Shown here piece by piece: positions 1-64,000 of a DNA stretch of 64,000 nt. A program made the translations under genes and the position numbers. The notes below the pieces were generated by a model. It saw only the letters and a program-made list of their open reading frames with translations. It did no database searches and had not been told where the DNA came from. Origin of the DNA: Evansella cellulosilytica DSM 2522 (GTDB taxonomy: Bacteria > Bacillota > Bacilli > Bacillales > Salisediminibacteriaceae); contig NC_014829.1 of NCBI RefSeq assembly GCF_000177235.2, positions 2,232,001-2,296,000 of the forward strand, in the 5' to 3' direction. Numbering within the stretch: position 1 is the stretch's first letter; each line of letters opens with the position of its first letter.

Positions 1-726
1 CACCAATTTACATGCGTCGGTTATTTTATAAATCTTTTCTATTCCTTCTGTAATCTGTTTGATGTCGTCTTGTAACTCCTCTAGAATCATTTTTTCAATT
101 CTGGCTTGGTCGTTGTCAGGAGGAATGTTCCCATCAAGAATAAACCGACTAATCATAATAAAGTCTGATTTTAGAGGCTCATTTAAGAAACTCAAATAAA
201 TGCGTAACGTATTGTAAGCATCGTCCACCGGGTTGTGTAGCTGACCTTTAAATGATAATTCATATAATTTAAGAGCATTTTCTACTGAAGGAGTATTTTT
301 AGATACTCTTTTACTAAAAATAGCTTGGAAATCGATATAACGTTTTTTGATCTTATAGATTGTAGACAGTGGAATATGGTGTGTTTTTGAATCAATAATC
401 AATCTAGATAGATCACTCTTAGACCAGGAAAAAAAACGTGATTTCTTTACACCACCAATCCAACGGAGGAAATCTGCAAAGACTACCGGAAAGCTTTTTG
501 CATTTTTCAAGTTTTCTTCGGAAATACGAGTAAGATTTTTGCAAAAGGCACTGAGTGGTTCATCGTTTATAGGTTTAATAAAATGATCAAATGTCGAAAC
601 AGTTTCAGATTCAATGTCATACTTCACAGCTCCTAAGCGTATTGCTTCCATCTCACGAAAGGACATATTTTTGTTAGAGCAAAGCATCTCAAAATCGAAG
701 AAGATATATTGTTTTATCTGTGCCAT
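1..726 (-). CDS. 3'-5' exonuclease of the DEDDh superfamily (partial, C-terminus off the left edge)
   Basis: This gene reads leftward and is cut by the window edge, so only about 242 codons are visible. The ATG at 726 has an AGGAGG-type ribosome site six bases upstream. Near the N-terminus (residues 9-12) the motif FDFE fits exonuclease motif I with its D and E metal ligands. Further on, HNPVDDAYN fits the HxAGxxD-like motif III of DEDDh nucleases. Members trim single-stranded DNA or RNA ends from the 3' side. KapD-like or DnaQ-like proteins are the closest types I can name, but the exact substrate cannot be read from the sequence. It is divergent from the nitroreductase at 887. Confidence 0.75.
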   Translation of the reverse strand, partial: MAQIKQYIFFDFEMLCSNKNMSFREMEAIRLGAVKYDIESETVSTFDHFIKPINDEPLSAFCKNLTRISEENLKNAKSFPVVFADFLRWIGGVKKSRFFSWSKSDLSRLIIDSKTHHIPLSTIYKIKKRYIDFQAIFSKRVSKNTPSVENALKLYELSFKGQLHNPVDDAYNTLRIYLSFLNEPLKSDFIMISRFILDGNIPPDNDQARIEKMILEELQDDIKQITEGIEKIYKITDACKLV

Positions 727-886
727 AAACATCCTCCTTCCTATCAACAAATAATTATAATTGTAGGATTATAAAAAGAAAAGAAGTAAATTTTGGAGGA
801 ACGAGGAACATTTTAGTTGTAATTCGTGTTCAATGTATGTGAAAATGATCACATAACATCGATTAAGTATGAAGGAGAGAAGTAGA

Positions 887-1561
887 TTGGAAAAAGCATT
901 AACGAAAAAAGAGATCATAGAGGCATTCAATTTTAGACACGCAACAAAAGAGTTTGATGCAAATAAAAAAATAAGCGAAGATGATTTTCAGTTTATTTTA
1001 GAAACAGGAAGGCTGTCTCCGAGTTCGATAGGATTGGAGCCATGGAAATTTCTAGTAATCGAAAATAATGAATTAAAAAATAAGCTAAAAGAAGTAAGCT
1101 GGGGAGCACAAGGGCAATTGCCGACAGCTAGTCATTTCGTTGTTATTTTAGCGAGAACAATTAAGGATGTAAAATACGACTCAGAATATATAAAGAAGCA
1201 AATGTTAGAGGTGAAAAAATTCCCCGAACATCTTTTAAGTAAAATACAAGAAAGATACAAGACTTTTCAAGAATCTGATTTGCACTTATTAGAAAATGAG
1301 CGTACTATTTTTGATTGGTCGGTGAAACAATGCTACATTGCACTTGCAAACATGATGACTGCAGCAGCACTTATCGGAGTAGATTCTTGTCCTATTGAGG
1401 GATTTCAATATGATCATGTTCACCAAATTTTAAAAGAAGAAGGATTATTAGAGGATGGGAACCTAGATGTCGCTGTGATGGTTGCGTTTGGTATTCGAGC
1501 TCAGGAGCCTCGACCTAAAACGAGAAAACCATTAGAAGACATTGTTCATTGGGTAAAATAA
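887..1561 (+). CDS. nitroreductase family NAD(P)H-dependent flavoprotein
   Basis: About 224 residues, the usual length for FMN-binding nitroreductases of the NfnB/YfkO/YdgI type, which use NAD(P)H to reduce nitro groups, quinones or similar acceptors. The N-terminal RHATKEFD matches the family's RRSxRxF-type FMN phosphate site. SPSSIGLEPWKF is the second flavin-contact segment, and the C-terminal part VMVAFGIR matches the family's closing strand. I place the start at TTG 887, seven bases after GAAGGAGAG. An ATG at 869 in the same frame would sit before this ribosome site and is less likely. The natural substrate is unknown. Confidence 0.8.
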   Translation: MEKALTKKEIIEAFNFRHATKEFDANKKISEDDFQFILETGRLSPSSIGLEPWKFLVIENNELKNKLKEVSWGAQGQLPTASHFVVILARTIKDVKYDSEYIKKQMLEVKKFPEHLLSKIQERYKTFQESDLHLLENERTIFDWSVKQCYIALANMMTAAALIGVDSCPIEGFQYDHVHQILKEEGLLEDGNLDVAVMVAFGIRAQEPRPKTRKPLEDIVHWVK

Positions 1562-1630
1562 GAGGGCGCACTCTGTTACATCAGCGAGGGAACGGTCTCT
1601 TCGCTGTTTGTATAGGAGTTGTCGCAAAGT

Positions 1631-1675
1631 AAAAAGATTAAGAGTAGCTTCGAATAGCTAATTTTAATCTTTTTC
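1631..1675. terminator. bidirectional rho-independent terminator
   Basis: The outer arms AAAAAGATTAA and TTAATCTTTTT pair perfectly, enclosing an inner AGCT stem with a TCGA loop. It lies between the convergent nitroreductase and YitT-type genes and has T-tracts in both directions. Confidence 0.8.
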
Positions 1676-2281
1676 TTATGCGCTAGCATCTACTTCTACA
1701 CGTTCCTCAGCTTCTTGATTATAATTTGCTATCTTTGTTTTAAATAGACTAATAACTGCTGAAAGCATAATAATAGATAAAATGGAATATGCACCTCTTA
1801 TTAGTCCAACACTATAAAGCCCAATTAAAATAACAACTAAATCAAAGACAAACATCGTTTTACCAGGATCTAAGTTAAATCGTTTTTGTAAAAATAATGA
1901 TAATATATTTGCTCCACCTAATGAAGAGCCGTTTAAAAATAACAGACATAGCCCAAAACCTACTATCATGCCACCGGTAATAGACCCGACAAGTGGGTGG
2001 ACATAAAAATAAGGCGTTAATTGGACAAGCTCTGTCATAATTGAAAGTGTTGCAACTGAAAAGATTGTAGAGATCGTAAATTTCCAACCCATTTTTAAGT
2101 ATGAAAGAACGTAGAAAGGGATATTGATGAGGAAAAATGTTAAAGCAAATGAAGCATTTGTTAAGTAGGAGAAGCTTAAGGCTAATCCAGCAGTACCTCC
2201 GGTGATCACTTCACTATACTGCAGTAATAGTAGACCTAAACTAACGATAAAACAACCGACGACCATGTATATCATTTTCAT
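1676..2281 (-). CDS. YitT family integral membrane protein
   Basis: 201 residues with five to six hydrophobic segments and the family hallmarks VITGGTAGLA near residue 26 and GGANILSLF near residue 121. YitT/DUF161 proteins are polytopic membrane proteins of unproven function, often several copies per Bacillus genome. This copy lacks the soluble C-terminal DUF2179 domain of the longer members, so it is the short type. A ribosome site (AGGAG on the minus strand) lies just before ATG 2281. It shares a terminator with the nitroreductase downstream. A transport role is only an inference. Confidence 0.8.
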   Translation of the reverse strand: MKMIYMVVGCFIVSLGLLLLQYSEVITGGTAGLALSFSYLTNASFALTFFLINIPFYVLSYLKMGWKFTISTIFSVATLSIMTELVQLTPYFYVHPLVGSITGGMIVGFGLCLLFLNGSSLGGANILSLFLQKRFNLDPGKTMFVFDLVVILIGLYSVGLIRGAYSILSIIMLSAVISLFKTKIANYNQEAEERVEVDASA

Positions 2282-2608
2282 AGTTATACACTCCTTTCTG
2301 CTTATTGATTAATGTTATATCGATATAGTTTAAATATATTGTTAAATATGTAGATTACCGAAATACATTATAAAATAAAACGGTTTTATAAGCAATAAAG
2401 TACTGTGAAGCGTTATGTAGTTAAAGCGGAGAAGTGTATACTTACTTTTGTAATATAATCTAACAAACGAGTAAACGTTATCATTGTTCATCTTCCGTTC
2501 ATATTCAATTGTTAGAATGATAGTTAAGAAACATATATCATATTGAAAATTTCTATAAAAAGTGTGAAATAAAAATAAAAAAAATTTTAAAAGGGAGTGA
2601 AAAGCATC
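2282..2608. other. AT-rich gap holding divergent promoters
   Basis: No gene is seen here. The stretch is very A/T-rich and separates the minus-strand YitT gene from a plus-strand micro-ORF. Promoters for both directions must lie here, but no hexamer pair stands out clearly enough to place. Confidence 0.4.
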
Positions 2609-2719
2609 GTGGGTGAAGTAGATAACTTAAAGAGTAAAAAGAAAAAAACTATTCTAGAAATAGTGAATGAATTAAAAAAAGAAGGTATTGATGTACAATT
2701 ATGTCAAAGAAAAAAATAG
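2609..2719 (+). CDS. possible 36-residue basic peptide
   Basis: A GTG codon at 2609 follows AAGGGAGTGA with eight-base spacing and opens a 36-codon frame ending at TAG 2717. The product is lysine-rich and likely helical (ILEIVNELKKEG in the middle) with one cysteine near the end. I do not recognise a family. Good ribosome-site spacing argues for translation; the short length argues for caution. An imperfect hairpin follows at about 2739-2783. Confidence 0.4.
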   Translation: MGEVDNLKSKKKKTILEIVNELKKEGIDVQLCQRKK

Positions 2720-2884
2720 CTTTTATAAAGATAAAAAGTAAGAAATAGAGTCTTCGGCGAAAATGACCATCTAATTTCTTTTTCCCTTCATTAAATTAAT
2801 GTATTAAATTTAATCTTCTATTTTATAATACTTCTGTATATGGTAGTATAAGTCTAACTACCAAAGGCAGGAAGGAATTGTAGT

Positions 2885-4144
2885 ATGAGTAAAACGTTAA
2901 GTAAAATTCAAATTAAAGATATTATTATTGCGAATCAAGTATTGAAGGACGTTGTCGTAAAAACACCGCTACAAAGAGATGAAATATTATCTGAGCGCTA
3001 TCATTGTAATGTTTACTTAAAAAGAGAAGATCTTCAGGTTGTTCGATCCTTTAAAATACGTGGTGCCTACAATCTTATGCAAGGTTTGTCAAAGGAAGAG
3101 CTAAAAAATGGTGTTGTATGTGCCAGTGCAGGAAATCATGCGCAAGGTGTTGCATATTCTTGCAAAGCTCTAGGGGTAAAAGGTAAAATCTTTATGCCTA
3201 GCACGACACCGAGACAAAAGGTGTCACGAGTAGAGTTTTTCGGTGGTCCGTTTATTGAAGTTATTTTGACTGGTGATACATTTGATGACTCTTATGATGA
3301 AGCAAATGCTTTTTGTGAGCAAAATGATATGGCCTTTATCCATCCTTTCGATGATTATCGGACCATTGTTGGTCAAGGAACGATTGGACTAGAAGTTCTT
3401 GATAATGTCGAAGAACCTATTTCTCATATATTTATGGGTATCGGTGGAGGCGGGCTGATTTCTGGTGTAGGTTCCTATATTAAAAGCATTAGCCCAGATA
3501 CAAAGGTAATTGGAGTGGAACCTGAAGGTGCACCTGCTATGAAGGAATCACTAGCAAATGATAAAGTCGTAAAGCTAGAAAAAATAAATAAGTTTGTTGA
3601 TGGTGCTGCAGTAAAACAAGTTGGTAACATTACGTTCGAAGTTGGTAAAGATGTCATCGATGATATCGTACTAGTTCCTGAAGGCAAGGTCTGTACAACA
3701 TTACTAGATTTGTATAACGAAAATGCTATTGTTGCTGAGCCTGCTGGTGCACTATCAATTTCCGCACTAGATACTTATAAAGAAGAAATTAAAGGGAAAA
3801 ACATTGTATGCATTATTAGTGGAGGAAATAATGATATTGATCGCATGCAAGAAATGAAGGAGCGTTCTTTAATCCATGAGGGCTATAAGCATTATTTTAT
3901 CGTTAATTTCCCACAAAGAGCAGGGGCGTTGAGAGAATTCATGCGTGATGTTTTAGGAGAAACAGATGACATTACAAGGTTTGAATATACGAAGAAAAAC
4001 AACCGTGATAAAGGTCCAGTGTTAGTTGGAATTGAACTTAAGAAAAAGGATGATTATCAACCTTTAATTGACCGAATGAATAAAAAGGGTTTTACATATA
4101 TTGAAATAAACAAAGACCAAAATTTATTTAATCTATTAATTTAA
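2885..4144 (+). CDS. ilvA: threonine dehydratase (threonine ammonia-lyase)
   Basis: 419 residues, the length of Bacillus IlvA. This PLP enzyme deaminates threonine to 2-oxobutanoate, the first step of isoleucine synthesis, in the cytosol. The PLP lysine is K57 in SFKIRGA. The phosphate-binding glycine loop GIGGGGLISG lies near residue 187, and the SGGNND segment near residue 311. The C-terminal 80 residues form an ACT-like domain of the kind used for feedback control by isoleucine. ATG 2885 follows AGGAAGG. It stands alone with its own terminator; other ilv genes are not in the window. CodY control is usual in this family, but no clear CodY box was found. Confidence 0.93.
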   Translation: MSKTLSKIQIKDIIIANQVLKDVVVKTPLQRDEILSERYHCNVYLKREDLQVVRSFKIRGAYNLMQGLSKEELKNGVVCASAGNHAQGVAYSCKALGVKGKIFMPSTTPRQKVSRVEFFGGPFIEVILTGDTFDDSYDEANAFCEQNDMAFIHPFDDYRTIVGQGTIGLEVLDNVEEPISHIFMGIGGGGLISGVGSYIKSISPDTKVIGVEPEGAPAMKESLANDKVVKLEKINKFVDGAAVKQVGNITFEVGKDVIDDIVLVPEGKVCTTLLDLYNENAIVAEPAGALSISALDTYKEEIKGKNIVCIISGGNNDIDRMQEMKERSLIHEGYKHYFIVNFPQRAGALREFMRDVLGETDDITRFEYTKKNNRDKGPVLVGIELKKKDDYQPLIDRMNKKGFTYIEINKDQNLFNLLI

Positions 4145-4158
4145 TCTTAAATATTATA

Positions 4159-4204
4159 GAGGATGGCTCAATGGTTTTTAACCTATTGAATCATCCTCTT
4201 TTTA
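4159..4204 (+). terminator. terminator of ilvA
   Basis: GAGGATG and CATCCTC arms with an inner TCAAT/ATTGA pairing are followed by TTTTT. It belongs to a group of similar gene-end hairpins in this window. Confidence 0.8.
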
Positions 4205-4262
4205 TTATCTATCAATAAAAATACGACTATTATACTTATTTCGATAAAAAAATAAGTTCATA

Positions 4263-4291
4263 TTGTAGTATTATGTCGAACGGAATATAAT
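4263..4291 (+). promoter_or_regulatory. probable sigma-A promoter of the chemotaxis receptor
   Basis: TTGTAG at 4263 and TATAAT at 4286 are separated by 17 bases and stand about 70 bases before the receptor start. A motility sigma-D promoter, common for such receptors, was looked for and not found. Confidence 0.5.
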
Positions 4292-4358
4292 ATAAGTGAG
4301 TAAAACGTCCTATTATACATATTTTAATCTATTTAACTTTATGAAATGAGGCAGAAGG

Positions 4359-5846
4359 ATGAAAACAAAAAAACACGGTAGTAAAGATGAACATTTATCA
4401 GTAATTGAAAAAGATATGGTGAGAAGAAATTCAATCGTATTTCTTGCAGTTTCCATTGTCACCCTTTTAGTAATTGTTTCCGTATTTACGATGAGCGGGG
4501 ATATGGATTTGAGCCAATATGCACTCATATCTACGCAACTACTAGTATGGGGGACATTTGGTTTCTTACATTTCAGGAGGAAGCTAATACTTAAAGTTCC
4601 TTATATTGCTGTTTATGGAACTGCTCTTTCTACAACTCTAGTATTATTAACAACGCCAAATGCGACAAATGTATTTACGATATATTATTTAATTATTCTT
4701 GCACTTATTTATATGAACAGTAAAATTTCATATAGTATTCAGTTTTATGGGTTACTAATGATGATTTATTTAGTTTTCTTCCAAGACTCAATTAGCACAG
4801 AGGACCAAATTTCTTATATTTTATACTACATTCTAATATCTATTTTAATTTTTTCCTTCTTAAAAGTTTCATCTGGCATTAATGATCAAATAAAACAATC
4901 GAGTGAACAAACAAAACTCCTTTTAGAGCAACAGAGGGAAGAAAAGAATAAATTAATTCAATTAGTGAATGAACTTTCAAAAAATATGGGAGTAGTATCA
5001 AAATCGAGTGATAGTAATCATCAATCGTTTAATGAAATGAGTGCTACGTTTCAGGAAATAGCCTCTGGCGTTAATACACAAAATGAAGCTACACTTGAAA
5101 TTAATGATTCTGTCTCGTCCATGCGTGATAACATGAAGGTGCTTTTTACTTCAATGAACGATTTAAAGGAAGAAGCATTGAAAACAAATGAATTATCTGA
5201 AAACGGTCAAGAATTAATAGAATCTTTAACGAATACAATTAATCAGTTTAAAGATGAAATTGATTCAATGTCTTCAGATATAAGCCAATTAATAAATAAT
5301 TTAAAAGAGACTGATCAATTTAGTAACACTATTATGGAAATTGCAAATCAAACTAATTTACTTTCATTAAATGCGAGTATTGAAGCGGCTAGAGCAGGGG
5401 AACAAGGAAGAGGGTTTGCTGTAGTTGCAAATGAAATCAGAAATTTATCTGACATGACGTCAAACTCTGCAGAACAAATATCTAAACAAATTGCTCAGTT
5501 TTCATCGCAATCTGATGTGACGAGAAATCGAATGATTCAAGTAGCTGAGCAAATGGGGAAAAGTTATGATGTTACAACAAAAACAAACGAATCGTTTAAA
5601 GAAATTAATTCAGCTATTAACAAGCTAAGTAGCCTTTCCGATAATAGTAACAAATTAATGTTGGATATCAATAAAACAGTAGAAGTAATAAATGTTTCTA
5701 CTGAAGAATTAGCTTCGGTAAGTGAAGAGTCTAGTGCATCAATTGAACAGTTAATTGCCACATTGGAAAATATCTTAGATGGTAATTCATCTAGTCTACA
5801 AAGTATTAAGCAAGTTGAAAACGCATTAAAAAACATTTCACAATAA
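4359..5846 (+). CDS. methyl-accepting chemotaxis protein with a six-segment membrane sensor
   Basis: 495 residues. Residues about 25-170 hold roughly six transmembrane segments with short loops and no large extracellular ligand domain. There is no recognisable HAMP domain. Residues about 205-495 are the cytoplasmic coiled-coil signalling domain, with the conserved hairpin tip ([18 protein letters not shown], then [12 protein letters not shown]). The tip docks CheW and CheA to control the flagellar motor. The membrane-embedded sensor suggests detection of a membrane-level or intracellular cue, which is inference. ATG 4359 follows GAGGCAGAAGG. It is monocistronic, with a strong terminator. Confidence 0.9.
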
Positions 5847-5860
5847 GAATATTAAAGTGA

Positions 5861-5897
5861 AGTCTGCACTTTTTACATAAAGTGTAGACTTTTTTTA
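5861..5897 (+). terminator. terminator of the chemotaxis receptor gene
   Basis: AGTCTGCACTTT pairs with AAGTGTAGACT, followed by seven T bases. Confidence 0.85.
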
Positions 5898-5923
5898 AAA
5901 GATAAGCAGAAAGTACAAATTTT

Positions 5924-6001
5924 CAGTGGAATTTTATCGCCGTGCGTACTAGCGAGAAGAGCACTCACTAGTACTTTAAGAGCTATGGCGAAATTCCACT
6001 G
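5924..6001. repeat. nested inverted repeat (about 78 bp)
   Basis: Outer arms CAGTGGAATTT (5924) and AAATTCCACTG (5991), then CGCC/GGCG, enclose a second hairpin GTACTAGCGAG (5946) / CTCACTAGTAC (5964). No T-run follows, so this is not a simple terminator. It lies between two terminators with no gene inside. Confidence 0.7.
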
Positions 6002-6009
6002 GTTCTAAG

Positions 6010-6051
6010 AAAAGACTAAAAACGAGCTTCAAGCTTTTTTTAGTCTTTTTT
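6010..6051. terminator. bidirectional terminator-like hairpin
   Basis: AAAAGACTAAAAA pairs with TTTTTAGTCTTTT around an inner AGCTT/AAGCT stem, and ends in a T-run. It overlaps the end of the gene remnant on the minus strand. Confidence 0.75.
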
Positions 6052-6198
6052 ATGGTTATATTTGTAAATTTCCAACATTGAAAGCCCTTTAGCTTTATCG
6101 ACTACCGTTATTGTTCTGTTTACCTGAGTCAGTGGCACAGCATCATCGACAACATTAACGATTTCAGTATTTATTCTGTTGTTAAGATTATTCCTTTT
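6040..6198 (-). pseudogene. possible C-terminal gene remnant
   Basis: An open stretch of about 52 codons on the minus strand ends in a stop inside the terminator. It reads like genuine protein, with segments such as IVNVVDDAVPL and TVVDKAKGLSML, but it has no start codon near its open end and is preceded by a stop. I read it as the tail of a decayed gene. The family is not recognised. Confidence 0.3.
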
Positions 6199-6282
6199 TT
6201 ATTTCATTCGTATTATGCATGTAACAATGATATAGTGAAAAAAATAAATACATAACCATTGAAATATTAGAGGGGTTTATAT

Positions 6283-8835
6283 ATGGATAAACTAATGAGT
6301 ATTGTTGATGAAACTATTTTAATTACGAAGAAAAAAGTAACAGATGATATATACGTGGTTATTGGTGAATATGACACTTGTCCTTCGCTACATACATACT
6401 TAACAGAGAGAAGAAAATACTTGGAGCAAATTTGGACAAATGTCTTTATAAACAAAGCAACTAATGAACTTTCAAAGAAACAGAAAAAGCAAATTTTGAT
6501 TGATAAAGGCTATGATGTTGAGAGTATACCGAGAAAACAAATGAACCAGCTATTTCGATCTATTATGAAAGAATATGCTGATTTCGATGTGGTTCATTGG
6601 TTAAACAATGAGTATGAACATCATCCTTTAAGTTGGGAGGAACTTTATCATACTGCTAGGGAAGAGTATATTAAGCGTGAAGAAGCGAAAAGGTATATGG
6701 AGTTACGGGATGAAGTCTTTGCACAACTTAACGATGGGACCTCAATGATAATTGATGAGAAAAAAGATGACATATACATATTTGTTCGTTATCACCTTGG
6801 AAAACAGTTACGTAAGGATCTCATAGGTGATAGCAATGAGAGTATCGATTCTCTCGAACTTCAAAAGCAGATTACTAAAAAGTGGAACTTCCAAAAGCCG
6901 ATAGAAGTGACATATGAGGATTTTCTAGTAGAGTTATTCAGTGTTCAACACGCGAAATCTTACGGTACATATGAATATGTTTATGATCAAGTTGTATTAG
7001 ATTGTATTTTTTCTATTTTACCTAATATGCTACTAAAACAACTGCCTGAAAACACAGTAGCTCTCTATTATCAATTATTTTATGAAAAGTTAAATGAAGA
7101 GGATTTAAAAGCATTACTAGGGGAAAAAGTATATGTTTTAGCTAGTGAGATGGAGTTAAGAATTAAAAATGAATTGTTAATTGACCTCTTAAGCAGTGCA
7201 AATATTTCTTTCGATTTTGACATGCAAAGAAAATTGTACTTACAACAAACCGAAGTGAAAGAGAAAAAGCTACAATTAGCTAAAGAAGAAGAATTACGTT
7301 TAAAAGAAGCAGAAGAGCAAATGATTGAAGATATTTTCGGACGAGAATACCGGCCACCATTAGGAAGAAATATACGTTATGTATTACACATTGGTGAAAC
7401 AAATACAGGGAAAACATTCCAAGCGCTAAAAAGCATGAGTGAGGCTAAGAGTGGATTATACTTAGCGCCTCTCAGATTATTGGCTCTTGAGGTTTACGAT
7501 AAATTAAATGGAGAAGGTGTTCCGTGTTCCTTAAAAACGGGAGAGGAAGAAAAAGAAGTGGACAATGCTAACCACTATTCCTGTACAGTAGAAATGTTTC
7601 ACGAAAAAGAATATTTTGATGTAATAGTGATAGATGAAGCACAAATGATCGCTGATAAAGATAGGGGATTTTCTTGGTATAAAGCAATAACAAAAGCGAA
7701 TGCAAATGAAGTCCATATCATTGGAAGTGTTAATTCAAAAGAAATGATCCTTCAATTGCTAGGGGATTCTAATGTTGTCATTCATGAGTATGAGCGTGAT
7801 ATACCGCTTCAAGTGGAGAAAAAAGAGTTCAATTTAAAGCAAACGAAAAAGGGTGATGCACTCGTCTGTTTTTCGAGAAGGCGTGTTCTTGAAACTGCGT
7901 CTAATCTAGAGAATAACGGACATAGAGTAAGTATGGTTTATGGAAGTATGCCACCGGAGACAAGAAAAAAACAAATGAAGCTCTTTATTGATGGTAAAAC
8001 AACAGTGATTGTATCAACTGATGCGATTGGAATGGGATTAAATTTACCGATACGGCGAATTGTTTTCTTAGAAAATGATAAGTTCGATGGTACGAGGAGG
8101 AGAAGACTATCGTCTCAGGAAGTGAAACAAATTGCTGGAAGAGCCGGTAGGAAGGGAATATATGATGTTGGGAAAGTAGCTTTTACGAAAGAGATAAAGC
8201 TAATGAAACGGCTTTTGAATCAACAGGATTTTCCTGTTCAAACATTTGCGATTGCACCTACTAATAACGTTTTTGAAAGATTTCAACATTACTCCCGTGA
8301 CTTAGGCAAGTTTTTCGAATTATGGGATAAGTTCAGAAGTCCTAAAGGAACAAAAAAAGCAGCACTTACTGAAGAGAAAGCGCTCTACGAGCTTATTAGC
8401 GGTACTGAAATAGAAGCAAGATTTTCAATGATGGATCTGTATGGATTTTTGCATTTACCTTTTTCTACAAGAGAGCCTTCGTTAACTGAGCAATGGCAAG
8501 AGACGATGCAAGCGATCATTGATGGAGCTTCACTACCTGAACCAATCATAAAAAAAGGTAGCTTAGAGCAGTTAGAGCTATCATATAAATCGATTGGTCT
8601 GCACTTACTTTTTCTATATCGTTTAGAAAAAAGAACAGAGGCCATATATTGGGAGCGCGTGCGAGAGGAATTAAGTGATGATGTGCACGTGTCATTAAGA
8701 AATGATGTAAAAAAATTTGCGAAGAAATGTAAACGATGTGGGAAAGTACTTCCGTACGATTTTTCATACCCTATCTGTAGTAAATGTTTCTCTTTAAAAT
8801 ACCGAAAGAAAAAGAAAAATATATATTACGACTAA
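6283..8835 (+). CDS. SUV3-like superfamily 2 RNA helicase with C-terminal zinc ribbon
   Basis: 850 residues. The core from about residue 365 to 640 has Walker A GETNTGKT (371-378), DEAQ (451-454) and motif VI QIAGRAGRKG. The TNxGKT Walker loop, the DEAQ box and the motif VI context are typical of SUV3, the ATP-driven RNA unwinding subunit of the mitochondrial degradosome. The C-terminus carries CxxC at 816/819 and 832/835, a likely zinc ribbon. About 360 N-terminal residues are not assigned to a domain and are rich in charged helices. A role in RNA turnover is inferred from the family. ATG 6283 follows AGAGGGG. It is a single gene. Confidence 0.85.
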   Translation: MDKLMSIVDETILITKKKVTDDIYVVIGEYDTCPSLHTYLTERRKYLEQIWTNVFINKATNELSKKQKKQILIDKGYDVESIPRKQMNQLFRSIMKEYADFDVVHWLNNEYEHHPLSWEELYHTAREEYIKREEAKRYMELRDEVFAQLNDGTSMIIDEKKDDIYIFVRYHLGKQLRKDLIGDSNESIDSLELQKQITKKWNFQKPIEVTYEDFLVELFSVQHAKSYGTYEYVYDQVVLDCIFSILPNMLLKQLPENTVALYYQLFYEKLNEEDLKALLGEKVYVLASEMELRIKNELLIDLLSSANISFDFDMQRKLYLQQTEVKEKKLQLAKEEELRLKEAEEQMIEDIFGREYRPPLGRNIRYVLHIGETNTGKTFQALKSMSEAKSGLYLAPLRLLALEVYDKLNGEGVPCSLKTGEEEKEVDNANHYSCTVEMFHEKEYFDVIVIDEAQMIADKDRGFSWYKAITKANANEVHIIGSVNSKEMILQLLGDSNVVIHEYERDIPLQVEKKEFNLKQTKKGDALVCFSRRRVLETASNLENNGHRVSMVYGSMPPETRKKQMKLFIDGKTTVIVSTDAIGMGLNLPIRRIVFLENDKFDGTRRRRLSSQEVKQIAGRAGRKGIYDVGKVAFTKEIKLMKRLLNQQDFPVQTFAIAPTNNVFERFQHYSRDLGKFFELWDKFRSPKGTKKAALTEEKALYELISGTEIEARFSMMDLYGFLHLPFSTREPSLTEQWQETMQAIIDGASLPEPIIKKGSLEQLELSYKSIGLHLLFLYRLEKRTEAIYWERVREELSDDVHVSLRNDVKKFAKKCKRCGKVLPYDFSYPICSKCFSLKYRKKKKNIYYD

Positions 8836-8864
8836 AATAGAAATACATGATTCAAGCTCGTTAG

Positions 8865-8908
8865 AAAAAGGCTGACTCAAAGTGATTATTTAACTATTGA
8901 GTCAGCCT
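8865..8908 (-). terminator. terminator of the 2-hydroxyacid dehydrogenase gene
   Basis: Perfect 12-base arms AGGCTGACTCAA/TTGAGTCAGCCT. The T-run follows on the minus strand only, so it serves the leftward gene. Confidence 0.75.
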
Positions 8909-9017
8909 GTAAGCAATAAGTAGGAACCATTGCCAGCACATTCATTAGCTTAAGCTAAAAATTGAGAGAGTATCAAAAGTAAAAATGGCGTGTCAAAATA
9001 AATAAATAAACGCCTCC

Positions 9018-9998
9018 TTATCCTTCCCATACTTGTTTGTTTATTAGAGTAGGTGGCTTACATCCAGTGAGTGCTTTTTTTATATTTTCTGCAGCTAGTT
9101 TAGACATATTATATTCACACTCAATTGTAGAAGATCCTATATGAGGGAGCGTAACGATATTATGTAAACGAAGTAAAGGGTTATCTTTATTTGTTGGTTC
9201 TTCTTTATATACATCAACACCGGCAGCATGAATTTCACCATCGACTAATGCATCGTATAGTGCAGCTTCATCTACATTTTTCCCTCTAGAACCATTGATG
9301 AAAATGGCAGTACTTTTCATACTTTTAAATTGTGATGCACTAATCATATTTTTAGTTTTATCTGTTGCAGGAACCATAAGGCAAACGAAGTCAGAGTTCT
9401 CTAACAGCTCATTTAGTTCACAATATGTAGCGCTATAGGTATTCTCTGCTTCTTTATTACGTGAACGGTTATGATAAAGAATATTCATCCCAAAACCGAA
9501 ATGTGCCCTTTTCGCGATAGCACTACCGATGCTACCTAAACCTATAATACCTAATGTTTTGTGATGAACATCTAAACCGTATTGCTCAGGTTGTAGCGAA
9601 ATATTCCAGTTACCTTCTTTTACGAATGAATCGAGTTCGGGGATTCTTCTTGCAGTCGCTATAAGTAAGCCAAAAATTGCATCGGCTGTTGTATCATCCA
9701 ACACCCCTGGTGTGTTCGTTGCCATAATGTTTCTTTTTGTCATTTCTTCTATATCTAAATTATCATAACCAACGGATACGTTTGAAACGACTTTTAATTT
9801 GGGGGCATGCTGAAGGAGTTGTTTATTTACCTTTAATGCTAGGCCTATTATTCCATCCGCTTCCTGCAATGCATGATCAAATGCAGCGTCACCTAAATAT
9901 TCATGATTATAAAAGCAAGTAACATCAAAATCTTGTTTTAACTGTTCGACGACTCTATCATCTACTCGCATATAAGATATGATCTTCTTTTTCAACAT
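9018..9998 (-). CDS. D-isomer specific 2-hydroxyacid dehydrogenase (2-ketogluconate/glyoxylate reductase type)
   Basis: 326 residues, standard length. These NAD(P)-dependent enzymes reduce 2-keto acids such as glyoxylate, hydroxypyruvate or 2-ketogluconate. The Rossmann loop GLGSIG is at 153-158. The catalytic triad is visible as R in NGSRG, E in KEEP and H in LPHIGS, in the usual order. The spacing and sequence resemble the YvcT/GhrB group. The minus-strand ATG 9998 has AGGAGGA directly upstream. It is monocistronic. The exact substrate cannot be told. Confidence 0.88.
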   Translation of the reverse strand: MLKKKIISYMRVDDRVVEQLKQDFDVTCFYNHEYLGDAAFDHALQEADGIIGLALKVNKQLLQHAPKLKVVSNVSVGYDNLDIEEMTKRNIMATNTPGVLDDTTADAIFGLLIATARRIPELDSFVKEGNWNISLQPEQYGLDVHHKTLGIIGLGSIGSAIAKRAHFGFGMNILYHNRSRNKEAENTYSATYCELNELLENSDFVCLMVPATDKTKNMISASQFKSMKSTAIFINGSRGKNVDEAALYDALVDGEIHAAGVDVYKEEPTNKDNPLLRLHNIVTLPHIGSSTIECEYNMSKLAAENIKKALTGCKPPTLINKQVWEG

Positions 9999-10163
9999 TC
10001 ATCCTCCTTCCTATTTCATTACATAAGAACGATAACATAAAAAGCATTAATGAACCAACAGTTTAGTTCTGATAATGTGATAATGAATAAAATGTTGCAT
10101 TACGTTTACTTTTTTAAATGGACAATGAATCGTGGAAGATTTATATTATATATATTAATCGTT

Positions 10164-10191
10164 TTGTTTATTTACTATTAGTGTGTATAAT
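10164..10191 (+). promoter_or_regulatory. possible sigma-A promoter of the YkvS-like gene
   Basis: TTGTTT at 10164 and TATAAT at 10186 with a 16-base spacer, about 90 bases before the start codon. The -35 box is only a partial match. Confidence 0.4.
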
Positions 10192-10283
10192 CATAGTGGT
10201 ATTTTAAAAAGTATGATGGATAATTTTGTTTGTTATCGATTCATTATTTTGTGAAATACTGTTTATAAAAGGAGGGTTTAGGC

Positions 10284-10505
10284 ATGGAAGAACAAGACAA
10301 AGAAAAAGAAATCGAAATCGAAAAGCCCCCCGTAGAAATTGGGGAGACAGTCACGATAACTAAAGGTGAGTATAAAGGGGAAGATGCTAAAGTTATTGCT
10401 GTTTATACGAATTCAATAGCAGTAGAACTAAACAAAATGCAAAAAGATGGTACGTTAGCAAGAACCGTGTTCAGTCATAAGGAATATAAACTAAAGAAAA
10501 ATTAA
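10284..10505 (+). CDS. YkvS-like small protein (DUF2187, KOW-like)
   Basis: 73 residues. After an acidic N-terminal tail of about 17 residues, the segment IGETVTITKGEYKGEDAKVI is a KOW/SH3-like fold signature, as found in the DUF2187 family (YkvS of Bacillus subtilis). KOW folds usually bind RNA or ribosomal and transcription partners, but no function is proven here. ATG 10284 is preceded by AAAAGGAGGG. It ends with a perfect terminator and so is a single-gene unit. Confidence 0.8.
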   Translation: MEEQDKEKEIEIEKPPVEIGETVTITKGEYKGEDAKVIAVYTNSIAVELNKMQKDGTLARTVFSHKEYKLKKN

Positions 10506-10563
10506 TACATAGGATAAAGAAGTGACAGAGAATATCTTGGCAATGGCTACACTCGCTGGGCAC

Positions 10564-10600
10564 AAAAAAAGACTAATACGAACGTATTAGTCTTTTTTTA
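10564..10600. terminator. strong terminator after the YkvS-like gene
   Basis: AAAAAAAGACTAATACG pairs perfectly with CGTATTAGTCTTTTTTT across a two-base centre. Confidence 0.9.
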
Positions 10601-10734
10601 GATATAATTATTAGAAAAAACTGGCTTACAGTAGTGACTATGGGGAACCAAGCCTTTCTTTAAGATGAATTAGTAGTATTAATTATCATTTTAAAGAGAT
10701 TCCTCAGTTAAAATAAATACGAGAGGAGAAAAAA

Positions 10735-11169
10735 ATGACTGGTAAAGTACAGAAAATATGGATAAAAAGGATGGCAGGTGGCCCAATGGATGAAGTTGAC
10801 GAAGCCATCCTTATTAAGGAAAAAGGAATAGTACATAATGCAGATCAAGGGGGGAAAAGACAGGTTACCTTTCTCGAGGAAGACGTATGGAGCAAACTAA
10901 TGGATGAGTTAAATGCTAATTTAGATCCTGCAACTAGAAGAGCAAATTTTTTAGTCAAAGGTATAAACTTAAAAAATAGTAGGGGGAAAATATTACAAAT
11001 AGGAGAGTGTGAAGTTAAGATTCATGGTGAGACAAAGCCATGTAGACAAATGGATGAAGCGCTCCCTGGTTTAAAAGATGCTATGTTTCCAGATTGGGGT
11101 GGTGGCGCATTTGGAACAATTATATCAGGTGGAAAAGTAAAGCAAGGAGACGAAATTGTCTTTAAATAA
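10735..11169 (+). CDS. MOSC domain protein
   Basis: 144 residues, the length of a bare MOSC beta-barrel. MOSC domains bind the molybdenum cofactor and carry sulfur or detoxify N-hydroxylated compounds. The conserved cysteine is C103 in TKPCRQM, within the family context GECEVKIHGETKPC. The C-terminal FGTIISGGKVKQGDEI is also typical. ATG 10735 follows GAGAGGAG. It stands alone between two terminators, without molybdenum enzyme genes nearby. The physiological substrate is unknown. Confidence 0.8.
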   Translation: MTGKVQKIWIKRMAGGPMDEVDEAILIKEKGIVHNADQGGKRQVTFLEEDVWSKLMDELNANLDPATRRANFLVKGINLKNSRGKILQIGECEVKIHGETKPCRQMDEALPGLKDAMFPDWGGGAFGTIISGGKVKQGDEIVFK

Positions 11170-11177
11170 TGGATACT

Positions 11178-11210
11178 TTAACTTCAGGATAAATTCCTGA
11201 AGTTATTTTT
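11178..11210 (+). terminator. terminator of the MOSC gene
   Basis: TAACTTCAGGA and TCCTGAAGTTA arms followed by TTTTT. Confidence 0.85.
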
Positions 11211-11441
11211 GTAGAAGCCACGTGAAATGTTTCGCAGCGTAGGAGGTAAAATGTACCTTGCTTTATTTTGAGGGGTGATTCAATTGGGAAATATTCTAGG
11301 GCATTGAAAAAGGCCTAGGCCTGAATTTTTCAGCGCAACAAATGTTCTTAGTTTAGTCACCTCTCTTAGTTTACTGGCTATGTAAGGATAAGAAGCCTAA
11401 AAGTGGTAACAATAAGAGAAACTTTTTAGGTGGGGTAAGGA

Positions 11442-12939
11442 ATGACTAATCAAGTAGAAACAACACTAGTTTCTAAATTAGGTAAAAACCTTGCGTTTTT
11501 TTAAAGGTATGTTTCAAGATTCTTCGGATATGGTGTTTAGGTCTTTCCGCATTAATGGCAAGACAGCTTCCTTAATATTTATAGATGGTTTAGTTAATAC
11601 AAAGGATATTCACGAGCACGTTTTAACAGAATTACTTCATTGGGAAAAAGATGTGGATTTATCTGTATTTGATTATGAAAATGACATTTTGTCTTTAACA
11701 CAAGTCGAGGAAGAAAATGTGTATAAGAATATTGTGAAAAAGATATTAGCAGGTAGTGTTGTGCTACTCATTGACGGTAAAGAAAAAGCGATTATCATTG
11801 ACGCTACACAGTTTGAGACACGGAGTATTGCAGAGCCGGAATCAGAAGCGGCAATTCGTGGTCCTCGGGAAGGATTTATTGAAAGCTTAAGAGTAAATAC
11901 TTCTTTAATACGAAGGAAACTGCGTACGGAAGATTTAAAGGTTGTTTCCAAAACCGCTGGTGAAAAAACGAATACAAACATGGCACTTATTTACTTAGAT
12001 GAAGTAGTAGATCGGAAAGTATTAGCGGAAGTGGAAGCAAGACTAGATAGAATCAAAATAGATGGCGTGTTGGAAACGGGATATATTGAAGAGTTAATTG
12101 AAGATAATCCTTGGAGCTTATTTCCGCAAGTGCAAATAACGGAACGCCCTGATACAGTTGCGGCAAATGTATTAGAAGGAAGAATCGCTTTAGTAGTAGA
12201 TGGTACTCCTTTTGTAATGATTCTTCCTGCTACCTTTTGGCAACAATTCCAAGCTAGTGAAGACTATTACGATCGCTTTTATGTTGGCACTTTTTTAAGA
12301 ATGTTAAGACTTATTTTTCTTGGGATAGCTACGTTGTTACCTGCACTTTACGTTGCGATTACTACGTTTCATCAGGAAATGATTCCGACAAATTTATTAT
12401 TAAGTATCGCAGCAAGTAGAGAAGCAATACCCTTTCCAGCGATAGTGGAAGCGTTTATTATGGAAATTTCATTTGAAGCTTTAAGAGAAGCAGGGGTTCG
12501 CTTACCTAAGACCATTGGACAGGCGGTTAGTATTCTTGGAGCTTTAGTAATCGGTACAGCAGCAGTTGAAGCAGGAATTGTGTCAGCCCCTATGGTAATT
12601 GTCGTATCACTAACAGGGATTGCTTCTTTTACAATACCAAAGTTCAGTCTTGCGATTTCCGTTAGATTAATTAGATTTCCATTAATGATATTAGGTGGGG
12701 TATTTGGTTTGTTTGGCATTATCGTTGGAGCAATGATGATTACTGCGCATTTATGTAAGCTTCGAACGTTTGGTGTTCCGTATTTTTCACCTATTGCACC
12801 TTTAAAAATCAAGGAGTTAAGAGATATTTTTATTCGAATTCCAATTTGGAAATATAATAGACGTCCAGAAGAATTCACGAAGACAAACGTCAAGCGACAA
12901 AGTAATAATTTATATCCATCTCCAAATAGGGGGGAATAA
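11442..12939 (+). CDS. spore germination receptor subunit A (GerA family), frame shifted near its start
   Basis: GerXA proteins form the A subunit of nutrient receptors in the spore inner membrane. The main frame from 11491 gives 482 residues: a soluble domain to about 260, then membrane segments around 265-420. No good ribosome site precedes TTG 11491. By contrast ATG 11442 follows GGTGGGGTAAGG and opens a frame that reads as a natural GerA N-terminus (MTNQVETTLVSKLGKN), but stops at 11502 after a run of seven T. Dropping one T joins both frames to about 498 residues, the usual length. So the gene has either a real +1 mutation, slippage-based expression or a sequencing error. First gene of a four-gene operon. 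Confidence 0.85.
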
Positions 12940-12941
12940 AG

Positions 12942-14117
12942 ATGTTGTTAAAGAGTTTCATACGGCTGTGCTATTTTTTCGTAGGTATTTCTTTTCTTCC
13001 TCTTTTGAGTGGTTGCTGGGATAGAGCTGAAATAAACGATATTGCAATTGTTATGGGATCCGCATTTGATAAGGTGGGAGAGGAATATGAAGTGACTATG
13101 ATATCCCCTCTACCAGGAGAAATGGGAGGGCCTAGTGGCGGTGGTGGTGGTACTTCCGGTGGTGCCACTTACTATTTGGATGCTGCATTAGGAAGAAGTA
13201 TAAGAGATGCATCAATGAATTTGCAGAGAAGGATGTCAAGAGAGTTAAAACTAGGACATAGGCGAATATTGCTTATCGGGGAAGAGCTTGCTAAAGAAGG
13301 TGTTCGAAAGCCACTAGACGTGTTGTCTCGTCATCGTGAGTCGCGTATAACGACACAAGTGTTTATAACAGAAGGAAGCGCGAAAGACGTTTTAAGCGCG
13401 CAACCACAGCTAGAGAATATTTCTGCTGAAGCGATTAGGGAATTAGGGGGCAGATCATACAATATTATGCTCAGGGACTTTCTATTGGAGTTTCAACAAA
13501 AAGGAAATGATCCTATACTTCCTGTAGTAAAGACAACGGAAAATAGATCACCGATTAAGGAAAATGTTGCAGAACAAGTGGAGATTTCAAAACTAGCCAT
13601 TTTTAAAGGGGATAAGTTACACTTTTTTACTAATAAGGAAGAGACAGCTGGGGTTGATTGGTTACTTAGTATTATGGAAGGGCATGAATACACTTTTGTT
13701 GTTAATGAAGAAAAAAAGGAGACATTTACAGTTTTCATAAAGGAAGCTAATTGTACTATTGATTATGATCTAAACGATGAAGAGCCATTCTTTAAGATTG
13801 ACATTAAAACTTCAGGAATCGGTGTAGAAAACGTATCAGATATCAACTTAGAGGAACGAGGGGGGTATGAAAAATTAAACGAGCTCATGAACGAACAAAT
13901 CAAACAGGAAGTAACGTCGATCATTGATCATACATTATCAGAAGGGATTGATTCTTTTGGGTTCGGCTGGCATCTACATCGAAGAGAAAGAAAGATTTGG
14001 AAGGAGTTAGAGCAACACTGGCAAGAAAAACTACCAAATATTGATTATGAAATAACGATAAATAGCTCTGTTGAATTGCCAGGACTAGTTACTGAAGGGG
14101 TAGGAATAGGGGAGTGA
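12942..14117 (+). CDS. spore germination receptor lipoprotein subunit C (Ger(x)C family)
   Basis: 391 residues. A signal peptide ends in the lipobox LLSGC with the lipidated cysteine at position 25, followed by the family hallmark WDRAEIND. The C subunit is an outer-face lipoprotein of the GerA-type receptor and is needed for nutrient response. A Gly-rich stretch at residues 59-74 (GGPSGGGGGTSGG) interrupts the first domain and looks like a flexible insertion. The start codon lies two bases after the stop of the A gene, with GGGGGAATAAAG as ribosome site, so the genes are coupled. Confidence 0.92.
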   Translation: MLLKSFIRLCYFFVGISFLPLLSGCWDRAEINDIAIVMGSAFDKVGEEYEVTMISPLPGEMGGPSGGGGGTSGGATYYLDAALGRSIRDASMNLQRRMSRELKLGHRRILLIGEELAKEGVRKPLDVLSRHRESRITTQVFITEGSAKDVLSAQPQLENISAEAIRELGGRSYNIMLRDFLLEFQQKGNDPILPVVKTTENRSPIKENVAEQVEISKLAIFKGDKLHFFTNKEETAGVDWLLSIMEGHEYTFVVNEEKKETFTVFIKEANCTIDYDLNDEEPFFKIDIKTSGIGVENVSDINLEERGGYEKLNELMNEQIKQEVTSIIDHTLSEGIDSFGFGWHLHRRERKIWKELEQHWQEKLPNIDYEITINSSVELPGLVTEGVGIGE

Positions 14118-14123
14118 TTTAAA

Positions 14124-14345
14124 ATGCTAGAAATCATGATTGTTTCGGTAATACTCATTAGTACTTATTTTTTTTGGAAAAAGGAATTGAAAAAAAAACT
14201 GAAGTTTCGAATTCAGTATCTATTAATTAGTAGTATTACATTTTTAGTATCCTTTTTCTTTGTAATAGAAGGAAGTCTTGATTGGTATACAAGCTTTTTA
14301 TATCGCACGTTTGGATATTTCACAAAACTGGTGATTGGTATATGA
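14124..14345 (+). CDS. small two-TM germination operon protein (D-subunit type)
   Basis: 73 residues with two hydrophobic segments (about 3-18 and 30-47) joined by a basic loop. Small 2-TM proteins of this size encoded inside ger operons of Bacillus are known as D subunits and modulate receptor activity. The assignment rests on size, topology and position between C and B rather than on strong sequence motifs. Its stop codon overlaps the start of the B gene as ATGA, which implies translational coupling. It begins seven bases after the C gene ends. Confidence 0.6.
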   Translation: MLEIMIVSVILISTYFFWKKELKKKLKFRIQYLLISSITFLVSFFFVIEGSLDWYTSFLYRTFGYFTKLVIGI

Positions 14346-15460
14346 AAATACAATTGTCAGAAAGACAAGTGATGTTTTTGGCAGGAAATGCTGTCATTGC
14401 TAGTAGTCTTGTTGTATTGCCACAATCATTAATTGATTTAGCGCTGCAAAATACTTGGATAATTCCTATATTTATTTTTCTTTATGTGTATATTTTATTC
14501 AACATTAGCTTATTTGGGGTTGGGAAATTAAAGAGCGTTAAGAATGTATTTAGCGATAAAAATAAAAAAAACTGGGGAGAAAAGTTGATCGTAGTTTTAT
14601 TTCTTATTTTTATCGTTCATGTCGTCATGAGAGATTTACGTGTTCTCTCTGGCTTTGTAGAGACAACGTTGCTCCCTTCAACCCCTCTTTTTGCAGTAAC
14701 GTTATTAATTATCGTTTGCTGCACATATATTGCTTGGGCGGGAATGGAAGTGGTCGCTAGGTTTACTGAATTACATTTTATTATCTTTATCGGTATTATT
14801 TTGTTTGTTCCAATATCTTTGGCGGGAGAAATTAAACTTGAGAATTTCGAGCCAGTGCTTGGAATGGAGATAATTCCTTCATTATTATCTTCCTCTTTTA
14901 TCGCCATTTCTTGGTTCGGTGAATCGATCGTATTATTACTTATTATTAACATGATTGCAGCACCTGTGAAAAGGATAAAATGGTCATTTATTCTAGGGAC
15001 AACTATAGGAATAGCGTTATTTTCCATATTACTTTTTACACAAATTGGTGTATTAGGCGCAGAAATATTACGCTATTCAGCTTACCCTACGTATACATTA
15101 GTGCAACAAATTCGAATTACAGAGTTTCTAGATCGTTTAGATTTAGTGTTAGTTACACTATACTTTCCGACGATGTTTTCTAAAATTTCGTTATTTATTT
15201 ATGGTAGTTACCGGTGTATTGAATTATTACTCGGTGAAACTAAAAAAGCGGTCATGATACCCATTGTTCTTACAATTGCTATATGCTCAATGGAAATTTT
15301 CTCTAATAAAGCAGTGAAGCTAGATTTTCAAATTTACTCATGGCCGATGCTTGGGCTTATTTTACAGCTATCAATAGCCATTGGTGTAGTATTTATCATT
15401 AAAGCAGAAAACAAAAAAAATAAAGACAAAAATGGAGGCTACGATCAAAACAACAGCTAA
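14342..15460 (+). CDS. spore germination receptor permease subunit B (GerB, endospore germination permease family)
   Basis: 372 residues with about ten transmembrane segments. GerB proteins belong to the APC transporter superfamily and form the nutrient-binding subunit of the receptor. The opening IQLSERQVMFLAGNAV, about residues 3-17, is typical of the family. I choose ATG 14342, which overlaps the stop of the preceding gene, rather than the ATG at 14282 lying inside that gene. The ligand, often an amino acid or sugar, cannot be predicted. It is the last gene of the operon and is followed by a terminator. Confidence 0.92.
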   Translation: MKIQLSERQVMFLAGNAVIASSLVVLPQSLIDLALQNTWIIPIFIFLYVYILFNISLFGVGKLKSVKNVFSDKNKKNWGEKLIVVLFLIFIVHVVMRDLRVLSGFVETTLLPSTPLFAVTLLIIVCCTYIAWAGMEVVARFTELHFIIFIGIILFVPISLAGEIKLENFEPVLGMEIIPSLLSSSFIAISWFGESIVLLLIINMIAAPVKRIKWSFILGTTIGIALFSILLFTQIGVLGAEILRYSAYPTYTLVQQIRITEFLDRLDLVLVTLYFPTMFSKISLFIYGSYRCIELLLGETKKAVMIPIVLTIAICSMEIFSNKAVKLDFQIYSWPMLGLILQLSIAIGVVFIIKAENKKNKDKNGGYDQNNS

Positions 15461-15465
15461 AAAAA

Positions 15466-15513
15466 GAGGGTGACTCACAAGGTCGAATTTTTACCTTTTG
15501 AGACACCCTCTAA
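15466..15513. terminator. bidirectional terminator between the ger operon and the convergent nuclease-like gene
   Basis: AGAGGGTG and CACCCTCT outer arms with CTCA/TGAG inside. A run of seven A on the left gives the T-run for the minus strand. Confidence 0.8.
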
Positions 15514-15550
15514 CTTTTTGGACAGTCTACTTAGCTCTAAAATAATGTGA

Positions 15551-16237
15551 TTATTCCATTAACTTCTTTAAATCTTTATAAAATTTTTGGTTATAAGCAG
15601 TTATATAGTGCACTCTTGCTTTATTTAATGGAATCATCTCTGAACATGATTTTATTTCACACATAACAAAGTCTTGCTCTTTTTTCACTATATATTTATT
15701 TCTTTTTTTACAATGTTGGCAGGTGGCGCTAATGAGGTGTGCAACAGCGCCTTTTGCATATGCACCTTTTGTATCATCCTTCGTTTCTCTAGACAGTTCT
15801 TTAAATAAAAAGGCATTAGTTGCGGCTCTGCCAGTCCTTTTCACAAGCGTATCCAATGTTATAATAGGTTTAGCGTTTCTCACCGGTTTTCTTTTGACGG
15901 CTATGTTATCGAATTCATCCATTTCTAGTAATCCATACCCTTTAGGAATTTCTTCCTTTAATAGGAGTCCTTTTGGGGTTAATATATAAGCGTAATGGGA
16001 TAGTGCATAATAGCTATAAGGGGCGTCTAATATTGCATCACGACGAAAATCCTCTTTAGAAACTTTCACTTCTATTATTCTGGATTCTTTTCTTTTAAAA
16101 TTGATTCCGACTGCATCGGCTATTACTTTTTTTCTTCGATAATATAGCTTTACCTCACTTGCACATAAATCAGTCATTTTTGCTTTTAGCCAATACAGCG
16201 CTTGATTTTTATAATGTTTATGTAACGAACTCTCCAT
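15551..16237 (-). CDS. PD-(D/E)XK nuclease-fold protein with zinc-finger-like C-terminus (MmcB-like)
   Basis: 228 residues. D41 followed by E56-V-K58 (ADAVG, then IIEVKVS) is the D...ExK signature of restriction-endonuclease-like folds, as in MmcB/DUF2161-type DNA repair proteins. The C-terminal part has four cysteines at 173, 176, 193 and 198 in a CxxC...C-x4-C arrangement that could hold zinc. A role in DNA repair or DNA binding is inferred from the fold only. The minus-strand start 16237 has AGGAAGAGG upstream. It is convergent with the ger operon. Confidence 0.6.
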   Translation of the reverse strand: MESSLHKHYKNQALYWLKAKMTDLCASEVKLYYRRKKVIADAVGINFKRKESRIIEVKVSKEDFRRDAILDAPYSYYALSHYAYILTPKGLLLKEEIPKGYGLLEMDEFDNIAVKRKPVRNAKPIITLDTLVKRTGRAATNAFLFKELSRETKDDTKGAYAKGAVAHLISATCQHCKKRNKYIVKKEQDFVMCEIKSCSEMIPLNKARVHYITAYNQKFYKDLKKLME

Positions 16238-16364
16238 ATCCTCTTCCTTTCGTGCAATATAAGACTTACTTACTGTAAGTATAGTACATAAATGAACAGT
16301 AGAGAAGTAAGAGAAGTTTTCAATAAATTAATTACGTTTATACGAGACTCAAAAAGAAAAATAA

Positions 16365-16414
16365 AGAGGGAAGTGAATAAGGTAAAGTAAAGATCTACCT
16401 TTTTCAGTTCCCTC
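16365..16414 (-). terminator. hairpin at the end of the CuA-lipoprotein transcript or of the nuclease leader; dispersed repeat copy 1
   Basis: AGAGGGAA and TTCCCTC arms flank AAGGTAAAG. The same arrangement occurs at 21302-21349. It lies just 3' of the minus-strand cupredoxin gene and may end its transcript. Confidence 0.55.
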
Positions 16415-16450
16415 ATAATATATTATCTTATTCCTCATCTATGTGCGTCA

Positions 16451-16804
16451 TTATTGGACGACTAATGTTGCTACCATATCACGGTGACCCGCACCACAAG
16501 GGATGCTACATATTATTTCATATTCACCTGCTTCTAGTATTGCACCAGCGGAGCCATTTCCATTGATAGTAACGCCGGTACCTACAATTTCAATTCCGTG
16601 GTGACCTTCGCCGTTAACGTGATTAATAAGTACTTCTCCTTCAGGTACCGTATAAGTGTCTTCGTCAAAATCCCAATTTGTTGATGTGATAGTAACTTCA
16701 AATGCATCTTCACTCACTTCTACCTCTTCACCGCCATTATTTCCACAAGCTCCTAAAAGAACAATAATGGTAGTAATCATAAACATAAATAATAACTTTT
16801 TCAT
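16451..16804 (-). CDS. cupredoxin-like lipoprotein with a CuA-type copper motif
   Basis: 117 residues. The signal peptide ends at the lipobox LLGAC (C20). The mature part is one cupredoxin domain. C99-x3-C103-x3-H107-x2-M110 is the complete CuA binding motif of cytochrome c oxidase subunit II, and an earlier HH pair (68-69) could give the second histidine. Unlike true subunit II there is no transmembrane hairpin, and no oxidase genes lie nearby. It may shuttle electrons or copper outside the membrane, which is inference. Start 16804 has AGGAGG upstream. Confidence 0.8.
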   Translation of the reverse strand: MKKLLFMFMITTIIVLLGACGNNGGEEVEVSEDAFEVTITSTNWDFDEDTYTVPEGEVLINHVNGEGHHGIEIVGTGVTINGNGSAGAILEAGEYEIICSIPCGAGHRDMVATLVVQ

Positions 16805-17111
16805 CGTTTCCTCCTTGTGATTCTACAAGATCTTCTATTTTTCACACATATTAAATTATGCAAAATAATAAGCGTTTTGTCCAGAAAGGTGATAATCAAT
16901 AGTAAAATATAAATATGTTAAAATCATTTATTACTTCTATTATAATGGAACTCTTACTAACTTGTTGTGAGCTATGTCACAATCTATATCATCAATGAGT
17001 TAGTAAAACGTGTTTGGACTAGTTTTATTCTTTATGTTCGATCATGTATAATGATATTCATAAATAAAAATGGTTTATCTTAATAATGTCATTAGAAAGA
17101 AGGTTAGGAAT

Positions 17112-17975
17112 ATGAGTGAAATTAAAGTAGGGACGATTACGACTTTAAAAGTAGAAAGAAAAATAGATACGGGTTACGTATTAACAAATGGCAAAGTCGA
17201 AGTTTTATTACATATCAATGAAGCAGATGGGGATTTAGATGTTAATCAAGAGGTTGACGTATTTATTTACCAAGATAAAAAAGGACAAACGATTGCTACG
17301 ATGTCAATTCCAGATATTCATTTAAATACATATGGTTGGGCAGAGGTTGTAGATTCAGTGAGAAATTTAGGTGTTTTTGTGGATATTGGCATCCAAAAGG
17401 AAATATTAGTTTCTAAAGATGATCTACCATTACTAGAGGGAGTTTGGCCAAAAGCTGGGGATGAGCTTTTCGTCACATTGGAGTCAGATAAAAGAGGACG
17501 TTTGTTAGCGAAACCAGTTACTGAAGAGATTATCGAGCAAGAACGAGATAGAGCACAACCATCAATGCTACATCAGCAAACGAGTGGAAGAGTATATCGT
17601 TCAACAAAAGTCGGCTCTTTTATTATCACAGAAGAGGGTTTTCGCGGCTTTGTTCACCATACAGAAAGAAAAACAGAACCAAGATTAGGTCAATGGATTG
17701 AAGGTAGAATAATTGCTGTAAAAGATGATGGAACAATCAATGTTTCGATGCGTCCAATAAAAACGGAAGGAATAGAAGAGGATGCTGAGGCAATATTAAA
17801 CTATTTGAAGAGTAATAATGGTTCTGTATCTTTGACGGATAAAAGTAATCCAGAAGAGATTAGAAACACGTTTAATATTAGTAAAGCTTCCTTTAAACGT
17901 GCTATCGGTAAGCTTTTAAAGGAAAACAAAGTTGTTCAAAAAAATGGAGAGACTATATTACAAGATGAGTCTTAA
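17112..17975 (+). CDS. cvfB: S1-domain RNA-binding protein CvfB/YitL
   Basis: 287 residues. The family has S1-like OB folds followed by a C-terminal winged helix. Segments such as GWAEVVDSVRNLGVFVDIG (about 78-96) and IEGRIIAVKDDGTINVSMRP (about 210-229) are S1 signatures. The end (residues about 232-285) is helical and HTH-like. CvfB binds RNA and was described as a virulence regulator in Staphylococcus. I use ATG 17112, which has GAAGGTTAGGA upstream, in place of an in-frame start at 17070 without such a site. The phosphoglucomutase gene follows 21 bases later, probably in one transcript. Confidence 0.88.
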   Translation: MSEIKVGTITTLKVERKIDTGYVLTNGKVEVLLHINEADGDLDVNQEVDVFIYQDKKGQTIATMSIPDIHLNTYGWAEVVDSVRNLGVFVDIGIQKEILVSKDDLPLLEGVWPKAGDELFVTLESDKRGRLLAKPVTEEIIEQERDRAQPSMLHQQTSGRVYRSTKVGSFIITEEGFRGFVHHTERKTEPRLGQWIEGRIIAVKDDGTINVSMRPIKTEGIEEDAEAILNYLKSNNGSVSLTDKSNPEEIRNTFNISKASFKRAIGKLLKENKVVQKNGETILQDES

Positions 17976-17996
17976 GAGAATGAGGGACGTATATAT

Positions 17997-18665
17997 ATGA
18001 AAATACCATTTGAAGCAGTAATTTTTGATTTAGATGGTGTACTTGCTGATACAGTCGATTTGCATTACTTAGCAACAAAAAAAGTTGCTCTAGAAGAAGG
18101 TCTTCCATTCGATAGAGAAGTAAATCAAAAGTTGCAAGGGATGAACAGGTTAGCGGTTGTGGAACAATTATTAAAGAATAGTAAAAAAGAATATTCAGAT
18201 GTGGAAAAACAGGAATTAGGTGAAAGGAAAAATGTATACTACAAGCAGCAAATTAGCAATTTGACAGAGAAAGATGTTTTGCCTGGTATGAAAGATTTCT
18301 TAGATCAATTGGTAAAAAATAAAGTGCAGTTAGCAATTGCATCGTCAAGTTCGAATGCAAAGACGACGTTATCTAAGCTAAACATTATAGATTATTTTGA
18401 TTTCGTAGTGGATGTTGCGAAGGTAAAGAAAATGAAACCAGATCCAGAAATATTTCTTCAAGCGGCAAATGAATTACAAGTGCCACCCGAACGTTGTGTC
18501 GCCATAGAAGATAGTGAAGCGGGTATAAAAGCAATCATGCAAACGGAAATGTTTTCTATCGGTATTGGATTTTCTGAAGAAGTGAAGAAAGCGGATTGGC
18601 ATGTTATCAGTACGAAAGAGATTACTTTTAAAAAGTTATTGAATCAATTTCAATTTAATAAGTAA
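17997..18665 (+). CDS. pgmB: beta-phosphoglucomutase-like HAD phosphatase
   Basis: 222 residues, HAD superfamily subclass I. Motif I is DLDGVLADT with nucleophile D11 and acid D13. The S in ASSSSN is motif II, K in KKMKPDP motif III, and EDSEAG motif IV. The cap-domain pattern LQGMNRL resembles beta-phosphoglucomutase, which converts beta-glucose 1-phosphate to glucose 6-phosphate in maltose or trehalose breakdown. No maltose phosphorylase gene is adjacent, so another sugar phosphate is possible. ATG 17997 follows GAGGGACG. Likely cotranscribed with cvfB. Confidence 0.78.
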   Translation: MKIPFEAVIFDLDGVLADTVDLHYLATKKVALEEGLPFDREVNQKLQGMNRLAVVEQLLKNSKKEYSDVEKQELGERKNVYYKQQISNLTEKDVLPGMKDFLDQLVKNKVQLAIASSSSNAKTTLSKLNIIDYFDFVVDVAKVKKMKPDPEIFLQAANELQVPPERCVAIEDSEAGIKAIMQTEMFSIGIGFSEEVKKADWHVISTKEITFKKLLNQFQFNK

Positions 18666-18678
18666 TGTTTAATTTGGA

Positions 18679-18717
18679 GGAGGGTGATGAAAAAGTTTTT
18701 TCTTTTTTATTACCCTC
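18679..18717. terminator. hairpin after pgmB
   Basis: GAGGGT and ACCCTC arms with an inner AAAAA/TTTTT pairing. There is no long T-run after it on the plus strand. Confidence 0.55.
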
Positions 18718-18827
18718 AAGTAATTTCTGAGCACGCATTACTTATTCATAATCGCATGTTAAATCATGCTATTTGTGGCGGTTACATGTTTGAGGAATAA
18801 TTTATTCCTTATCTGTATTTCAAAAAA

Positions 18828-19019
18828 TCAGTCTTTAATAACTGTGAAACCTTCCATTTGGGCTTCCTCAATTTTCCCCTCGGGTATTAATAGAATAACC
18901 TCATTAGATGGATCAGAAATGATGGCGTAGCCTTCTGTTACGAATTGCTTTGCGTGATCAATACTTCTTAATACTAAATCAACTGCATGTAGCTTTTCTG
19001 AAATGTTTTGTTCAAACAT
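18828..19019 (-). CDS. uncharacterised 63-residue protein
   Basis: Short soluble protein of mixed charge, opening MFEQNISEKLHAVD and ending EGFTVIKD. I do not recognise a family. The start at 19019 lies seven bases after AGGAGG on the minus strand; codons further upstream in the frame would place the ribosome site inside the gene. It stands alone between the pgmB hairpin and an intergenic gap. Confidence 0.65.
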   Translation of the reverse strand: MFEQNISEKLHAVDLVLRSIDHAKQFVTEGYAIISDPSNEVILLIPEGKIEEAQMEGFTVIKD

Positions 19020-19255
19020 GAACATACCTCCTATCACAAAGTTATCCATTCTACATCATTGCTTACAAAAAAATATTCGTCTACGCGTTAAAATATTGTG
19101 CCAATATAATGAATATTTTTAATGTATTACAATTATTATAGACAAATAAAGAAATTATACAAGTCATGATCTCTTTAATTAATAAATAATTTACTATCAA
19201 ATAGGAGGTAATGTATTTAATAAAAGTAATATTTATGGAAAGAGGTGTTTAAAGA

Positions 19256-19546
19256 TCATCTTTTTAAACCTACTAATATTAATAAAACACCTAACGCAAC
19301 TATAAGTAACCGGCTAAACGATATTTTATCTGCAATCCCTATCAGTCCAATGGTCATCGTTAATATTAATGTAATAGGTCCAACAATGGCAAGTACAGCA
19401 TTGATAGCTAGTGCTTTTTCAATGCTGTTAAATTTCAACATTAGTAAAGCAGCAGTTAGTTCAAATGTGCCTGAAATCAACCTTAATACAACCATAGCGA
19501 TTAAAGCTATTTCAATTGTTGCTATCCAATCTTTCATAACATCCAC
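19256..19546 (-). CDS. yqhV: YqhV family membrane protein (DUF2619)
   Basis: 96 residues with three predicted transmembrane segments (about 10-28, 45-65 and 75-94). The sequence context EIALIAMVVLRLISGTFELTAALLML is typical of YqhV/DUF2619, a small membrane protein linked to spore-formers and found next to spoIIIA genes in Bacillus subtilis. Here it is on its own, away from spoIIIA. The function is not known. The minus-strand start 19546 is preceded by GGGGTGG. Confidence 0.7.
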   Translation of the reverse strand: MDVMKDWIATIEIALIAMVVLRLISGTFELTAALLMLKFNSIEKALAINAVLAIVGPITLILTMTIGLIGIADKISFSRLLIVALGVLLILVGLKR

Positions 19547-19801
19547 CCCTGTCCACTAATTCTTAAATAAAATATGATAGACCTCCAAAGAATATTACTC
19601 CGCGTCGCATGAAACTTTAAACTTTCAATTTTACGACTAATAAATGTTTAATATTAGTGTTTTTTACAAAATTTCATCTTTTGTTTACTAATGAGATTAG
19701 ATAAAATGATAAATAGGTGCAACTAATGTCGAAATTGTATATTACTAGATTGTTATAAAGAAAGGAGGAGATCTCGTCTATTTGACGAGGAAGTACTTAA
19801 T

Positions 19802-20728
19802 ATGGGAAAAAATAAACCACGAAGTTGGACAATCATTCTCACTTCTGGAGCGCAATCACCATTGAGGCAATTTAAAATAAAGAAAAAGCTTTTTTATATG
19901 AGTTTCTTATTCATTTGTACACTCTTTTCTACAATGTTCATTTTATCTTTATTTTTATCTAATCAAGTTAACGAAATGAGTATAGAACAAGAGGAACTAT
20001 ATATAGCTCTATCTGAACGAAAGTCTGAAATTACGCAATTAAAAAATGAGTATAGTTTACTAGAGTCGGAAGCAATGGCGGTACAACAAACTATTGAAGA
20101 GTTTAAAGCTTTTGAGGAGAGACTTAGTGAGTTAGAACTAGACGTCCCTCAAGATGTGGAATCAGGAAGTGGGGGGATAGAGCATCCAGTTGAAGATAAT
20201 GTTACATCCGAAAATACGATATCTAGTAGTCTAGCAAAAATACGTGAAGAATTACCAGCTCTCATCGATCAGTTTGATACCACGATAGAAAGTCTACTAG
20301 CTTATCAAGAAGAATTAAAGTCAATACCAACATTGATGCCAACAGAAAAAGGAAGAATATCGTCTGAATTCGGAGAGAGGAAGGATCCATTTACAGCCTG
20401 GACGTCATTTCATAGTGGTATTGATATTGCTGCTCCTCTAAACACCCCTATCTACGCTACCGCTAATGGAGAGGTTACCCTTGCTGATTGGCATGGCGGA
20501 TATGGCAATACTATTATTATTGATCATGGGAACGGTTATGAAACTTTATACGCTCATTTGAATTACATTGATGTAGAGGTTGGAGACAATGTAAAAAAAG
20601 GGGATCACATTGGTGGTATGGGAACTACTGGAAGAAGTACTGGAGTTCATCTTCACTATGAGATATTGAGAGATGGAGAGCATATAGATCCATATATATA
20701 TATGACATTTCATGAAAGTCAAGATTAA
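19802..20728 (+). CDS. membrane-anchored M23 (LytM-type) peptidoglycan peptidase
   Basis: 308 residues. A short cytoplasmic N-terminus is followed by one transmembrane segment at about 31-53, then a coiled coil at about 55-112, an acidic linker, and an M23 domain at about 185-302. Zinc ligands are H204 and D208 (HSGIDIA) and H285 (HLHYE, with catalytic H283), with H252 in YAHL. So the active site is complete. These enzymes cut peptide cross-links of the wall outside the membrane. A bactofilin gene follows 42 bases later, a pairing known from cell-shape systems. The start follows AAAGGAGGAGA at a longer spacing. Confidence 0.87.
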   Translation: MGKNKPRSWTIILTSGAQSPLRQFKIKKKLFYMSFLFICTLFSTMFILSLFLSNQVNEMSIEQEELYIALSERKSEITQLKNEYSLLESEAMAVQQTIEEFKAFEERLSELELDVPQDVESGSGGIEHPVEDNVTSENTISSSLAKIREELPALIDQFDTTIESLLAYQEELKSIPTLMPTEKGRISSEFGERKDPFTAWTSFHSGIDIAAPLNTPIYATANGEVTLADWHGGYGNTIIIDHGNGYETLYAHLNYIDVEVGDNVKKGDHIGGMGTTGRSTGVHLHYEILRDGEHIDPYIYMTFHESQD

Positions 20729-20770
20729 TACATAGGAGGTGAAAAAGCCAGAAATTTATCTGGTGATAAT

Positions 20771-21178
20771 ATGTTTGCTAAGCAAAAAGAGGATAAAAAG
20801 TTAAATGAAATTACTACTATTATTGGTGAAGAAACGACAATTGAAGGAAAGCTGAACGTGGAAGCAAGTATCCGTATTGATGGAAAAGTGTTGGGAGAGG
20901 TATACTGCTTAGGTGATGTGACTGTTGGTAAAAATGGTTATATTGAAAAAAAGTTAGAGGCAAGAAACTTATTTATTGCTGGTAAAGTAAAAGGGACAGT
21001 TAAGGTAGAAAATAAAGTGCATATCTATGAAACGGGTAATTTTGATGGATCGTGTGAAATGAAAACCATTGTCATTGACGAAAAAGGTCAGTTTACAGGG
21101 AGTAGTATGATGCATAATGATTCGAATGAAAATTACGATAATGTAGTTGGTATGGAAGAGAAGTCAGAGGAAGCATAA
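20771..21178 (+). CDS. bactofilin (polymer-forming cytoskeletal protein)
   Basis: 135 residues with the bactofilin beta-helix at about 14-110: repeated six-residue turns such as IGEETTIEGKLNVEAS, IRIDGKVLGEVYC and LFIAGKVKGTV. Bactofilins self-assemble into filaments on the inner membrane and recruit wall enzymes, which fits the M23 gene just upstream. The acidic tail is disordered. The strong AGGAGGTGA (20734) lies about 28 bases before ATG 20771 with a small CCAGA/TCTGG hairpin between, which may bring it near; GGTGAT is a closer weak site. Confidence 0.88.
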   Translation: MFAKQKEDKKLNEITTIIGEETTIEGKLNVEASIRIDGKVLGEVYCLGDVTVGKNGYIEKKLEARNLFIAGKVKGTVKVENKVHIYETGNFDGSCEMKTIVIDEKGQFTGSSMMHNDSNENYDNVVGMEEKSEEA

Positions 21179-21196
21179 GATAGTAAACGTCGTTAG

Positions 21197-21231
21197 AAAA
21201 AAGACTTAAAACTAGTTTTAAGTCTTTTCTT
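21197..21231. terminator. terminator of the M23-bactofilin operon
   Basis: AAAAGACTTAAAAC pairs with GTTTTAAGTCTTTT around TA. Confidence 0.85.
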
Positions 21232-21291
21232 AATTAGGCACTTTTAATGCCTAGTTGATTCTCGTTAAGTGTGCAAACACCACTGGAAATT

Positions 21292-21357
21292 GCATTGCAT
21301 AGAGGGAACTATATAAGGTAAAGATCAACTCTTTTCAGTTCCCTTTTAAAGCAATGC
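21292..21357. repeat. double-stem hairpin; dispersed repeat copy 2
   Basis: Outer GCATTGC/GCAATGC and inner AGGGAAC/GTTCCCT arms. The inner part is similar to the hairpin at 16365-16414, sharing ATAAGGTAAAG and TTTTCAGTTCCCT. No gene lies in the surrounding 400-base stretch (21179-21595). Confidence 0.6.
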
Positions 21358-21595
21358 CCATATCCACAAGAGACTCTTCTTGAATACGCTCCTAGATGTC
21401 TCGACAGAACCAGAGTTAGAGCGAAATTGGCAGAGGAAGAGACAAAGAGATATGAAGTGAAAATCAACAACTAAGGGCAATATTTTTAAGTTAAAATACT
21501 AAGACTGTTAGTGAGTATGCTTTCATAATTTCTTAATAAGAAAATGGAAAAGACTTTTTCACTCATTTTTCAAAACTTAGATACAGAAGGGCTAC

Positions 21596-21895
21596 TTACG
21601 ATTTCTTCTTATTTTCACTCTCTTCTGATACGATAAATGCCAGGTCATCGTTGCCATAAATAGACAGTAGTTCTAAAATCATTTCATCAGATACTTCCTC
21701 TGATTCTTCTTTTTTTATCGCTTGTGATATTGCATCAATTAATAGTCGATTTTTTTCTTGGCCTGGATATGCTTTTTCATATATTAAATGAGGATCGAGT
21801 TCATTATTGATACACCATTGAACAAAAATTTGAATCATCATTCTTTCATCATTTTTATAGTTTTCAATTACTTTGTCAGTATTAATTTTATCCAT
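21596..21895 (-). CDS. uncharacterised 99-residue acidic protein
   Basis: Helical, charged, soluble protein with no membrane segment. Recognisable features are FVQWCINNELDPHLIYEKAYPG in the first half and an acidic C-terminal region. No family was recognised. The minus-strand start 21895 follows the upstream membrane-protein gene by 20 bases, with AGGAGG before it, so both form one operon. It may be an accessory protein of that membrane protein, which is inference. Confidence 0.65.
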   Translation of the reverse strand: MDKINTDKVIENYKNDERMMIQIFVQWCINNELDPHLIYEKAYPGQEKNRLLIDAISQAIKKEESEEVSDEMILELLSIYGNDDLAFIVSEESENKKKS

Positions 21896-21915
21896 GATGT
21901 TTCATAACCTCCTTA

Positions 21916-23301
21916 TTAAATGAATTTAAATAAATATAGACAATAAACAGCTGTAGTTAGAACAATGGCTAGCACCAGTACAAATGGGGCATTTTGTCGT
22001 ACAATTTTTACTGTTGGTTGTTTTGTTAAGTTTGACGCCATCAATACTTGCCCAGAAAAAGGAGAAAGTTGAGTTGCTAAAGTCCATGCTACTAATAGAA
22101 CAAGTGCTAAATATTCCGCGCTTACACCAAATTTGTCTGGGCTTAATGCACTACCAATACCAATAACGATAATGACAGGGTGAATACCAATCTGTGCAAG
22201 TAAAATTGATAATACGACAATAAGAACTGTTAACACGAGCACTGAGTTAAATGAAGCATTAAAAAGTAAATTGGAAAGTATTTCACCAATTTTCGTTTCA
22301 GAAATAGCGAATCCGAAATAACCGGCACTAATAAATATCGCTAATTCATTCTTTAACTTATAGAAAGAATTGTTCACTTGATCAACAGCATCGTGTACGT
22401 AACTTGCTGTTTGTCTTGCGAGAACTGACCATATAAAAGGGAGTATGAGCGCAACGACTGAAACGATAATAATCATATTAACTGGTAAAAAATAATCTAG
22501 TAAAAAGGATAAAGAAATAAGCGTGATTGAAAAAAGGATAAACGGCATTAAAGAATGATGATCTACATCATTTACGCTTTTAGACACTGTTTGTTTTAAA
22601 ACAGGATCATCATCGAATGCAATAGATCTAAACATTATGATAGAAACAAAAAAGTAAAGTATGGATAATCCTAGTCCATAAAGACCAATTTGGAACCAAG
22701 ATACATCAAATACAACGAGTACTAATCCCACGTTGACGAAGTATGGTGACCACAGCATACAAAATCCAAAACCACGCATAATCGTTAAAGTAAGTTTCTG
22801 ATCTTGATATGTAGGGCTACTTTCTTCTACAATTCGTTTTACAATTGCCATAGAACCTAAGTTTAATATAAAACCTATAGAAGAAGTTAATATAAAACTA
22901 AAACGATATGGCTTAAAATCCTTAAGTGATTGCTTATTCTGTACTTTATATTTTAATGTAGATAAGTAACCTGCAGTAGCCATAAAAGTAGCAATAAGGG
23001 GAACAAATAAAAAAAGAGATAATAAGTTTATATTTTGTCCAAATCCTAACACTGCAGTTTTTATATGTATCCCTTCTAAATAAAAGCATATACTGCCTAA
23101 AATAAATAAAGAAGCGACTATCAGATTATTTGTCTTCGGGATGTGGAATAATGTGAAAACTAATAATGACCCACCAAGTATACTGTATAACGTTTTAATG
23201 TGAATGTTAGGGTAAAATTGATCAATGATATATATGAAAGCTGTCACATAGGATAACCACCCTAAAGCGACTAATAAGTATTTATTATGCGTTATAACCA
23301 C
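21916..23301 (-). CDS. polytopic membrane protein, probable transporter
   Basis: 461 residues with about 12 hydrophobic segments spread over the full length, a layout typical of secondary transporters such as the ion transporter (ArsB/NhaD/DASS) group. The two halves each contain helix-loop motifs (SSIGFILNLGSMAIV and ALSPDKFGVSAEYLALV). I cannot name a family with confidence or a substrate. It reads leftward, followed at once by the 99-residue gene. A ribosome site GGGG lies before the start. It probably imports or exports a small organic anion, which is only a guess from topology. Confidence 0.6.
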   Translation of the reverse strand: MVITHNKYLLVALGWLSYVTAFIYIIDQFYPNIHIKTLYSILGGSLLVFTLFHIPKTNNLIVASLFILGSICFYLEGIHIKTAVLGFGQNINLLSLFLFVPLIATFMATAGYLSTLKYKVQNKQSLKDFKPYRFSFILTSSIGFILNLGSMAIVKRIVEESSPTYQDQKLTLTIMRGFGFCMLWSPYFVNVGLVLVVFDVSWFQIGLYGLGLSILYFFVSIIMFRSIAFDDDPVLKQTVSKSVNDVDHHSLMPFILFSITLISLSFLLDYFLPVNMIIIVSVVALILPFIWSVLARQTASYVHDAVDQVNNSFYKLKNELAIFISAGYFGFAISETKIGEILSNLLFNASFNSVLVLTVLIVVLSILLAQIGIHPVIIVIGIGSALSPDKFGVSAEYLALVLLVAWTLATQLSPFSGQVLMASNLTKQPTVKIVRQNAPFVLVLAIVLTTAVYCLYLFKFI

Positions 23302-23373
23302 CCCATTATTTTAACTTTTATGACAAGTATCATTTTAGCATAATTGTAAAATAAACGTATTTCCAATGCTAAT

Positions 23374-23415
23374 AGGGAGACTCAAGAAGTTGAATGTTTA
23401 CCTATCGAGTTTCCC
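23374..23415. terminator. terminator-like hairpin upstream of the transporter gene / after the acyltransferase gene
   Basis: GGGAGACTC and GAGTTTCCC arms with AGG.../CCT type inner pairing; it lies downstream of the minus-strand acyltransferase and could end its transcript. Confidence 0.6.
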
Positions 23416-23485
23416 TAAATGAAATGTGCAAAGCCGGGTGGTCATAGTGGGCATATTGTAGTAGGTGTGCGGCAAATTTTATATG

Positions 23486-24544
23486 CTACGACTTTTGAAC
23501 GCCATCTTCTTTAGGTATAGGAATTGTTTTGCCAATTAGAAATTTACTGAACGAGAAATATCCTAGTGCTTTTGCGATAATCACTGCACCTAAAACAGAA
23601 TATATAAAGGAAAATATAAAATATATTACCGGATTTAAGTATCCTATTGGCTTAAGGAAATACAATAATATTTTATGAAGCAAGTAAATATTAAAGGAAT
23701 ATTTACTGATAATGTAAATAAACTTAGGTACTTTTACTCTATTCATCGTAACTAAAATAATAAAAAAAATGACGCTAACAGTGTAAAACAGCATATCTAC
23801 TCTTTTAGACGAAACGACGTCTAGTATATGTGACCTTGTTAAAATGCATATAACAGAGATAAAAAGAAAAGGCAGAATATACATCATATATTTCTGTTGT
23901 TCAATGTGCGCTTTAAGTAACTTGAAATGTCTTCCGCAATAAAATCCAAGTACAAAATAAAATAACCACCCTAAAAAAGGGACCCAATAACCACGTAACC
24001 AAAAATATTCGCCTACTTTTCCTGCGATTGGCTCGGTAAAGTTAAAAATACTTAAGTAAATGGCATTGATGAAGAATGCGATTAACAAAACTTTTTTTGC
24101 AGGCCACTTTACCATATATTTATGCAAGGCCGCGTGTAAAATATAAAACTGGAAAATTATTAAAATGAAGTATCCGTGATAACCACCTAAAAATAAATTT
24201 ATTAACCATTCATATAAGATATCCTTCAAAGAATTACTTACTAAAATGGCAAACACTAAGCCGATAAATATAAAAGGTATTAATAAAAACTTAACTCTTT
24301 TTATAAAAAAGTCTTGAGGTAATTTATTTGGATAGGAATGAGCCAATAATAATTCTGATATAAATATGAAAGTTGGGGTACCGAAAAATGCAATAAAACG
24401 AATCACTATTAAGAAATATTCTTCTAGTTGTGGTATAGATTCCTCATAGTTGCCAAGCGTAGTGTTTACACAATGAGTAACTGCTACAGCAAGACAAGAA
24501 ATTGCTCTTAACCAATATGCCTCATTTATGATTGGCCGACCCAC
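23486..24544 (-). CDS. acyltransferase 3 family membrane protein
   Basis: About 352 residues with ten hydrophobic segments. The start reads RPIINEAYWLRAISCLAVAVTHC: the residues RAIS...H with the conserved histidine in helix 1 mark the OafA/acyltransferase 3 family, which O-acetylates sugars or wall polymers at the membrane. I favour GTG 24544, nine bases after AAGGGAG on the minus strand; an ATG at 24580 is in frame but has no ribosome site. The substrate is unknown. Divergent from the SDR gene at 24717. Confidence 0.78.
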   Translation of the reverse strand: MGRPIINEAYWLRAISCLAVAVTHCVNTTLGNYEESIPQLEEYFLIVIRFIAFFGTPTFIFISELLLAHSYPNKLPQDFFIKRVKFLLIPFIFIGLVFAILVSNSLKDILYEWLINLFLGGYHGYFILIIFQFYILHAALHKYMVKWPAKKVLLIAFFINAIYLSIFNFTEPIAGKVGEYFWLRGYWVPFLGWLFYFVLGFYCGRHFKLLKAHIEQQKYMMYILPFLFISVICILTRSHILDVVSSKRVDMLFYTVSVIFFIILVTMNRVKVPKFIYIISKYSFNIYLLHKILLYFLKPIGYLNPVIYFIFSFIYSVLGAVIIAKALGYFSFSKFLIGKTIPIPKEDGVQKS

Positions 24545-24716
24545 TCCATAGCACTCCCTTCTCGTTACGAAAAAGATCACATTAAGTACTAAAGATACTA
24601 TTTCCGGAAACTGTTATATTTATAAGTGAAAGAAGATGAATAAAGATATAAAGGGGAAAACGCATAAATTGTCGAAACAACTTATCAGGGTAAAGAAAAA
24701 TCGTGAGGAGAATAAG

Positions 24717-25556
24717 ATGAATAAAGTTGTATTAATTACAGGTACTAGTAGTGGATTTGGTTATTTCATATCTCTTGAACTGGCTTCTAAAGGATATCAA
24801 GTTGTTTCTACTATGAGAAGCCTAAACAATAGTCAACAATTAAAGGAGGAAGCAAATAAAGTAGGATGTAAGAATAATATGGACGTTGTAAAAATGGACG
24901 TAACGATTGAAAGTGACATACGTGACGTAGTCCAATATATTAAAGAAAACTATGGTAAGATAGATATTTTAATAAATAACGCAGGATATTGCTTAGGTGG
25001 TATTTCAGAATTTATTACTGTTAAAGAGTGGGAACGACAATTCGCAACAAATTTATTTGGTGTAATTTCTGTAACAAATGCTTTTTTACCGATAATGAGA
25101 AAACAGAGGAGTGGAAAGATAATCAATATAGGAAGTATTAGTGGAAGGATAGGCTTACCTGGGTTATCACCATATGCTTCATCTAAATTTGCTCTAGAGG
25201 GATACAGTGAATCTTTAAGGTTAGAGCTACTTCCCTTTAACATTAGTGTGAGTATTATAGAAGCTGGATCATACAACACAAAGATATGGGAAAAAGCGAT
25301 GAAAAATATTGATACAAAAGTGACGCATCATGATTATAGTAAATATTTAAGTACTTTATACAAGAATGCAGAAACCACATCGAAAAAGGCATCCAACCCA
25401 ATAGAGGTGATAAATATTGTCCAAAAAATTTGTCGTAGTAAAAGACCGCGTTTAAGGTATATAGTTGGAAACGGAGTTAGATTGACAATTTTTTTGAAAT
25501 CTATATTACCGTGGAGTTGGATTGAATATATGATTGGGAGGAAACTAAAAAATTAA
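24717..25556 (+). CDS. short-chain dehydrogenase/reductase
   Basis: 279 residues, classical SDR. The cofactor loop TGTSSGFG is at residues 8-15, NNAG near residue 90, catalytic S in IGSISG near 142, and the catalytic YASSK pair near 155-159. These enzymes oxidise or reduce hydroxyl/keto groups with NAD(P)H. I chose ATG 24717 because GTGAGGAG sits just upstream; an earlier in-frame ATG at 24636 would add 27 lysine-rich residues before the Rossmann strand. The C-terminal 30 residues contain a hydrophobic, possibly membrane-associated helix. The substrate is unknown. Confidence 0.85.
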   Translation: MNKVVLITGTSSGFGYFISLELASKGYQVVSTMRSLNNSQQLKEEANKVGCKNNMDVVKMDVTIESDIRDVVQYIKENYGKIDILINNAGYCLGGISEFITVKEWERQFATNLFGVISVTNAFLPIMRKQRSGKIINIGSISGRIGLPGLSPYASSKFALEGYSESLRLELLPFNISVSIIEAGSYNTKIWEKAMKNIDTKVTHHDYSKYLSTLYKNAETTSKKASNPIEVINIVQKICRSKRPRLRYIVGNGVRLTIFLKSILPWSWIEYMIGRKLKN

Positions 25557-25677
25557 ATATCCACATATTACCATTGTACTTATTTGTCGAATTTGATATA
25601 TTATTTATCCAGCCCGTTACTAAACGGCTTAGTTAAAAAAATATATGAATAAGCAATTGATTAAATGTAAAAAGTTG

Positions 25678-25707
25678 TTGACAAATGTTGTACTTAAGTG
25701 ATATGAT
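25678..25707 (+). promoter_or_regulatory. rRNA operon promoter
   Basis: A perfect -35 TTGACA at 25678 and TATGAT at 25702 with an 18-base spacer, about 180 bases before the 16S gene. The 25557-25883 gap holds no gene. It also holds the left arm of the 16S processing stem (25749-25774), which is complementary to 27498-27525. Confidence 0.8.
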
Positions 25708-25883
25708 ATAAAAGTTGCTAAAACAACAACATAAAGTTTTGACCTTTGAAAACTAAACAAAAAGCCAAGCGAAGTGGGATAGACACATTGGTCGTATATT
25801 CGATTGATGAAAGGATATCCCGTCAATAAGATTTAAAAATTAGCCAAAATTTGGCTTGATGTCAGAGACATCGAACTCAACAA

Positions 25884-27441
<1,558 letters not shown>

Positions 27442-27765
27442 AAGGAGCAGTTATTTTCTACAACAACTGTAGAAACATAAAGCTCATTACTTTCGAACTT
27501 CGCTTTGGACTTTTTGTTTAGTTTTGAGAGGTCATACTCTCAAAATAAAGTTGTTGTGCTCGCTGAACGCTAACGCGTATCAGCTCAAAAGACAGCACAA
27601 CTACTTGATTATCGCACACTTGCGTGGTGCGATTTGTCCTTTGAAAACTAGATAACAAAAACTGATTTAAATGATCACCAGTAGATATCAATAGAAGTCT
27701 ATTCTTCTAACGAAATCAACTGTGTGTCTTAGTTAAGGCAAATGTAAGACGCCACACTTTTTAGT
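27442..27765 (+). other. 16S-23S spacer without tRNA genes
   Basis: 324 bases. It contains the right arm of the 16S processing stem (27498-27525) and the left arm of the 23S stem (27643-27676), with a TCCTTTGAAAACTAGAT segment that also precedes 16S in similar form. A small GCACCACGCAAGTGTGCG-type hairpin lies near 27615-27633. No tRNA-Ile or tRNA-Ala is present. Confidence 0.85.
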
Positions 27766-30697
<2,932 letters not shown>

Positions 30698-30766
30698 AAC
30701 TTTACTAAGACGATCATTTAATCAGAATATGTTATCTAGTTTTGAGAGGATAAACTCTCATAAATA

Positions 30767-30883
30767 GTCCAGTGACGATAGCGGAGAGGTCACACCCGTT
30801 CCCATGCCGAACACGGTAGTTAAGCTCTCAAGCGCCGATGATAGTTGGGGGTTTCCCCCTGTGAAAGTAGGACGTTGCTGGGC
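30767..30883 (+). rRNA. rrf: 5S ribosomal RNA
   Basis: About 117 bases, with the landmarks GCGGAGAGGTCACACCCG, TGCCGAACACGG and a GGGGGTTTCCCCC hairpin. The ends TCCAGTGAC and GTTGCTGGG pair to form helix I. It closes the operon. Confidence 0.95.
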
Positions 30884-30889
30884 AGATAA

Positions 30890-30918
30890 AGTCATTCTCA
30901 ATAGAGAGTGGCTTTTTT
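30890..30918 (+). terminator. rRNA operon terminator
   Basis: AGTCATTCTC pairs with GAGAGTGGCT (with G-U pairs), followed by seven T bases. Confidence 0.85.
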
Positions 30919-30954
30919 TAATTTGTTTAGGGTATGGGCTTTTGTGTACCGAAG

Positions 30955-31805
30955 GCAGGATTTGTTTTGATAAATGTAGTGAAATGAAAGAGAAGTGTTC
31001 TTTTAGGGAGGGGCGCAATGATGCGTGAAATAGTGGTGGAAATAGAATAAAGTGATCATACGAGGCCAATGACACGCGAGAAAGTAGTGGGAATGAAATA
31101 AAGTGTGTCATACGAGAGTAATGAAACATGAAATCTTAAGAAAAATAAAATAAGGTGTATCATAAGCAAGCAATGCTACCCCAAAACTAAACCGGCACTT
31201 AACAAAGGTAATCATAAGCAAGCAACGCTACCCCAAAACCACCCCCGCACTCAACGAAGGTAATCATAGGCAAGCAATGCTACCCCAAAACTAAACCGGC
31301 ACCCAACAAAGGTAATCATAAGCAAGCAATGCTGCCCGAAAAGCCAAACCTCACTCAACGAAGGTCATCATAGAGAAGCAATGCTACCCCAAAACTAAAC
31401 CGGCACTTAACAAAGGTAATCATAAGCAAGCAACGCTATCCCAAAACCACCCCCGCACTCAACGAAGGTAATCATAAGCAAGCAATGCTACCCCAAAACT
31501 AAACCGGCACTTAACAAAGGTAATCATAAGCAAGCAATGCTACCCCAAAACCACCCCCGCACTCAACGAAGGTAATCATAAGCAAGCAATGCTACCCCCA
31601 AACTAAACCGGCACCCAACAAAGGTAATCATAAGCAAGCAATGCTGCCCGAAAAGCCAAACCTCACTCAACGAAGGTCATCATAGGCAAGCTACACTACC
31701 CGAAAAACAAAAAAACAATTCACGAAGTTCATCATAGACAGACAATGCTACTTGAAAAAGCAAAAACTACTTAATGAAAGTCTTCATAGTCAAGTAACGC
31801 AGCCA
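30955..31805. repeat. tandem array with exact 52-bp period behind the rRNA operon
   Basis: The start of each unit (CATA or CATC) recurs every 52 bases at 31057, 31109, 31161, 31213, and so on to 31785, with no insertion or deletion over 14 periods. Ten central units (31161-31680) are highly alike. They share CATAAGCAAGCAATGCTACC and differ in the second half, giving three subtypes. Units at both ends are more diverged. A weaker match extends the array leftward to about 30955. Since 52 is not a multiple of three, it cannot encode a repeated peptide. No open frame, direct CRISPR-type spacer pattern or transposase is seen. Confidence 0.9.
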
Positions 31806-32270
31806 CACATATTAAAAACTTATTCTAAATAAACAGCAAATACTAACCTCATCAACTTCTAAAACCGGACGAAGTAACAATCCTAAATAATACTCTAGCT
31901 ACACTACATTTCTTTCCAATTATCATTAAACATTTAATATTTAATAACCAAAAATCATTTAAATCGTACTGTATACCCAAATAATAATTCCCGATATGTC
32001 TACAACTTAATAGCCATGTTCTAAATCATTGAAATCTCATCAAATTATTATTTTTTGCAAGCTTCATTAACCATTTAATTAAATGAAATTTAGTATTCTT
32101 TTATTTTTCACCTCAATTGACATTAGTAAGTATTCATACTCTAACACTTCTTTTCATACATATGCTGTTAATGGTTTCTGGAAGCCACTATATATAAGCT
32201 TTCAAAACACTTTTTGAACAATTATCATCAGAACTTCTTTTATGAAATCCTATTTAAGGAGAGGATATCA
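31806..32270. other. AT-rich gap without a gene
   Basis: Very A/T-rich stretch between the 52-bp array and the holin-like gene. No ORF with a ribosome site, no tRNA and no repeat is seen apart from the fading end of the array. Confidence 0.5.
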
Positions 32271-32519
32271 ATGGAGCAAATGGTTGAGTATGTAATTGGC
32301 GAAGCTCTCATTTTAGTGCCAGTCCTACTTATTATTGGAAAAATAATAAAAGAAGCTCAATATGTCCCGAATAAATATATTCCATCAATACTTTTATGTA
32401 TTGCATTGCTTTGTTCAGGATTTTTAATTGGATGGCATATTGAAGCTTTTATTCAAGGTGTATTAGTTACTGGAGTTGCTGTTTTCAGCCACCAAATTTA
32501 TAAACAATCTACAAAATAG
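32271..32519 (+). CDS. holin-like small membrane protein (Hol44/phage holin V type)
   Basis: 82 residues with two strongly hydrophobic segments (about 10-24 and 36-75 with a break). MEQMVEYVIGEALILVPVLLIIGK followed by a KYIP-type turn resembles the Hol44 holin group of Gram-positive phages. Holins make lesions in the membrane to release endolysin. No endolysin or phage gene is adjacent, so this is a lone copy, perhaps a remnant or a protein recruited by the host. ATG 32271 follows AAGGAGAGG; a longer frame from 32214 lacks a ribosome site. Confidence 0.6.
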   Translation: MEQMVEYVIGEALILVPVLLIIGKIIKEAQYVPNKYIPSILLCIALLCSGFLIGWHIEAFIQGVLVTGVAVFSHQIYKQSTK

Positions 32520-32662
32520 TTTTATCAAAGTAGAAAAATAAATATAACGTAATAGAGGGAGTCTCATAGACTATAAAGCATCTTGACTACACTATCCACA
32601 TACCACAATAAAGACTCAAAGTATGCAAGTGATAGCGTCAAGGCTACGTATATTCATTCATT

Positions 32663-32714
32663 AAATGGTGGATCAGAAGGGAAAATACCCTGTTGATTCA
32701 CCATTTTATTTTTT
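32663..32714 (+). terminator. terminator-like hairpin between the holin and FIST genes
   Basis: AAATGGTGGATCA and TGATTCACCATTT arms, inner AGGG/CCCT pairing, followed by a T-rich run. Confidence 0.75.
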
Positions 32715-32835
32715 ATATAAAAGCAAGATAAGATCGAATCTTATGTAAAAAATAGGTATTTATTACATAATAGGAGTATTGACCTATGCAATACCTATTT
32801 TTTATTATATATTTATATTAAAAAGGAGGGGTTGG

Positions 32836-33984
32836 ATGTCTTCCTTCACATACGTTGGTGTAAGTACTGCAGATTCATGGGAAGTTGCTGGTAGAGAAGC
32901 GACTATTGAAGCAATGTCTTATATTACAAATGCAAATAAACCAAAAATGTTAAAGATCATGTATACCGAGGACGCAGAGCCTGATGATTATAAAGCGATC
33001 TACAAAGGTTTAAGATCTGTTTCTAATGATGTGATCGTAATTGGTGGTAGAGTTAAGTATTTGTATACCTCAAAAGGTGTTTTACATAAAGGGGTGGTAG
33101 TCGTTGCTTTAAATTGGGATGGAGAATTAATAGAACCGATTCTTTTTCACCGAGATTATGATTTAAATAAAATAGATGAGCAGTTTAACCAATCTATTAA
33201 ATCGTATCAACATGACTATGAGGTTACAATATATACGTTGTGGTCTGGTTTTAATTATATGATGAATGTTGGAGAACAGTGGTACAATACATTTGGTCCA
33301 TCAATTAATATATTTGGTGGTGGTTGTGTAGAGATTGCTATTGAAGATCAAGTATACTTTGATTATGGGGTTGCCGTTGCTTTTTTATCTAAGAAAAGGT
33401 TTGAATATGTACTTGGGCATGGTTGTCAGCCAGAAGGTCGTCCTTTAATGATAACACGTGCAGATAAACATAACATTTATGAGATAGATGGTATGAGTGC
33501 GACAGAAGTGTATGATCAGCTTTGTGATGACGTTACTGCGAAGCTTGGTAAAAAGAGGGATGAAGGTGTTGAATGGTCTTTTTCATTCGGTTATCCTACA
33601 GTAAATGGGGAGTATGTTCTTCAGGAGCCTGTAGCTATTAATAGAGAGAATGATAGTATTCAAATGTTTTTAGAAATTCCAGATAATAGTGTTGTTAGAA
33701 TTTTAGTTGCGAGGTCAGATACTATTTTTAACAAGTCTGTACAATTAGTAGATGAGTATATGAATAAATTCGATAACACACCTAATTTTAATTTAGTGAT
33801 AAACTGTGTTAGCCGAATGGACGCCTTAGACTACCAATTTCGTGAAAAAGAATTAGCGTTGTTTAAAGAGCATTTAGGCGATAATCATTTTGTCGGTTTC
33901 TCATCTATTGGAGAATTAGGAATTCCTAAAGGTATGCCTATATATAGTCATCAAAAGACGCTAATTATTTTTGGTGTTTCGTAA
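32836..33984 (+). CDS. FIST-domain sensory protein
   Basis: 382 residues covering FIST_N (about 20-195) and FIST_C (about 205-350). FIST is a predicted small-ligand sensor domain seen in signalling proteins, thought to bind amino acids. Typical elements are VGVSTADSW at the N-terminus, VIVIGGRVKYLYT, and the C-terminal NCVSRMDAL, VGFSSIGELGI and HQKTLIIFG. There is no output domain, so the partner gene directly downstream probably provides it. ATG 32836 follows AAAGGAGGG. The GGDEF gene begins 16 bases after the stop, so the two are an operon. Confidence 0.85.
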   Translation: MSSFTYVGVSTADSWEVAGREATIEAMSYITNANKPKMLKIMYTEDAEPDDYKAIYKGLRSVSNDVIVIGGRVKYLYTSKGVLHKGVVVVALNWDGELIEPILFHRDYDLNKIDEQFNQSIKSYQHDYEVTIYTLWSGFNYMMNVGEQWYNTFGPSINIFGGGCVEIAIEDQVYFDYGVAVAFLSKKRFEYVLGHGCQPEGRPLMITRADKHNIYEIDGMSATEVYDQLCDDVTAKLGKKRDEGVEWSFSFGYPTVNGEYVLQEPVAINRENDSIQMFLEIPDNSVVRILVARSDTIFNKSVQLVDEYMNKFDNTPNFNLVINCVSRMDALDYQFREKELALFKEHLGDNHFVGFSSIGELGIPKGMPIYSHQKTLIIFGVS

Positions 33985-34000
33985 TAAAGGGGGTATAAAT

Positions 34001-35008
34001 TTGAATGAAGTCCCTAGTAATTTACTTCAAGCGTTAGAAAATGATATAACTCAAATCGCAATATTATATGATATATCTATGATCGTTGGTATTAATGATC
34101 GTGATCACTTAATGTCTTTAATATTAGATAAAGCAACGAGAACATTAAGTAGTGATATGGCTGTTGTTATTTTAAAGAATAATCATGTCTTGGAAGCCGT
34201 TTGTTCGAGAGGAGTTTTAATTAGCGAAGTAGATCGTTTACTTGGAGATGATTCTCTTCAATCAGACATTATTAACTTATGTGATAATGTACAAAACTCT
34301 CATTTCGTAAAGGAATCAACGGACGGTATTGACTTTGCTGGAACGAAGTATGCGACTTTATTGTTTCAGCCTATTAAATCCCAAGGTCATGTTTTAGGAG
34401 TCATTATTATTGGACGCCTCTTGAAATCAGGCTTCAATAGAGAAGAGCTTAAACTTTTCTCCTTATTAGCACAAAAGGCTTATGTTTCATTAGAAAATAT
34501 TAAGTTAAGAGAAGAAGTATATTTACAAAGCATTACAGATGCTTTAACAGGATTATATAATTTTCGATATATAGAAAGTAAAATGAGTAAGACTCTACAA
34601 GATGCTGAAGAACGACAGCAAAATTTAACGCTTGTTCTTATGGACTTTTTACACTTTAAGGATGTAAACGACAGGCTTGGTCACAAAATGGGGAATCATG
34701 TTTTAGCGCAGTTTGGCAGCTTTTTAAGAGAGCAATTTCCAGAAAATGATTGCTGTAGGATAGGTGGGGATGAATTTTTAATCGTATTTGTAGATAAAAC
34801 TCTCGAGGAAGTAAAGAGAGAGTGTGAGAAGATTAAATCATTTGTTCACCGTAAAAGTGTGAAAGATATAATATCAAGAGGTATAAATTTTGGTGTTGAT
34901 GTTGGTTTTTCTCGTTATCGAGAAGATGGATATAATTACGGAGAGCTGTACAAAGTTGCTGATGCACGCATGTATGAAGATAAAGCGAAAAATAAGCGTG
35001 AGCAATAA
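34001..35008 (+). CDS. GAF-GGDEF diguanylate cyclase
   Basis: 335 residues. Residues about 25-170 form a GAF-like sensor domain and about 175-333 a GGDEF domain. The start motif DALTGLYN and the active-site loop GGDEF (255-259) are intact, so synthesis of c-di-GMP from two GTP is expected. No RxxD product-inhibition site is seen in front of the loop. TTG 34001 is the best start, seven bases after AAGGGGGT. It follows the FIST gene closely, which suggests that the FIST protein feeds a signal to this enzyme. Confidence 0.88.
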   Translation: MNEVPSNLLQALENDITQIAILYDISMIVGINDRDHLMSLILDKATRTLSSDMAVVILKNNHVLEAVCSRGVLISEVDRLLGDDSLQSDIINLCDNVQNSHFVKESTDGIDFAGTKYATLLFQPIKSQGHVLGVIIIGRLLKSGFNREELKLFSLLAQKAYVSLENIKLREEVYLQSITDALTGLYNFRYIESKMSKTLQDAEERQQNLTLVLMDFLHFKDVNDRLGHKMGNHVLAQFGSFLREQFPENDCCRIGGDEFLIVFVDKTLEEVKRECEKIKSFVHRKSVKDIISRGINFGVDVGFSRYREDGYNYGELYKVADARMYEDKAKNKREQ

Positions 35009-35042
35009 TGGTTGTTAATATGTTTACTAGAAAAAATGCTTC

Positions 35043-35073
35043 AACTCGCTCTTATATAGGGGCGAGTTTTTTT
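35043..35073 (+). terminator. terminator of the FIST-GGDEF operon
   Basis: AACTCGC and GGCGAGTT arms followed by a T-run. Confidence 0.85.
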
Positions 35074-35158
35074 AATTGGATTTCTTATAACGGATAATAG
35101 GCATAGCAGCAACAAGCACTGAGACGGCTGCACCCATACGAGTTACGAACTTATTAGG
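35072..35158 (-). pseudogene. possible short gene remnant
   Basis: A minus-strand open stretch of about 28 codons reads like the end of a membrane protein (VTRMGAAVSVLVAAMP, then IIRYKKSN and stop). It has a stop just before its open end and no ribosome site. I regard it as a decayed gene tail. The family is unknown. Confidence 0.22.
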
Positions 35159-35307
35159 TTATAAATAATCATATAGTTTTTTAATAAAAAATAAAATATA
35201 GTTGTTAGAAAATTAACACATTTGTTATGCTAAATATAATAAACATATTATTACTTTTATTTTAAATTCCATTAGCTGCTTAGAACTGTATTAAAGGAGA
35301 GAGCGAT

Positions 35308-35634
35308 ATGCTAAATGTATTTCGAATCGATTCTAGATTAGGGATTTCCATACCGAAATTAGGTAAACCGTGGACTGATTATTCATTGAAGGAACAATCT
35401 CAAATCTTATCTATTTGGGAAAAAGAAAGAGCAATCATTCCAGAAAAAATAAAGGAGATTGAAAAGATTGTTACTGTGAAAACGAAAGAATTGTTAGAGG
35501 AAAATGATGTTGATAAAATGAACGAATTAAATCATGTAATTATGAACTACGCAAGTATTATTAACGATCTCAATATTTGGTTTCGTATAGAGCCACAATT
35601 AACAGAAGAACGTGAAGAGGATATAGCAACTTAA
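35308..35634 (+). CDS. uncharacterised 108-residue protein
   Basis: Soluble, charged and mostly helical after residue 30; no membrane segment. It opens MLNVFRIDSRLGISIPKLGKPW and ends with an acidic tail. No domain family is recognised. ATG 35308 follows AAAGGAGAG with a good spacing, which supports real translation. A hairpin at 35692 may end it, shared with the convergent DUF4317 gene. Confidence 0.7.
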   Translation: MLNVFRIDSRLGISIPKLGKPWTDYSLKEQSQILSIWEKERAIIPEKIKEIEKIVTVKTKELLEENDVDKMNELNHVIMNYASIINDLNIWFRIEPQLTEEREEDIAT

Positions 35635-35691
35635 ATCATGTTGATTAATAATGTCTGTTTAGTACCGATTTAGTGGTTTTGTTGAGAAAAA

Positions 35692-35733
35692 CTAAACTGG
35701 TAAAGTAACATCGTGACGTTCCTTACCAGTTAG
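35692..35733. terminator. bidirectional hairpin between convergent genes
   Basis: ACTAAACTGGTAA and TTACCAGTTAGT arms with GTAAC/GTT inner pairing. Confidence 0.7.
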
Positions 35734-35754
35734 TTTGTTTACTGTTAAAATAAA

Positions 35755-36936
35755 TTATTCATGAGTCTGGCCATCTAATGCTTCTGGAATCATTGTGAAG
35801 CCTTCAATGACTGTATCCTCTTCTACTTCTATCATTAAGTAACGTTTTCCACTAAAGTGTATTTGTCTTACATAGCTTAAATCTTGTGGACTAATAGCAA
35901 TTTTGGCAACCTTTGTATCTATCTTAATTGATTTTGATTTATACTTTGAGACGATACTACTTGCTTTTATTTCATACTTTTCATCATCTACGACTCTCTG
36001 GAACGCTGATTCTACTTTTTCCGTATTCACGTCTTTTACACCACTATTAATTAATACTCGCTCCACATCTTTATAGTCTAATTTTGGTGATTCTTCATCC
36101 TCATTTTCTTCTACAACACGGTTAATTTCTTCATATACATTAGATAGGGTAGAAGTATTTAATTTATCTTCCGATACACTTTTTACAATTTCTTCAAACA
36201 CAATTTTATCATCTTGTGCTGTCATCGCATCTTCACAGTTTAAGATCTCTTCAATGAATTGATAATCTAGTTCATATGCTTTTGCAGCGGAATAAAGTAC
36301 GTGATTGACATCTGCAACATTATCAGTGAAACATGGGAATAAAAAGCCACCGATAGGCGCGTTTAAATTTATAATGGGATCTACTACAATGTTATATTTG
36401 AATTCTTTCTCGACATAATCAAAAAGTAATTCCTTTTTGGGGTCTTGAGTTTTATTCATGCTACACAATATAAAAGAATGGGAATAAACAGCATCTCGAT
36501 CACTTTCTTCAGTCTCTTCATTACTTCGCTTCACAGGTTTTAAATATTCTCCTCGAATAAACGAGACGACAATATCCATTTCATATTGTTTGTTTTTCAA
36601 CATTTTTTCAACGATTTTAAGCATTTGTACTTTCCAATCGTCTACTTCACTGCTAAGTAATCCTTGGTGCAAAATTAACTGGCTACTATTTTCTGCATCA
36701 CGTTTAAATTTTAATTCAAATAATTTCTCATCTAATTGACCAGCTAATAATTTTTTAAAGTTATTCATAAATAACTCTTGTTGGTCTTGATCAAGCATTT
36801 CAAATGGCTGACTTTGATGATGATAAATTTCACTTGATTCTTTCATAATATATACATTGAAAATATCCTTAATTTTAAGCAAGTCGTTTTCAACCTTAAA
36901 TTGTTTACGAATATTGGCGATATCTTTTTTATTCAT
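35755..36936 (-). CDS. DUF4317 family protein
   Basis: 393 residues, full length for DUF4317, a family of soluble proteins in Firmicutes without known function. Typical elements are the start MNKKDIANIRKQFK, the segment GEYLKPVKR, and PIGGFLFPCFTDNVADVNHVLYS near residues 189-213. The C-terminal half is acidic with helical repeats, ending in a beta-rich part. The minus-strand start 36936 follows AAGGAGTGC. It is a single gene. No functional inference is offered. Confidence 0.82.
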   Translation of the reverse strand: MNKKDIANIRKQFKVENDLLKIKDIFNVYIMKESSEIYHHQSQPFEMLDQDQQELFMNNFKKLLAGQLDEKLFELKFKRDAENSSQLILHQGLLSSEVDDWKVQMLKIVEKMLKNKQYEMDIVVSFIRGEYLKPVKRSNEETEESDRDAVYSHSFILCSMNKTQDPKKELLFDYVEKEFKYNIVVDPIINLNAPIGGFLFPCFTDNVADVNHVLYSAAKAYELDYQFIEEILNCEDAMTAQDDKIVFEEIVKSVSEDKLNTSTLSNVYEEINRVVEENEDEESPKLDYKDVERVLINSGVKDVNTEKVESAFQRVVDDEKYEIKASSIVSKYKSKSIKIDTKVAKIAISPQDLSYVRQIHFSGKRYLMIEVEEDTVIEGFTMIPEALDGQTHE

Positions 36937-37282
36937 GTTCTTAGCACTCCTTAGAAGTAGTTGATTTGTAGGGGAATCTTATATTTACAAATCGATAATT
37001 GATGCATAGAAAGAGGAGAGTAAATACATAGATTTACCCTTTATTTTTATTAGGCATTCTATTATTTTAACATAGAGTTTGTAATAATATGAACGTTAAT
37101 ATTACGAAATATATTAGATAGTACGGCATTGGTGTTATTTTAACCGACCAGTAACTTCAACATCAATGTGGATTTCTGGACATTGTTCATTTTGTTGAGA
37201 TACGATAGTCTTAAGGCTAAAAGAAATATGGGTATCTTATGATATGTATTCTTATTTGAAACTCATAGAAAGGGTGTAATAT
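36937..37282. other. 346-base gap with a gene remnant
   Basis: Contains the upstream region of the DUF4317 gene, a small hairpin (GTAAAT/ATTTAC at 37021-37044) and the remnant at 37135-37236. No intact gene is seen. Confidence 0.5.
37135..37236 (-). pseudogene. C-terminal gene remnant, family unknown
   Basis: 33 codons on the minus strand end at TAA 37135 and read as natural protein: SFSLKTIVSQQNEQ, then PEIHIDVEVTGRLK. The frame is closed upstream by a stop and has no start codon. It looks like the tail of a gene whose front has been lost. Confidence 0.3.
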
Positions 37283-37933
37283 ATGAAAATTCTTGTTGTA
37301 GGTGCCAATGGACAAATAGGAAAACATCTTGTTACTTTTCTTCAACAGAGTGAGGGTATGCAAGCAAAGGCAATGATTCGTAACGAACAACAGGCTGATT
37401 TTTTTGAATCTAAAGGAGCAGAGACAGTTATTGTCGATCTTGAACAAGACATTGATCCAATTGCTAACGCAGCTAAAGATGTCGATGCAATTGTGTTTAC
37501 TGCTGGTTCTGGTCCACATACAGGAAAAGACAAAACGATTATGGTTGACCTTGACGGAGCGGTTAAAACAATTGAAGCAGCGAAGTTGGCTAACGTAAAA
37601 AGGTTTATTATGATTAGTTCCTTTGACACGAGACGAGATGCAATACAACATGCACCTGCTTCATTTGCACCTTATGTTGCAGCAAAACATTATGCAGATG
37701 ATTGGTTAAGGCGAACAGATTTAGATTATACCATCATCCATCCTGGTGGATTAACTAACGAGAAGGGCATAGGACATGTGACTGTAGGAGAAGAAGTAGA
37801 AAGAGGAGAGATTCCAAGAGAAGATGTTGCACGTGTTATCGTTAATTGCTTAGAAAACAACGCAACGATCGGAAAGGAATTTCAGTTAATTACAGGCTCC
37901 ACACCGATAAATAAAGCGATTGATGAATTATAA
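37283..37933 (+). CDS. NAD(P)-binding SDR-type epimerase/dehydrogenase (YhfK-like)
   Basis: 216 residues, atypical (NmrA-like) SDR. The nucleotide loop GANGQIGKH at residues 8-16 and the strand VDAIVFTAGSGPHTGKDKT near 70-88 match YhfK/YwnB proteins. The segment PYVAAKHYADDWLR holds the Y...K pair. These proteins bind NADP; their reaction is not established. ATG 37283 follows AAAGGGTG. Monocistronic, with a very stable terminator. Confidence 0.83.
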   Translation: MKILVVGANGQIGKHLVTFLQQSEGMQAKAMIRNEQQADFFESKGAETVIVDLEQDIDPIANAAKDVDAIVFTAGSGPHTGKDKTIMVDLDGAVKTIEAAKLANVKRFIMISSFDTRRDAIQHAPASFAPYVAAKHYADDWLRRTDLDYTIIHPGGLTNEKGIGHVTVGEEVERGEIPREDVARVIVNCLENNATIGKEFQLITGSTPINKAIDEL

Positions 37934-37942
37934 CTTTTTATT

Positions 37943-37987
37943 AACTGTACGAAAAGGTATGAAACCTTTTTCGTACAGTTTTTTTTC
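37943..37987. terminator. strong terminator of the YhfK-like gene
   Basis: AACTGTACGAAAAGGT pairs with ACCTTTTTCGTACAGTT, followed by T bases. Confidence 0.92.
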
Positions 37988-38148
37988 AAATTAATGAATC
38001 ATTATAATTTTTTGTTGTAAACGCATTCAATTTGAGTTAAAATTCATAGATTAGTGTTTGTTTTTATTTATCGTAGAAGGTGAGAGAACTCCTCAATGTT
38101 AGTAGGTTAATAGATCTCTTATCTAAATAGAAAGGAAAGTGAATGTAA

Positions 38149-39402
38149 TTGAACAAAGGTTTAATGCCATCATATTTACTTGGAGCAGATGGGCTACGTG
38201 CCCTTGCCTGTTTAGCAGTTATTTTTCATCATTTAACACAGCGGTTAGCAATGCATAATCAAACTACTGTAGTGCAAGAGACGCAAGCATTTTTCTTACT
38301 AGGAAACGCTGGAGTAAGTGTGTTTTTTGTCCTTAGTGGTTTTCTACTTGCGCTGCCATTTTGGAAAAGCTATTTAGTAGGTGGAAAGTTTCTGGACATG
38401 AAGCACTATGTGTTTAGACGTGCGGTGCGAATTGTTCCCGGCTTTTACGCAGCTTTTTTCGTATCCGTTTTACTAGCATACATTTGGCAAGTAGAAACAG
38501 AATTTTCAATTGCAAGGTTGATAACAGGATTAACCTTTACTTCTGGTTTTCATTATACAACCTTTTTCCCTTCCGAGTTAAATGGTCCATTATGGTCGAT
38601 TAGCTTTGAGGTGTTTAGTTATTTGCTTATGCCAATCTTTATGCTCGGCCTATTTTATCTAGGAAAGAAGCGCTCCTTTACAAAAGCAATTTCTTATTGG
38701 TTAGGTGTGATGGTGTTGATTCTCATTCTTAATCAAGGCGTGCATTTTTTATTTACACCTGATGAGGTTCAAAGAGGATGGGAGTATGGATTAATAGGCG
38801 GGGCGAAATTTTGGATCCCAAACTATAATCCAATCGGTTTTTTTGGTCAGTTTGCTATAGGTGTCATTGCTTCGCTCGTTACAGTTCATCTATTTAGAAG
38901 GACCGATCTCATACAGAGGTTTAAACAAAAAGGCGGCTTTGATATCGTTAGTGGACTTAGTTTAGCATTAGTATTTTTCTTTATTTTTCTGGTTAGACAT
39001 TCAGGAGAATTTAGTTTAAGCATACAAAATCAACCTTACTATTTTCCAATTTTCCCAACGTTAATTGCGATCACCTTGTGTACTGCACCACTTTCACGTT
39101 TATTTGGAAAAATTCTTGATAATTTTCTATTTCGTTATACAGCAAAAGTGTCCTTTGGACTATACATTTGGCACTTTTTAGTCATCACTATGGTCGAAAG
39201 GTACTGGCAACCAACCTACGTACACATGGGTATGAGCGATTTCAATACATGGTTAGTAGTATCTATCGTAGTATTATTCATATCATATATCATTGCGACG
39301 TTATCTTATTATCTCATTGAAAATCCTGTACTAATATGGGCTCATAAAAGACAGCGACGCACAACTCAAAAAGAGCAAACGGTTAGAAAAGAGGCAATGT
39401 AA
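38149..39402 (+). CDS. acyltransferase 3 (OafA-type) membrane protein
   Basis: 417 residues with about ten to eleven transmembrane segments. GADGLRALACLAVIFHHL (13-30) carries the conserved R and the HH pair of the acyltransferase 3 family, and FFVLSGFLLALPFW is the second hallmark. It likely transfers acetyl groups to an extracellular sugar or wall polymer. TTG 38149 follows AAAGGAAAGTGAA; ATG 38164 is a less well-placed alternative. It is not closely related in sequence to the shorter acyltransferase at 23486. Substrate unknown. Confidence 0.85.
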   Translation: MNKGLMPSYLLGADGLRALACLAVIFHHLTQRLAMHNQTTVVQETQAFFLLGNAGVSVFFVLSGFLLALPFWKSYLVGGKFLDMKHYVFRRAVRIVPGFYAAFFVSVLLAYIWQVETEFSIARLITGLTFTSGFHYTTFFPSELNGPLWSISFEVFSYLLMPIFMLGLFYLGKKRSFTKAISYWLGVMVLILILNQGVHFLFTPDEVQRGWEYGLIGGAKFWIPNYNPIGFFGQFAIGVIASLVTVHLFRRTDLIQRFKQKGGFDIVSGLSLALVFFFIFLVRHSGEFSLSIQNQPYYFPIFPTLIAITLCTAPLSRLFGKILDNFLFRYTAKVSFGLYIWHFLVITMVERYWQPTYVHMGMSDFNTWLVVSIVVLFISYIIATLSYYLIENPVLIWAHKRQRRTTQKEQTVRKEAM

Positions 39403-39549
39403 TACTTATTGTGTGAGAAAATGTTTGCAACGTTTAATTTTAGGGGATTGAGTATAAACATTTATATTTACTTTTTTGAAATGTATGCAATATAATAACT
39501 CATGAAATAATATAAACGTTAAAATAATTTCTCGTTTGAGGTGGATAGC

Positions 39550-40530
39550 ATGATAAAGGAATATGATAAGCCTGTTATAGTCATTAGTAAATGTTTAGGG
39601 TTTGATGCATGTCGTTTCAATGGAGATGTTGTGAATGATAAATTTATAGAAAAGCTATCTCATTACGTTACTTATTACACTGTCTGTCCAGAGGTGGAAA
39701 TTGGTTTAGGAACACCTCGAAAACCAATACGTCTCGTTTCAACTAAGCCAAATGGTAATGTGAAATTAGTACAGCCAGAAACAGAGTTAGATTTAACAAA
39801 TAAGATGCAACAATTTTCCACCCAATTTTTAGATTCATTAGAAGATGTCGATGGATTTATTTTAAAAAACCGTTCGCCTAGCTGTGCTGTTACTGATGCA
39901 AAAGTATTGAGCGATTCCGAAAGTCCTTCAACCATTAGGAAACAAGGAGGTATTTTTGGAGAGGCAGTGTTAGAGAGGTTTTCTCATTTAGCGGTGGAGG
40001 ATGAAGGCCGGTTAAAAAACTATAAAATTAGAGAGCATTTTCTAGTTAAGCTTTTTACAATTGCCAGATTCAAAAGAATAAAAAGGAAATGTAATTTTAA
40101 GGATCTTCTACATTTCCATTCTAGTAATAAATACTTACTGATGGCTTATAATCAGTTGAAATTAAAGGAATTGGGACGTATTACAGCGAACGGGAAAAAG
40201 TATCGTGTCAAAGAGCTGTATGAACAATATGAGAAAATTTTATTAGATATATTAAGTGAAATGCCCACGCATAGGTCTCATATTAATGTACTTCAGCATA
40301 TTATGGGTTATTTTTCTAAAGAATTATCTAAGGAAGAAAAGGTATTCTTTATGGAATTACTAGAGCAGTATCGTGAAAACATGGTACCGTTAAGTAGTCC
40401 GATTGGTGTGCTTAAGTCATGGAATGCAAGGTTTAAAAATGCTTATCTTGCAGCACAAACATTCTTCTCTCCATATCCTGAACAATTAATTGCAATCACA
40501 GACTCTGGAAAAGGAAGAAACTTCTCATAA
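39550..40530 (+). CDS. DUF523 and DUF1722 two-domain protein (YbgA-like)
   Basis: About 326 residues. The N-terminal DUF523 domain (about 5-150) has KCLGFDACRFNG, PEVEIGLGTPRKPIRL and LKNRSPSC with three cysteines that could bind a metal or cluster. The C-terminal DUF1722 (about 185-305) has HSSNKYLLMAYN and the helical block HINVLQHIMGYF. In many bacteria this pair accompanies DNA photolyase genes, but none is adjacent here. I use ATG 39550 behind GAGGTGG. A new proposed role is not offered. Confidence 0.85.
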   Translation: MIKEYDKPVIVISKCLGFDACRFNGDVVNDKFIEKLSHYVTYYTVCPEVEIGLGTPRKPIRLVSTKPNGNVKLVQPETELDLTNKMQQFSTQFLDSLEDVDGFILKNRSPSCAVTDAKVLSDSESPSTIRKQGGIFGEAVLERFSHLAVEDEGRLKNYKIREHFLVKLFTIARFKRIKRKCNFKDLLHFHSSNKYLLMAYNQLKLKELGRITANGKKYRVKELYEQYEKILLDILSEMPTHRSHINVLQHIMGYFSKELSKEEKVFFMELLEQYRENMVPLSSPIGVLKSWNARFKNAYLAAQTFFSPYPEQLIAITDSGKGRNFS

Positions 40531-40622
40531 AACTAATCAATTAAGAAATTTATCATGTTATCCTATTCCTATCTAGAAAACATTAAATAACTCATTTATT
40601 TCAATGAAAATCAAAACTTTGC

Positions 40623-40656
40623 AGCCCTCTGTTGTACTTAACGGAGGGCTTTATTT
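40623..40656 (+). terminator. terminator of the DUF523/DUF1722 gene
   Basis: AGCCCTCTGTT and AACGGAGGGCT arms followed by TTATTT. Confidence 0.8.
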
Positions 40657-40811
40657 ATGTCATGAGCATGATCATTGCATATTATAAATAAGTTTCGTAT
40701 AGTTCTTGTATATATAATGTATAAAGATTTTAATATCAATTTTTTTATAAGTTTATTACATTAATAAAGCAAACTTTGCACGCATGGCAAATAAATAGGA
40801 GGATTGGCAGA

Positions 40812-41237
40812 ATGTTTAAAGGATCATATCAATACAAGACGATATTACGAAAAGATATTGACGACACTTGGGAATTTTTTAGTTCTGCCGAAAACTTAGT
40901 CAAGATTACACGTTTTCCAATTGTAAAAGTGCTTTCATCGCCAAAAGTTGTCGAAGGGAATTCCATTCAATTACAACTGCATTTTATTTTGTTTCGACTG
41001 AGATGGACGTTAAAGATTAACAAGGTTAAAGAAAATCATCTATTTATTGATGAAGCCTTATCATCGCCATTCCCTTTTACAAAATGGATACATACACATA
41101 CTTTTATTGAAAAAGAAGGTAGCACCATCATGTTAGATAAGGTTGAATATGAATCATACATACCTTCTTTTATTATTCGAGTAATGATGCATGGGATGTT
41201 TAGAAACCGAAAGAAGATGCTGAAGCGGTATTTCTAG
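40812..41237 (+). CDS. SRPBCC (START-like) family protein
   Basis: 141 residues. A helix-grip fold is suggested by the opening YKTILRKDIDDTWEFFSSAENLVKIT and the alternating strands that follow, typical of polyketide cyclase/START-like ligand-binding proteins. These bind lipids or other hydrophobic ligands. The end is basic (RNRKKMLKRYF). ATG 40812 follows AGGAGGA. The MMPL transporter gene starts 38 bases after its stop, so both may act in the same lipid-related process, which is inference. Confidence 0.7.
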   Translation: MFKGSYQYKTILRKDIDDTWEFFSSAENLVKITRFPIVKVLSSPKVVEGNSIQLQLHFILFRLRWTLKINKVKENHLFIDEALSSPFPFTKWIHTHTFIEKEGSTIMLDKVEYESYIPSFIIRVMMHGMFRNRKKMLKRYF

Positions 41238-41275
41238 AATGATATAAATAAAGTATATGAATGGAGATGGAAGTA

Positions 41276-43492
41276 ATGGTGAAAGGGAAAGCGAACGCAA
41301 TAGAAACATATGCTAATTGGTTTTCTAAAAAGCGCAGTAAATGGATTGTTCTCTTTTTGTGGATTGGAATTGCACTTCTGTTAAACTTAACTTTACCTCA
41401 AGCAAATAGTTTAATAGATGATAGTGCCGGAAATTTAGATAAAACGAAATCATCATCACAGGCAGCTGCAATAATAGATGAGGAGTTTTCAAGTGAGAGC
41501 GGTATTCCAGCATTAGTTGTCTGGCACAAGTTAAATGGAATAGAGCAATCTGATTTAAAGTATTTTCAAGAAATTGTTGAACATCTTACTGAAAATCCAC
41601 TTCCTTATCAAGATATGGTACCTCCATTCCATAACATGCCACGAGAAGTACTGGAACAACAAGTTTCAGAGGACGGTACGACACTTATCCTACCAATTTT
41701 CTTTCAAAGTGGGGTAGATGCTGGGAAAATCGAACAAGATCTCCTGATGATGAGTGAACAAATAGAATCTATAATTGGGTTCAATCCCTTTGAAGTCGAT
41801 GTACAATCGGGTGAGTTAAGTGCAAGGGTTAGCGGTCCCGCTGGAATATTGGTTGATGCTACGCAGCTTTTTTCAGCTGGTGACTTCTCGCTTACGATCA
41901 TTACGTTTGTTTTAGTATTAACAGTACTGTTACTTATATATCGTTCACCAATTTTGGCCTTTATTCCACTCATTGGAGTTGCTTTTGCATATATGGTGAT
42001 TAGTCCTATCCTTGGATGGTTAGCTTACCAAGGCTGGATCACTTACGACTCACAAGGAATATCTATTATGACTGTTCTACTATTCGGAGCGGGAACAGAC
42101 TATTGTTTATTTCTTATCTCGAGGTTCCGATATTATTTAGAGCTCGAATCAAATAAATTAACCGCTCTTAAATTAGCTATAAGTGATAAGGGTGGAGCCA
42201 TTTTAATGAGTGGCTTAACGACAGTTTTTGCTTTATCTTTATTATTATTAGCCGACTTTGGACCAATCCAAAGGTTCAGTATCCCATTTGTTGTAGCCAT
42301 CTTCGTTGTTGCGCTATCTAGTGTTACGCTAGTCCCATCACTTCTTGCTGTATTGGGACGTAGGGCCTTTTTTCCTTTCATTCCTCGAACATTTGAAATG
42401 GAGAAGGAACGAGCAAAGCAAAAGGGGAAGCGATTTTCTGAAAATAGGAATCGCAAACAGTTTGGAGAGAAGGTTAGAAATTTTGTGATTAATAGGTTTA
42501 AAGTAGCAACTATAGTAACAACAATCGTACTAATAGCATTGGCTAGCGCAGTATTCCAAATAGAGTATACGTATGATACGCTATCTTCTTTTCCTGATGA
42601 TATGCCATCAAAAGAAGGATTTGCTCTCATAGGAGACTCTTTTCATGAGGGACAGCTTGCGCCGGTGAGTGTTATTGTCGACACAAAGGGGCATGCGTTA
42701 GACTTAACCCAAACACTGGAAGAGCTTTCATATATAAAAAGGGTTTCCGATCCAGAAGAGGGTCAAAACAATAAGGACATAGTGATGATTAACGTAGAAC
42801 TGGATATGAATCCTTACTCCAATGAAGCAATGGATGTAATTCCAGAGCTAAAAGAAGTAATGAGCAGCTCCCTTTTGTCTGCTGGAATTCAGGAAAGTAA
42901 CACTCAGTATTGGATTGGTGGCCAAACAGCTGAGCAATATGAGATCCGAGAAACGTCAAATAGGGACGTGTTTGTATTAGTTCCCCTAATTATTGCCATT
43001 ATAGCAACTCTCGTTTTTCTATACTTAAAGTCTCTTACAGCTATGTTGTATTTAACGATTACGGTCATCATTAGTTATTTCTCCGCTCTTGGTTTAGGGT
43101 GGCTTGTCATTCATTATCTTTTAGGTGCAGATGCGATTCAAGGTTTTATTCCGTTATACGTCTTTATTTTCTTAGGTGCACTCGGGGTCGATTATAATTT
43201 ATTTTTGAAATCAAGTATATGGAAAAAAGCCCCTCACATGCCTTTAAAACAAGCTATTCAAGAAAGTGCTGCAGAAACCGGTCCTGTTATAAATTCTGCT
43301 GGTGTCATATTGGCTGGAACGTTCTCAGTATTAGCCACACTGCCAATTCAAATTTTAGTTCACTTTGGAATTATAACCGCTATTGGTGTACTAATTGATA
43401 CGTTTATCGTTCGTCCATTCCTCGTTCCAGCGATAACAGCTTGGTTAGGCGAAAAAGCATTCTGGCCTGCGAAAAGAAAAGCTTTAAATTGA
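41276..43492 (+). CDS. MMPL/RND family lipid or hydrophobic compound exporter
   Basis: About 738 residues in two similar halves, each with one transmembrane helix, a large extracellular loop and five more helices. The motif GAGTDYCLFLISRFR near residue 270 and its counterpart GALGVDYNLFLKSSI near 620 carry the proton-relay Asp-Tyr pair of MMPL proteins. They export lipids or drugs with the proton force, close to YdgH/YdfJ of Bacillus. ATG 41276 behind GGAGATGG is preferred over 41261. Cotranscription with the SRPBCC gene is likely. The substrate is unknown. Confidence 0.88.
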   Translation: MVKGKANAIETYANWFSKKRSKWIVLFLWIGIALLLNLTLPQANSLIDDSAGNLDKTKSSSQAAAIIDEEFSSESGIPALVVWHKLNGIEQSDLKYFQEIVEHLTENPLPYQDMVPPFHNMPREVLEQQVSEDGTTLILPIFFQSGVDAGKIEQDLLMMSEQIESIIGFNPFEVDVQSGELSARVSGPAGILVDATQLFSAGDFSLTIITFVLVLTVLLLIYRSPILAFIPLIGVAFAYMVISPILGWLAYQGWITYDSQGISIMTVLLFGAGTDYCLFLISRFRYYLELESNKLTALKLAISDKGGAILMSGLTTVFALSLLLLADFGPIQRFSIPFVVAIFVVALSSVTLVPSLLAVLGRRAFFPFIPRTFEMEKERAKQKGKRFSENRNRKQFGEKVRNFVINRFKVATIVTTIVLIALASAVFQIEYTYDTLSSFPDDMPSKEGFALIGDSFHEGQLAPVSVIVDTKGHALDLTQTLEELSYIKRVSDPEEGQNNKDIVMINVELDMNPYSNEAMDVIPELKEVMSSSLLSAGIQESNTQYWIGGQTAEQYEIRETSNRDVFVLVPLIIAIIATLVFLYLKSLTAMLYLTITVIISYFSALGLGWLVIHYLLGADAIQGFIPLYVFIFLGALGVDYNLFLKSSIWKKAPHMPLKQAIQESAAETGPVINSAGVILAGTFSVLATLPIQILVHFGIITAIGVLIDTFIVRPFLVPAITAWLGEKAFWPAKRKALN

Positions 43493-43662
43493 TTTAACAA
43501 CCAATAAAATGAATATAATGTAGTATTTTCATGAAGTTAATACAAAAAACGCTGTGTAAAATGTCCATATACTCTGGCTTGTGCAAAGGTGGTTAATTTT
43601 TTGGATAGCATTGTTTAGGTAAAATTGAAAAAATACTAGGAAAGTGATAGGGGGAATAGTTC

Positions 43663-44181
43663 ATGGATATGAAATATCCAATTGGAATGTTTCAATTTGA
43701 TGGTGAGATTACTAACTGCGTAACAAGAGATTGGATAATTGAGATTGAAGAATTACCAAGCTTATTACGAAATGCTGTAAAAGACTTTGACGATGAACAA
43801 CTTGACACACCTTATCGTCCAGAAGGATGGACTGTTCGGCAAGTAATACATCACTTAGCAGATAGTCATTTGAACGCATACGTTCGCTTTAAATTAGCTC
43901 TTACGGAAGAAGAACCAATAATTAAGCCTTATGATGAAGCGAAGTGGGCGGAACTTTCTGATTATAAAATACCAATTGATATATCTCTATCACTGCTCGA
44001 AGCCTTGCATAAACGCTGGACAATGCATTTGCAAGATCTAAGCGCGTCTGATTTGAAAAAAACATTTATTCATCCAGATTCTGGTGTAGTTTCAGTAGGT
44101 GAAAATATAGGAATTTACGCTTGGCACGGGCGACATCATCTTGCACATATTACTTCTTTGCGTAAGCGTAAGGGGTGGTAA
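43663..44181 (+). CDS. bstA: bacillithiol transferase BstA/YfiT (DinB-like)
   Basis: 172 residues, typical length. A four-helix DinB-like bundle with the metal-binding histidines in IHHLADSH (H63/H64) and HGRHHLAHI (H158/H159 and H162). The start [15 protein letters not shown] is characteristic. BstA conjugates bacillithiol to electrophiles in detoxification. This supports a bacillithiol-using Bacillaceae host. ATG 43663 follows TAGGGGG. Single gene with a following terminator. Confidence 0.88.
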
Positions 44182-44509
44182 CAAATTTCGTGAAAGATTA
44201 TACTTTAAGTACTTCCTTTATTTCTACAAGTATTCATAACAATATTGTAAAAATGGCTTGGTTCATATTGAACTGAGCCATTTTATTTATGCTTTTTATA
44301 GATACAAATTTGGTTGCAATTATAGGCGAGAATTTATCTGCATTTTTGACTTGTGCAAAACAATTATTCTGGGCAAAAATAGTTTACTAATGTTATACAA
44401 CTTGTTATCTTACAAAAACGTTGCTGTAGACCCACATGGTGTACGTTTGCTAGGATTAAATAGCATTGAGATTAATACATAATGTAAATTGGCTGAAGAG
44501 GTGAAATAA
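44182..44509. other. 328-base gap: terminator plus possible decayed coding sequence
   Basis: A terminator hairpin lies at 44249-44287. After it, short protein-like stretches appear in two frames of the plus strand, ending with VDPHGVRLLGLNSIE and a stop at 44480. They lack a credible start and are likely a frame-broken remnant or chance. Confidence 0.35.
44249..44287. terminator. terminator of bstA
   Basis: AAAATGGCT and AGCCATTTT arms with GGTTC/GAAC inside. Confidence 0.85.
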
Positions 44510-45403
44510 ATGGTTAATCGCTTTAAACAAGCTGAGGTTGCCACGTGGATAGGGATACTAGTTAATGGCTTACTAGCTATAATAAAAGGAATTATCGGTT
44601 GGATATCAGGTAGTCGTGCACTCATTGCAGACGCTGCTCATTCTGCTTCAGATGTAGCGGGGTCAATCGCAGTTTTAGCAGGATTAAGGACAGCGCAAAA
44701 ACCACCCGATAAAGAACATCCATATGGTCACGGAAAAGCGGAAAATGTGGCGACAATCGTTGTTGCAACCATATTAATTGTCGTTGGGATTGAAATACTC
44801 TTTTCCTCGATGAAAGTATTTATAGGTGAAGTGCCAGGAGCACCTAAAGAAATAGCAATCGTTGCTATTCTATTTTCGATAATAGTAAAGGAACTGTTAT
44901 ATCAATATAAAAATAGATTAGCAAAAAAAATTAATAGTTCAGCATTACAAGCAGAGGCCTGGCATCATCGGTCAGATGCTCTTTCGTCGATAGCTGCTTT
45001 GATTGGAGTTTTGTCGGCTTTAATAGGACAGCACTTAGGTTATCCGATATTACTTTATTTTGACCCACTAGCTGGTGTTATCGTTTCCGTATTAGTAATT
45101 AAGATAGGATTTTCTTTAGCGAAGGAATCAAGTTTAATTATGATGGAACAAATTCTCGATGATGAAAGTACAAAGCCTTTTTTTAATACTGCGTTGGCGA
45201 TAGAAGGGGTAAAAAGAGTGGATGAATTGTTTGCTCGAACACATGGACACTATATTGTTGTTGATATTAAAGTGAGTGTAGACCCTCACATTAGTGTAGA
45301 AGAGGGACATTTTATTTCAAAAGAAGTAAAAAAATTATTATTAGATAACCATCAAGATATTAAGAAAGTGTTGGTACATATTAACCCGTATCGAACTGTA
45401 TAA
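44510..45403 (+). CDS. cation diffusion facilitator (Mn/Zn/Fe exporter type)
   Basis: 297 residues with six transmembrane segments (about 10-200) and a cytoplasmic C-terminal domain (210-295). The metal site is formed by D41-x2-H44-x3-D48 in helix 2 (DAAHSASD) and H...D in helix 5 (HHRSDA, near 152-156). These carriers export divalent metals against protons. Closest named relatives are the MneP/MneS manganese exporters of Bacillus, but the metal cannot be fixed from the sequence alone. No manganese riboswitch was recognised upstream. ATG 44510 follows GAGGTG. Confidence 0.88.
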   Translation: MVNRFKQAEVATWIGILVNGLLAIIKGIIGWISGSRALIADAAHSASDVAGSIAVLAGLRTAQKPPDKEHPYGHGKAENVATIVVATILIVVGIEILFSSMKVFIGEVPGAPKEIAIVAILFSIIVKELLYQYKNRLAKKINSSALQAEAWHHRSDALSSIAALIGVLSALIGQHLGYPILLYFDPLAGVIVSVLVIKIGFSLAKESSLIMMEQILDDESTKPFFNTALAIEGVKRVDELFARTHGHYIVVDIKVSVDPHISVEEGHFISKEVKKLLLDNHQDIKKVLVHINPYRTV

Positions 45404-45487
45404 AATGAGCATGAAAAAAAGTTTACTAGAAGAATGATTCATTGTTGCATATAGTGACAAAGTACTACATCTCTACATAGAATAGAA

Positions 45488-45539
45488 AATCGCTCAATTA
45501 GTTTTTGTGTAGCATAACTTAAACTAATTAGAGCGATTA
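45488..45539. terminator. bidirectional terminator-like hairpin
   Basis: AATCGCTCAATTAGTTT pairs with AAACTAATTAGAGCGATT between convergent genes. Confidence 0.75.
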
Positions 45540-45591
45540 TCCGTATTTATATTTGTAATAAAAGATTTCTAATTTCTTAATCTAGATTTGT

Positions 45592-46968
45592 TTAAAGTCT
45601 ATCATTGTTACTTTTCGAAAAGCTTACACCAGTAAATCCATAAATAATAATGATGACAGGACAAAGTATACAGAAAAATACAAATGGTAAGTAAGAAAGA
45701 ACAGGCACACCTAAAACACTAGACATAAACACACCACTAACTCCGTATGGAATTAAGGGGTTGATAACGGTTCCTCCAGACTCTAGTACCTTTGATAGCT
45801 GCTTCCCAGAATGACCCATCTCTTTGAAACGCTTCGCGTAAGCTTCTCCTGTCAAAATGACCGACATATATTGTTCACCAAGACTAACATTAATTCCGAT
45901 ACCAGTCAAAACGGTAGAAAGAACAAGTCTTCCAGTGGACTTAACCGCACTTTGAATTAGTTCAATTAACCGTTCAATCACTTGAAGAACTGATAATAAC
46001 CCTCCCATACTTAATGTTAATAACAGTAACGAAACAGCCCACATCATGCTTTGAATGCCACCGCGATCTAGTATGTTTGCTAACTCTTCATTTGCTGCAC
46101 CCGAATTGTATCCATTTTGAATTAGCGTCATCCATTCTGCTATCGCGATATCTCCACGTAAAATAACGGATGTTACTAATCCTACTACTATACCGAAAAC
46201 CATCGTTGGAATTGCTGATTTTTTTAAGATCGCCATAACGATAATACATACAGCCGGCAAAAGAGCAATAGGATGAACGATCGCTGTTTCATGTAAGGAA
46301 GTAAGCATATCTTCCATTCTTTCTGGTTGAATAGATGTATTCGTACGTCCAACAACGACAAAAAGGATAAGTGAGATTACAAAAGCTGGAACACCAACCC
46401 ACAACATATGGCGGATATGATCAAATAGATCAGATTTTGCAACAGACGAAGCTAAGTTTGTTGTATCTGATAATGGTGACATTTTATCTCCAACTAAAGC
46501 ACCCGAGATGACAGCACCAGCTACCATCGGCAACGGAACTCCTAATATGCCACCGACCGCGATAAAAGCAACACCGATAGTAGATACTGTCGTGAATGCA
46601 CTTCCAATCGATAATCCAACAATAGCTGTTGAAATAAAAATACTAGGTAAGAAAAATTCCGTGGAAACAATCTGTAAACTATACGCAATTAACGTCGGTA
46701 TCGTGCCTGATTCCATCCAAACAGCAATAAGCACGCCGATTAACATGAATATCATGATTGGTACAATACCAGACTTAACACCTTTCACTATACCGTCTTC
46801 TAAAGAAGTCCACGGTATACGTTTCAACAAACCATACCCTATAATAAAAACGATAACGATAAATATCGGTACATGTGGGTGCGCCTCATAATGTATTAAA
46901 GACACGCCAATTATAGTTAAAATCATTACAACAATGAGAAGCGCTTCCCATCCTCTTAATTCCTTCAT
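45592..46968 (-). CDS. nhaC: Na+/H+ antiporter NhaC family
   Basis: 458 residues with about 11 transmembrane segments. Elements of the NhaC family are SIGSAFTTVSTIGVAFIAVGG, the GALVGDKMSPLSDTTNLAS loop near 155-175 (with conserved D and S/T residues), and VINPLIPYGVSGVFM near the end. It exchanges external protons for internal sodium, important in salty or alkaline media. Minus-strand ATG 46968 follows AGGAGAGAGAG. Some NhaC members exchange organic acids instead, so Na+ is likely but not proven. Confidence 0.88.
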   Translation of the reverse strand: MKELRGWEALLIVVMILTIIGVSLIHYEAHPHVPIFIVIVFIIGYGLLKRIPWTSLEDGIVKGVKSGIVPIMIFMLIGVLIAVWMESGTIPTLIAYSLQIVSTEFFLPSIFISTAIVGLSIGSAFTTVSTIGVAFIAVGGILGVPLPMVAGAVISGALVGDKMSPLSDTTNLASSVAKSDLFDHIRHMLWVGVPAFVISLILFVVVGRTNTSIQPERMEDMLTSLHETAIVHPIALLPAVCIIVMAILKKSAIPTMVFGIVVGLVTSVILRGDIAIAEWMTLIQNGYNSGAANEELANILDRGGIQSMMWAVSLLLLTLSMGGLLSVLQVIERLIELIQSAVKSTGRLVLSTVLTGIGINVSLGEQYMSVILTGEAYAKRFKEMGHSGKQLSKVLESGGTVINPLIPYGVSGVFMSSVLGVPVLSYLPFVFFCILCPVIIIIYGFTGVSFSKSNNDRL

Positions 46969-47363
46969 TTCTCTCTCTCCTTTATGAGAATACGTGATAC
47001 ATCTATCTACCGACCTACTAAAACGCTTAAACGCTTTTGTGTATTAAAGTTATATTGGTATATTAAACTATATAGATATATAGAATTGTAGTCAATAAAA
47101 TTTTTGAACCATTCTTTAGTGATATGTAGTGCTAACCTTTAGCTTAGCTAGGGGTTTTACTAGAAATAGCTCTGGTGAAAAAGGGGCAATAGTAATCTCA
47201 GTTTTAAGTAATGTACAAAATCAAGCTTGTTATTATCAAATATTTGCATTTATTTCGTCACCGTTTGCCTATTTACATAAGTACAAGTTGATTCGTTTGT
47301 GCACCTGCATAATATGATTATGGAAAATAGCCTACAGGTTAATACCTAATAAAGGGAGGGGTT
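46969..47363. other. 395-base gap, no gene recognised
   Basis: Upstream regions of the divergent nhaC and Pro/Gly-rich genes. A 62-codon frame at 47129-47317 lacks a ribosome site and shows no protein-like bias. No repeats or hairpins stand out. Confidence 0.4.
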
Positions 47364-47906
47364 ATGGTGTATCCAAACCATCAAAATGAAATGGAAATTG
47401 ATAATAGGCAATCATACCATGATCAAGTAAATAATGGCATGTGGGAAGGAACTTATGATCAAAGGCAGTTTCAGCCTATTGGCTTAGGGCCGATTGTAGG
47501 AGGATTAAGTGGAATTTTTGGACTACCTGGGGGGAGACCACCTTTTGGTCCACCATCTGCAGATCCAGGACTACCACCTTCAGGGCCAGTATTTGGTCCA
47601 CCACTAGGTTTTGGTCCGGGACAACCACCACAAGGGGGACCGCCAAGTAGTCCACCACCATCATTTATACCATCATCGCAGCAACAAGGTGGATTTGGTG
47701 AAATAGGTGTTATGGCAGTGGATCCAGGTGGGATACGTCGTTGTTTGTATCGTTATACGTATATATGGTTAAACAATAGACAACAGTTTTGGTTCTATCC
47801 AGTATTTGTAGGACGAAACTCTATCGCGGGCTATCGTTGGACTGGATTTTTCTGGTCATACTTTGGAGTAGATTTAAGACAGATAGCATCATTTCAATGC
47901 TACTAA
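47364..47906 (+). CDS. Pro/Gly-rich surface or spore-associated protein
   Basis: 180 residues in three parts. The first about 45 residues are polar, 45-110 are a Pro/Gly/Ser-rich low-complexity region with repeats of PPFGPP and LPPSGP, and 115-180 are an aromatic, probably beta-rich domain with two cysteines (RRCLYRYTYIWLN, then GYRWTGFFWSYFG and a final QCY). There is no signal peptide. Such layouts occur in spore coat or exosporium proteins, which is only an inference. ATG 47364 follows GGGAGGGG. Family not recognised. Confidence 0.75.
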   Translation: MVYPNHQNEMEIDNRQSYHDQVNNGMWEGTYDQRQFQPIGLGPIVGGLSGIFGLPGGRPPFGPPSADPGLPPSGPVFGPPLGFGPGQPPQGGPPSSPPPSFIPSSQQQGGFGEIGVMAVDPGGIRRCLYRYTYIWLNNRQQFWFYPVFVGRNSIAGYRWTGFFWSYFGVDLRQIASFQCY

Positions 47907-47917
47907 TTCATTGTACG

Positions 47918-47952
47918 AAAATCCTTCAGTGACCATACACTGAAGGATTTTC
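47918..47952. terminator. terminator of the Pro/Gly-rich gene
   Basis: AAAATCCTTCAGTG pairs perfectly with CACTGAAGGATTTT. Confidence 0.85.
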
Positions 47953-48082
47953 AAGTTTTCAAAGAGAGTGATTGTAGGGTTTCCCTTGTTGGTTAATCGT
48001 GTTTAATGAAGTTAGGTAACTACTAAAGTAGACATTAAATATTCATCATATTTAGATCTCTTTACGTTGGTGTACATAATAA

Positions 48083-48110
48083 AACCTCCCAAAATTGAAT
48101 TTTGGAAGGT
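48083..48110. terminator. short palindromic hairpin
   Basis: AACCTCCCAAAATT and AATTTTGGAAGGT arms with one mismatch. It lies downstream of the tRNA fragment on the minus strand and may have ended the original tRNA transcript. Confidence 0.5.
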
Positions 48111-48203
48111 AATGAGCGCCATTTCCTGTTGTATTAATTAGCACTAATTTTCAACTAGTTATTTGCCTTTAAGAGATTATGTAAAAATGAGTATTTCTTT
48201 GTT

Positions 48204-48280
48204 TGGCGGGACCGTGTGGGAATCGAACCCACCGAGCTTGGCACGCAAGCCCCTGAAGGTTTTGAAGACCTCGGCAAACA
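48204..48280 (-). tRNA. 3' part of a tRNA-Sec (anticodon UCA), probable prophage attL
   Basis: Read on the minus strand it has an anticodon arm GAGGT-CTTCAAA-ACCTT with anticodon UCA (48263-48265), a long variable arm (GGGGCTTG...CAAGCTC), the T-arm GTGGG-TTCGATT-CCCAC, an eight-base acceptor strand ACGGTCCC, discriminator G and an encoded CCA. The eight-base acceptor, long variable arm, G73 and UCA are typical of selenocysteine tRNA. The 5' acceptor strand and the 5' half of the D-arm are missing: to the right the sequence turns into unrelated DNA. This is what phage integration into a tRNA 3' end leaves on one side. Confidence 0.75.
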
Positions 48281-48507
48281 CCCCAGGTTTAAAAACCCAC
48301 TCATATCAAGGGTTTATAGGGTTGTCCCAATGGACTTATTAAAAATTACCCTATGGTTTAGCTACCTATTGACTAGTATTATAAGTCCTTATTCGTTAAC
48401 TATCAACAAAAAACTAGATTTCATTTCATTTTGATAGATTTTTTTACTCTTTTTGGAAATGAGTTGGAGTATAATTAGCTTATATTAATATAGGGGAGAG
48501 GGTAAAA

Positions 48508-48654
48508 ATGAACCAAAAAATAGGACAGGCCTATGAGGATAAAATTAAACAAATGGATGATAAAGACTTAGCAGCATTAAAAAAGGAAAAAATTTTAGAA
48601 GGAACAGACTTAGACACACAAGATCAATACGAAGCATTTTTAAAAGGGGAATAG
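48508..48654 (+). CDS. 48-residue charged peptide at the left end of the prophage
   Basis: ATG 48508 follows GGGGAGAGGG with good spacing. The product is a highly charged helical peptide (MNQKIGQAYEDKIKQ..., 48 residues) without cysteine or membrane segment. A TATAAT lies at 48470. Family not recognised. It is the first gene after the attachment site, so a regulatory or anti-host role is possible but not shown. Confidence 0.55.
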   Translation: MNQKIGQAYEDKIKQMDDKDLAALKKEKILEGTDLDTQDQYEAFLKGE

Positions 48655-49130
48655 GATTGTAAATAAATTCCACTAAACTATTAGTAAAATAAACTATACA
48701 ATTATAACGAGGGCAAAAGGGATGTAATTTAATCATGATAAATCTAGCCATTGGGGCGCAGTGGCTAAAATAAAAAAGGATACTGTTCTGCCCTCAGCAG
48801 TATCTAAAACTAAATAAATTTCCACTTTTATTGGGTTTTTTAAACATCAAAATAAACAGCAAATAAACATTGACCAATTTCGACCAATGTGGTATGATTA
48901 TTAATATACCTATTTTTATGCAATCTTAAAAAACCTATCAACTAGATTTATAGGATAATATTATTATTGTCCTCTTAATTTAACTAAATTATACATGGAA
49001 GGAGGATAGTTGTAAAGGGTTATTTATAAAAAAAATTAAAAAGAATTTTAAAGTGGAAAAAAATTTTTTGAAATTGAAGTAGTTACTGTAATAGCGTTAT
49101 CAAGGTAACTACCATGAAGGAGGGAAGTAA
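48655..49130. other. 476-base prophage control region
   Basis: Contains hairpins AGCCA/TGGCT (48748-48768) and GATACTG/CAGTATC (48780-48807), a strong promoter at 48870-48898 and a GTAGTTAC/GTAACTAC stem at 49079-49112 directly before the next gene. The middle part is very A-rich. No ORF with a ribosome site. Confidence 0.55.
48870..48898 (+). promoter_or_regulatory. strong sigma-A promoter with direct repeats in its spacer
   Basis: TTGACC at 48870, a 17-base spacer and TATGAT at 48893. GACCAAT occurs twice (48872 and 48882), ten bases apart, i.e. on the same DNA face, overlapping the -35 box and spacer. This is a plausible repressor operator of the prophage early promoter. Confidence 0.65.
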
Positions 49131-49946
49131 ATGTATTGCGTTATTCAAAAAATAAAAAATAAAAAGCCGAACGATTATGGGGCGCCAAAAGAGCTGATGG
49201 TAGACAATCTTACATATTCTTTTGATGGGTTAACTGTTACAAAATGGGGATATAAATTTTCGCAGGAGAAGTTTGAAAGACCAGTACTTGATGCTTATAA
49301 GATCAGTATCCATAAGTCATACCGTAAAAATGGGAAGGTTAAAAAGAAACAATGGTCAATATGTACAATGAGTTACTATGACCTTCTAGAATACTCACTT
49401 TATGATTGTATGCCTTTTAGTATTAAAGATAAGGCAGAGGATATGGGCATATCAGAAGATGATATTTATGATATGGTTTACGAAAAATTAGATCCGATAG
49501 TAGAACAAGTGACGAAAGAATTTGAACAAACAGAAGAATACAAAACAAAAAAGCGGCATGAAGAGATATTACAAAAGTATAGAGGAATCAAAAAGGAATT
49601 TGAACAGAAGTACGGTGCAGATTCATATGATTTATGCTATGACATATTCGGTGTTCTGAGAGATAAAAACACATTGGATGCTTTGGAGATGCAATATATC
49701 AATAGAGAATATGAAAAAAAGAAATCAGAACAAAGTAGTTACTACGACAATTTCAATAGTAACTACAAACATAATACAAGTGGTTACTTTAACTTCAGCA
49801 CTAGTAGTAACTACACGTTAGAGGAAAAGAAGAAGTTGAAAAAGATATTTAGGTTAGCGTCAAAAAATTTTCATCCAGATGTTGTTGGAGATAGTGGAGA
49901 AATGCAAAAGTTCCTAAACAAACTCAAAGAAGACTGGGGAATCTAA
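49131..49946 (+). CDS. prophage protein with C-terminal J-domain-like segment
   Basis: 271 residues. The N-terminal 110 residues are mixed and unassigned, followed by a charged helix (about 115-200), an Asn/Ser/Tyr-rich stretch (about 203-227) and a C-terminal J-domain-like part (about 228-271) with the HPD motif at 248-250 in ASKNFHPDVVGD. The J-domain seems short, holding only helices II and III. J-domains recruit DnaK-type chaperones; phages use them in replication. It precedes the replication module, which fits. ATG 49131 follows AAGGAGGGAAG. Confidence 0.65.
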   Translation: MYCVIQKIKNKKPNDYGAPKELMVDNLTYSFDGLTVTKWGYKFSQEKFERPVLDAYKISIHKSYRKNGKVKKKQWSICTMSYYDLLEYSLYDCMPFSIKDKAEDMGISEDDIYDMVYEKLDPIVEQVTKEFEQTEEYKTKKRHEEILQKYRGIKKEFEQKYGADSYDLCYDIFGVLRDKNTLDALEMQYINREYEKKKSEQSSYYDNFNSNYKHNTSGYFNFSTSSNYTLEEKKKLKKIFRLASKNFHPDVVGDSGEMQKFLNKLKEDWGI

Positions 49947-49960
49947 AGGGAGGTGAGAGG

Positions 49961-50146
49961 ATGAATAAAAACGATTTTCTGTTTTGTTACGACAAAAGGT
50001 TAGCTGATTTTATTCGATTACATAATATTGAACCAATTACAATTGCTAAAAATCCTAAAACTGAAGCAACTTTCTCCATGTTCGTACAATCAGAATGTTT
50101 GTCGAAAATAATCCAACAATTCAAAGCTCATAAACAGGGGTGTTAA
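49961..50146 (+). CDS. DUF5659-like small phage protein
   Basis: 61 residues. The pattern FLFCYDKRLADFI, then NPKTEATFSMFVQS matches DUF5659, small phage and plasmid proteins in Firmicutes with unknown role. ATG 49961 follows GGGAGGTGAGAGG. It begins 14 bases after the J-domain gene. Its last codons overlap the first of the 37-bp palindromic repeats. Confidence 0.65.
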   Translation: MNKNDFLFCYDKRLADFIRLHNIEPITIAKNPKTEATFSMFVQSECLSKIIQQFKAHKQGC

Positions 50147-50302
50147 ATTCATTCCTAAATAGAGTGAAAATAACACTAGTGTCAAAATTATTCCGAATAG
50201 GGGAGAAATTAACACTAGGGGGTGTCATAAAAATTCCAAATTGGAATGAAAATGACACTGGTGGGGTGTTATAGATATTCCAAATCGGGGAGAAAATTGC
50301 AC
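50140..50302. repeat. four 37-bp palindromic repeats (possible iterons or origin)
   Basis: Units start at 50140, 50179, 50222 and 50266, each exactly 37 bases long. All begin GTGTYA, end in a matching ACAC element (AACAC, GACAC or GCAC), and carry ATTCC at unit position 12-16 with a GGGGA or GGAAT partner. Unit 3 has an additional perfect dyad ATTCCAAATTGGAAT. Spacers are 2, 6 and 7 bases. The A/T-rich 50303-50422 follows, then the gene at 50435. The layout fits a replication origin or a multi-operator control site. Confidence 0.8.
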
Positions 50303-50434
50303 AGTAATACATAGAATACATGAATACAGATAAAACATACTATACATACAAGCGTAAAGGTAAGTGAGTAGTGGTTTGATTTATTTTTTGTTTTTTAAAT
50401 TTAAACTTTAATCTAAACAATAGGAGGATAAAAT

Positions 50435-51952
50435 GTGTTAACTAAAAACTTTACATCTAAACAATATGTTCCAGTATTTAATTGCTTTTTTAATGAAGAT
50501 AGTAAATTCAATTTAAATGAATGTGAGTTGTTCTTGTATTCATCCATTTACACTCAGAGGATGTACGATGATTCGGTTAGGGTAAATGCAGATTTATTAA
50601 ATCAATTTATCCATGTTCGATATTACAAGTATGATAAGGATAATATCAAAAAAGTTAAGGAAACATTAGAATCCTTGATCAATAAGCAAGTATTAATTTT
50701 ACATAATGAAGTAAAAGAAATCAAAAATAATACCATGTTAGAGGTTGGCCTTAACATTAACGAATTATCCAATGATGGAATGGATGAAAAAAAGGAAGGT
50801 ATGAGAAATTATTCTTCTATTACATATGAACAGTTTTTAAAGGTTACTAGTATTAGAGATTACTATATTTATTGTGTTGCTGCTAGGTGGAGAAAAGGTT
50901 TTATTTGTTCTTATGCAAGGTGGGGAGAAATCCTTAGTGTTAATGAGCGTTCTGCCAAAAGGATAATAAAAGATGCTGTGACCAGGGGAATCATTTACAA
51001 AAATACTGGTGATTACAAGGATAGTAAGGTAGATGGACGTGAACAGAAAAAACAGGATGAAAATGTTTATCGTATATTACCATTTACAAGTGATGAGAAA
51101 ACGAAGGAGCAAAAGAAGGTTGAGCATAAAGTAACTACAGACGAACACATTCAAGAGAAAGTAAATGAAGCTGCTATTGATTCGATTGGAAGTGATGAGG
51201 ATTTTAATGAGGAAATGCAAGATGTAATTGAAAGGTTTAAGACTTATAAGGTTGATGGTGAAAATTATTTCCCTACTGACTTTGAATGGTACTACTATGT
51301 TGAAGCTAAATACGCTATTCAAAAGAAAACAGCCACAAAGCAACAAAGAGAACTGTTTGAAGTAGGAGAAAAAAGGAAAAACGCTCTATACAAAAATGAA
51401 AAATCACAATACCATACTAAAAAGTTGATTGATGAAGCGAGAGATCAGTTTGAACATAATTTTAAAAAAGAATTAGTTAGAAATGCTACAAATGCAGTTT
51501 TATTGAAATCTGATGAAATTGTTGCAGTTAATGCCAATAACATTGATCAGATAAATGTAGAAGACGTTAAATCAATTTTTTACTCTAACGGTAAGGGTAA
51601 TCATTTGAATTGCCAAAAGTCTTTAGAAAGCTTTCAATTGATGAACATGAAGAATGAGTACATAGACAATCCTAAAGTTGTAATGGGTGTGTGGGGTAGT
51701 TATAAACAATACGTTAGAGATGGTATTTCATTAGACTTTAACAAAGTAAATTACCAAATAAAAGATAACGTGATTAAGGAAATTTATCCTAATTTTACGG
51801 ATGAAGCGAAGGGATTTAGTAATAAAATTAAAGAGGCTCAAAGGAAGCGTGATTTAAATAAACAAAAAGAAGAAGAAAGTAAAGTTCCTGTTGGTGAAAT
51901 ACTAGATGATGCAGATTTACTAAATCAAATGTATGGCCCAGATGATTTTTAG
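50435..51952 (+). CDS. probable prophage replication protein
   Basis: 505 residues, soluble and lysine-rich. Residues about 25-90 and 155-190 look like winged-helix DNA-binding units (for example GEILSVNERSAKRIIKDAV); the rest is helical and charged, ending in an acidic tail. I do not recognise a named family, but size, DNA-binding look and position just behind an array of 37-bp palindromes suggest an initiator. The start is GTG 50435 behind AGGAGGAT; the overlapping ATG 50433 would stop after two codons. Confidence 0.55.
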   Translation: MLTKNFTSKQYVPVFNCFFNEDSKFNLNECELFLYSSIYTQRMYDDSVRVNADLLNQFIHVRYYKYDKDNIKKVKETLESLINKQVLILHNEVKEIKNNTMLEVGLNINELSNDGMDEKKEGMRNYSSITYEQFLKVTSIRDYYIYCVAARWRKGFICSYARWGEILSVNERSAKRIIKDAVTRGIIYKNTGDYKDSKVDGREQKKQDENVYRILPFTSDEKTKEQKKVEHKVTTDEHIQEKVNEAAIDSIGSDEDFNEEMQDVIERFKTYKVDGENYFPTDFEWYYYVEAKYAIQKKTATKQQRELFEVGEKRKNALYKNEKSQYHTKKLIDEARDQFEHNFKKELVRNATNAVLLKSDEIVAVNANNIDQINVEDVKSIFYSNGKGNHLNCQKSLESFQLMNMKNEYIDNPKVVMGVWGSYKQYVRDGISLDFNKVNYQIKDNVIKEIYPNFTDEAKGFSNKIKEAQRKRDLNKQKEEESKVPVGEILDDADLLNQMYGPDDF

Positions 51953-51968
51953 AAGTCGTGTTTTACGA

Positions 51969-51997
51969 CAACAGAGGTTCAAGATGCAACTCTGTTG
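51969..51997 (+). terminator. hairpin between the replication and sigma-like genes
   Basis: CAACAGAG and CTCTGTTG arms with a 13-base loop; there is no T-run, so it may be a processing or attenuation site rather than a full terminator. Confidence 0.4.
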
Positions 51998-52060
51998 GGA
52001 TAGTCAATAAAGAATTGTTAATGAGATTTAGTCTTTAAAATAAAAAAGAGGAGTGGTTGA

Positions 52061-53170
52061 ATGGAACAAACGTTTAAAAATTTAAAGGATTATATTGTAG
52101 CTTATAAGAATGGTGATGAATTTGTATTAGATCAATTAATTGGCAAAAGATTTGTAAAAGAAAAAAACAACCAGGGTAAATATGACAGTATACGTTATTT
52201 AAAATTTAATGATAACAAGTTAAATCATTTATATAACAACATTTTAAACGAGTTTAGGGCAATTGATCCAAAAATTTTAGATGAATACATATTGAATGTG
52301 GTTTATAAAATGATTGAGTCCACCGACATAACAAAAACTCCAGCTCAAATTGTAACGTATTTTGAAAAGAATTTTAGGTTGCGAGTAATGGATGAAATTA
52401 ATAATGCCAATGAAAAAGTTGATACTGTTAGAGAGCGAAAAGGTCAATGTCTAGAAGATGATGCGGAAATATCACATTATGATGACTTCCAATTTGATGT
52501 GTGGAAAAAGAATGAATCTAGTCAGTATCAAGATTTTATTGATCATGTTGGTGGTATAGAAAAGCTTTTAACAAAAACACAATATAAGATTTATGCACTA
52601 AAACATGACCAATTACTAACTCAGGGAAAGATTGCAGATGACTTGGGAATGTCACAAGAAAATATTAGTAAACAGTTTACACGAATCAGTAATATTATCA
52701 AAAAGGAATGGATTGCATTTAAAATTATAAATGCTTTAAAAGGTAATAACGAGACATATAGCACAATACTAAAATACCTTGAGATGATTGATAACATAAC
52801 TGATTATACATATAGCGATTATCAAGTTGATAATACTTTTGATTTTTACACATATACCATAAACTTTTTGAAGAAACACTATAAGGAAAAATACGATAAC
52901 GACCAAAACTATACATATGGAGACTTTAAGGAGATGCAAAGTAACAAAGAAGACATATCCGATACCATAATAGACATACTGTTTGACAACTTAAATCAAA
53001 AGTCATCTAATATACTACTGGACGAAATGAAAGGTGTTAAACGATTTTTAAGGCAGCGAGAAAAAGATGCTTTTGTCAACCAGGTTAATAAAGCTTTAAG
53101 ACAACATGTAGACTATGTAAAAGAGAATATTAATACATATTGTGTTACAGTATCAAAAATTGGTCAATAA
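52061..53170 (+). CDS. sigma-70-like factor or transcription regulator of the prophage
   Basis: 369 residues. Residues about 175-220 (LLTKTQYKIYALKHDQLLTQGKIADDLGMSQENISK and following) form a sigma region 4-like helix-turn-helix. The preceding 30-130 region has sigma region 2-like helices, in a diverged form. The C-terminal 150 residues are extra and unassigned, rich in tyrosine and asparagine. Phages often encode such factors to switch on late genes, which lie downstream. ATG 52061 follows GAGGAG. A terminator follows at 53247. Confidence 0.6.
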   Translation: MEQTFKNLKDYIVAYKNGDEFVLDQLIGKRFVKEKNNQGKYDSIRYLKFNDNKLNHLYNNILNEFRAIDPKILDEYILNVVYKMIESTDITKTPAQIVTYFEKNFRLRVMDEINNANEKVDTVRERKGQCLEDDAEISHYDDFQFDVWKKNESSQYQDFIDHVGGIEKLLTKTQYKIYALKHDQLLTQGKIADDLGMSQENISKQFTRISNIIKKEWIAFKIINALKGNNETYSTILKYLEMIDNITDYTYSDYQVDNTFDFYTYTINFLKKHYKEKYDNDQNYTYGDFKEMQSNKEDISDTIIDILFDNLNQKSSNILLDEMKGVKRFLRQREKDAFVNQVNKALRQHVDYVKENINTYCVTVSKIGQ

Positions 53171-53246
53171 TATTAAGTTATAGGTTATAAATGGAGTGAC
53201 TTATATTATGTAGGAGGGTAAATCTCTCCTACTCTCATTCCTCTTT

Positions 53247-53275
53247 AGATCGTCACTAGTTGGCGGTCTTTTTTA
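53247..53275 (+). terminator. terminator after the sigma-like gene
   Basis: GATCGTCA and TGGCGGTC arms, then TTTTTT. A second stem GTAGGAG/CTCCTAC lies just before it (53210-53232). Confidence 0.75.
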
Positions 53276-53336
53276 TTGGGATGATAGTAATAAACAATAA
53301 CCTTAAAAGGTGGTGGTGAAAGGTAGGGATAGAAAG

Positions 53337-53498
53337 ATGAATAAACTGTATGAATATCGAGTGTTGAGACGGCTTTCACAGAAAAGTGTCTCGAAGGAGC
53401 TAGGGATTAGTCAGCCATTTTTGAGCATGTTGGAAACTGGTGCTAAAAAGCCTTCAAGAGAAATGTTCGATAAGATTGAGAAATTAATAAAAGGTTAA
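53337..53498 (+). CDS. XRE/Cro-type helix-turn-helix regulator
   Basis: 53 residues. The five-helix XRE fold is complete in minimal form: RVLRRLSQKSVSKELGISQPFLSMLETGAKKPS contains the recognition helix. It has no dimerisation domain and is one of the smallest Cro-like forms. It probably binds an operator inside the prophage. ATG 53337 with GGTAGGGA upstream is used; an earlier GTG at 53310 sits inside a GGTGGTG stretch. Confidence 0.75.
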   Translation: MNKLYEYRVLRRLSQKSVSKELGISQPFLSMLETGAKKPSREMFDKIEKLIKG

Positions 53499-53710
53499 GC
53501 CCTTTTAATATAGAACAGATAAAGATCCATGGTGAGAGGCTTGGATAATGATGTGAGAGATATTAGTCGCTTATTAAGTTGAAGACGATTATCTGCTCAC
53601 ACTTTTTATTTTTAGTTGTAAAAGTAATTAAATACATACTTATCCAGAATGAATTATAACACCAAATATTATAGGATGCAAGTTTTTAAAAAAATGAGAG
53701 GAATGAGATT

Positions 53711-54304
53711 ATGATTTCAAAAGAAATATTAGATAATACAGCTCCATTGCCTGAGTTTGATCAGCATTACAGAGTAGACCTAGAAAAAGGGCGTATTTAC
53801 AGTTTAGTTACTAAAAGATGGCTAGGGGAAAAAGCACAAGGGATTAGGAAAAATGAGTATAAAATGACTACTCTTAAGCGAAATGACGGATATAATATTA
53901 GAATGTATGTTCACGAAGTGGTTTATTCAGCTGGTTCACAACAAACAAAAAGTGAATGGAGAGAAAAATCATTTACTACTGATAAAGATGGTAAATTAAT
54001 TCCCTTCCCATTAACTGTAAATCATAAAAACAGGAATAAGCACGATAACGCATATTCTAATTTAATTTTATGTCCACATAAGCAGCAATTTACACCAGAT
54101 GTAATTGAGGATATAGTGAGTAAGCGAAAACGATTGACTAAAGATGAAGTCATAATGATCCGTCAAGAGTTTTTAGAATGGGAAGGAACTAAGACAGATT
54201 TTTGCCTAATGATGAAAGACATTGTTGGTGTTTCTTTTAATACAATCGAATCTATTATAAATTATAAATCACATAAGAATGTAAAGTTAGAAGGTGATGA
54301 GTAA
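53711..54304 (+). CDS. HNH endonuclease (homing-type)
   Basis: 197 residues. An N-terminal part of the NUMOD/AP2 style (RVDLEKGRIYSLVTKRWLG, KMTTLKRNDGYNIRMYVHEVVY) is followed by the HNH-type core TVNHKNRNKHDNAYSNLIL (about 107-125). The C-terminus has an HTH-like segment that may guide DNA binding. Such genes are free-standing homing endonucleases in phages. ATG 53711 follows AGAGGAATGAG. Its stop overlaps the next gene by one base. It may be passenger DNA rather than a functional phage gene. Confidence 0.7.
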   Translation: MISKEILDNTAPLPEFDQHYRVDLEKGRIYSLVTKRWLGEKAQGIRKNEYKMTTLKRNDGYNIRMYVHEVVYSAGSQQTKSEWREKSFTTDKDGKLIPFPLTVNHKNRNKHDNAYSNLILCPHKQQFTPDVIEDIVSKRKRLTKDEVIMIRQEFLEWEGTKTDFCLMMKDIVGVSFNTIESIINYKSHKNVKLEGDE

Positions 54305-54588
54305 TGGAATACATATTGCAACGCAAGAGTGTTGATTGTTGGTATGATGTGATCACTACGAGCGATGAAACTGAAATACATAACAAAGTAAGACAATTAA
54401 TGGATACTGGATATAGTCATAAGTCAATAAGATTAATTGCTGAAGTACCGATGGAAATACATAGAGATATTACGGTTAATATTGATGGATTAGCTACTGA
54501 TTGGGAAGTAACTAATCATAAATCACGGGATGGATTAAAGTGTCCTGAGTGTGATGGGCCTGTAATGCAGGAGTCTGTTAAAAGATAA
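54304..54588 (+). CDS. small phage protein with a C-terminal CPEC motif
   Basis: 94 residues. The N-terminal 60 residues are mixed (MEYILQRKSVDCWYDVITTS); the end has CPECDGPVM, one half of a zinc ribbon. Translation is coupled to the HNH gene through a one-base overlap (TAATG). Family not recognised. Confidence 0.55.
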   Translation: MEYILQRKSVDCWYDVITTSDETEIHNKVRQLMDTGYSHKSIRLIAEVPMEIHRDITVNIDGLATDWEVTNHKSRDGLKCPECDGPVMQESVKR

Positions 54589-54866
54589 TACATAATAACA
54601 ACCTATTAGCGTGACGGTCAGTTAAGTAGTTTCAAAAAACATTACATATTGTACTTTTGAGTCACTTGCCCTCGATAAGTGACTCCGATATTATTTCGGA
54701 GTCTATAATTGTTACACGGCTCATTCCTCATTCATTCTTGGGTGGGGAATCGAGCCCACAATACATCTTAATACACATCCACAAATTATACTAATTTTTT
54801 ACATCTTTCCTACTAATCTACCATCAATTGTTGTATAATTTTGGTAGATTGGAGGTGAGAGAATAA
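54589..54866. other. leader region of the MazF-like gene with stacked hairpins
   Basis: Two adjoining stems, GAGTCACTT/AAGTGACTC (54659-54685) and CTCCGA/TCGGAG (54683-54701), are followed by TATAAT-like sequence. A tRNA T-arm-like piece on the minus strand (near 54750-54768) is not part of a complete tRNA. No gene. Confidence 0.5.
54815..54850 (+). promoter_or_regulatory. promoter -10 box inside a perfect inverted repeat
   Basis: AATCTACCA (54815) and TGGTAGATT (54842) flank TATAAT (54834). The same -10 context TGTATAATTxTGGTAG occurs before the gene at 55871. It is likely the operator-promoter of the MazF-like gene. Confidence 0.55.
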
Positions 54867-55589
54867 ATGGTATATATTAATACAAATAGTCAGGAAGCAA
54901 CTAATGCTACCACAATAAAAATTCTGAATCAGCTTCATAAGTCAGTAATGATGAAAGATAAAGATACTACTCGAAAATTACTATTTTGGTTAAACACATG
55001 GAGCACAGACTATCTGAGAAATGAAAATAATTTTAATTATCAAGAGCTACTTTCTTATAAAAGGGGAATGGTTGTCAAAGCTGACTTTGGATTTAAAGTT
55101 GGAAGCGAACAAGGTGGTTTACATTATGCACTAATAATTGAAAATGAGAATTCTAAATCGAATAAGACAGTTACAGTAATACCTCTTGGATCATTGCCTG
55201 ATAATAAAACTCCAGAAGACATCGATCAAAAATATGAAGTGTTTTTAGGATATTCTTTATTTAAAGAAGATATACAAAAAAGCCAATCGACTTTAAGCAA
55301 AAAGACATCTTTAATAAGAAAATTGAGTGATGAGGGTAAAAATACAGATAAGGTTCAAAAAGATATTGATAAACTAAGCAAGAAAATTAAGGATTATCAA
55401 AAAGGGACAGTAGCAATTCTTAGTCAAATATGTGCTTTAAGTAAAATTAGAATTCATACCCCTAAAGATTCTGGAGATGAGTTGTATAATTTTAGATTAG
55501 ATAATAAATACTTAGATGAAATTGATAATAAACTATTAGAACTTTATACTAATAAAGAATCTATAGTAAAATCATTGACATCCAAGTAA
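54867..55589 (+). CDS. large MazF/PemK-like toxin family protein
   Basis: 240 residues, about twice the size of MazF. The MazF/PemK core is split: residues 66-112 have KRGMVVKADFGFKVGSEQGG and LHYALIIEN with the GS-rich active-site loop, and 179-198 have GTVAILSQICALSKIRI, the closing strand and helix. Between them (133-178) is a charged coiled-coil insertion, and a 60-residue helical N-terminal extension precedes the core. MazF-fold proteins cut RNA. No antitoxin gene is adjacent. Hairpin-rich stretches lie on both sides. ATG 54867 follows GGAGGTGAGAG. Confidence 0.7.
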   Translation: MVYINTNSQEATNATTIKILNQLHKSVMMKDKDTTRKLLFWLNTWSTDYLRNENNFNYQELLSYKRGMVVKADFGFKVGSEQGGLHYALIIENENSKSNKTVTVIPLGSLPDNKTPEDIDQKYEVFLGYSLFKEDIQKSQSTLSKKTSLIRKLSDEGKNTDKVQKDIDKLSKKIKDYQKGTVAILSQICALSKIRIHTPKDSGDELYNFRLDNKYLDEIDNKLLELYTNKESIVKSLTSK

Positions 55590-55615
55590 ATAAGTATTAA
55601 TATTAAGTTAACTAA

Positions 55616-55740
55616 AAACTATCCCCTTGCGGGCTCCGATAAAATTATCGGACAAATATACTAATCCCTTTACGGGCGACCTAAAATATTATAGGTCTAA
55701 ATTGATCAAGACCTCTCATTAACTTGTGAGGTCTTTTTCG
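55616..55740 (+). ncRNA. structured element with two similar double-hairpin units and a terminator
   Basis: Unit 1 (55620-55660) has CCC-CTTGC-GGG followed by TCCGAT/ATCGGA. Unit 2 (55661-55705) has CCC-TTTAC-GGG followed by GACCTA/TAGGTC. Both units have the same order, spacing and ACTA(A)TCCC start. A terminator GACCTC/GAGGTCTTTTT follows (55708-55739). The stems differ in sequence but keep pairing, which suggests RNA structure. Either it is the 3' UTR of the MazF-like gene or a separate small RNA. Confidence 0.5.
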
Positions 55741-55753
55741 TTGTGGAATGAGA

Positions 55754-55787
55754 AAACACCTATCACTTGGAAAGGTGTTTGTTTTGT
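55754..55787 (+). terminator. second terminator behind the MazF-like locus
   Basis: AAACACCT and AGGTGTTT arms followed by GTTTTG. Confidence 0.7.
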
Positions 55788-55831
55788 GTTATAGACAAAA
55801 ATTAACAATTTATTCACCTTATCTTGTCCTA

Positions 55832-55853
55832 ACTACTGTATAATTATGGTAGT
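55832..55853 (+). promoter_or_regulatory. promoter -10 box in an inverted repeat
   Basis: ACTAC (55832) and GTAGT (55849) flank TATAAT (55839). The -10 surroundings match those at 54834. Confidence 0.5.
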
Positions 55854-55870
55854 GGGAGGAGGTGGATGAA

Positions 55871-56113
55871 ATGGAAGAGTATTTAATTACTTATCACTTT
55901 GAAAATGGTAAAACTATTGGAGAATTTGTATCTGACGAAGACAAAGAAAGAGTTATGTACGGAGTTCCAGACAGTGGTTGGAGAGAATTTGAGTATGAAG
56001 GTGTTCTTTATAAGGTTAATTTAGATCAAGTTGCGTATGTGTCTGTTAGTGTAAAACCAGTAAGAAGAAAAGCTACAGCAACAAGTATAAGAAAATCAGA
56101 TTTAGGACTTTAA
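55871..56113 (+). CDS. uncharacterised 80-residue phage protein
   Basis: Small, beta-rich looking protein with the segments YLITYHFENGKTIGEFV and WREFEYEGVLYKVNLD and a basic tail (KPVRRKATATSIRKSD). It may bind nucleic acid through the tail, which is inference. ATG 55871 lies just behind GGAGGAGGTGG; a GTG at 55862 lies inside the ribosome site. It has its own promoter and terminator. Family not recognised. Confidence 0.65.
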   Translation: MEEYLITYHFENGKTIGEFVSDEDKERVMYGVPDSGWREFEYEGVLYKVNLDQVAYVSVSVKPVRRKATATSIRKSDLGL

Positions 56114-56141
56114 GCATTCCATTTTGGAGTGCTTTTTTCTT
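56113..56141 (+). terminator. short terminator
   Basis: AGCATTCC and GGAGTGCT arms, then TTTTTTCTTTTG, overlapping the stop codon of the preceding gene by one base. Confidence 0.8.
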
Positions 56142-56252
56142 TTGTTTGAAGGGATAGGTAAACCACCAGAAAATCGTCACAAATTGTCTACATATTAGAA
56201 TAAATTTCCATCTAAAAATGATGTATTTTAAAATTAGATGGGAGTGGATTAA

Positions 56253-56495
56253 ATGACTAATGACAATTTATTGGATTTTGAAGAGGTTTTTGAGTATAAG
56301 AAAATAGAAAATGCAAGAAAACAATTACCGGAAGCTGAGCGAGAATTTTATCAGTATTTCCTTCAGGCAAACATAGATTTTGCAGTATTTCCATTTGAGA
56401 GAGTTGCAGAACGTTATGGGTTATCAGTTGAAGAAGTAAGAGATAAGGTAATCGAAATTGAAAAGAAGATCAACGACATTGCTGCTCAATTATGA
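56253..56495 (+). CDS. uncharacterised 80-residue helical phage protein
   Basis: Acidic, fully helical protein with FPFERVAERYGLSVEEVRDKVIEIEK, which resembles a short helix-turn-helix without being a clear match. ATG 56253 follows GATGGGAGTGG. A terminator hairpin overlaps its last codons. Family not recognised. Confidence 0.65.
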   Translation: MTNDNLLDFEEVFEYKKIENARKQLPEAEREFYQYFLQANIDFAVFPFERVAERYGLSVEEVRDKVIEIEKKINDIAAQL

Positions 56496-56507
56496 GTGGC
56501 TTTTTTG
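56477..56507 (+). terminator. terminator overlapping a gene end
   Basis: GCTGCTC and GAGTGGC arms followed by TTTTTT; the left arm lies inside the coding region. Confidence 0.65.
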
Positions 56508-56583
56508 TTTGTCAAAAAAAGACAATTTACAAGAACGAATGTTCGTGATATGCTTGTTTCATAATATGGAAGGAGTTGGTATT

Positions 56584-57096
56584 ATGGAACAAAAATTAGT
56601 GTTGGAAAACTTTACTATTCAACCGTACGCTTTAAAGGAAGATGAAGACGATGTATTGATTCTGTTGGTGAAATTTAAATTATCAGCAACAGAATTCTCC
56701 GAATTCAGAGAGTTTGAAAAAAATATACATTTTGGTGATAATAAGTATTTTAATGTTGTTTATAATACTGATAATTATGCTATGAGGTTTGGGACAGTTG
56801 GTTATTCTGTACATGAAGAACTTTATAAGGTTTATGCTGTTTTGGTGCAGAAAGAATATGATGAAAGTGAGTATCGACAAAGGAAACGACATTTACATGA
56901 AGTAAAAACAATAAATGAAGAAATTTGTATTTCTAACTTAAAAATAATTAATGAAAGATTATTATCATTACTTCATGAAAAAGAAGTATTAACTAAAGAT
57001 GAAATAAATACTATTTCTAATATTTCCGATGAAGACAACTATATTGATCGTTTAGATATGTATAAGGTCAATGATATTGATGATTATAGATTTTAA
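56584..57096 (+). CDS. uncharacterised 170-residue phage protein
   Basis: Soluble acidic protein: a beta-rich first half (LVLENFTIQPYALKEDEDD, FNVVYNTDNYAMRFG) and a helical second half. No motif was recognised. ATG 56584 follows AAGGAG; codons before it in the same frame run back into the terminator of the preceding gene and are not used. Confidence 0.65.
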   Translation: MEQKLVLENFTIQPYALKEDEDDVLILLVKFKLSATEFSEFREFEKNIHFGDNKYFNVVYNTDNYAMRFGTVGYSVHEELYKVYAVLVQKEYDESEYRQRKRHLHEVKTINEEICISNLKIINERLLSLLHEKEVLTKDEINTISNISDEDNYIDRLDMYKVNDIDDYRF

Positions 57097-57102
57097 TTGA
57101 TT

Positions 57103-57130
57103 GCACCTTGGTAGGGTGCTTTTTCTTTTG
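57103..57130 (+). terminator. short terminator
   Basis: GCACC and GGGTGC arms, then TTTTTCTTTTG. Confidence 0.75.
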
Positions 57131-57151
57131 TCTAAATTTAGGAGTGAATAT

Positions 57152-57307
57152 ATGAAATCTAAGCTAGAAAGAGAATTAGAACTAAAAATAAACTTTTTAA
57201 ACAGTTTAATAGAGATTGAAAAAAGTGGTTTAGGTAGTCCAGGAATCCGAGAGGAAATAAGAAATCAATGGATTGATGTTTCAGTAAACTTAAAATATTT
57301 TAATTAG
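57152..57307 (+). CDS. 51-residue helical phage protein
   Basis: Charged helical peptide opening MKSKLERELELKINFLNSL. ATG 57152 follows TAGGAGTGA. Thirteen bases separate it from the next gene. Family not recognised. Confidence 0.55.
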   Translation: MKSKLERELELKINFLNSLIEIEKSGLGSPGIREEIRNQWIDVSVNLKYFN

Positions 57308-57319
57308 AGGGGTGAGTTA

Positions 57320-57709
57320 ATGAAGCAGAATTATAGAGATATTGACATGGATTTATTTGTTCCTTTATTTAATGATCTTCGAAAAATGAGCAAATTAGGA
57401 TTAAATAAAGAAGATATTGAATTACTTATTGTTCATTTGGAAAATGTAAATTCACCATTTGAATATATAGAGGAAATTCGCAAAAGAGACCAAACTAAAA
57501 TAAAGGGATGTGAGGATAAGGGAGAAGTACCTTTTGGATGGACTATATTTACGGTAGAAGAGAAACTACAGTACATTAACAAACTTGAGAAAAATAAAGA
57601 AAAACAGTTGAAAAATAAGAAGGAAAGTCTTAAAAAATCATTAAAATGTGCTTTGGACGAACAGAAAGAAATAAATGAATATTTGATGGAATTGTTAGAA
57701 AAGGAGTGA
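57320..57709 (+). CDS. uncharacterised 129-residue phage protein
   Basis: Soluble protein with a mixed N-terminal part and a lysine-rich coiled-coil C-terminal half (about 85-129). Segment KGEVPFGWTIFTVEEKLQYI near the middle. ATG 57320 follows GAGGGGTGAG. No family recognised. It belongs to the run of small early genes. Confidence 0.6.
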   Translation: MKQNYRDIDMDLFVPLFNDLRKMSKLGLNKEDIELLIVHLENVNSPFEYIEEIRKRDQTKIKGCEDKGEVPFGWTIFTVEEKLQYINKLEKNKEKQLKNKKESLKKSLKCALDEQKEINEYLMELLEKE

Positions 57710-57717
57710 TGAGTAGT

Positions 57718-57879
57718 ATGCAGATAAAAACTAGCGATAAAGTTCGATATGAATATGCTTTAAGGGAAATAGAAAGGATTATTAATTTTGATGAAGACCC
57801 AATACCAAAAGTACAAAAAATTATAATTGATAACCTACCTGAGTATATAGGGAGCAGTGATATTAATGTTTACTACTAA
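57718..57879 (+). CDS. 53-residue phage protein
   Basis: Opens MQIKTSDKVRYEYALREIE and is acidic and helical. AAGGAG lies at 57700; both ATG 57709 (very close) and ATG 57718 (a little far) are possible starts. It overlaps the next gene by 14 bases in another frame. Family not recognised. Confidence 0.5.
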   Translation: MQIKTSDKVRYEYALREIERIINFDEDPIPKVQKIIIDNLPEYIGSSDINVYY

Positions 57880-58132
57880 GAGAACCTTACCAGAAAAAAT
57901 ATTGTCATGGTTTTTATTAATTATGATACTTTGCTTATACGTTGCAGTGCCTTGTGGTATTGCTTTTTTAATTGGTTTAATTCCAGGAGTAGCAATTAAC
58001 TACTTCATTCCAATGGGGATTGGAGTTTTTATTTTTGTGCTTCATCTATTGATATTAGTTTTAGGATACATGAGGACTAAAAAGATGCAAGAGCAATTTG
58101 TTAAAGGTATTGATGACCTATGGAACAATTAA
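57866..58132 (+). CDS. two-TM small phage membrane protein
   Basis: 88 residues with hydrophobic segments at about 12-38 and 43-65 and charged ends. It could be holin-like, but it lies far from the expected lysis region and no endolysin is near. Starts inside the previous gene, so translational coupling is likely. ATG 57866 is favoured over GTG 57857. Confidence 0.55.
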   Translation: MFTTKRTLPEKILSWFLLIMILCLYVAVPCGIAFLIGLIPGVAINYFIPMGIGVFIFVLHLLILVLGYMRTKKMQEQFVKGIDDLWNN

Positions 58133-58224
58133 TTTATGTTGGTGCATTCCTAACATTGTTTATCACGTTACCTATTTTGTTTATTGCAGCAGTTGTTGTT
58201 GAACGACAAAAGGAAAAGGAGTGA
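58120..58224 (+). CDS. 34-residue single-TM peptide
   Basis: ATG 58120 opens 34 codons: a hydrophobic segment (about 4-27) and a short charged tail ERQKEKE. It overlaps the previous gene by 13 bases and is followed seven bases later by the next membrane gene. Its position in an overlapping string supports reality; the size is small. Confidence 0.4.
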   Translation: MEQLIYVGAFLTLFITLPILFIAAVVVERQKEKE

Positions 58225-58231
58225 GATAGCA

Positions 58232-58390
58232 ATGTTGATTACAGTTAGATTGATATTTACTTTAGCACTACTGATTGGTCTCTTAGGTTTAATTGGAAGT
58301 CAAGATAATGATGAAGCTAACAGGATGACGGCCATAATAATTGGAGCAATGATTGCATTAGCTATCACATTTATAACGTGGCTCTTTTAA
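58232..58390 (+). CDS. 52-residue two-TM phage peptide
   Basis: Two hydrophobic segments (about 3-21 and 33-51) around a polar loop with SQDNDEAN. ATG 58232 follows AAGGAGTGA. It overlaps the HNH gene by 13 bases. Family not recognised. Confidence 0.5.
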   Translation: MLITVRLIFTLALLIGLLGLIGSQDNDEANRMTAIIIGAMIALAITFITWLF

Positions 58391-58824
58391 AGTTATGTGG
58401 ATGCGGCAAGAAGATTGATTTAAGTTTACAGCGATGTGATAAGTGTCAGAAGCAATATGAGGAAAAAAGGAAAGACAGACATAAAGAGTATGATACTAAA
58501 AAACGAGACAAGAAACGAGCAGCATTTTACAATAGCAAAGGCTGGAAGTTATTAGTCAAAAAGGTAAAGGATAGAGACAATTATTTGTGTCAGTTGTGTT
58601 TGAGTAAGAAGAGGTTTAGTGGAGTGCAGATATGTCACCATATACAAACATTAGAGGAGCATCCATGGTTAGGCTTGGAAGAGTCTAACATTATTTGTGT
58701 CGATGCAAAGTGCCATAGATACATCCATGATGAGTACGAAGCTAGTGAGGATAGGAAAGAGAAAATGCAGACTGAGTTACAAAAGTTGGTCGAGGTGTCT
58801 AGGAATAGACAGGGGGAGTGGTAG
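58378..58824 (+). CDS. HNH endonuclease next to the terminase genes
   Basis: 148 residues. An N-terminal zinc-like cluster (CGCG and CDKC, residues about 7-24) precedes the HNH domain: CQLC near 76-79, CHHIQTLEEHP near 89-99, then SNII and CHRYIHDEY. HNH proteins at this position assist terminase in cutting DNA at cos sites in HK97-like phages. The start is GTG 58378 inside the end of the preceding gene. A 100-base non-coding stretch follows before the small terminase. Confidence 0.82.
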   Translation: MALLKLCGCGKKIDLSLQRCDKCQKQYEEKRKDRHKEYDTKKRDKKRAAFYNSKGWKLLVKKVKDRDNYLCQLCLSKKRFSGVQICHHIQTLEEHPWLGLEESNIICVDAKCHRYIHDEYEASEDRKEKMQTELQKLVEVSRNRQGEW

Positions 58825-58925
58825 GAGACTTTTTACTTAAATCCTGAAACCGCCTGCCACTATTTTCTCTCGCATAAACTCCCCAAATGAAAACTTTTCA
58901 CATCATAAAAAAGGAGGTGTAATCA

Positions 58926-59393
58926 ATGAGTGGAAAAAATAGACAACCATTATCAGTAATACAGGGAAAAGGAAGAAAGCACTTAACTAAAAATGAAATT
59001 AAAGAACGAGAAGAACAAGAAGCGGCACTTAAAGGAAACACTGACAATATTGTTGCTCCTAGTTATTTAACTAAAAGTCAAAAAGAAGAGTTTGACCAAA
59101 TTGCAAATGAACTAGTTAGGCTTCAGATATTTAGTAATTTAGACGTGGATGCATTAGCGAGATATATAGACTCTCGTGATCAATACATAAAGATTGTAAG
59201 GTTATTAAGGTCAACTAAGCCTAAAGATGATTTTAAAGAATACGCCCAAATACAACGTAGTAAAAATTTACTGTTTAATGAGTGTCGTTCATCTGCCGGT
59301 GATCTCGGTCTTACGATTACATCTCGATTAAAGTTAGTTCTCCCGAAAACAGATGATGAAAAACCTAAAAGCAAATGGGAAAAGTTTAAATGA
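58926..59393 (+). CDS. terS: terminase small subunit (P27 family)
   Basis: 155 residues, P27 length. It binds phage DNA at the packaging start and feeds it to the large subunit. The N-terminal basic tail, the PSYLTKSQKEEFDQIANELV helix block and the end GLTITSRLKLVLP (a family hallmark) are seen. ATG 58926 follows AAAAGGAGGTG. The stop overlaps the terL start as ATGA, so the two are translated together. Confidence 0.88.
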   Translation: MSGKNRQPLSVIQGKGRKHLTKNEIKEREEQEAALKGNTDNIVAPSYLTKSQKEEFDQIANELVRLQIFSNLDVDALARYIDSRDQYIKIVRLLRSTKPKDDFKEYAQIQRSKNLLFNECRSSAGDLGLTITSRLKLVLPKTDDEKPKSKWEKFK

Positions 59394-61117
59394 TTGTGGA
59401 TAGAGCCACTCAGTATGCTAGAAATGTAATTGAAGGACGTGAGATTGCAGGAGAACTTGAAAAACTTGCTTGTAAACGACACTTAAACGATTTGGAAAGG
59501 CAAGGAACTAAAGAATTTCCTTACATATGGGATGTTGAGCAAGCTAATGAAATACTAGACTTTGCAGAAACATTGACACTTGCAGAAGGTGATGAACCTG
59601 CACCACTAAAACTGTATGATTTCCAATGTTTTATGTTTGGTAGCTGGAATGGTTGGCTCACATTGGAAGGACATAGACGTTTTAGAACCAGTTATGTACA
59701 ATTGGCAAGACAACAAGGTAAATCATTAGGTAATGCTGTACCGTCATTATATTACGGCAATTTTACCACCTATCAGTACCCACAACTATACACAGTTGCC
59801 ACAAAAGAGCAGCAAGCAAAAATAGTATTGAAAGAGTGTTATAAATTTATCAATGCTGATAAAGAATTAAGTGGTACTAAAGTTGAAAAGGGTTTGTTTA
59901 CCATTAAGGACTATAAATCTGAAATTGAATGTAACCTCACTAATGGATTAATTAAAGCATTAGGTAGAGATACAGATACAATTGACGGTTTTAGGCCTTA
60001 TTTTGCGTCTGTAGATGAGTATCACAAGCACAAAACAAACCAGATGTACAAGTTACTTTCTGATGGCACAAAGAAATTAAAATCCTGTCTTGTTTCAGTT
60101 ATAACCACTGCTGGTTTTGAACTTACTTCACCGTGTAAAGACTTATATGATTATTGTGTAAAGATTCTCCACGGATTAGTGCAAGATGAAACACAATTTG
60201 TTTACATAACGCAATTAGATAAGGAAGATGATCCATTTGATGAAAGTGTATGGCCAAAATGCAATAAATTATGGACAGAAGAAACATTAAATAGTTTACG
60301 AGCAAATGCACGAAAAGCAAAGGAAATGGGAGGAGAAGAGTTAAGAAACTTCCTAACAAAAGATTTAAATGTTTGGTATCAATTCACAGATGACCAATAC
60401 ATGAACTTGGAGAAATGGAAAGAATGCGAATCTGATAGAACATTAGAAGATATGCGTGGTAAAACGGCTGTTGCGGGATTGGATTTAAGTTCCGGAGGGG
60501 ATCTTACTTCGTTGAGTCTAGTCTTTCCTTATCTCAATGATTCAGGAGAAAGAAAATACTACGTTTATTCCCATTCATTTATACCTAAAAATCGAGTAGA
60601 AGAACATATTAAAACAGATCGTGCACCTTATGATATTTGGATACGAGACAAATTGCTAACCATAACGGAAACATTAGGCGGTGTAAAGACAGATTATAAG
60701 TACATAATTTCTCATTTGAAAAAACTAATTGAAGAATACGAGATTGATTTAGAGCTGATTTGTTATGACCCACATAATGCATCGGCTTTTTTATATGACT
60801 TAGAACAACTTGGATATGACACTTTATCCATTACACAATCTGCAAAAAGTTTAAATGATGCTACTGTTGATTTTCGTTTAGAAGTGGAAGCGGAAAATGT
60901 TGAGTATGACAAAAAGAACAAACTATTAACTTGGTCTGTAGCTAATGCAAAAACGGTTTCAAATTCATTTGGTGAAATCAAAATTAATAAAGATTTGAAA
61001 ACAAAACGGATTGACTCAGTGGATGCTGTCATAGACGCATGGAAAGAGGCAATGAAACAGGAAACGGATTTGAATCAATACATGGATGACAACTACTTAG
61101 AGCGCTTAGGATGGTAA
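59390..61117 (+). CDS. terL: terminase large subunit
   Basis: 575 residues, complete. The N-terminal ATPase has Walker A-like ARQQGKS (106-112) and Walker B SVDE (207-210) with the catalytic E210. The C-terminal nuclease has AGLDLSSGGD near 363 and DSVDAVIDAW near 545, giving acidic metal ligands. It pumps phage DNA into the prohead and cuts it. The type (HK97/phage-1-like) fits the neighbouring portal, protease and HNH. ATG 59390 overlaps terS. Confidence 0.94.
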   Translation: MIVDRATQYARNVIEGREIAGELEKLACKRHLNDLERQGTKEFPYIWDVEQANEILDFAETLTLAEGDEPAPLKLYDFQCFMFGSWNGWLTLEGHRRFRTSYVQLARQQGKSLGNAVPSLYYGNFTTYQYPQLYTVATKEQQAKIVLKECYKFINADKELSGTKVEKGLFTIKDYKSEIECNLTNGLIKALGRDTDTIDGFRPYFASVDEYHKHKTNQMYKLLSDGTKKLKSCLVSVITTAGFELTSPCKDLYDYCVKILHGLVQDETQFVYITQLDKEDDPFDESVWPKCNKLWTEETLNSLRANARKAKEMGGEELRNFLTKDLNVWYQFTDDQYMNLEKWKECESDRTLEDMRGKTAVAGLDLSSGGDLTSLSLVFPYLNDSGERKYYVYSHSFIPKNRVEEHIKTDRAPYDIWIRDKLLTITETLGGVKTDYKYIISHLKKLIEEYEIDLELICYDPHNASAFLYDLEQLGYDTLSITQSAKSLNDATVDFRLEVEAENVEYDKKNKLLTWSVANAKTVSNSFGEIKINKDLKTKRIDSVDAVIDAWKEAMKQETDLNQYMDDNYLERLGW

Positions 61118-61133
61118 GCAGAAAGGGGGTGAT

Positions 61134-62399
61134 ATGTTGGGATTAAAGGATTTTTTTAACCGATTTTCCCCTAGTAATATAAAAAATTCAGTTAGTTTAA
61201 ATTCTGACGAGTTTTTGAAAATGTTGGGGTTAGATTCAAGTATTTCGTCAAACAAATTAAGTGAAGTCACCTATTTTACTTGTTTAAGGTTACTTAGTGA
61301 GAGTTTGAGTAAGCTTCCACTCAAAATGTACCAGGAGATAGAAAGGGGAACAATTAAAGCGCCTAACCATAATTTAAACCATCTACTTAAAAGGCCTAAT
61401 CCTTACATGACACCAAGTACATTTTGGTCAACTGTTGAATTGAATCGTAATCATCATGGTAACAGTTTTGTGTATATTGCTGGTACTGCAAAGCCTGAAA
61501 GTTTATGGATATTGCCAAGTGATCAGGTGCAAATATGGATTGATAATGCAGGGTGGTTCAAACAAAAAAATGCTATCTGGTATATCTACACTGATACTAA
61601 CACTGGAAAGATGTACAAGTTTAGGCACGATGAGATACTTCATTTTAAAACATCGGTTAGTTTAGATGGAATCAGTGGTTTAGCTGTAAAAGACATCTTA
61701 AAAGTTAATATTGAGAATGGACAGCGTACAAGTAGTTATTTAAATAATTACTATAAAAATGGATTGATGGGGAAAGCAATTGTTTATTACACAGGTGACT
61801 TGAGTAAAGGTAATGCTAAAAAGATGGCAGCAAAAATTGAAGACTTTGCATCTGGAACAGATAACGCCGGAAAGGTCATACCTCTTCCTGTCGGATTCGA
61901 GTTGAAACCACTAAACATTAGTATGACCGATTCTCAGTTTTTAGAAATTAGCAAATACACTGCTTTACAAATTGCAGGAGCATTTGGGATAAAACCGTCA
62001 ATGATCAACAACTATGATAAGGGTAATTATGCTAACGTGGAGACTCAACAAAGAGATTTTTACGTTAACACATTATTACATATCCTCAAATCATATGAAG
62101 AGGAAATTACATTTAAGTTACTTTCCAATCAAGACATTCGAGATGGCTATAAATTGAAGTTTAATGCAAATGCAATCCTTCGTGCAGACTTTAAGACGCA
62201 AATTGACGGAATTGTAAAAGGAGTAGTTAGTGGTGTTTATACGCCTAACGAAGGTAGGGAAATGGTAGACTTACCTCCAATCGAAGGTGGTGATGAAGCT
62301 ATTGTAAATGGAACCTTTATCAAGTTAAAGAATGTTGGTCAACAGTATGGTGTGAAAGGTGGTGATAACAATAATGAAGTGGATGAAGATCAAGAATGA
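61134..62399 (+). CDS. portal protein (HK97 family)
   Basis: 421 residues, complete. Portal proteins form the dodecamer ring through which DNA enters the head. Hallmarks are TYFTCLRLLSESLSKLPLKMYQ near 47-68, HGNSFVYIAG near 106-115, WILPSDQVQIW, and YANVETQQRDFYVNTLLHIL near 301-320. ATG 61134 follows AAAGGGGGTGA. It overlaps the protease gene by 26 bases. Confidence 0.93.
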   Translation: MLGLKDFFNRFSPSNIKNSVSLNSDEFLKMLGLDSSISSNKLSEVTYFTCLRLLSESLSKLPLKMYQEIERGTIKAPNHNLNHLLKRPNPYMTPSTFWSTVELNRNHHGNSFVYIAGTAKPESLWILPSDQVQIWIDNAGWFKQKNAIWYIYTDTNTGKMYKFRHDEILHFKTSVSLDGISGLAVKDILKVNIENGQRTSSYLNNYYKNGLMGKAIVYYTGDLSKGNAKKMAAKIEDFASGTDNAGKVIPLPVGFELKPLNISMTDSQFLEISKYTALQIAGAFGIKPSMINNYDKGNYANVETQQRDFYVNTLLHILKSYEEEITFKLLSNQDIRDGYKLKFNANAILRADFKTQIDGIVKGVVSGVYTPNEGREMVDLPPIEGGDEAIVNGTFIKLKNVGQQYGVKGGDNNNEVDEDQE

Positions 62400-63105
62400 A
62401 ACTAATGAATCCGTGGATTTTTACATTTATGGTGACATTGTTTCTGATACAGATTGGAAATGGGATGACAGCGATGTAATGCCAAAGGAAATTAGAGAAT
62501 TGTTGGATAACCATGTAGGTAAAAAGATAAACTTGTATGTCAACTCGGGAGGAGGGTCAGTTTTCTCCGGACTTTCAATGCTGAATATGTTGAAACGTGC
62601 AAGAGAAAAAGGTAGTTACATAACTGCATATGTGGATGGACTTGCTGGAAGTATTGCAAGTGTATTAATATTTGGCGCAAATAAGATTTATTGTCCGTCT
62701 AATTCTTACATAATGATCCATCGAGCATGGACTGGAATGTATGGAAACGCTACTGATTTTCTAAAAATGGCAGAAGACTTAGAGAAAATCGATGAGGGAA
62801 TCTTAAATACATACAAGGATAATTTAAGGGAAGGCGTTGACATTGAAACCATTAAAGAGATGGTGGATAAAGAAACATGGCTTACAGGCGAGGATGCAAG
62901 TAAATACTTTAACATCGAAGTTGTAGAAGAAAATAAAGCAGTTGCATGTGCTTCTGATTATTTCAAGGAGTACAAGAATATGCCTAATGAAGTGTTGGAA
63001 AATGTACAAACGCCTGAAAAAGTATTAGATAGTAAAAACAAGCAAAATGATGAAGAGGTGCAAATTCAAATTGAAGCATTGAAGTTGGAACTGGAATTAA
63101 TCTAG
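62374..63105 (+). CDS. ClpP-type head maturation protease
   Basis: About 243 residues. The ClpP fold covers about 10-190: the nucleophile is S93 in GLAGSIAS and the base is H116 in MIHRAW, with the oxyanion segment NSGGGSVFSG near 57-66. It trims the capsid scaffold during head assembly. The C-terminal 50 residues are helical and may act as an additional scaffold-like tail. ATG 62374 is used; GTG 62359 is in frame but lies within the ribosome site. Confidence 0.92.
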   Translation: MKWMKIKNETNESVDFYIYGDIVSDTDWKWDDSDVMPKEIRELLDNHVGKKINLYVNSGGGSVFSGLSMLNMLKRAREKGSYITAYVDGLAGSIASVLIFGANKIYCPSNSYIMIHRAWTGMYGNATDFLKMAEDLEKIDEGILNTYKDNLREGVDIETIKEMVDKETWLTGEDASKYFNIEVVEENKAVACASDYFKEYKNMPNEVLENVQTPEKVLDSKNKQNDEEVQIQIEALKLELELI

Positions 63106-63154
63106 TTCTATTTTTTATGTCCAAAAATCAAAAAATAACAGGAGGGTATTATAC

Positions 63155-64000
63155 ATGCCAAAAGAATTACGGGAACTATTAAATAAGATCAATACTAAAA
63201 AAGAAGAAGCAAAAGCATTATTAACTGAAAAGAAATTAGAGGAGGCAAAAGCATTAACAACTGAAATCAAGACTTTACAAGAAGAATATGAAGTTGCAGC
63301 GACGGTTTACGAAGAAACTAAAAACCTAGTTCCAGATGAGCCTCAAGCAAAACAAGCAGCTACAGATTTATCATTAGCATTTGCTAAAGCAGTTGTTGGT
63401 AAAGCATCAGAGGAAGAATTTAAGAATCTAATGCAAGAAGGCGCTCCAGAAAAAGGTGGAGTTACAGTACCTAAAGATGTACAAACTCGAATCATTGAGT
63501 TACAACGTAAGTCTTTTGATATTCGTAACTACATCAATGTTGAGCCAGTTAGTACCTTTAAAGGATCTCGCCCAATTGAAGCAAACCAACCAGAAGCGGT
63601 AGGATTTGCATCTGTTGACGAAGGAGCGGCTATCCAAAAGTTACATGAACCTGAGTTCGATGAATTAGAATATGCAATCCGTAAGTATGCAGGTTTTATT
63701 CCACTTACGAATGAATTGCTTGATGATACTGCTGAAAATATCTTAGCTTATATCATCCGTTGGATGGCAAAGAACGAATTAAATACATACAACTATCAAT
63801 TCTTTAACGGTACTGGCAATAAATCTTCTGAGGGAATCATGGTTACTAATGCGCTAGAAGATGCAAAAGTAGAAGTTGATTTTACTGGTACTCCTAACTC
63901 TGTCATCAAAAAGTTTAAAACAACTTTTAATGTTGATTTAGAAGACATTGATAGTGACAGCATGGTGATCATGACAAATGCTACAGGTTATGATTTCATT
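63155..64000 (+). CDS. major capsid protein (HK97 family), cut by the right edge
   Basis: 282 codons are visible. The first about 75 residues form a charged coiled coil (the delta scaffold domain that the protease removes). The HK97 fold begins around residue 105 with GGVTVPKDVQTRIIEL and continues with PVSTFKGSRPIEA and YAGFIPLTNELLDD. The missing part should be about 100 residues. ATG 63155 follows GGAGGG. It is the last feature of the window. Confidence 0.92.
   Translation, partial: MPKELRELLNKINTKKEEAKALLTEKKLEEAKALTTEIKTLQEEYEVAATVYEETKNLVPDEPQAKQAATDLSLAFAKAVVGKASEEEFKNLMQEGAPEKGGVTVPKDVQTRIIELQRKSFDIRNYINVEPVSTFKGSRPIEANQPEAVGFASVDEGAAIQKLHEPEFDELEYAIRKYAGFIPLTNELLDDTAENILAYIIRWMAKNELNTYNYQFFNGTGNKSSEGIMVTNALEDAKVEVDFTGTPNSVIKKFKTTFNVDLEDIDSDSMVIMTNATGYDFI

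What the first reader, a model, noticed from the sequence alone, without database searches (positions are those of the whole stretch)
30955..31805. Exact 52-bp tandem array directly behind an rRNA operon
Seen in sequence: a unit boundary recurs every 52 bases from 31057 to 31785 without a single indel, even in strongly diverged end units, and weaker matches extend it to the left. Strict length conservation with free base change suggests selection on spacing. 52 bp is close to five helical turns at 10.4 bp per turn, so all units face the same side of the DNA (inference). It is not coding and not a CRISPR. Possible roles: a phased binding site for a nucleoid protein, a barrier or insulator at the end of the highly transcribed rrn operon, or a recombination-prone satellite.
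Basis: partly seen in the sequence, partly recalled or inferred. Interest (0 to 1): 0.82.

Follow-up and report, generated by a model that had tools for sequence, protein, structure and literature searches.

The report
Exact 52-base repeat arrays in Bacillales
The repeat array behind this ribosomal RNA operon is real and belongs to a large, apparently undescribed class of intergenic arrays in Bacillus-type bacteria whose repeat length stays near 52 base pairs, about five turns of the DNA helix, even where the sequence is very different, which suggests that the shape and spacing of the DNA matter more than its letters.

Summary
Window 31038-31817 holds 15 units, and all 14 spacings are exactly 52 bp. 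The claimed leftward extension is not supported. The array is not rrn-specific: it follows the 7 of 10 rrn operons that end at 5S, and 19 more arrays of the family lie elsewhere in the genome. The family recurs in many Bacillales genera with changed sequence. Within it each unit carries a dyad whose arms covary. In a 2-Mb grid sample of five genomes taken without reference to sequence, 31 of 36 non-coding-type tandem-repeat rows had a period of 51-53 bp or a multiple, with mostly unrelated sequences. A/T content tends to oscillate at 10.4 bp (27 mutually dissimilar arrays, z 7.2), but the window's own array does not. Arrays often lie downstream of a co-directional terminator (28 of 49 loci; 5 of 49 from the other side). 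Best reading: a DNA-level, helically regular platform behind transcription units; wrapping by gyrase or a nucleoid protein is likely but untested. Eight aimed paper searches found no description.

The parts
25885..27439 (+). 16S rRNA
   Evidence: Rfam RF00177
27766..30698 (+). 23S rRNA
   Evidence: Rfam RF02541
30768..30883 (+). 5S rRNA
   Evidence: Rfam RF00001
30889..30919 (+). intrinsic terminator of the rrn operon: hairpin AGTCATTCTC-AATA-GAGAGTGGCT followed by a T-run
   Evidence: read by eye from the sequence; same element behind other rrn operons of the genome
30920..31037 (+). leader between terminator and array, shared with other rrn loci of the genome; no 52-bp unit recognisable
   Evidence: BLAST alignments to other rrn loci starting at query position 1, window 30900; unit scores
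31038..31141 (+). two units of left type (core TCATA-N7-AATG; close to the GTG..CAC type of other rrn arrays)
31142..31193 (+). hybrid junction unit between the two sub-types, in the same 52-bp register
31194..31765 (+). eleven units of right type (arms GGT..ACC in most), partly ordered as 104-bp dimers; the last is diverged
31766..31817 (+). diverged terminal unit, still at exact 52-bp spacing
   Evidence: core 8 of 9

Best explanation
The array belongs to a class of intergenic tandem arrays in Bacillales in which unit length, near five helical turns (52 bp, rarely 51 or 53), and often a dyad in each unit are what is kept, not the sequence. SHOWN: the shared period across dissimilar sequences; covarying dyad arms in the core family; population-level 10.4-bp A/T phasing; polar placement downstream of a co-directional terminator-like site. 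INFERRED: because 52 is the smallest whole number of base pairs equal to a whole number of 10.4-bp turns, tandem copies stay in helical register, so every unit faces the same side and DNA can bend or be wrapped coherently over hundreds of bp. INFERRED and untested: this makes a DNA-level platform behind transcription units, for DNA gyrase wrapping or a nucleoid protein, that absorbs or pins transcription-driven supercoiling and insulates the next gene, much as BIME-2 arrays may do in E. coli.
For: Period: 351 of 398 neighbouring core spacings up to 330 bp are 52; a pattern allowing periods 37-67 matched 210 times in this genome, and the listed matches have period 52 (list cut); grid sample without sequence assumptions, 31 of 36 non-coding-type TRF rows at 51-53 bp or multiples. 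Core-free lag 52 in 100 of 100 arrays of at least 200 bp, though these arrays came from a finder that steps 52 +/- 2. Length constraint: 9.17 substitutions per adjacent pair, 39 of 907 pairs with a length change. Dyad: on 51 gapless double units the covariation score is 0.252, against 0.125 +/- 0.012 in 500 shuffles (none reach it) and at most 0.121 when slid; the top APC-MI pair, 14-38, lies on the dyad. Helical phasing: k=5 A/T power 0.095 in 27 dissimilar arrays and 0.088 in 26 core-family units, against 0.040 for genomic 52-mers, 0 of 20,000 resamples each; 41-bp arrays peak at k=4 in 3 of 4. Placement: terminator-like site upstream on the array strand in 28 of 49 independent loci, the other three positions 4-6 of 49. 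Precedent (passages read, PMC6379681): the E. coli gyrase motif has phased 10-bp G/C variation, gyrase cleavage sites are enriched downstream of rRNA operons and in BIME-2, and 35-52-bp fragments are thought to wrap around GyrA CTDs.
Against: The window array has no 10.4-bp A/T signal (k=5 rank 25 of 26 for the whole array; 23 and 26 for its two parts), and among 24 own arrays only 7 rank k=5 in the top three. The in-phase curvature of the window array was top of 317 stretches, but any exactly 52-periodic sequence sums coherently, so I give that no weight. Only 15 of 33 grid arrays have a significant dyad, and the two own ones have none. When whole arms are dealt anew among all arrays the pairing excess is modest, 3.81 against 3.53 +/- 0.14. 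The A at both ends of the 9-nt centre of the core family is not dyad-symmetric, odd for a homodimer site. At pair 18-34 G.T (8) exceeds A.C (1), though as column composition predicts. No cognate protein, expression or binding data. No non-Bacillales control sample was analysed. Shared descent plus homogenisation could preserve a period without present function. The gyrase paper says that attraction of gyrase to regions downstream of transcription units seems not hard-wired in the E. coli genome, and that the BIME-2 signal does not depend on transcription.
Confidence: 0.4

Rival explanations
1. Selfish or neutral bacterial satellite: arrays arise by slippage or unequal recombination, spread and homogenise, survive in the safe space behind terminators, and keep 52 bp because they descend from an ancient 52-bp array or because the duplicating machinery has a 52-bp ruler.
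For: Higher-order repeats of 104 and 156 bp; different copy number at loci with similar flanks in related strains, for example 12, 7 and 9 units in L046, L107 and L150; a same-genus genome without the array beside ileS, 189 bp between the aligned blocks in G005 against 773 bp here; patchy core family, 24 of 150 genomes; few arrays between divergent genes, 6 of 66 loci with both neighbours called.
Against: Length stays fixed while sequence changes; A/T phasing at 10.4 bp is not expected of a neutral satellite; covarying dyad; polarity relative to the terminator.
Confidence: 0.33
2. RNA-level element: arrays are transcribed by read-through and the hairpins act in RNA (3' stability, protein binding, or processing into 52-nt units).
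For: Covarying stem; invariant A...A at the ends of the 9-nt centre suggests a loop; orientation follows the upstream gene in 66 of 82 loci with an upstream gene called (related strains not merged); at pair 18-34 G.T is commoner than A.C, 8 against 1.
Against: Arrays often lie after a terminator-like site (28 of 49); at the covarying pairs 14, 16 and 17 G.T and A.C are equally frequent, 10 against 9; folding is no better on one strand (mean z -1.19 and -1.25 with RNA parameters); RNA hairpins do not need an exact DNA period; no Rfam match on arrays at the gathering score, and none convincing at a lax threshold on the window array.
Confidence: 0.1
3. REP/BIME-type repeats mobilised by a Y1 (RAYT) transposase.
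For: Imperfect palindromes, intergenic, 3' of genes, genome-specific sequence; Y1_Tnp proteins in 123 of 150 relatives.
Against: Array-bearing G114 (listed with 0 matches) and G117 (absent from the list of genomes with a match) have no Y1_Tnp; none of the 10 array-neighbour proteins that I had named by Pfam is a Y1 transposase; head-to-tail fixed period instead of variable REP spacing.
Confidence: 0.07
4. Site array for one sequence-specific DNA-binding protein (regulator, partition or nucleoid protein) with a palindromic operator every five turns.
For: Core TCATA-N7-AATG nearly invariant within the family, 18 of 104 columns at least 90% conserved (most units were found by this core); same face of the helix by spacing.
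Against: Arms vary in concert within one genome and within one array; dissimilar arrays keep the period without the core; NERD, the gene family found next to arrays in the most groups, is in 136 of 150 genomes, and of the five own NERD genes one abuts a family array.
Confidence: 0.1

Closest known systems
BIME-2 / REP arrays of enterobacteria
   Same: Intergenic, at 3' ends of transcription units, imperfect palindromic units, variable copy number, species-specific sequence; BIME-2 hold gyrase cleavage sites (PMC6379681, passages read)
   Different: Here head-to-tail with a fixed 52-bp period; REP tags not tested; no consistent Y1 transposase; sequence almost free
Minisatellites / VNTR such as mycobacterial MIRU (unit size recalled; one abstract start seen in the listing)
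   Same: Intergenic tandem units of about 50 bp with variable copy number
   Different: Here many dissimilar sequences share one period, and units of the core family carry covarying dyads
CRISPR arrays
   Same: Regular period
   Different: No spacers; units drift as a whole. CRISPR-like arrays (recognised by eye) were picked up by the pattern in G094 and G142 at 66 bp
Phased A/T sequences in gyrase sites and curved DNA
   Same: A/T or G/C content oscillating with the helical period (PMC6379681, passages; PMC3940949 and PMC3372288, start of abstract only)
   Different: Here built into exact tandem units, hundreds of bp long, behind terminator-like sites

Membership tests
REP/BIME | Palindromic unit | tested here: met
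   Covariation of the dyad in the core family; 15 of 33 grid arrays p<=0.05
REP/BIME | Intergenic, at 3' ends of genes | tested here: met
   (ORF-based)
REP/BIME | Cognate Y1 (RAYT) transposase in the genome | tested here: not met
   G114 and G117 carry array matches but show no PF01797 match
REP/BIME | Conserved GTAG or CGTC tag at one end | not tested
   Not scored; the foot of the dyad varies among arrays
CRISPR | Identical repeats separated by unrelated spacers | tested here: not met
   Adjacent units of the window array are 56-88% identical over all 52 bases
Known structured RNA | Match to an Rfam family | tested here: not met
   No array match at the gathering score in the window or in 11 of the 80 genome-contig loci; nothing convincing at E<=5
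Gyrase-binding array | Helically phased A/T content over the unit | tested here: inconclusive
   Met at population level, not met by the window array
Gyrase-binding array | Gyrase cleavage or binding in vivo | not testable with these tools
   Needs Topo-Seq or ChIP
Plasmid- or phage-borne repeat | Copies on plasmids or phages | tested here: not met
   Four array queries against plasmids: three without match, the window array with three matches at E 0.9 only; one query against phages, no match; the one IMG/VR pattern hit looks like chance on reading

The most novel reading that the evidence does not exclude
Bacillales chromosomes carry a general, sequence-independent class of intergenic arrays in which the five-helical-turn unit length itself is under selection: a bacterial counterpart of nucleosome-phased satellite DNA, serving as tracks for wrapping by gyrase or a nucleoid protein behind transcription units.
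Probability: 0.35. Interest if true: 0.9.

Novelty: new variant of a known kind. Interest (0 to 1): 0.77.

Why it matters
If right, bacterial intergenic DNA holds a widespread element class defined by geometry instead of sequence, invisible to homology searches. It would give a directly testable case for DNA-encoded supercoil management behind transcribed genes, and would explain why dissimilar tandem repeats in one bacterial order share one unit length.

Tried and rejected
Single-array or rrn-only reading: rejected, 26 arrays and 348 units in the genome. CRISPR: rejected. NERD nuclease as partner: a gene of this BLAST cluster abuts arrays in five groups (this genome, Sutcliffiella and relatives, Alkalihalobacterium, Peribacillus, MAG UBA7792; three of the proteins checked by Pfam), but the family is in 136 of 150 relatives, and of the five own genes one abuts a family array: a weak lead. 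RAYT: not required. A 5S-like RNA as a fixed part of the element: a degenerate 5S plus rrn-type terminator precedes the ileS array, but by eye no other non-rrn own array printed has one; it looks like the relic of an rrn end. Literature: eight searches aimed at such arrays and two on REP/gyrase showed no description in their listings; most subscription papers are not in the library. Curvature of the whole window array against other stretches was a flawed comparison and is not used. Rows dropped: L053/G015 (51-bp repeat) and L054 (duplicate of an own array) before and most later counts; both were still, and L053. Arrays under 200 bp were left out of the lag count, and arrays without 300 bp on both sides out of the terminator count (72 of 107 kept, merged to 49 loci). 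The genome-contig scan stopped at 80 stretches, so species counts are lower bounds. Model R1 is built on 104-column double units and is biased towards period 52; so is the array finder. The 33 grid arrays were picked by me as the 51-53-bp ones; the 33 'other' arrays are 25 of them plus 8 loci found by R1.

Full report
What is there. The window lies in a 4.68-Mb genome held as one contig, at 2,232,001-2,296,000. Behind the 5S gene (30768-30883) and its terminator (by eye) lies a tandem array of 15 units, 31038-31817, with 14 of 14 spacings of exactly 52 bp. TRF independently gives period 52, and 104 with a higher score. Two unit types share one register and are joined through a hybrid unit at 31142-31193. 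The proposed leftward extension is at background identity.

It is a genome-wide family. BLAST of window 30900-31820 against its own genome gave 117 matches at E<=10, many of them parts of the same arrays. The genome has ten 5S genes. Arrays follow seven of the ten; the other three run on into tRNA genes, read by eye, and no array was called in the 20-kb stretches around two of them (L030, L040), while the third is followed by the next rrn operon. In all, 26 arrays with 348 units were found in the fetched stretches. The pattern TCATA-N7-AATG-N{21,51}-TCATA-N7-AATG matched 210 times, its reversed control 0 times. Of 398 neighbouring core spacings up to 330 bp, 351 were 52 and 12 were 51.

It is an order-wide family with changing sequence. 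The same pattern was found in 11 of 150 relatives including this genome. Four of those are not this element: G094 and G142 are CRISPR-like at 66 bp, G015 repeats at 51 bp and G059 at 40-62 bp. A three-unit scan of genome contigs returned 80 stretches, its limit, with titles of Sutcliffiella and related Bacillus sp., Peribacillus, Alkalihalobacterium, Heyndrickxia, Siminovitchia, Ammoniphilus, Bacillus piscicola and a Bacillaceae MAG. A covariance model of 51 gapless double units matched 24 of 150 genomes in 18 of 79 genera at E<=1e-4. Of the 30 loci returned (several from the same genomes), the strongest local lag was 52 in 24 (one of them weak), 51 in three, 53 in one, and two showed no array. 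Their dyad arms differ widely, for example CGCGTTTCAT..ATGAAACGCG (same-genus G008), GGTCTTCAT..ATGAAGACC (G084) and CCAATG..CATTGG (G117).

The period is the constant. In arrays found by a finder that steps 52 +/- 2, the best lag from 30 to 80, computed without the core, was 52 in 100 of 100 arrays of at least 200 bp; adjacent units differ by 9.17 substitutions on average, while 39 of 907 pairs change length. To remove search bias I took twenty 20-kb stretches from each of five genomes (2.0 Mb), including G004, a same-genus genome negative by pattern and model. TRF gave 42 rows with period at least 25 and at least 2.8 copies after overlap removal: 31 had period 51-53 or a multiple (one array gave two rows), 5 other non-coding-type rows had 41 (three), 62 and 91, and 6 were rows in open frames with periods 27, 39, 42 or 45. 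By genome the 31 are 9 in G147, 4 in G084, 3 in G131, 13 in G004 and 2 here. Eight of the 31 lie in an open frame of at least 144 codons and could be coding. Some of the G004 arrays resemble each other. Four own-genome stretches were moved off the regular step, so arrays of the core family are under-represented there. No non-Bacillales control sample was analysed.

Dyad. On 51 double units the covariation score of the dyad is 0.252, against 0.125 +/- 0.012 in shuffles (0 of 500) and 0.121 or less in slid versions. In 67 single units, pair 14-38 has the highest APC-corrected mutual information of all pairs, and the dyad antidiagonal the largest Watson-Crick excess. Relatedness inflates such numbers. 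When whole arms are dealt anew among arrays, the count is 3.81 against 3.53 +/- 0.14 for all arrays, and 3.92 against 3.34 +/- 0.21 for this genome (8 of 2000 reach it), a more modest effect. Of 33 grid arrays, 15 have a dyad at p<=0.05. G.T and A.C mismatches are balanced at pairs 14, 16 and 17 (10 and 9), and 36.6 against 28.2 weighted over five pairs; at pair 18-34 alone they are 8 and 1. So there is no clear RNA wobble signature.

Helical phasing. Inside the unit, A/T content peaks at the fifth harmonic (10.4 bp): z 10.5 for 67 core-family units and 9.7 for 33 other arrays against shuffles. After deduplication at 62% identity over all rotations and both strands, mean power is 0.095 (27 arrays) and 0.088 (26), against 0.040 in genomic 52-mers, 0 of 20,000 resamples in each case. 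Flanking DNA shows none (0.039). Of four 41-bp arrays three peak at the fourth harmonic; of six 51-bp arrays three rank the fifth harmonic first or second. Against this: the window array has essentially no such signal, and 17 of 24 own arrays rank k=5 below third. So phasing is a trend of the class and not shown for this member. A wedge-model curvature estimate, with recalled parameters, is also raised per unit (0.743 and 0.693 against 0.525 for genomic 52-mers).

Placement. In 49 independent loci with both flanks, a terminator-like site lies within 400 bp upstream on the array strand in 28 (7 of 17 here, 21 of 32 elsewhere), upstream on the other strand in 6, downstream on the same strand in 4, and pointing in from downstream in 5. 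Of 600 random 400-bp windows from own array loci, 14.5% and 12.5% have one on the two strands. For 26 grid arrays, such sites point in from either side in 20 and away in 13. Of 82 array loci with an upstream gene called, 66 have it on the array strand; of 66 with both neighbours called, 6 lie between divergent genes (ORF-based, related strains not merged). In this genome arrays below 2.34 Mb are + in 13 of 16, and above it - in 10 of 10, which fits co-orientation with replication; the terminus was not mapped.

Position relative to rrn elsewhere. In G150, G151 and G152 the listed arrays do not directly follow the 5S genes found, but only 2, 1 and 8 were found, so the map may be incomplete; in G154 one array lies about 1.6 kb downstream of a 5S gene.

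Evolution. The array beside ileS is absent from the same-genus genome G005, where 189 bp separate the aligned blocks against 773 bp here. It is preceded by a decayed 5S-like sequence and an rrn-type terminator, so it is probably a former rrn end.

Mechanism. I favour a DNA-level platform: exact five-turn spacing keeps units on one face and lets curvature or wrapping add up over the array, and the position behind terminators is where positive supercoiling from transcription runs. Gyrase is the best-fitting candidate, because its motif has phased 10-bp composition, its cleavage sites concentrate downstream of rRNA operons and in BIME-2, and 35-52-bp pieces are thought to wrap its C-terminal domains (PMC6379681, passages). 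The same paper notes that gyrase attraction downstream of transcription units seems not hard-wired in E. coli. None of this was tested on these arrays. A neutral or selfish satellite with inherited period is the main rival.

Novelty. Eight aimed searches of the open library and two on REP and gyrase showed no description in their listings. The nearest known kind is REP/BIME; a defining feature, a cognate Y1 transposase, is absent from two array-bearing genomes, so I do not file it there.

Noticed in passing
L038 8552-8656 (genome about 2,784,551-2,784,655, minus strand): Decayed 5S rRNA-like sequence plus rrn-type terminator directly before the array beside ileS; looks like the relic of an rrn operon end.
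   Followed up: partly
window 48208-48302 (-): ARAGORN reports a selenocysteine tRNA gene; selA/selB not looked for.
   Followed up: no
L030 about 9935-10470 (genome about 1,111,934-1,112,469): Within the tRNA cluster behind an rrn operon, two tRNA starts are interrupted by short related sequences (sharing ACGAGTTGTCTCGACG) and then repeated intact, as if a small element had inserted with a long target duplication (by eye).
   Followed up: no
L051 and L062 (G059): Array with a monomer of about 20.5 bp (TTTATGAGAAAAACTT...), TRF periods 40 and 62, about two helical turns.
   Followed up: no
L166, L167, L174, L175 (G003, G004 beside ileS): The same intergenic space holds other tandem arrays of 101 and 187 bp in two same-genus genomes, a possible hot spot.
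   Followed up: no
L024 6883-7842, L115, L118, L075, L056/L090/L119/L131/L145: NERD-type genes lying within about 60 bp of an array in five groups of genomes (Pfam on three of them).
   Followed up: partly
L297 439-776 and L304 14666-14861 (own genome): Two further 52-bp arrays of this genome with other sequence and no significant dyad.
   Followed up: partly
window 50179-50297: A 43-bp repeat with 2.7 copies, not of the 52-bp class.
   Followed up: no
window 32779-35008 (+): A 401-aa ORF followed by a 345-aa ORF with a GGDEF-like motif by eye; not searched against any library.
   Followed up: no
L091 6765-7074 (Bacillus sp. CHD6a): Array with a long palindrome whose two halves occur separately in other arrays of the same group: left arm AACATTGTCCTCAT in one type, its complement on the right in another.
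   Followed up: partly
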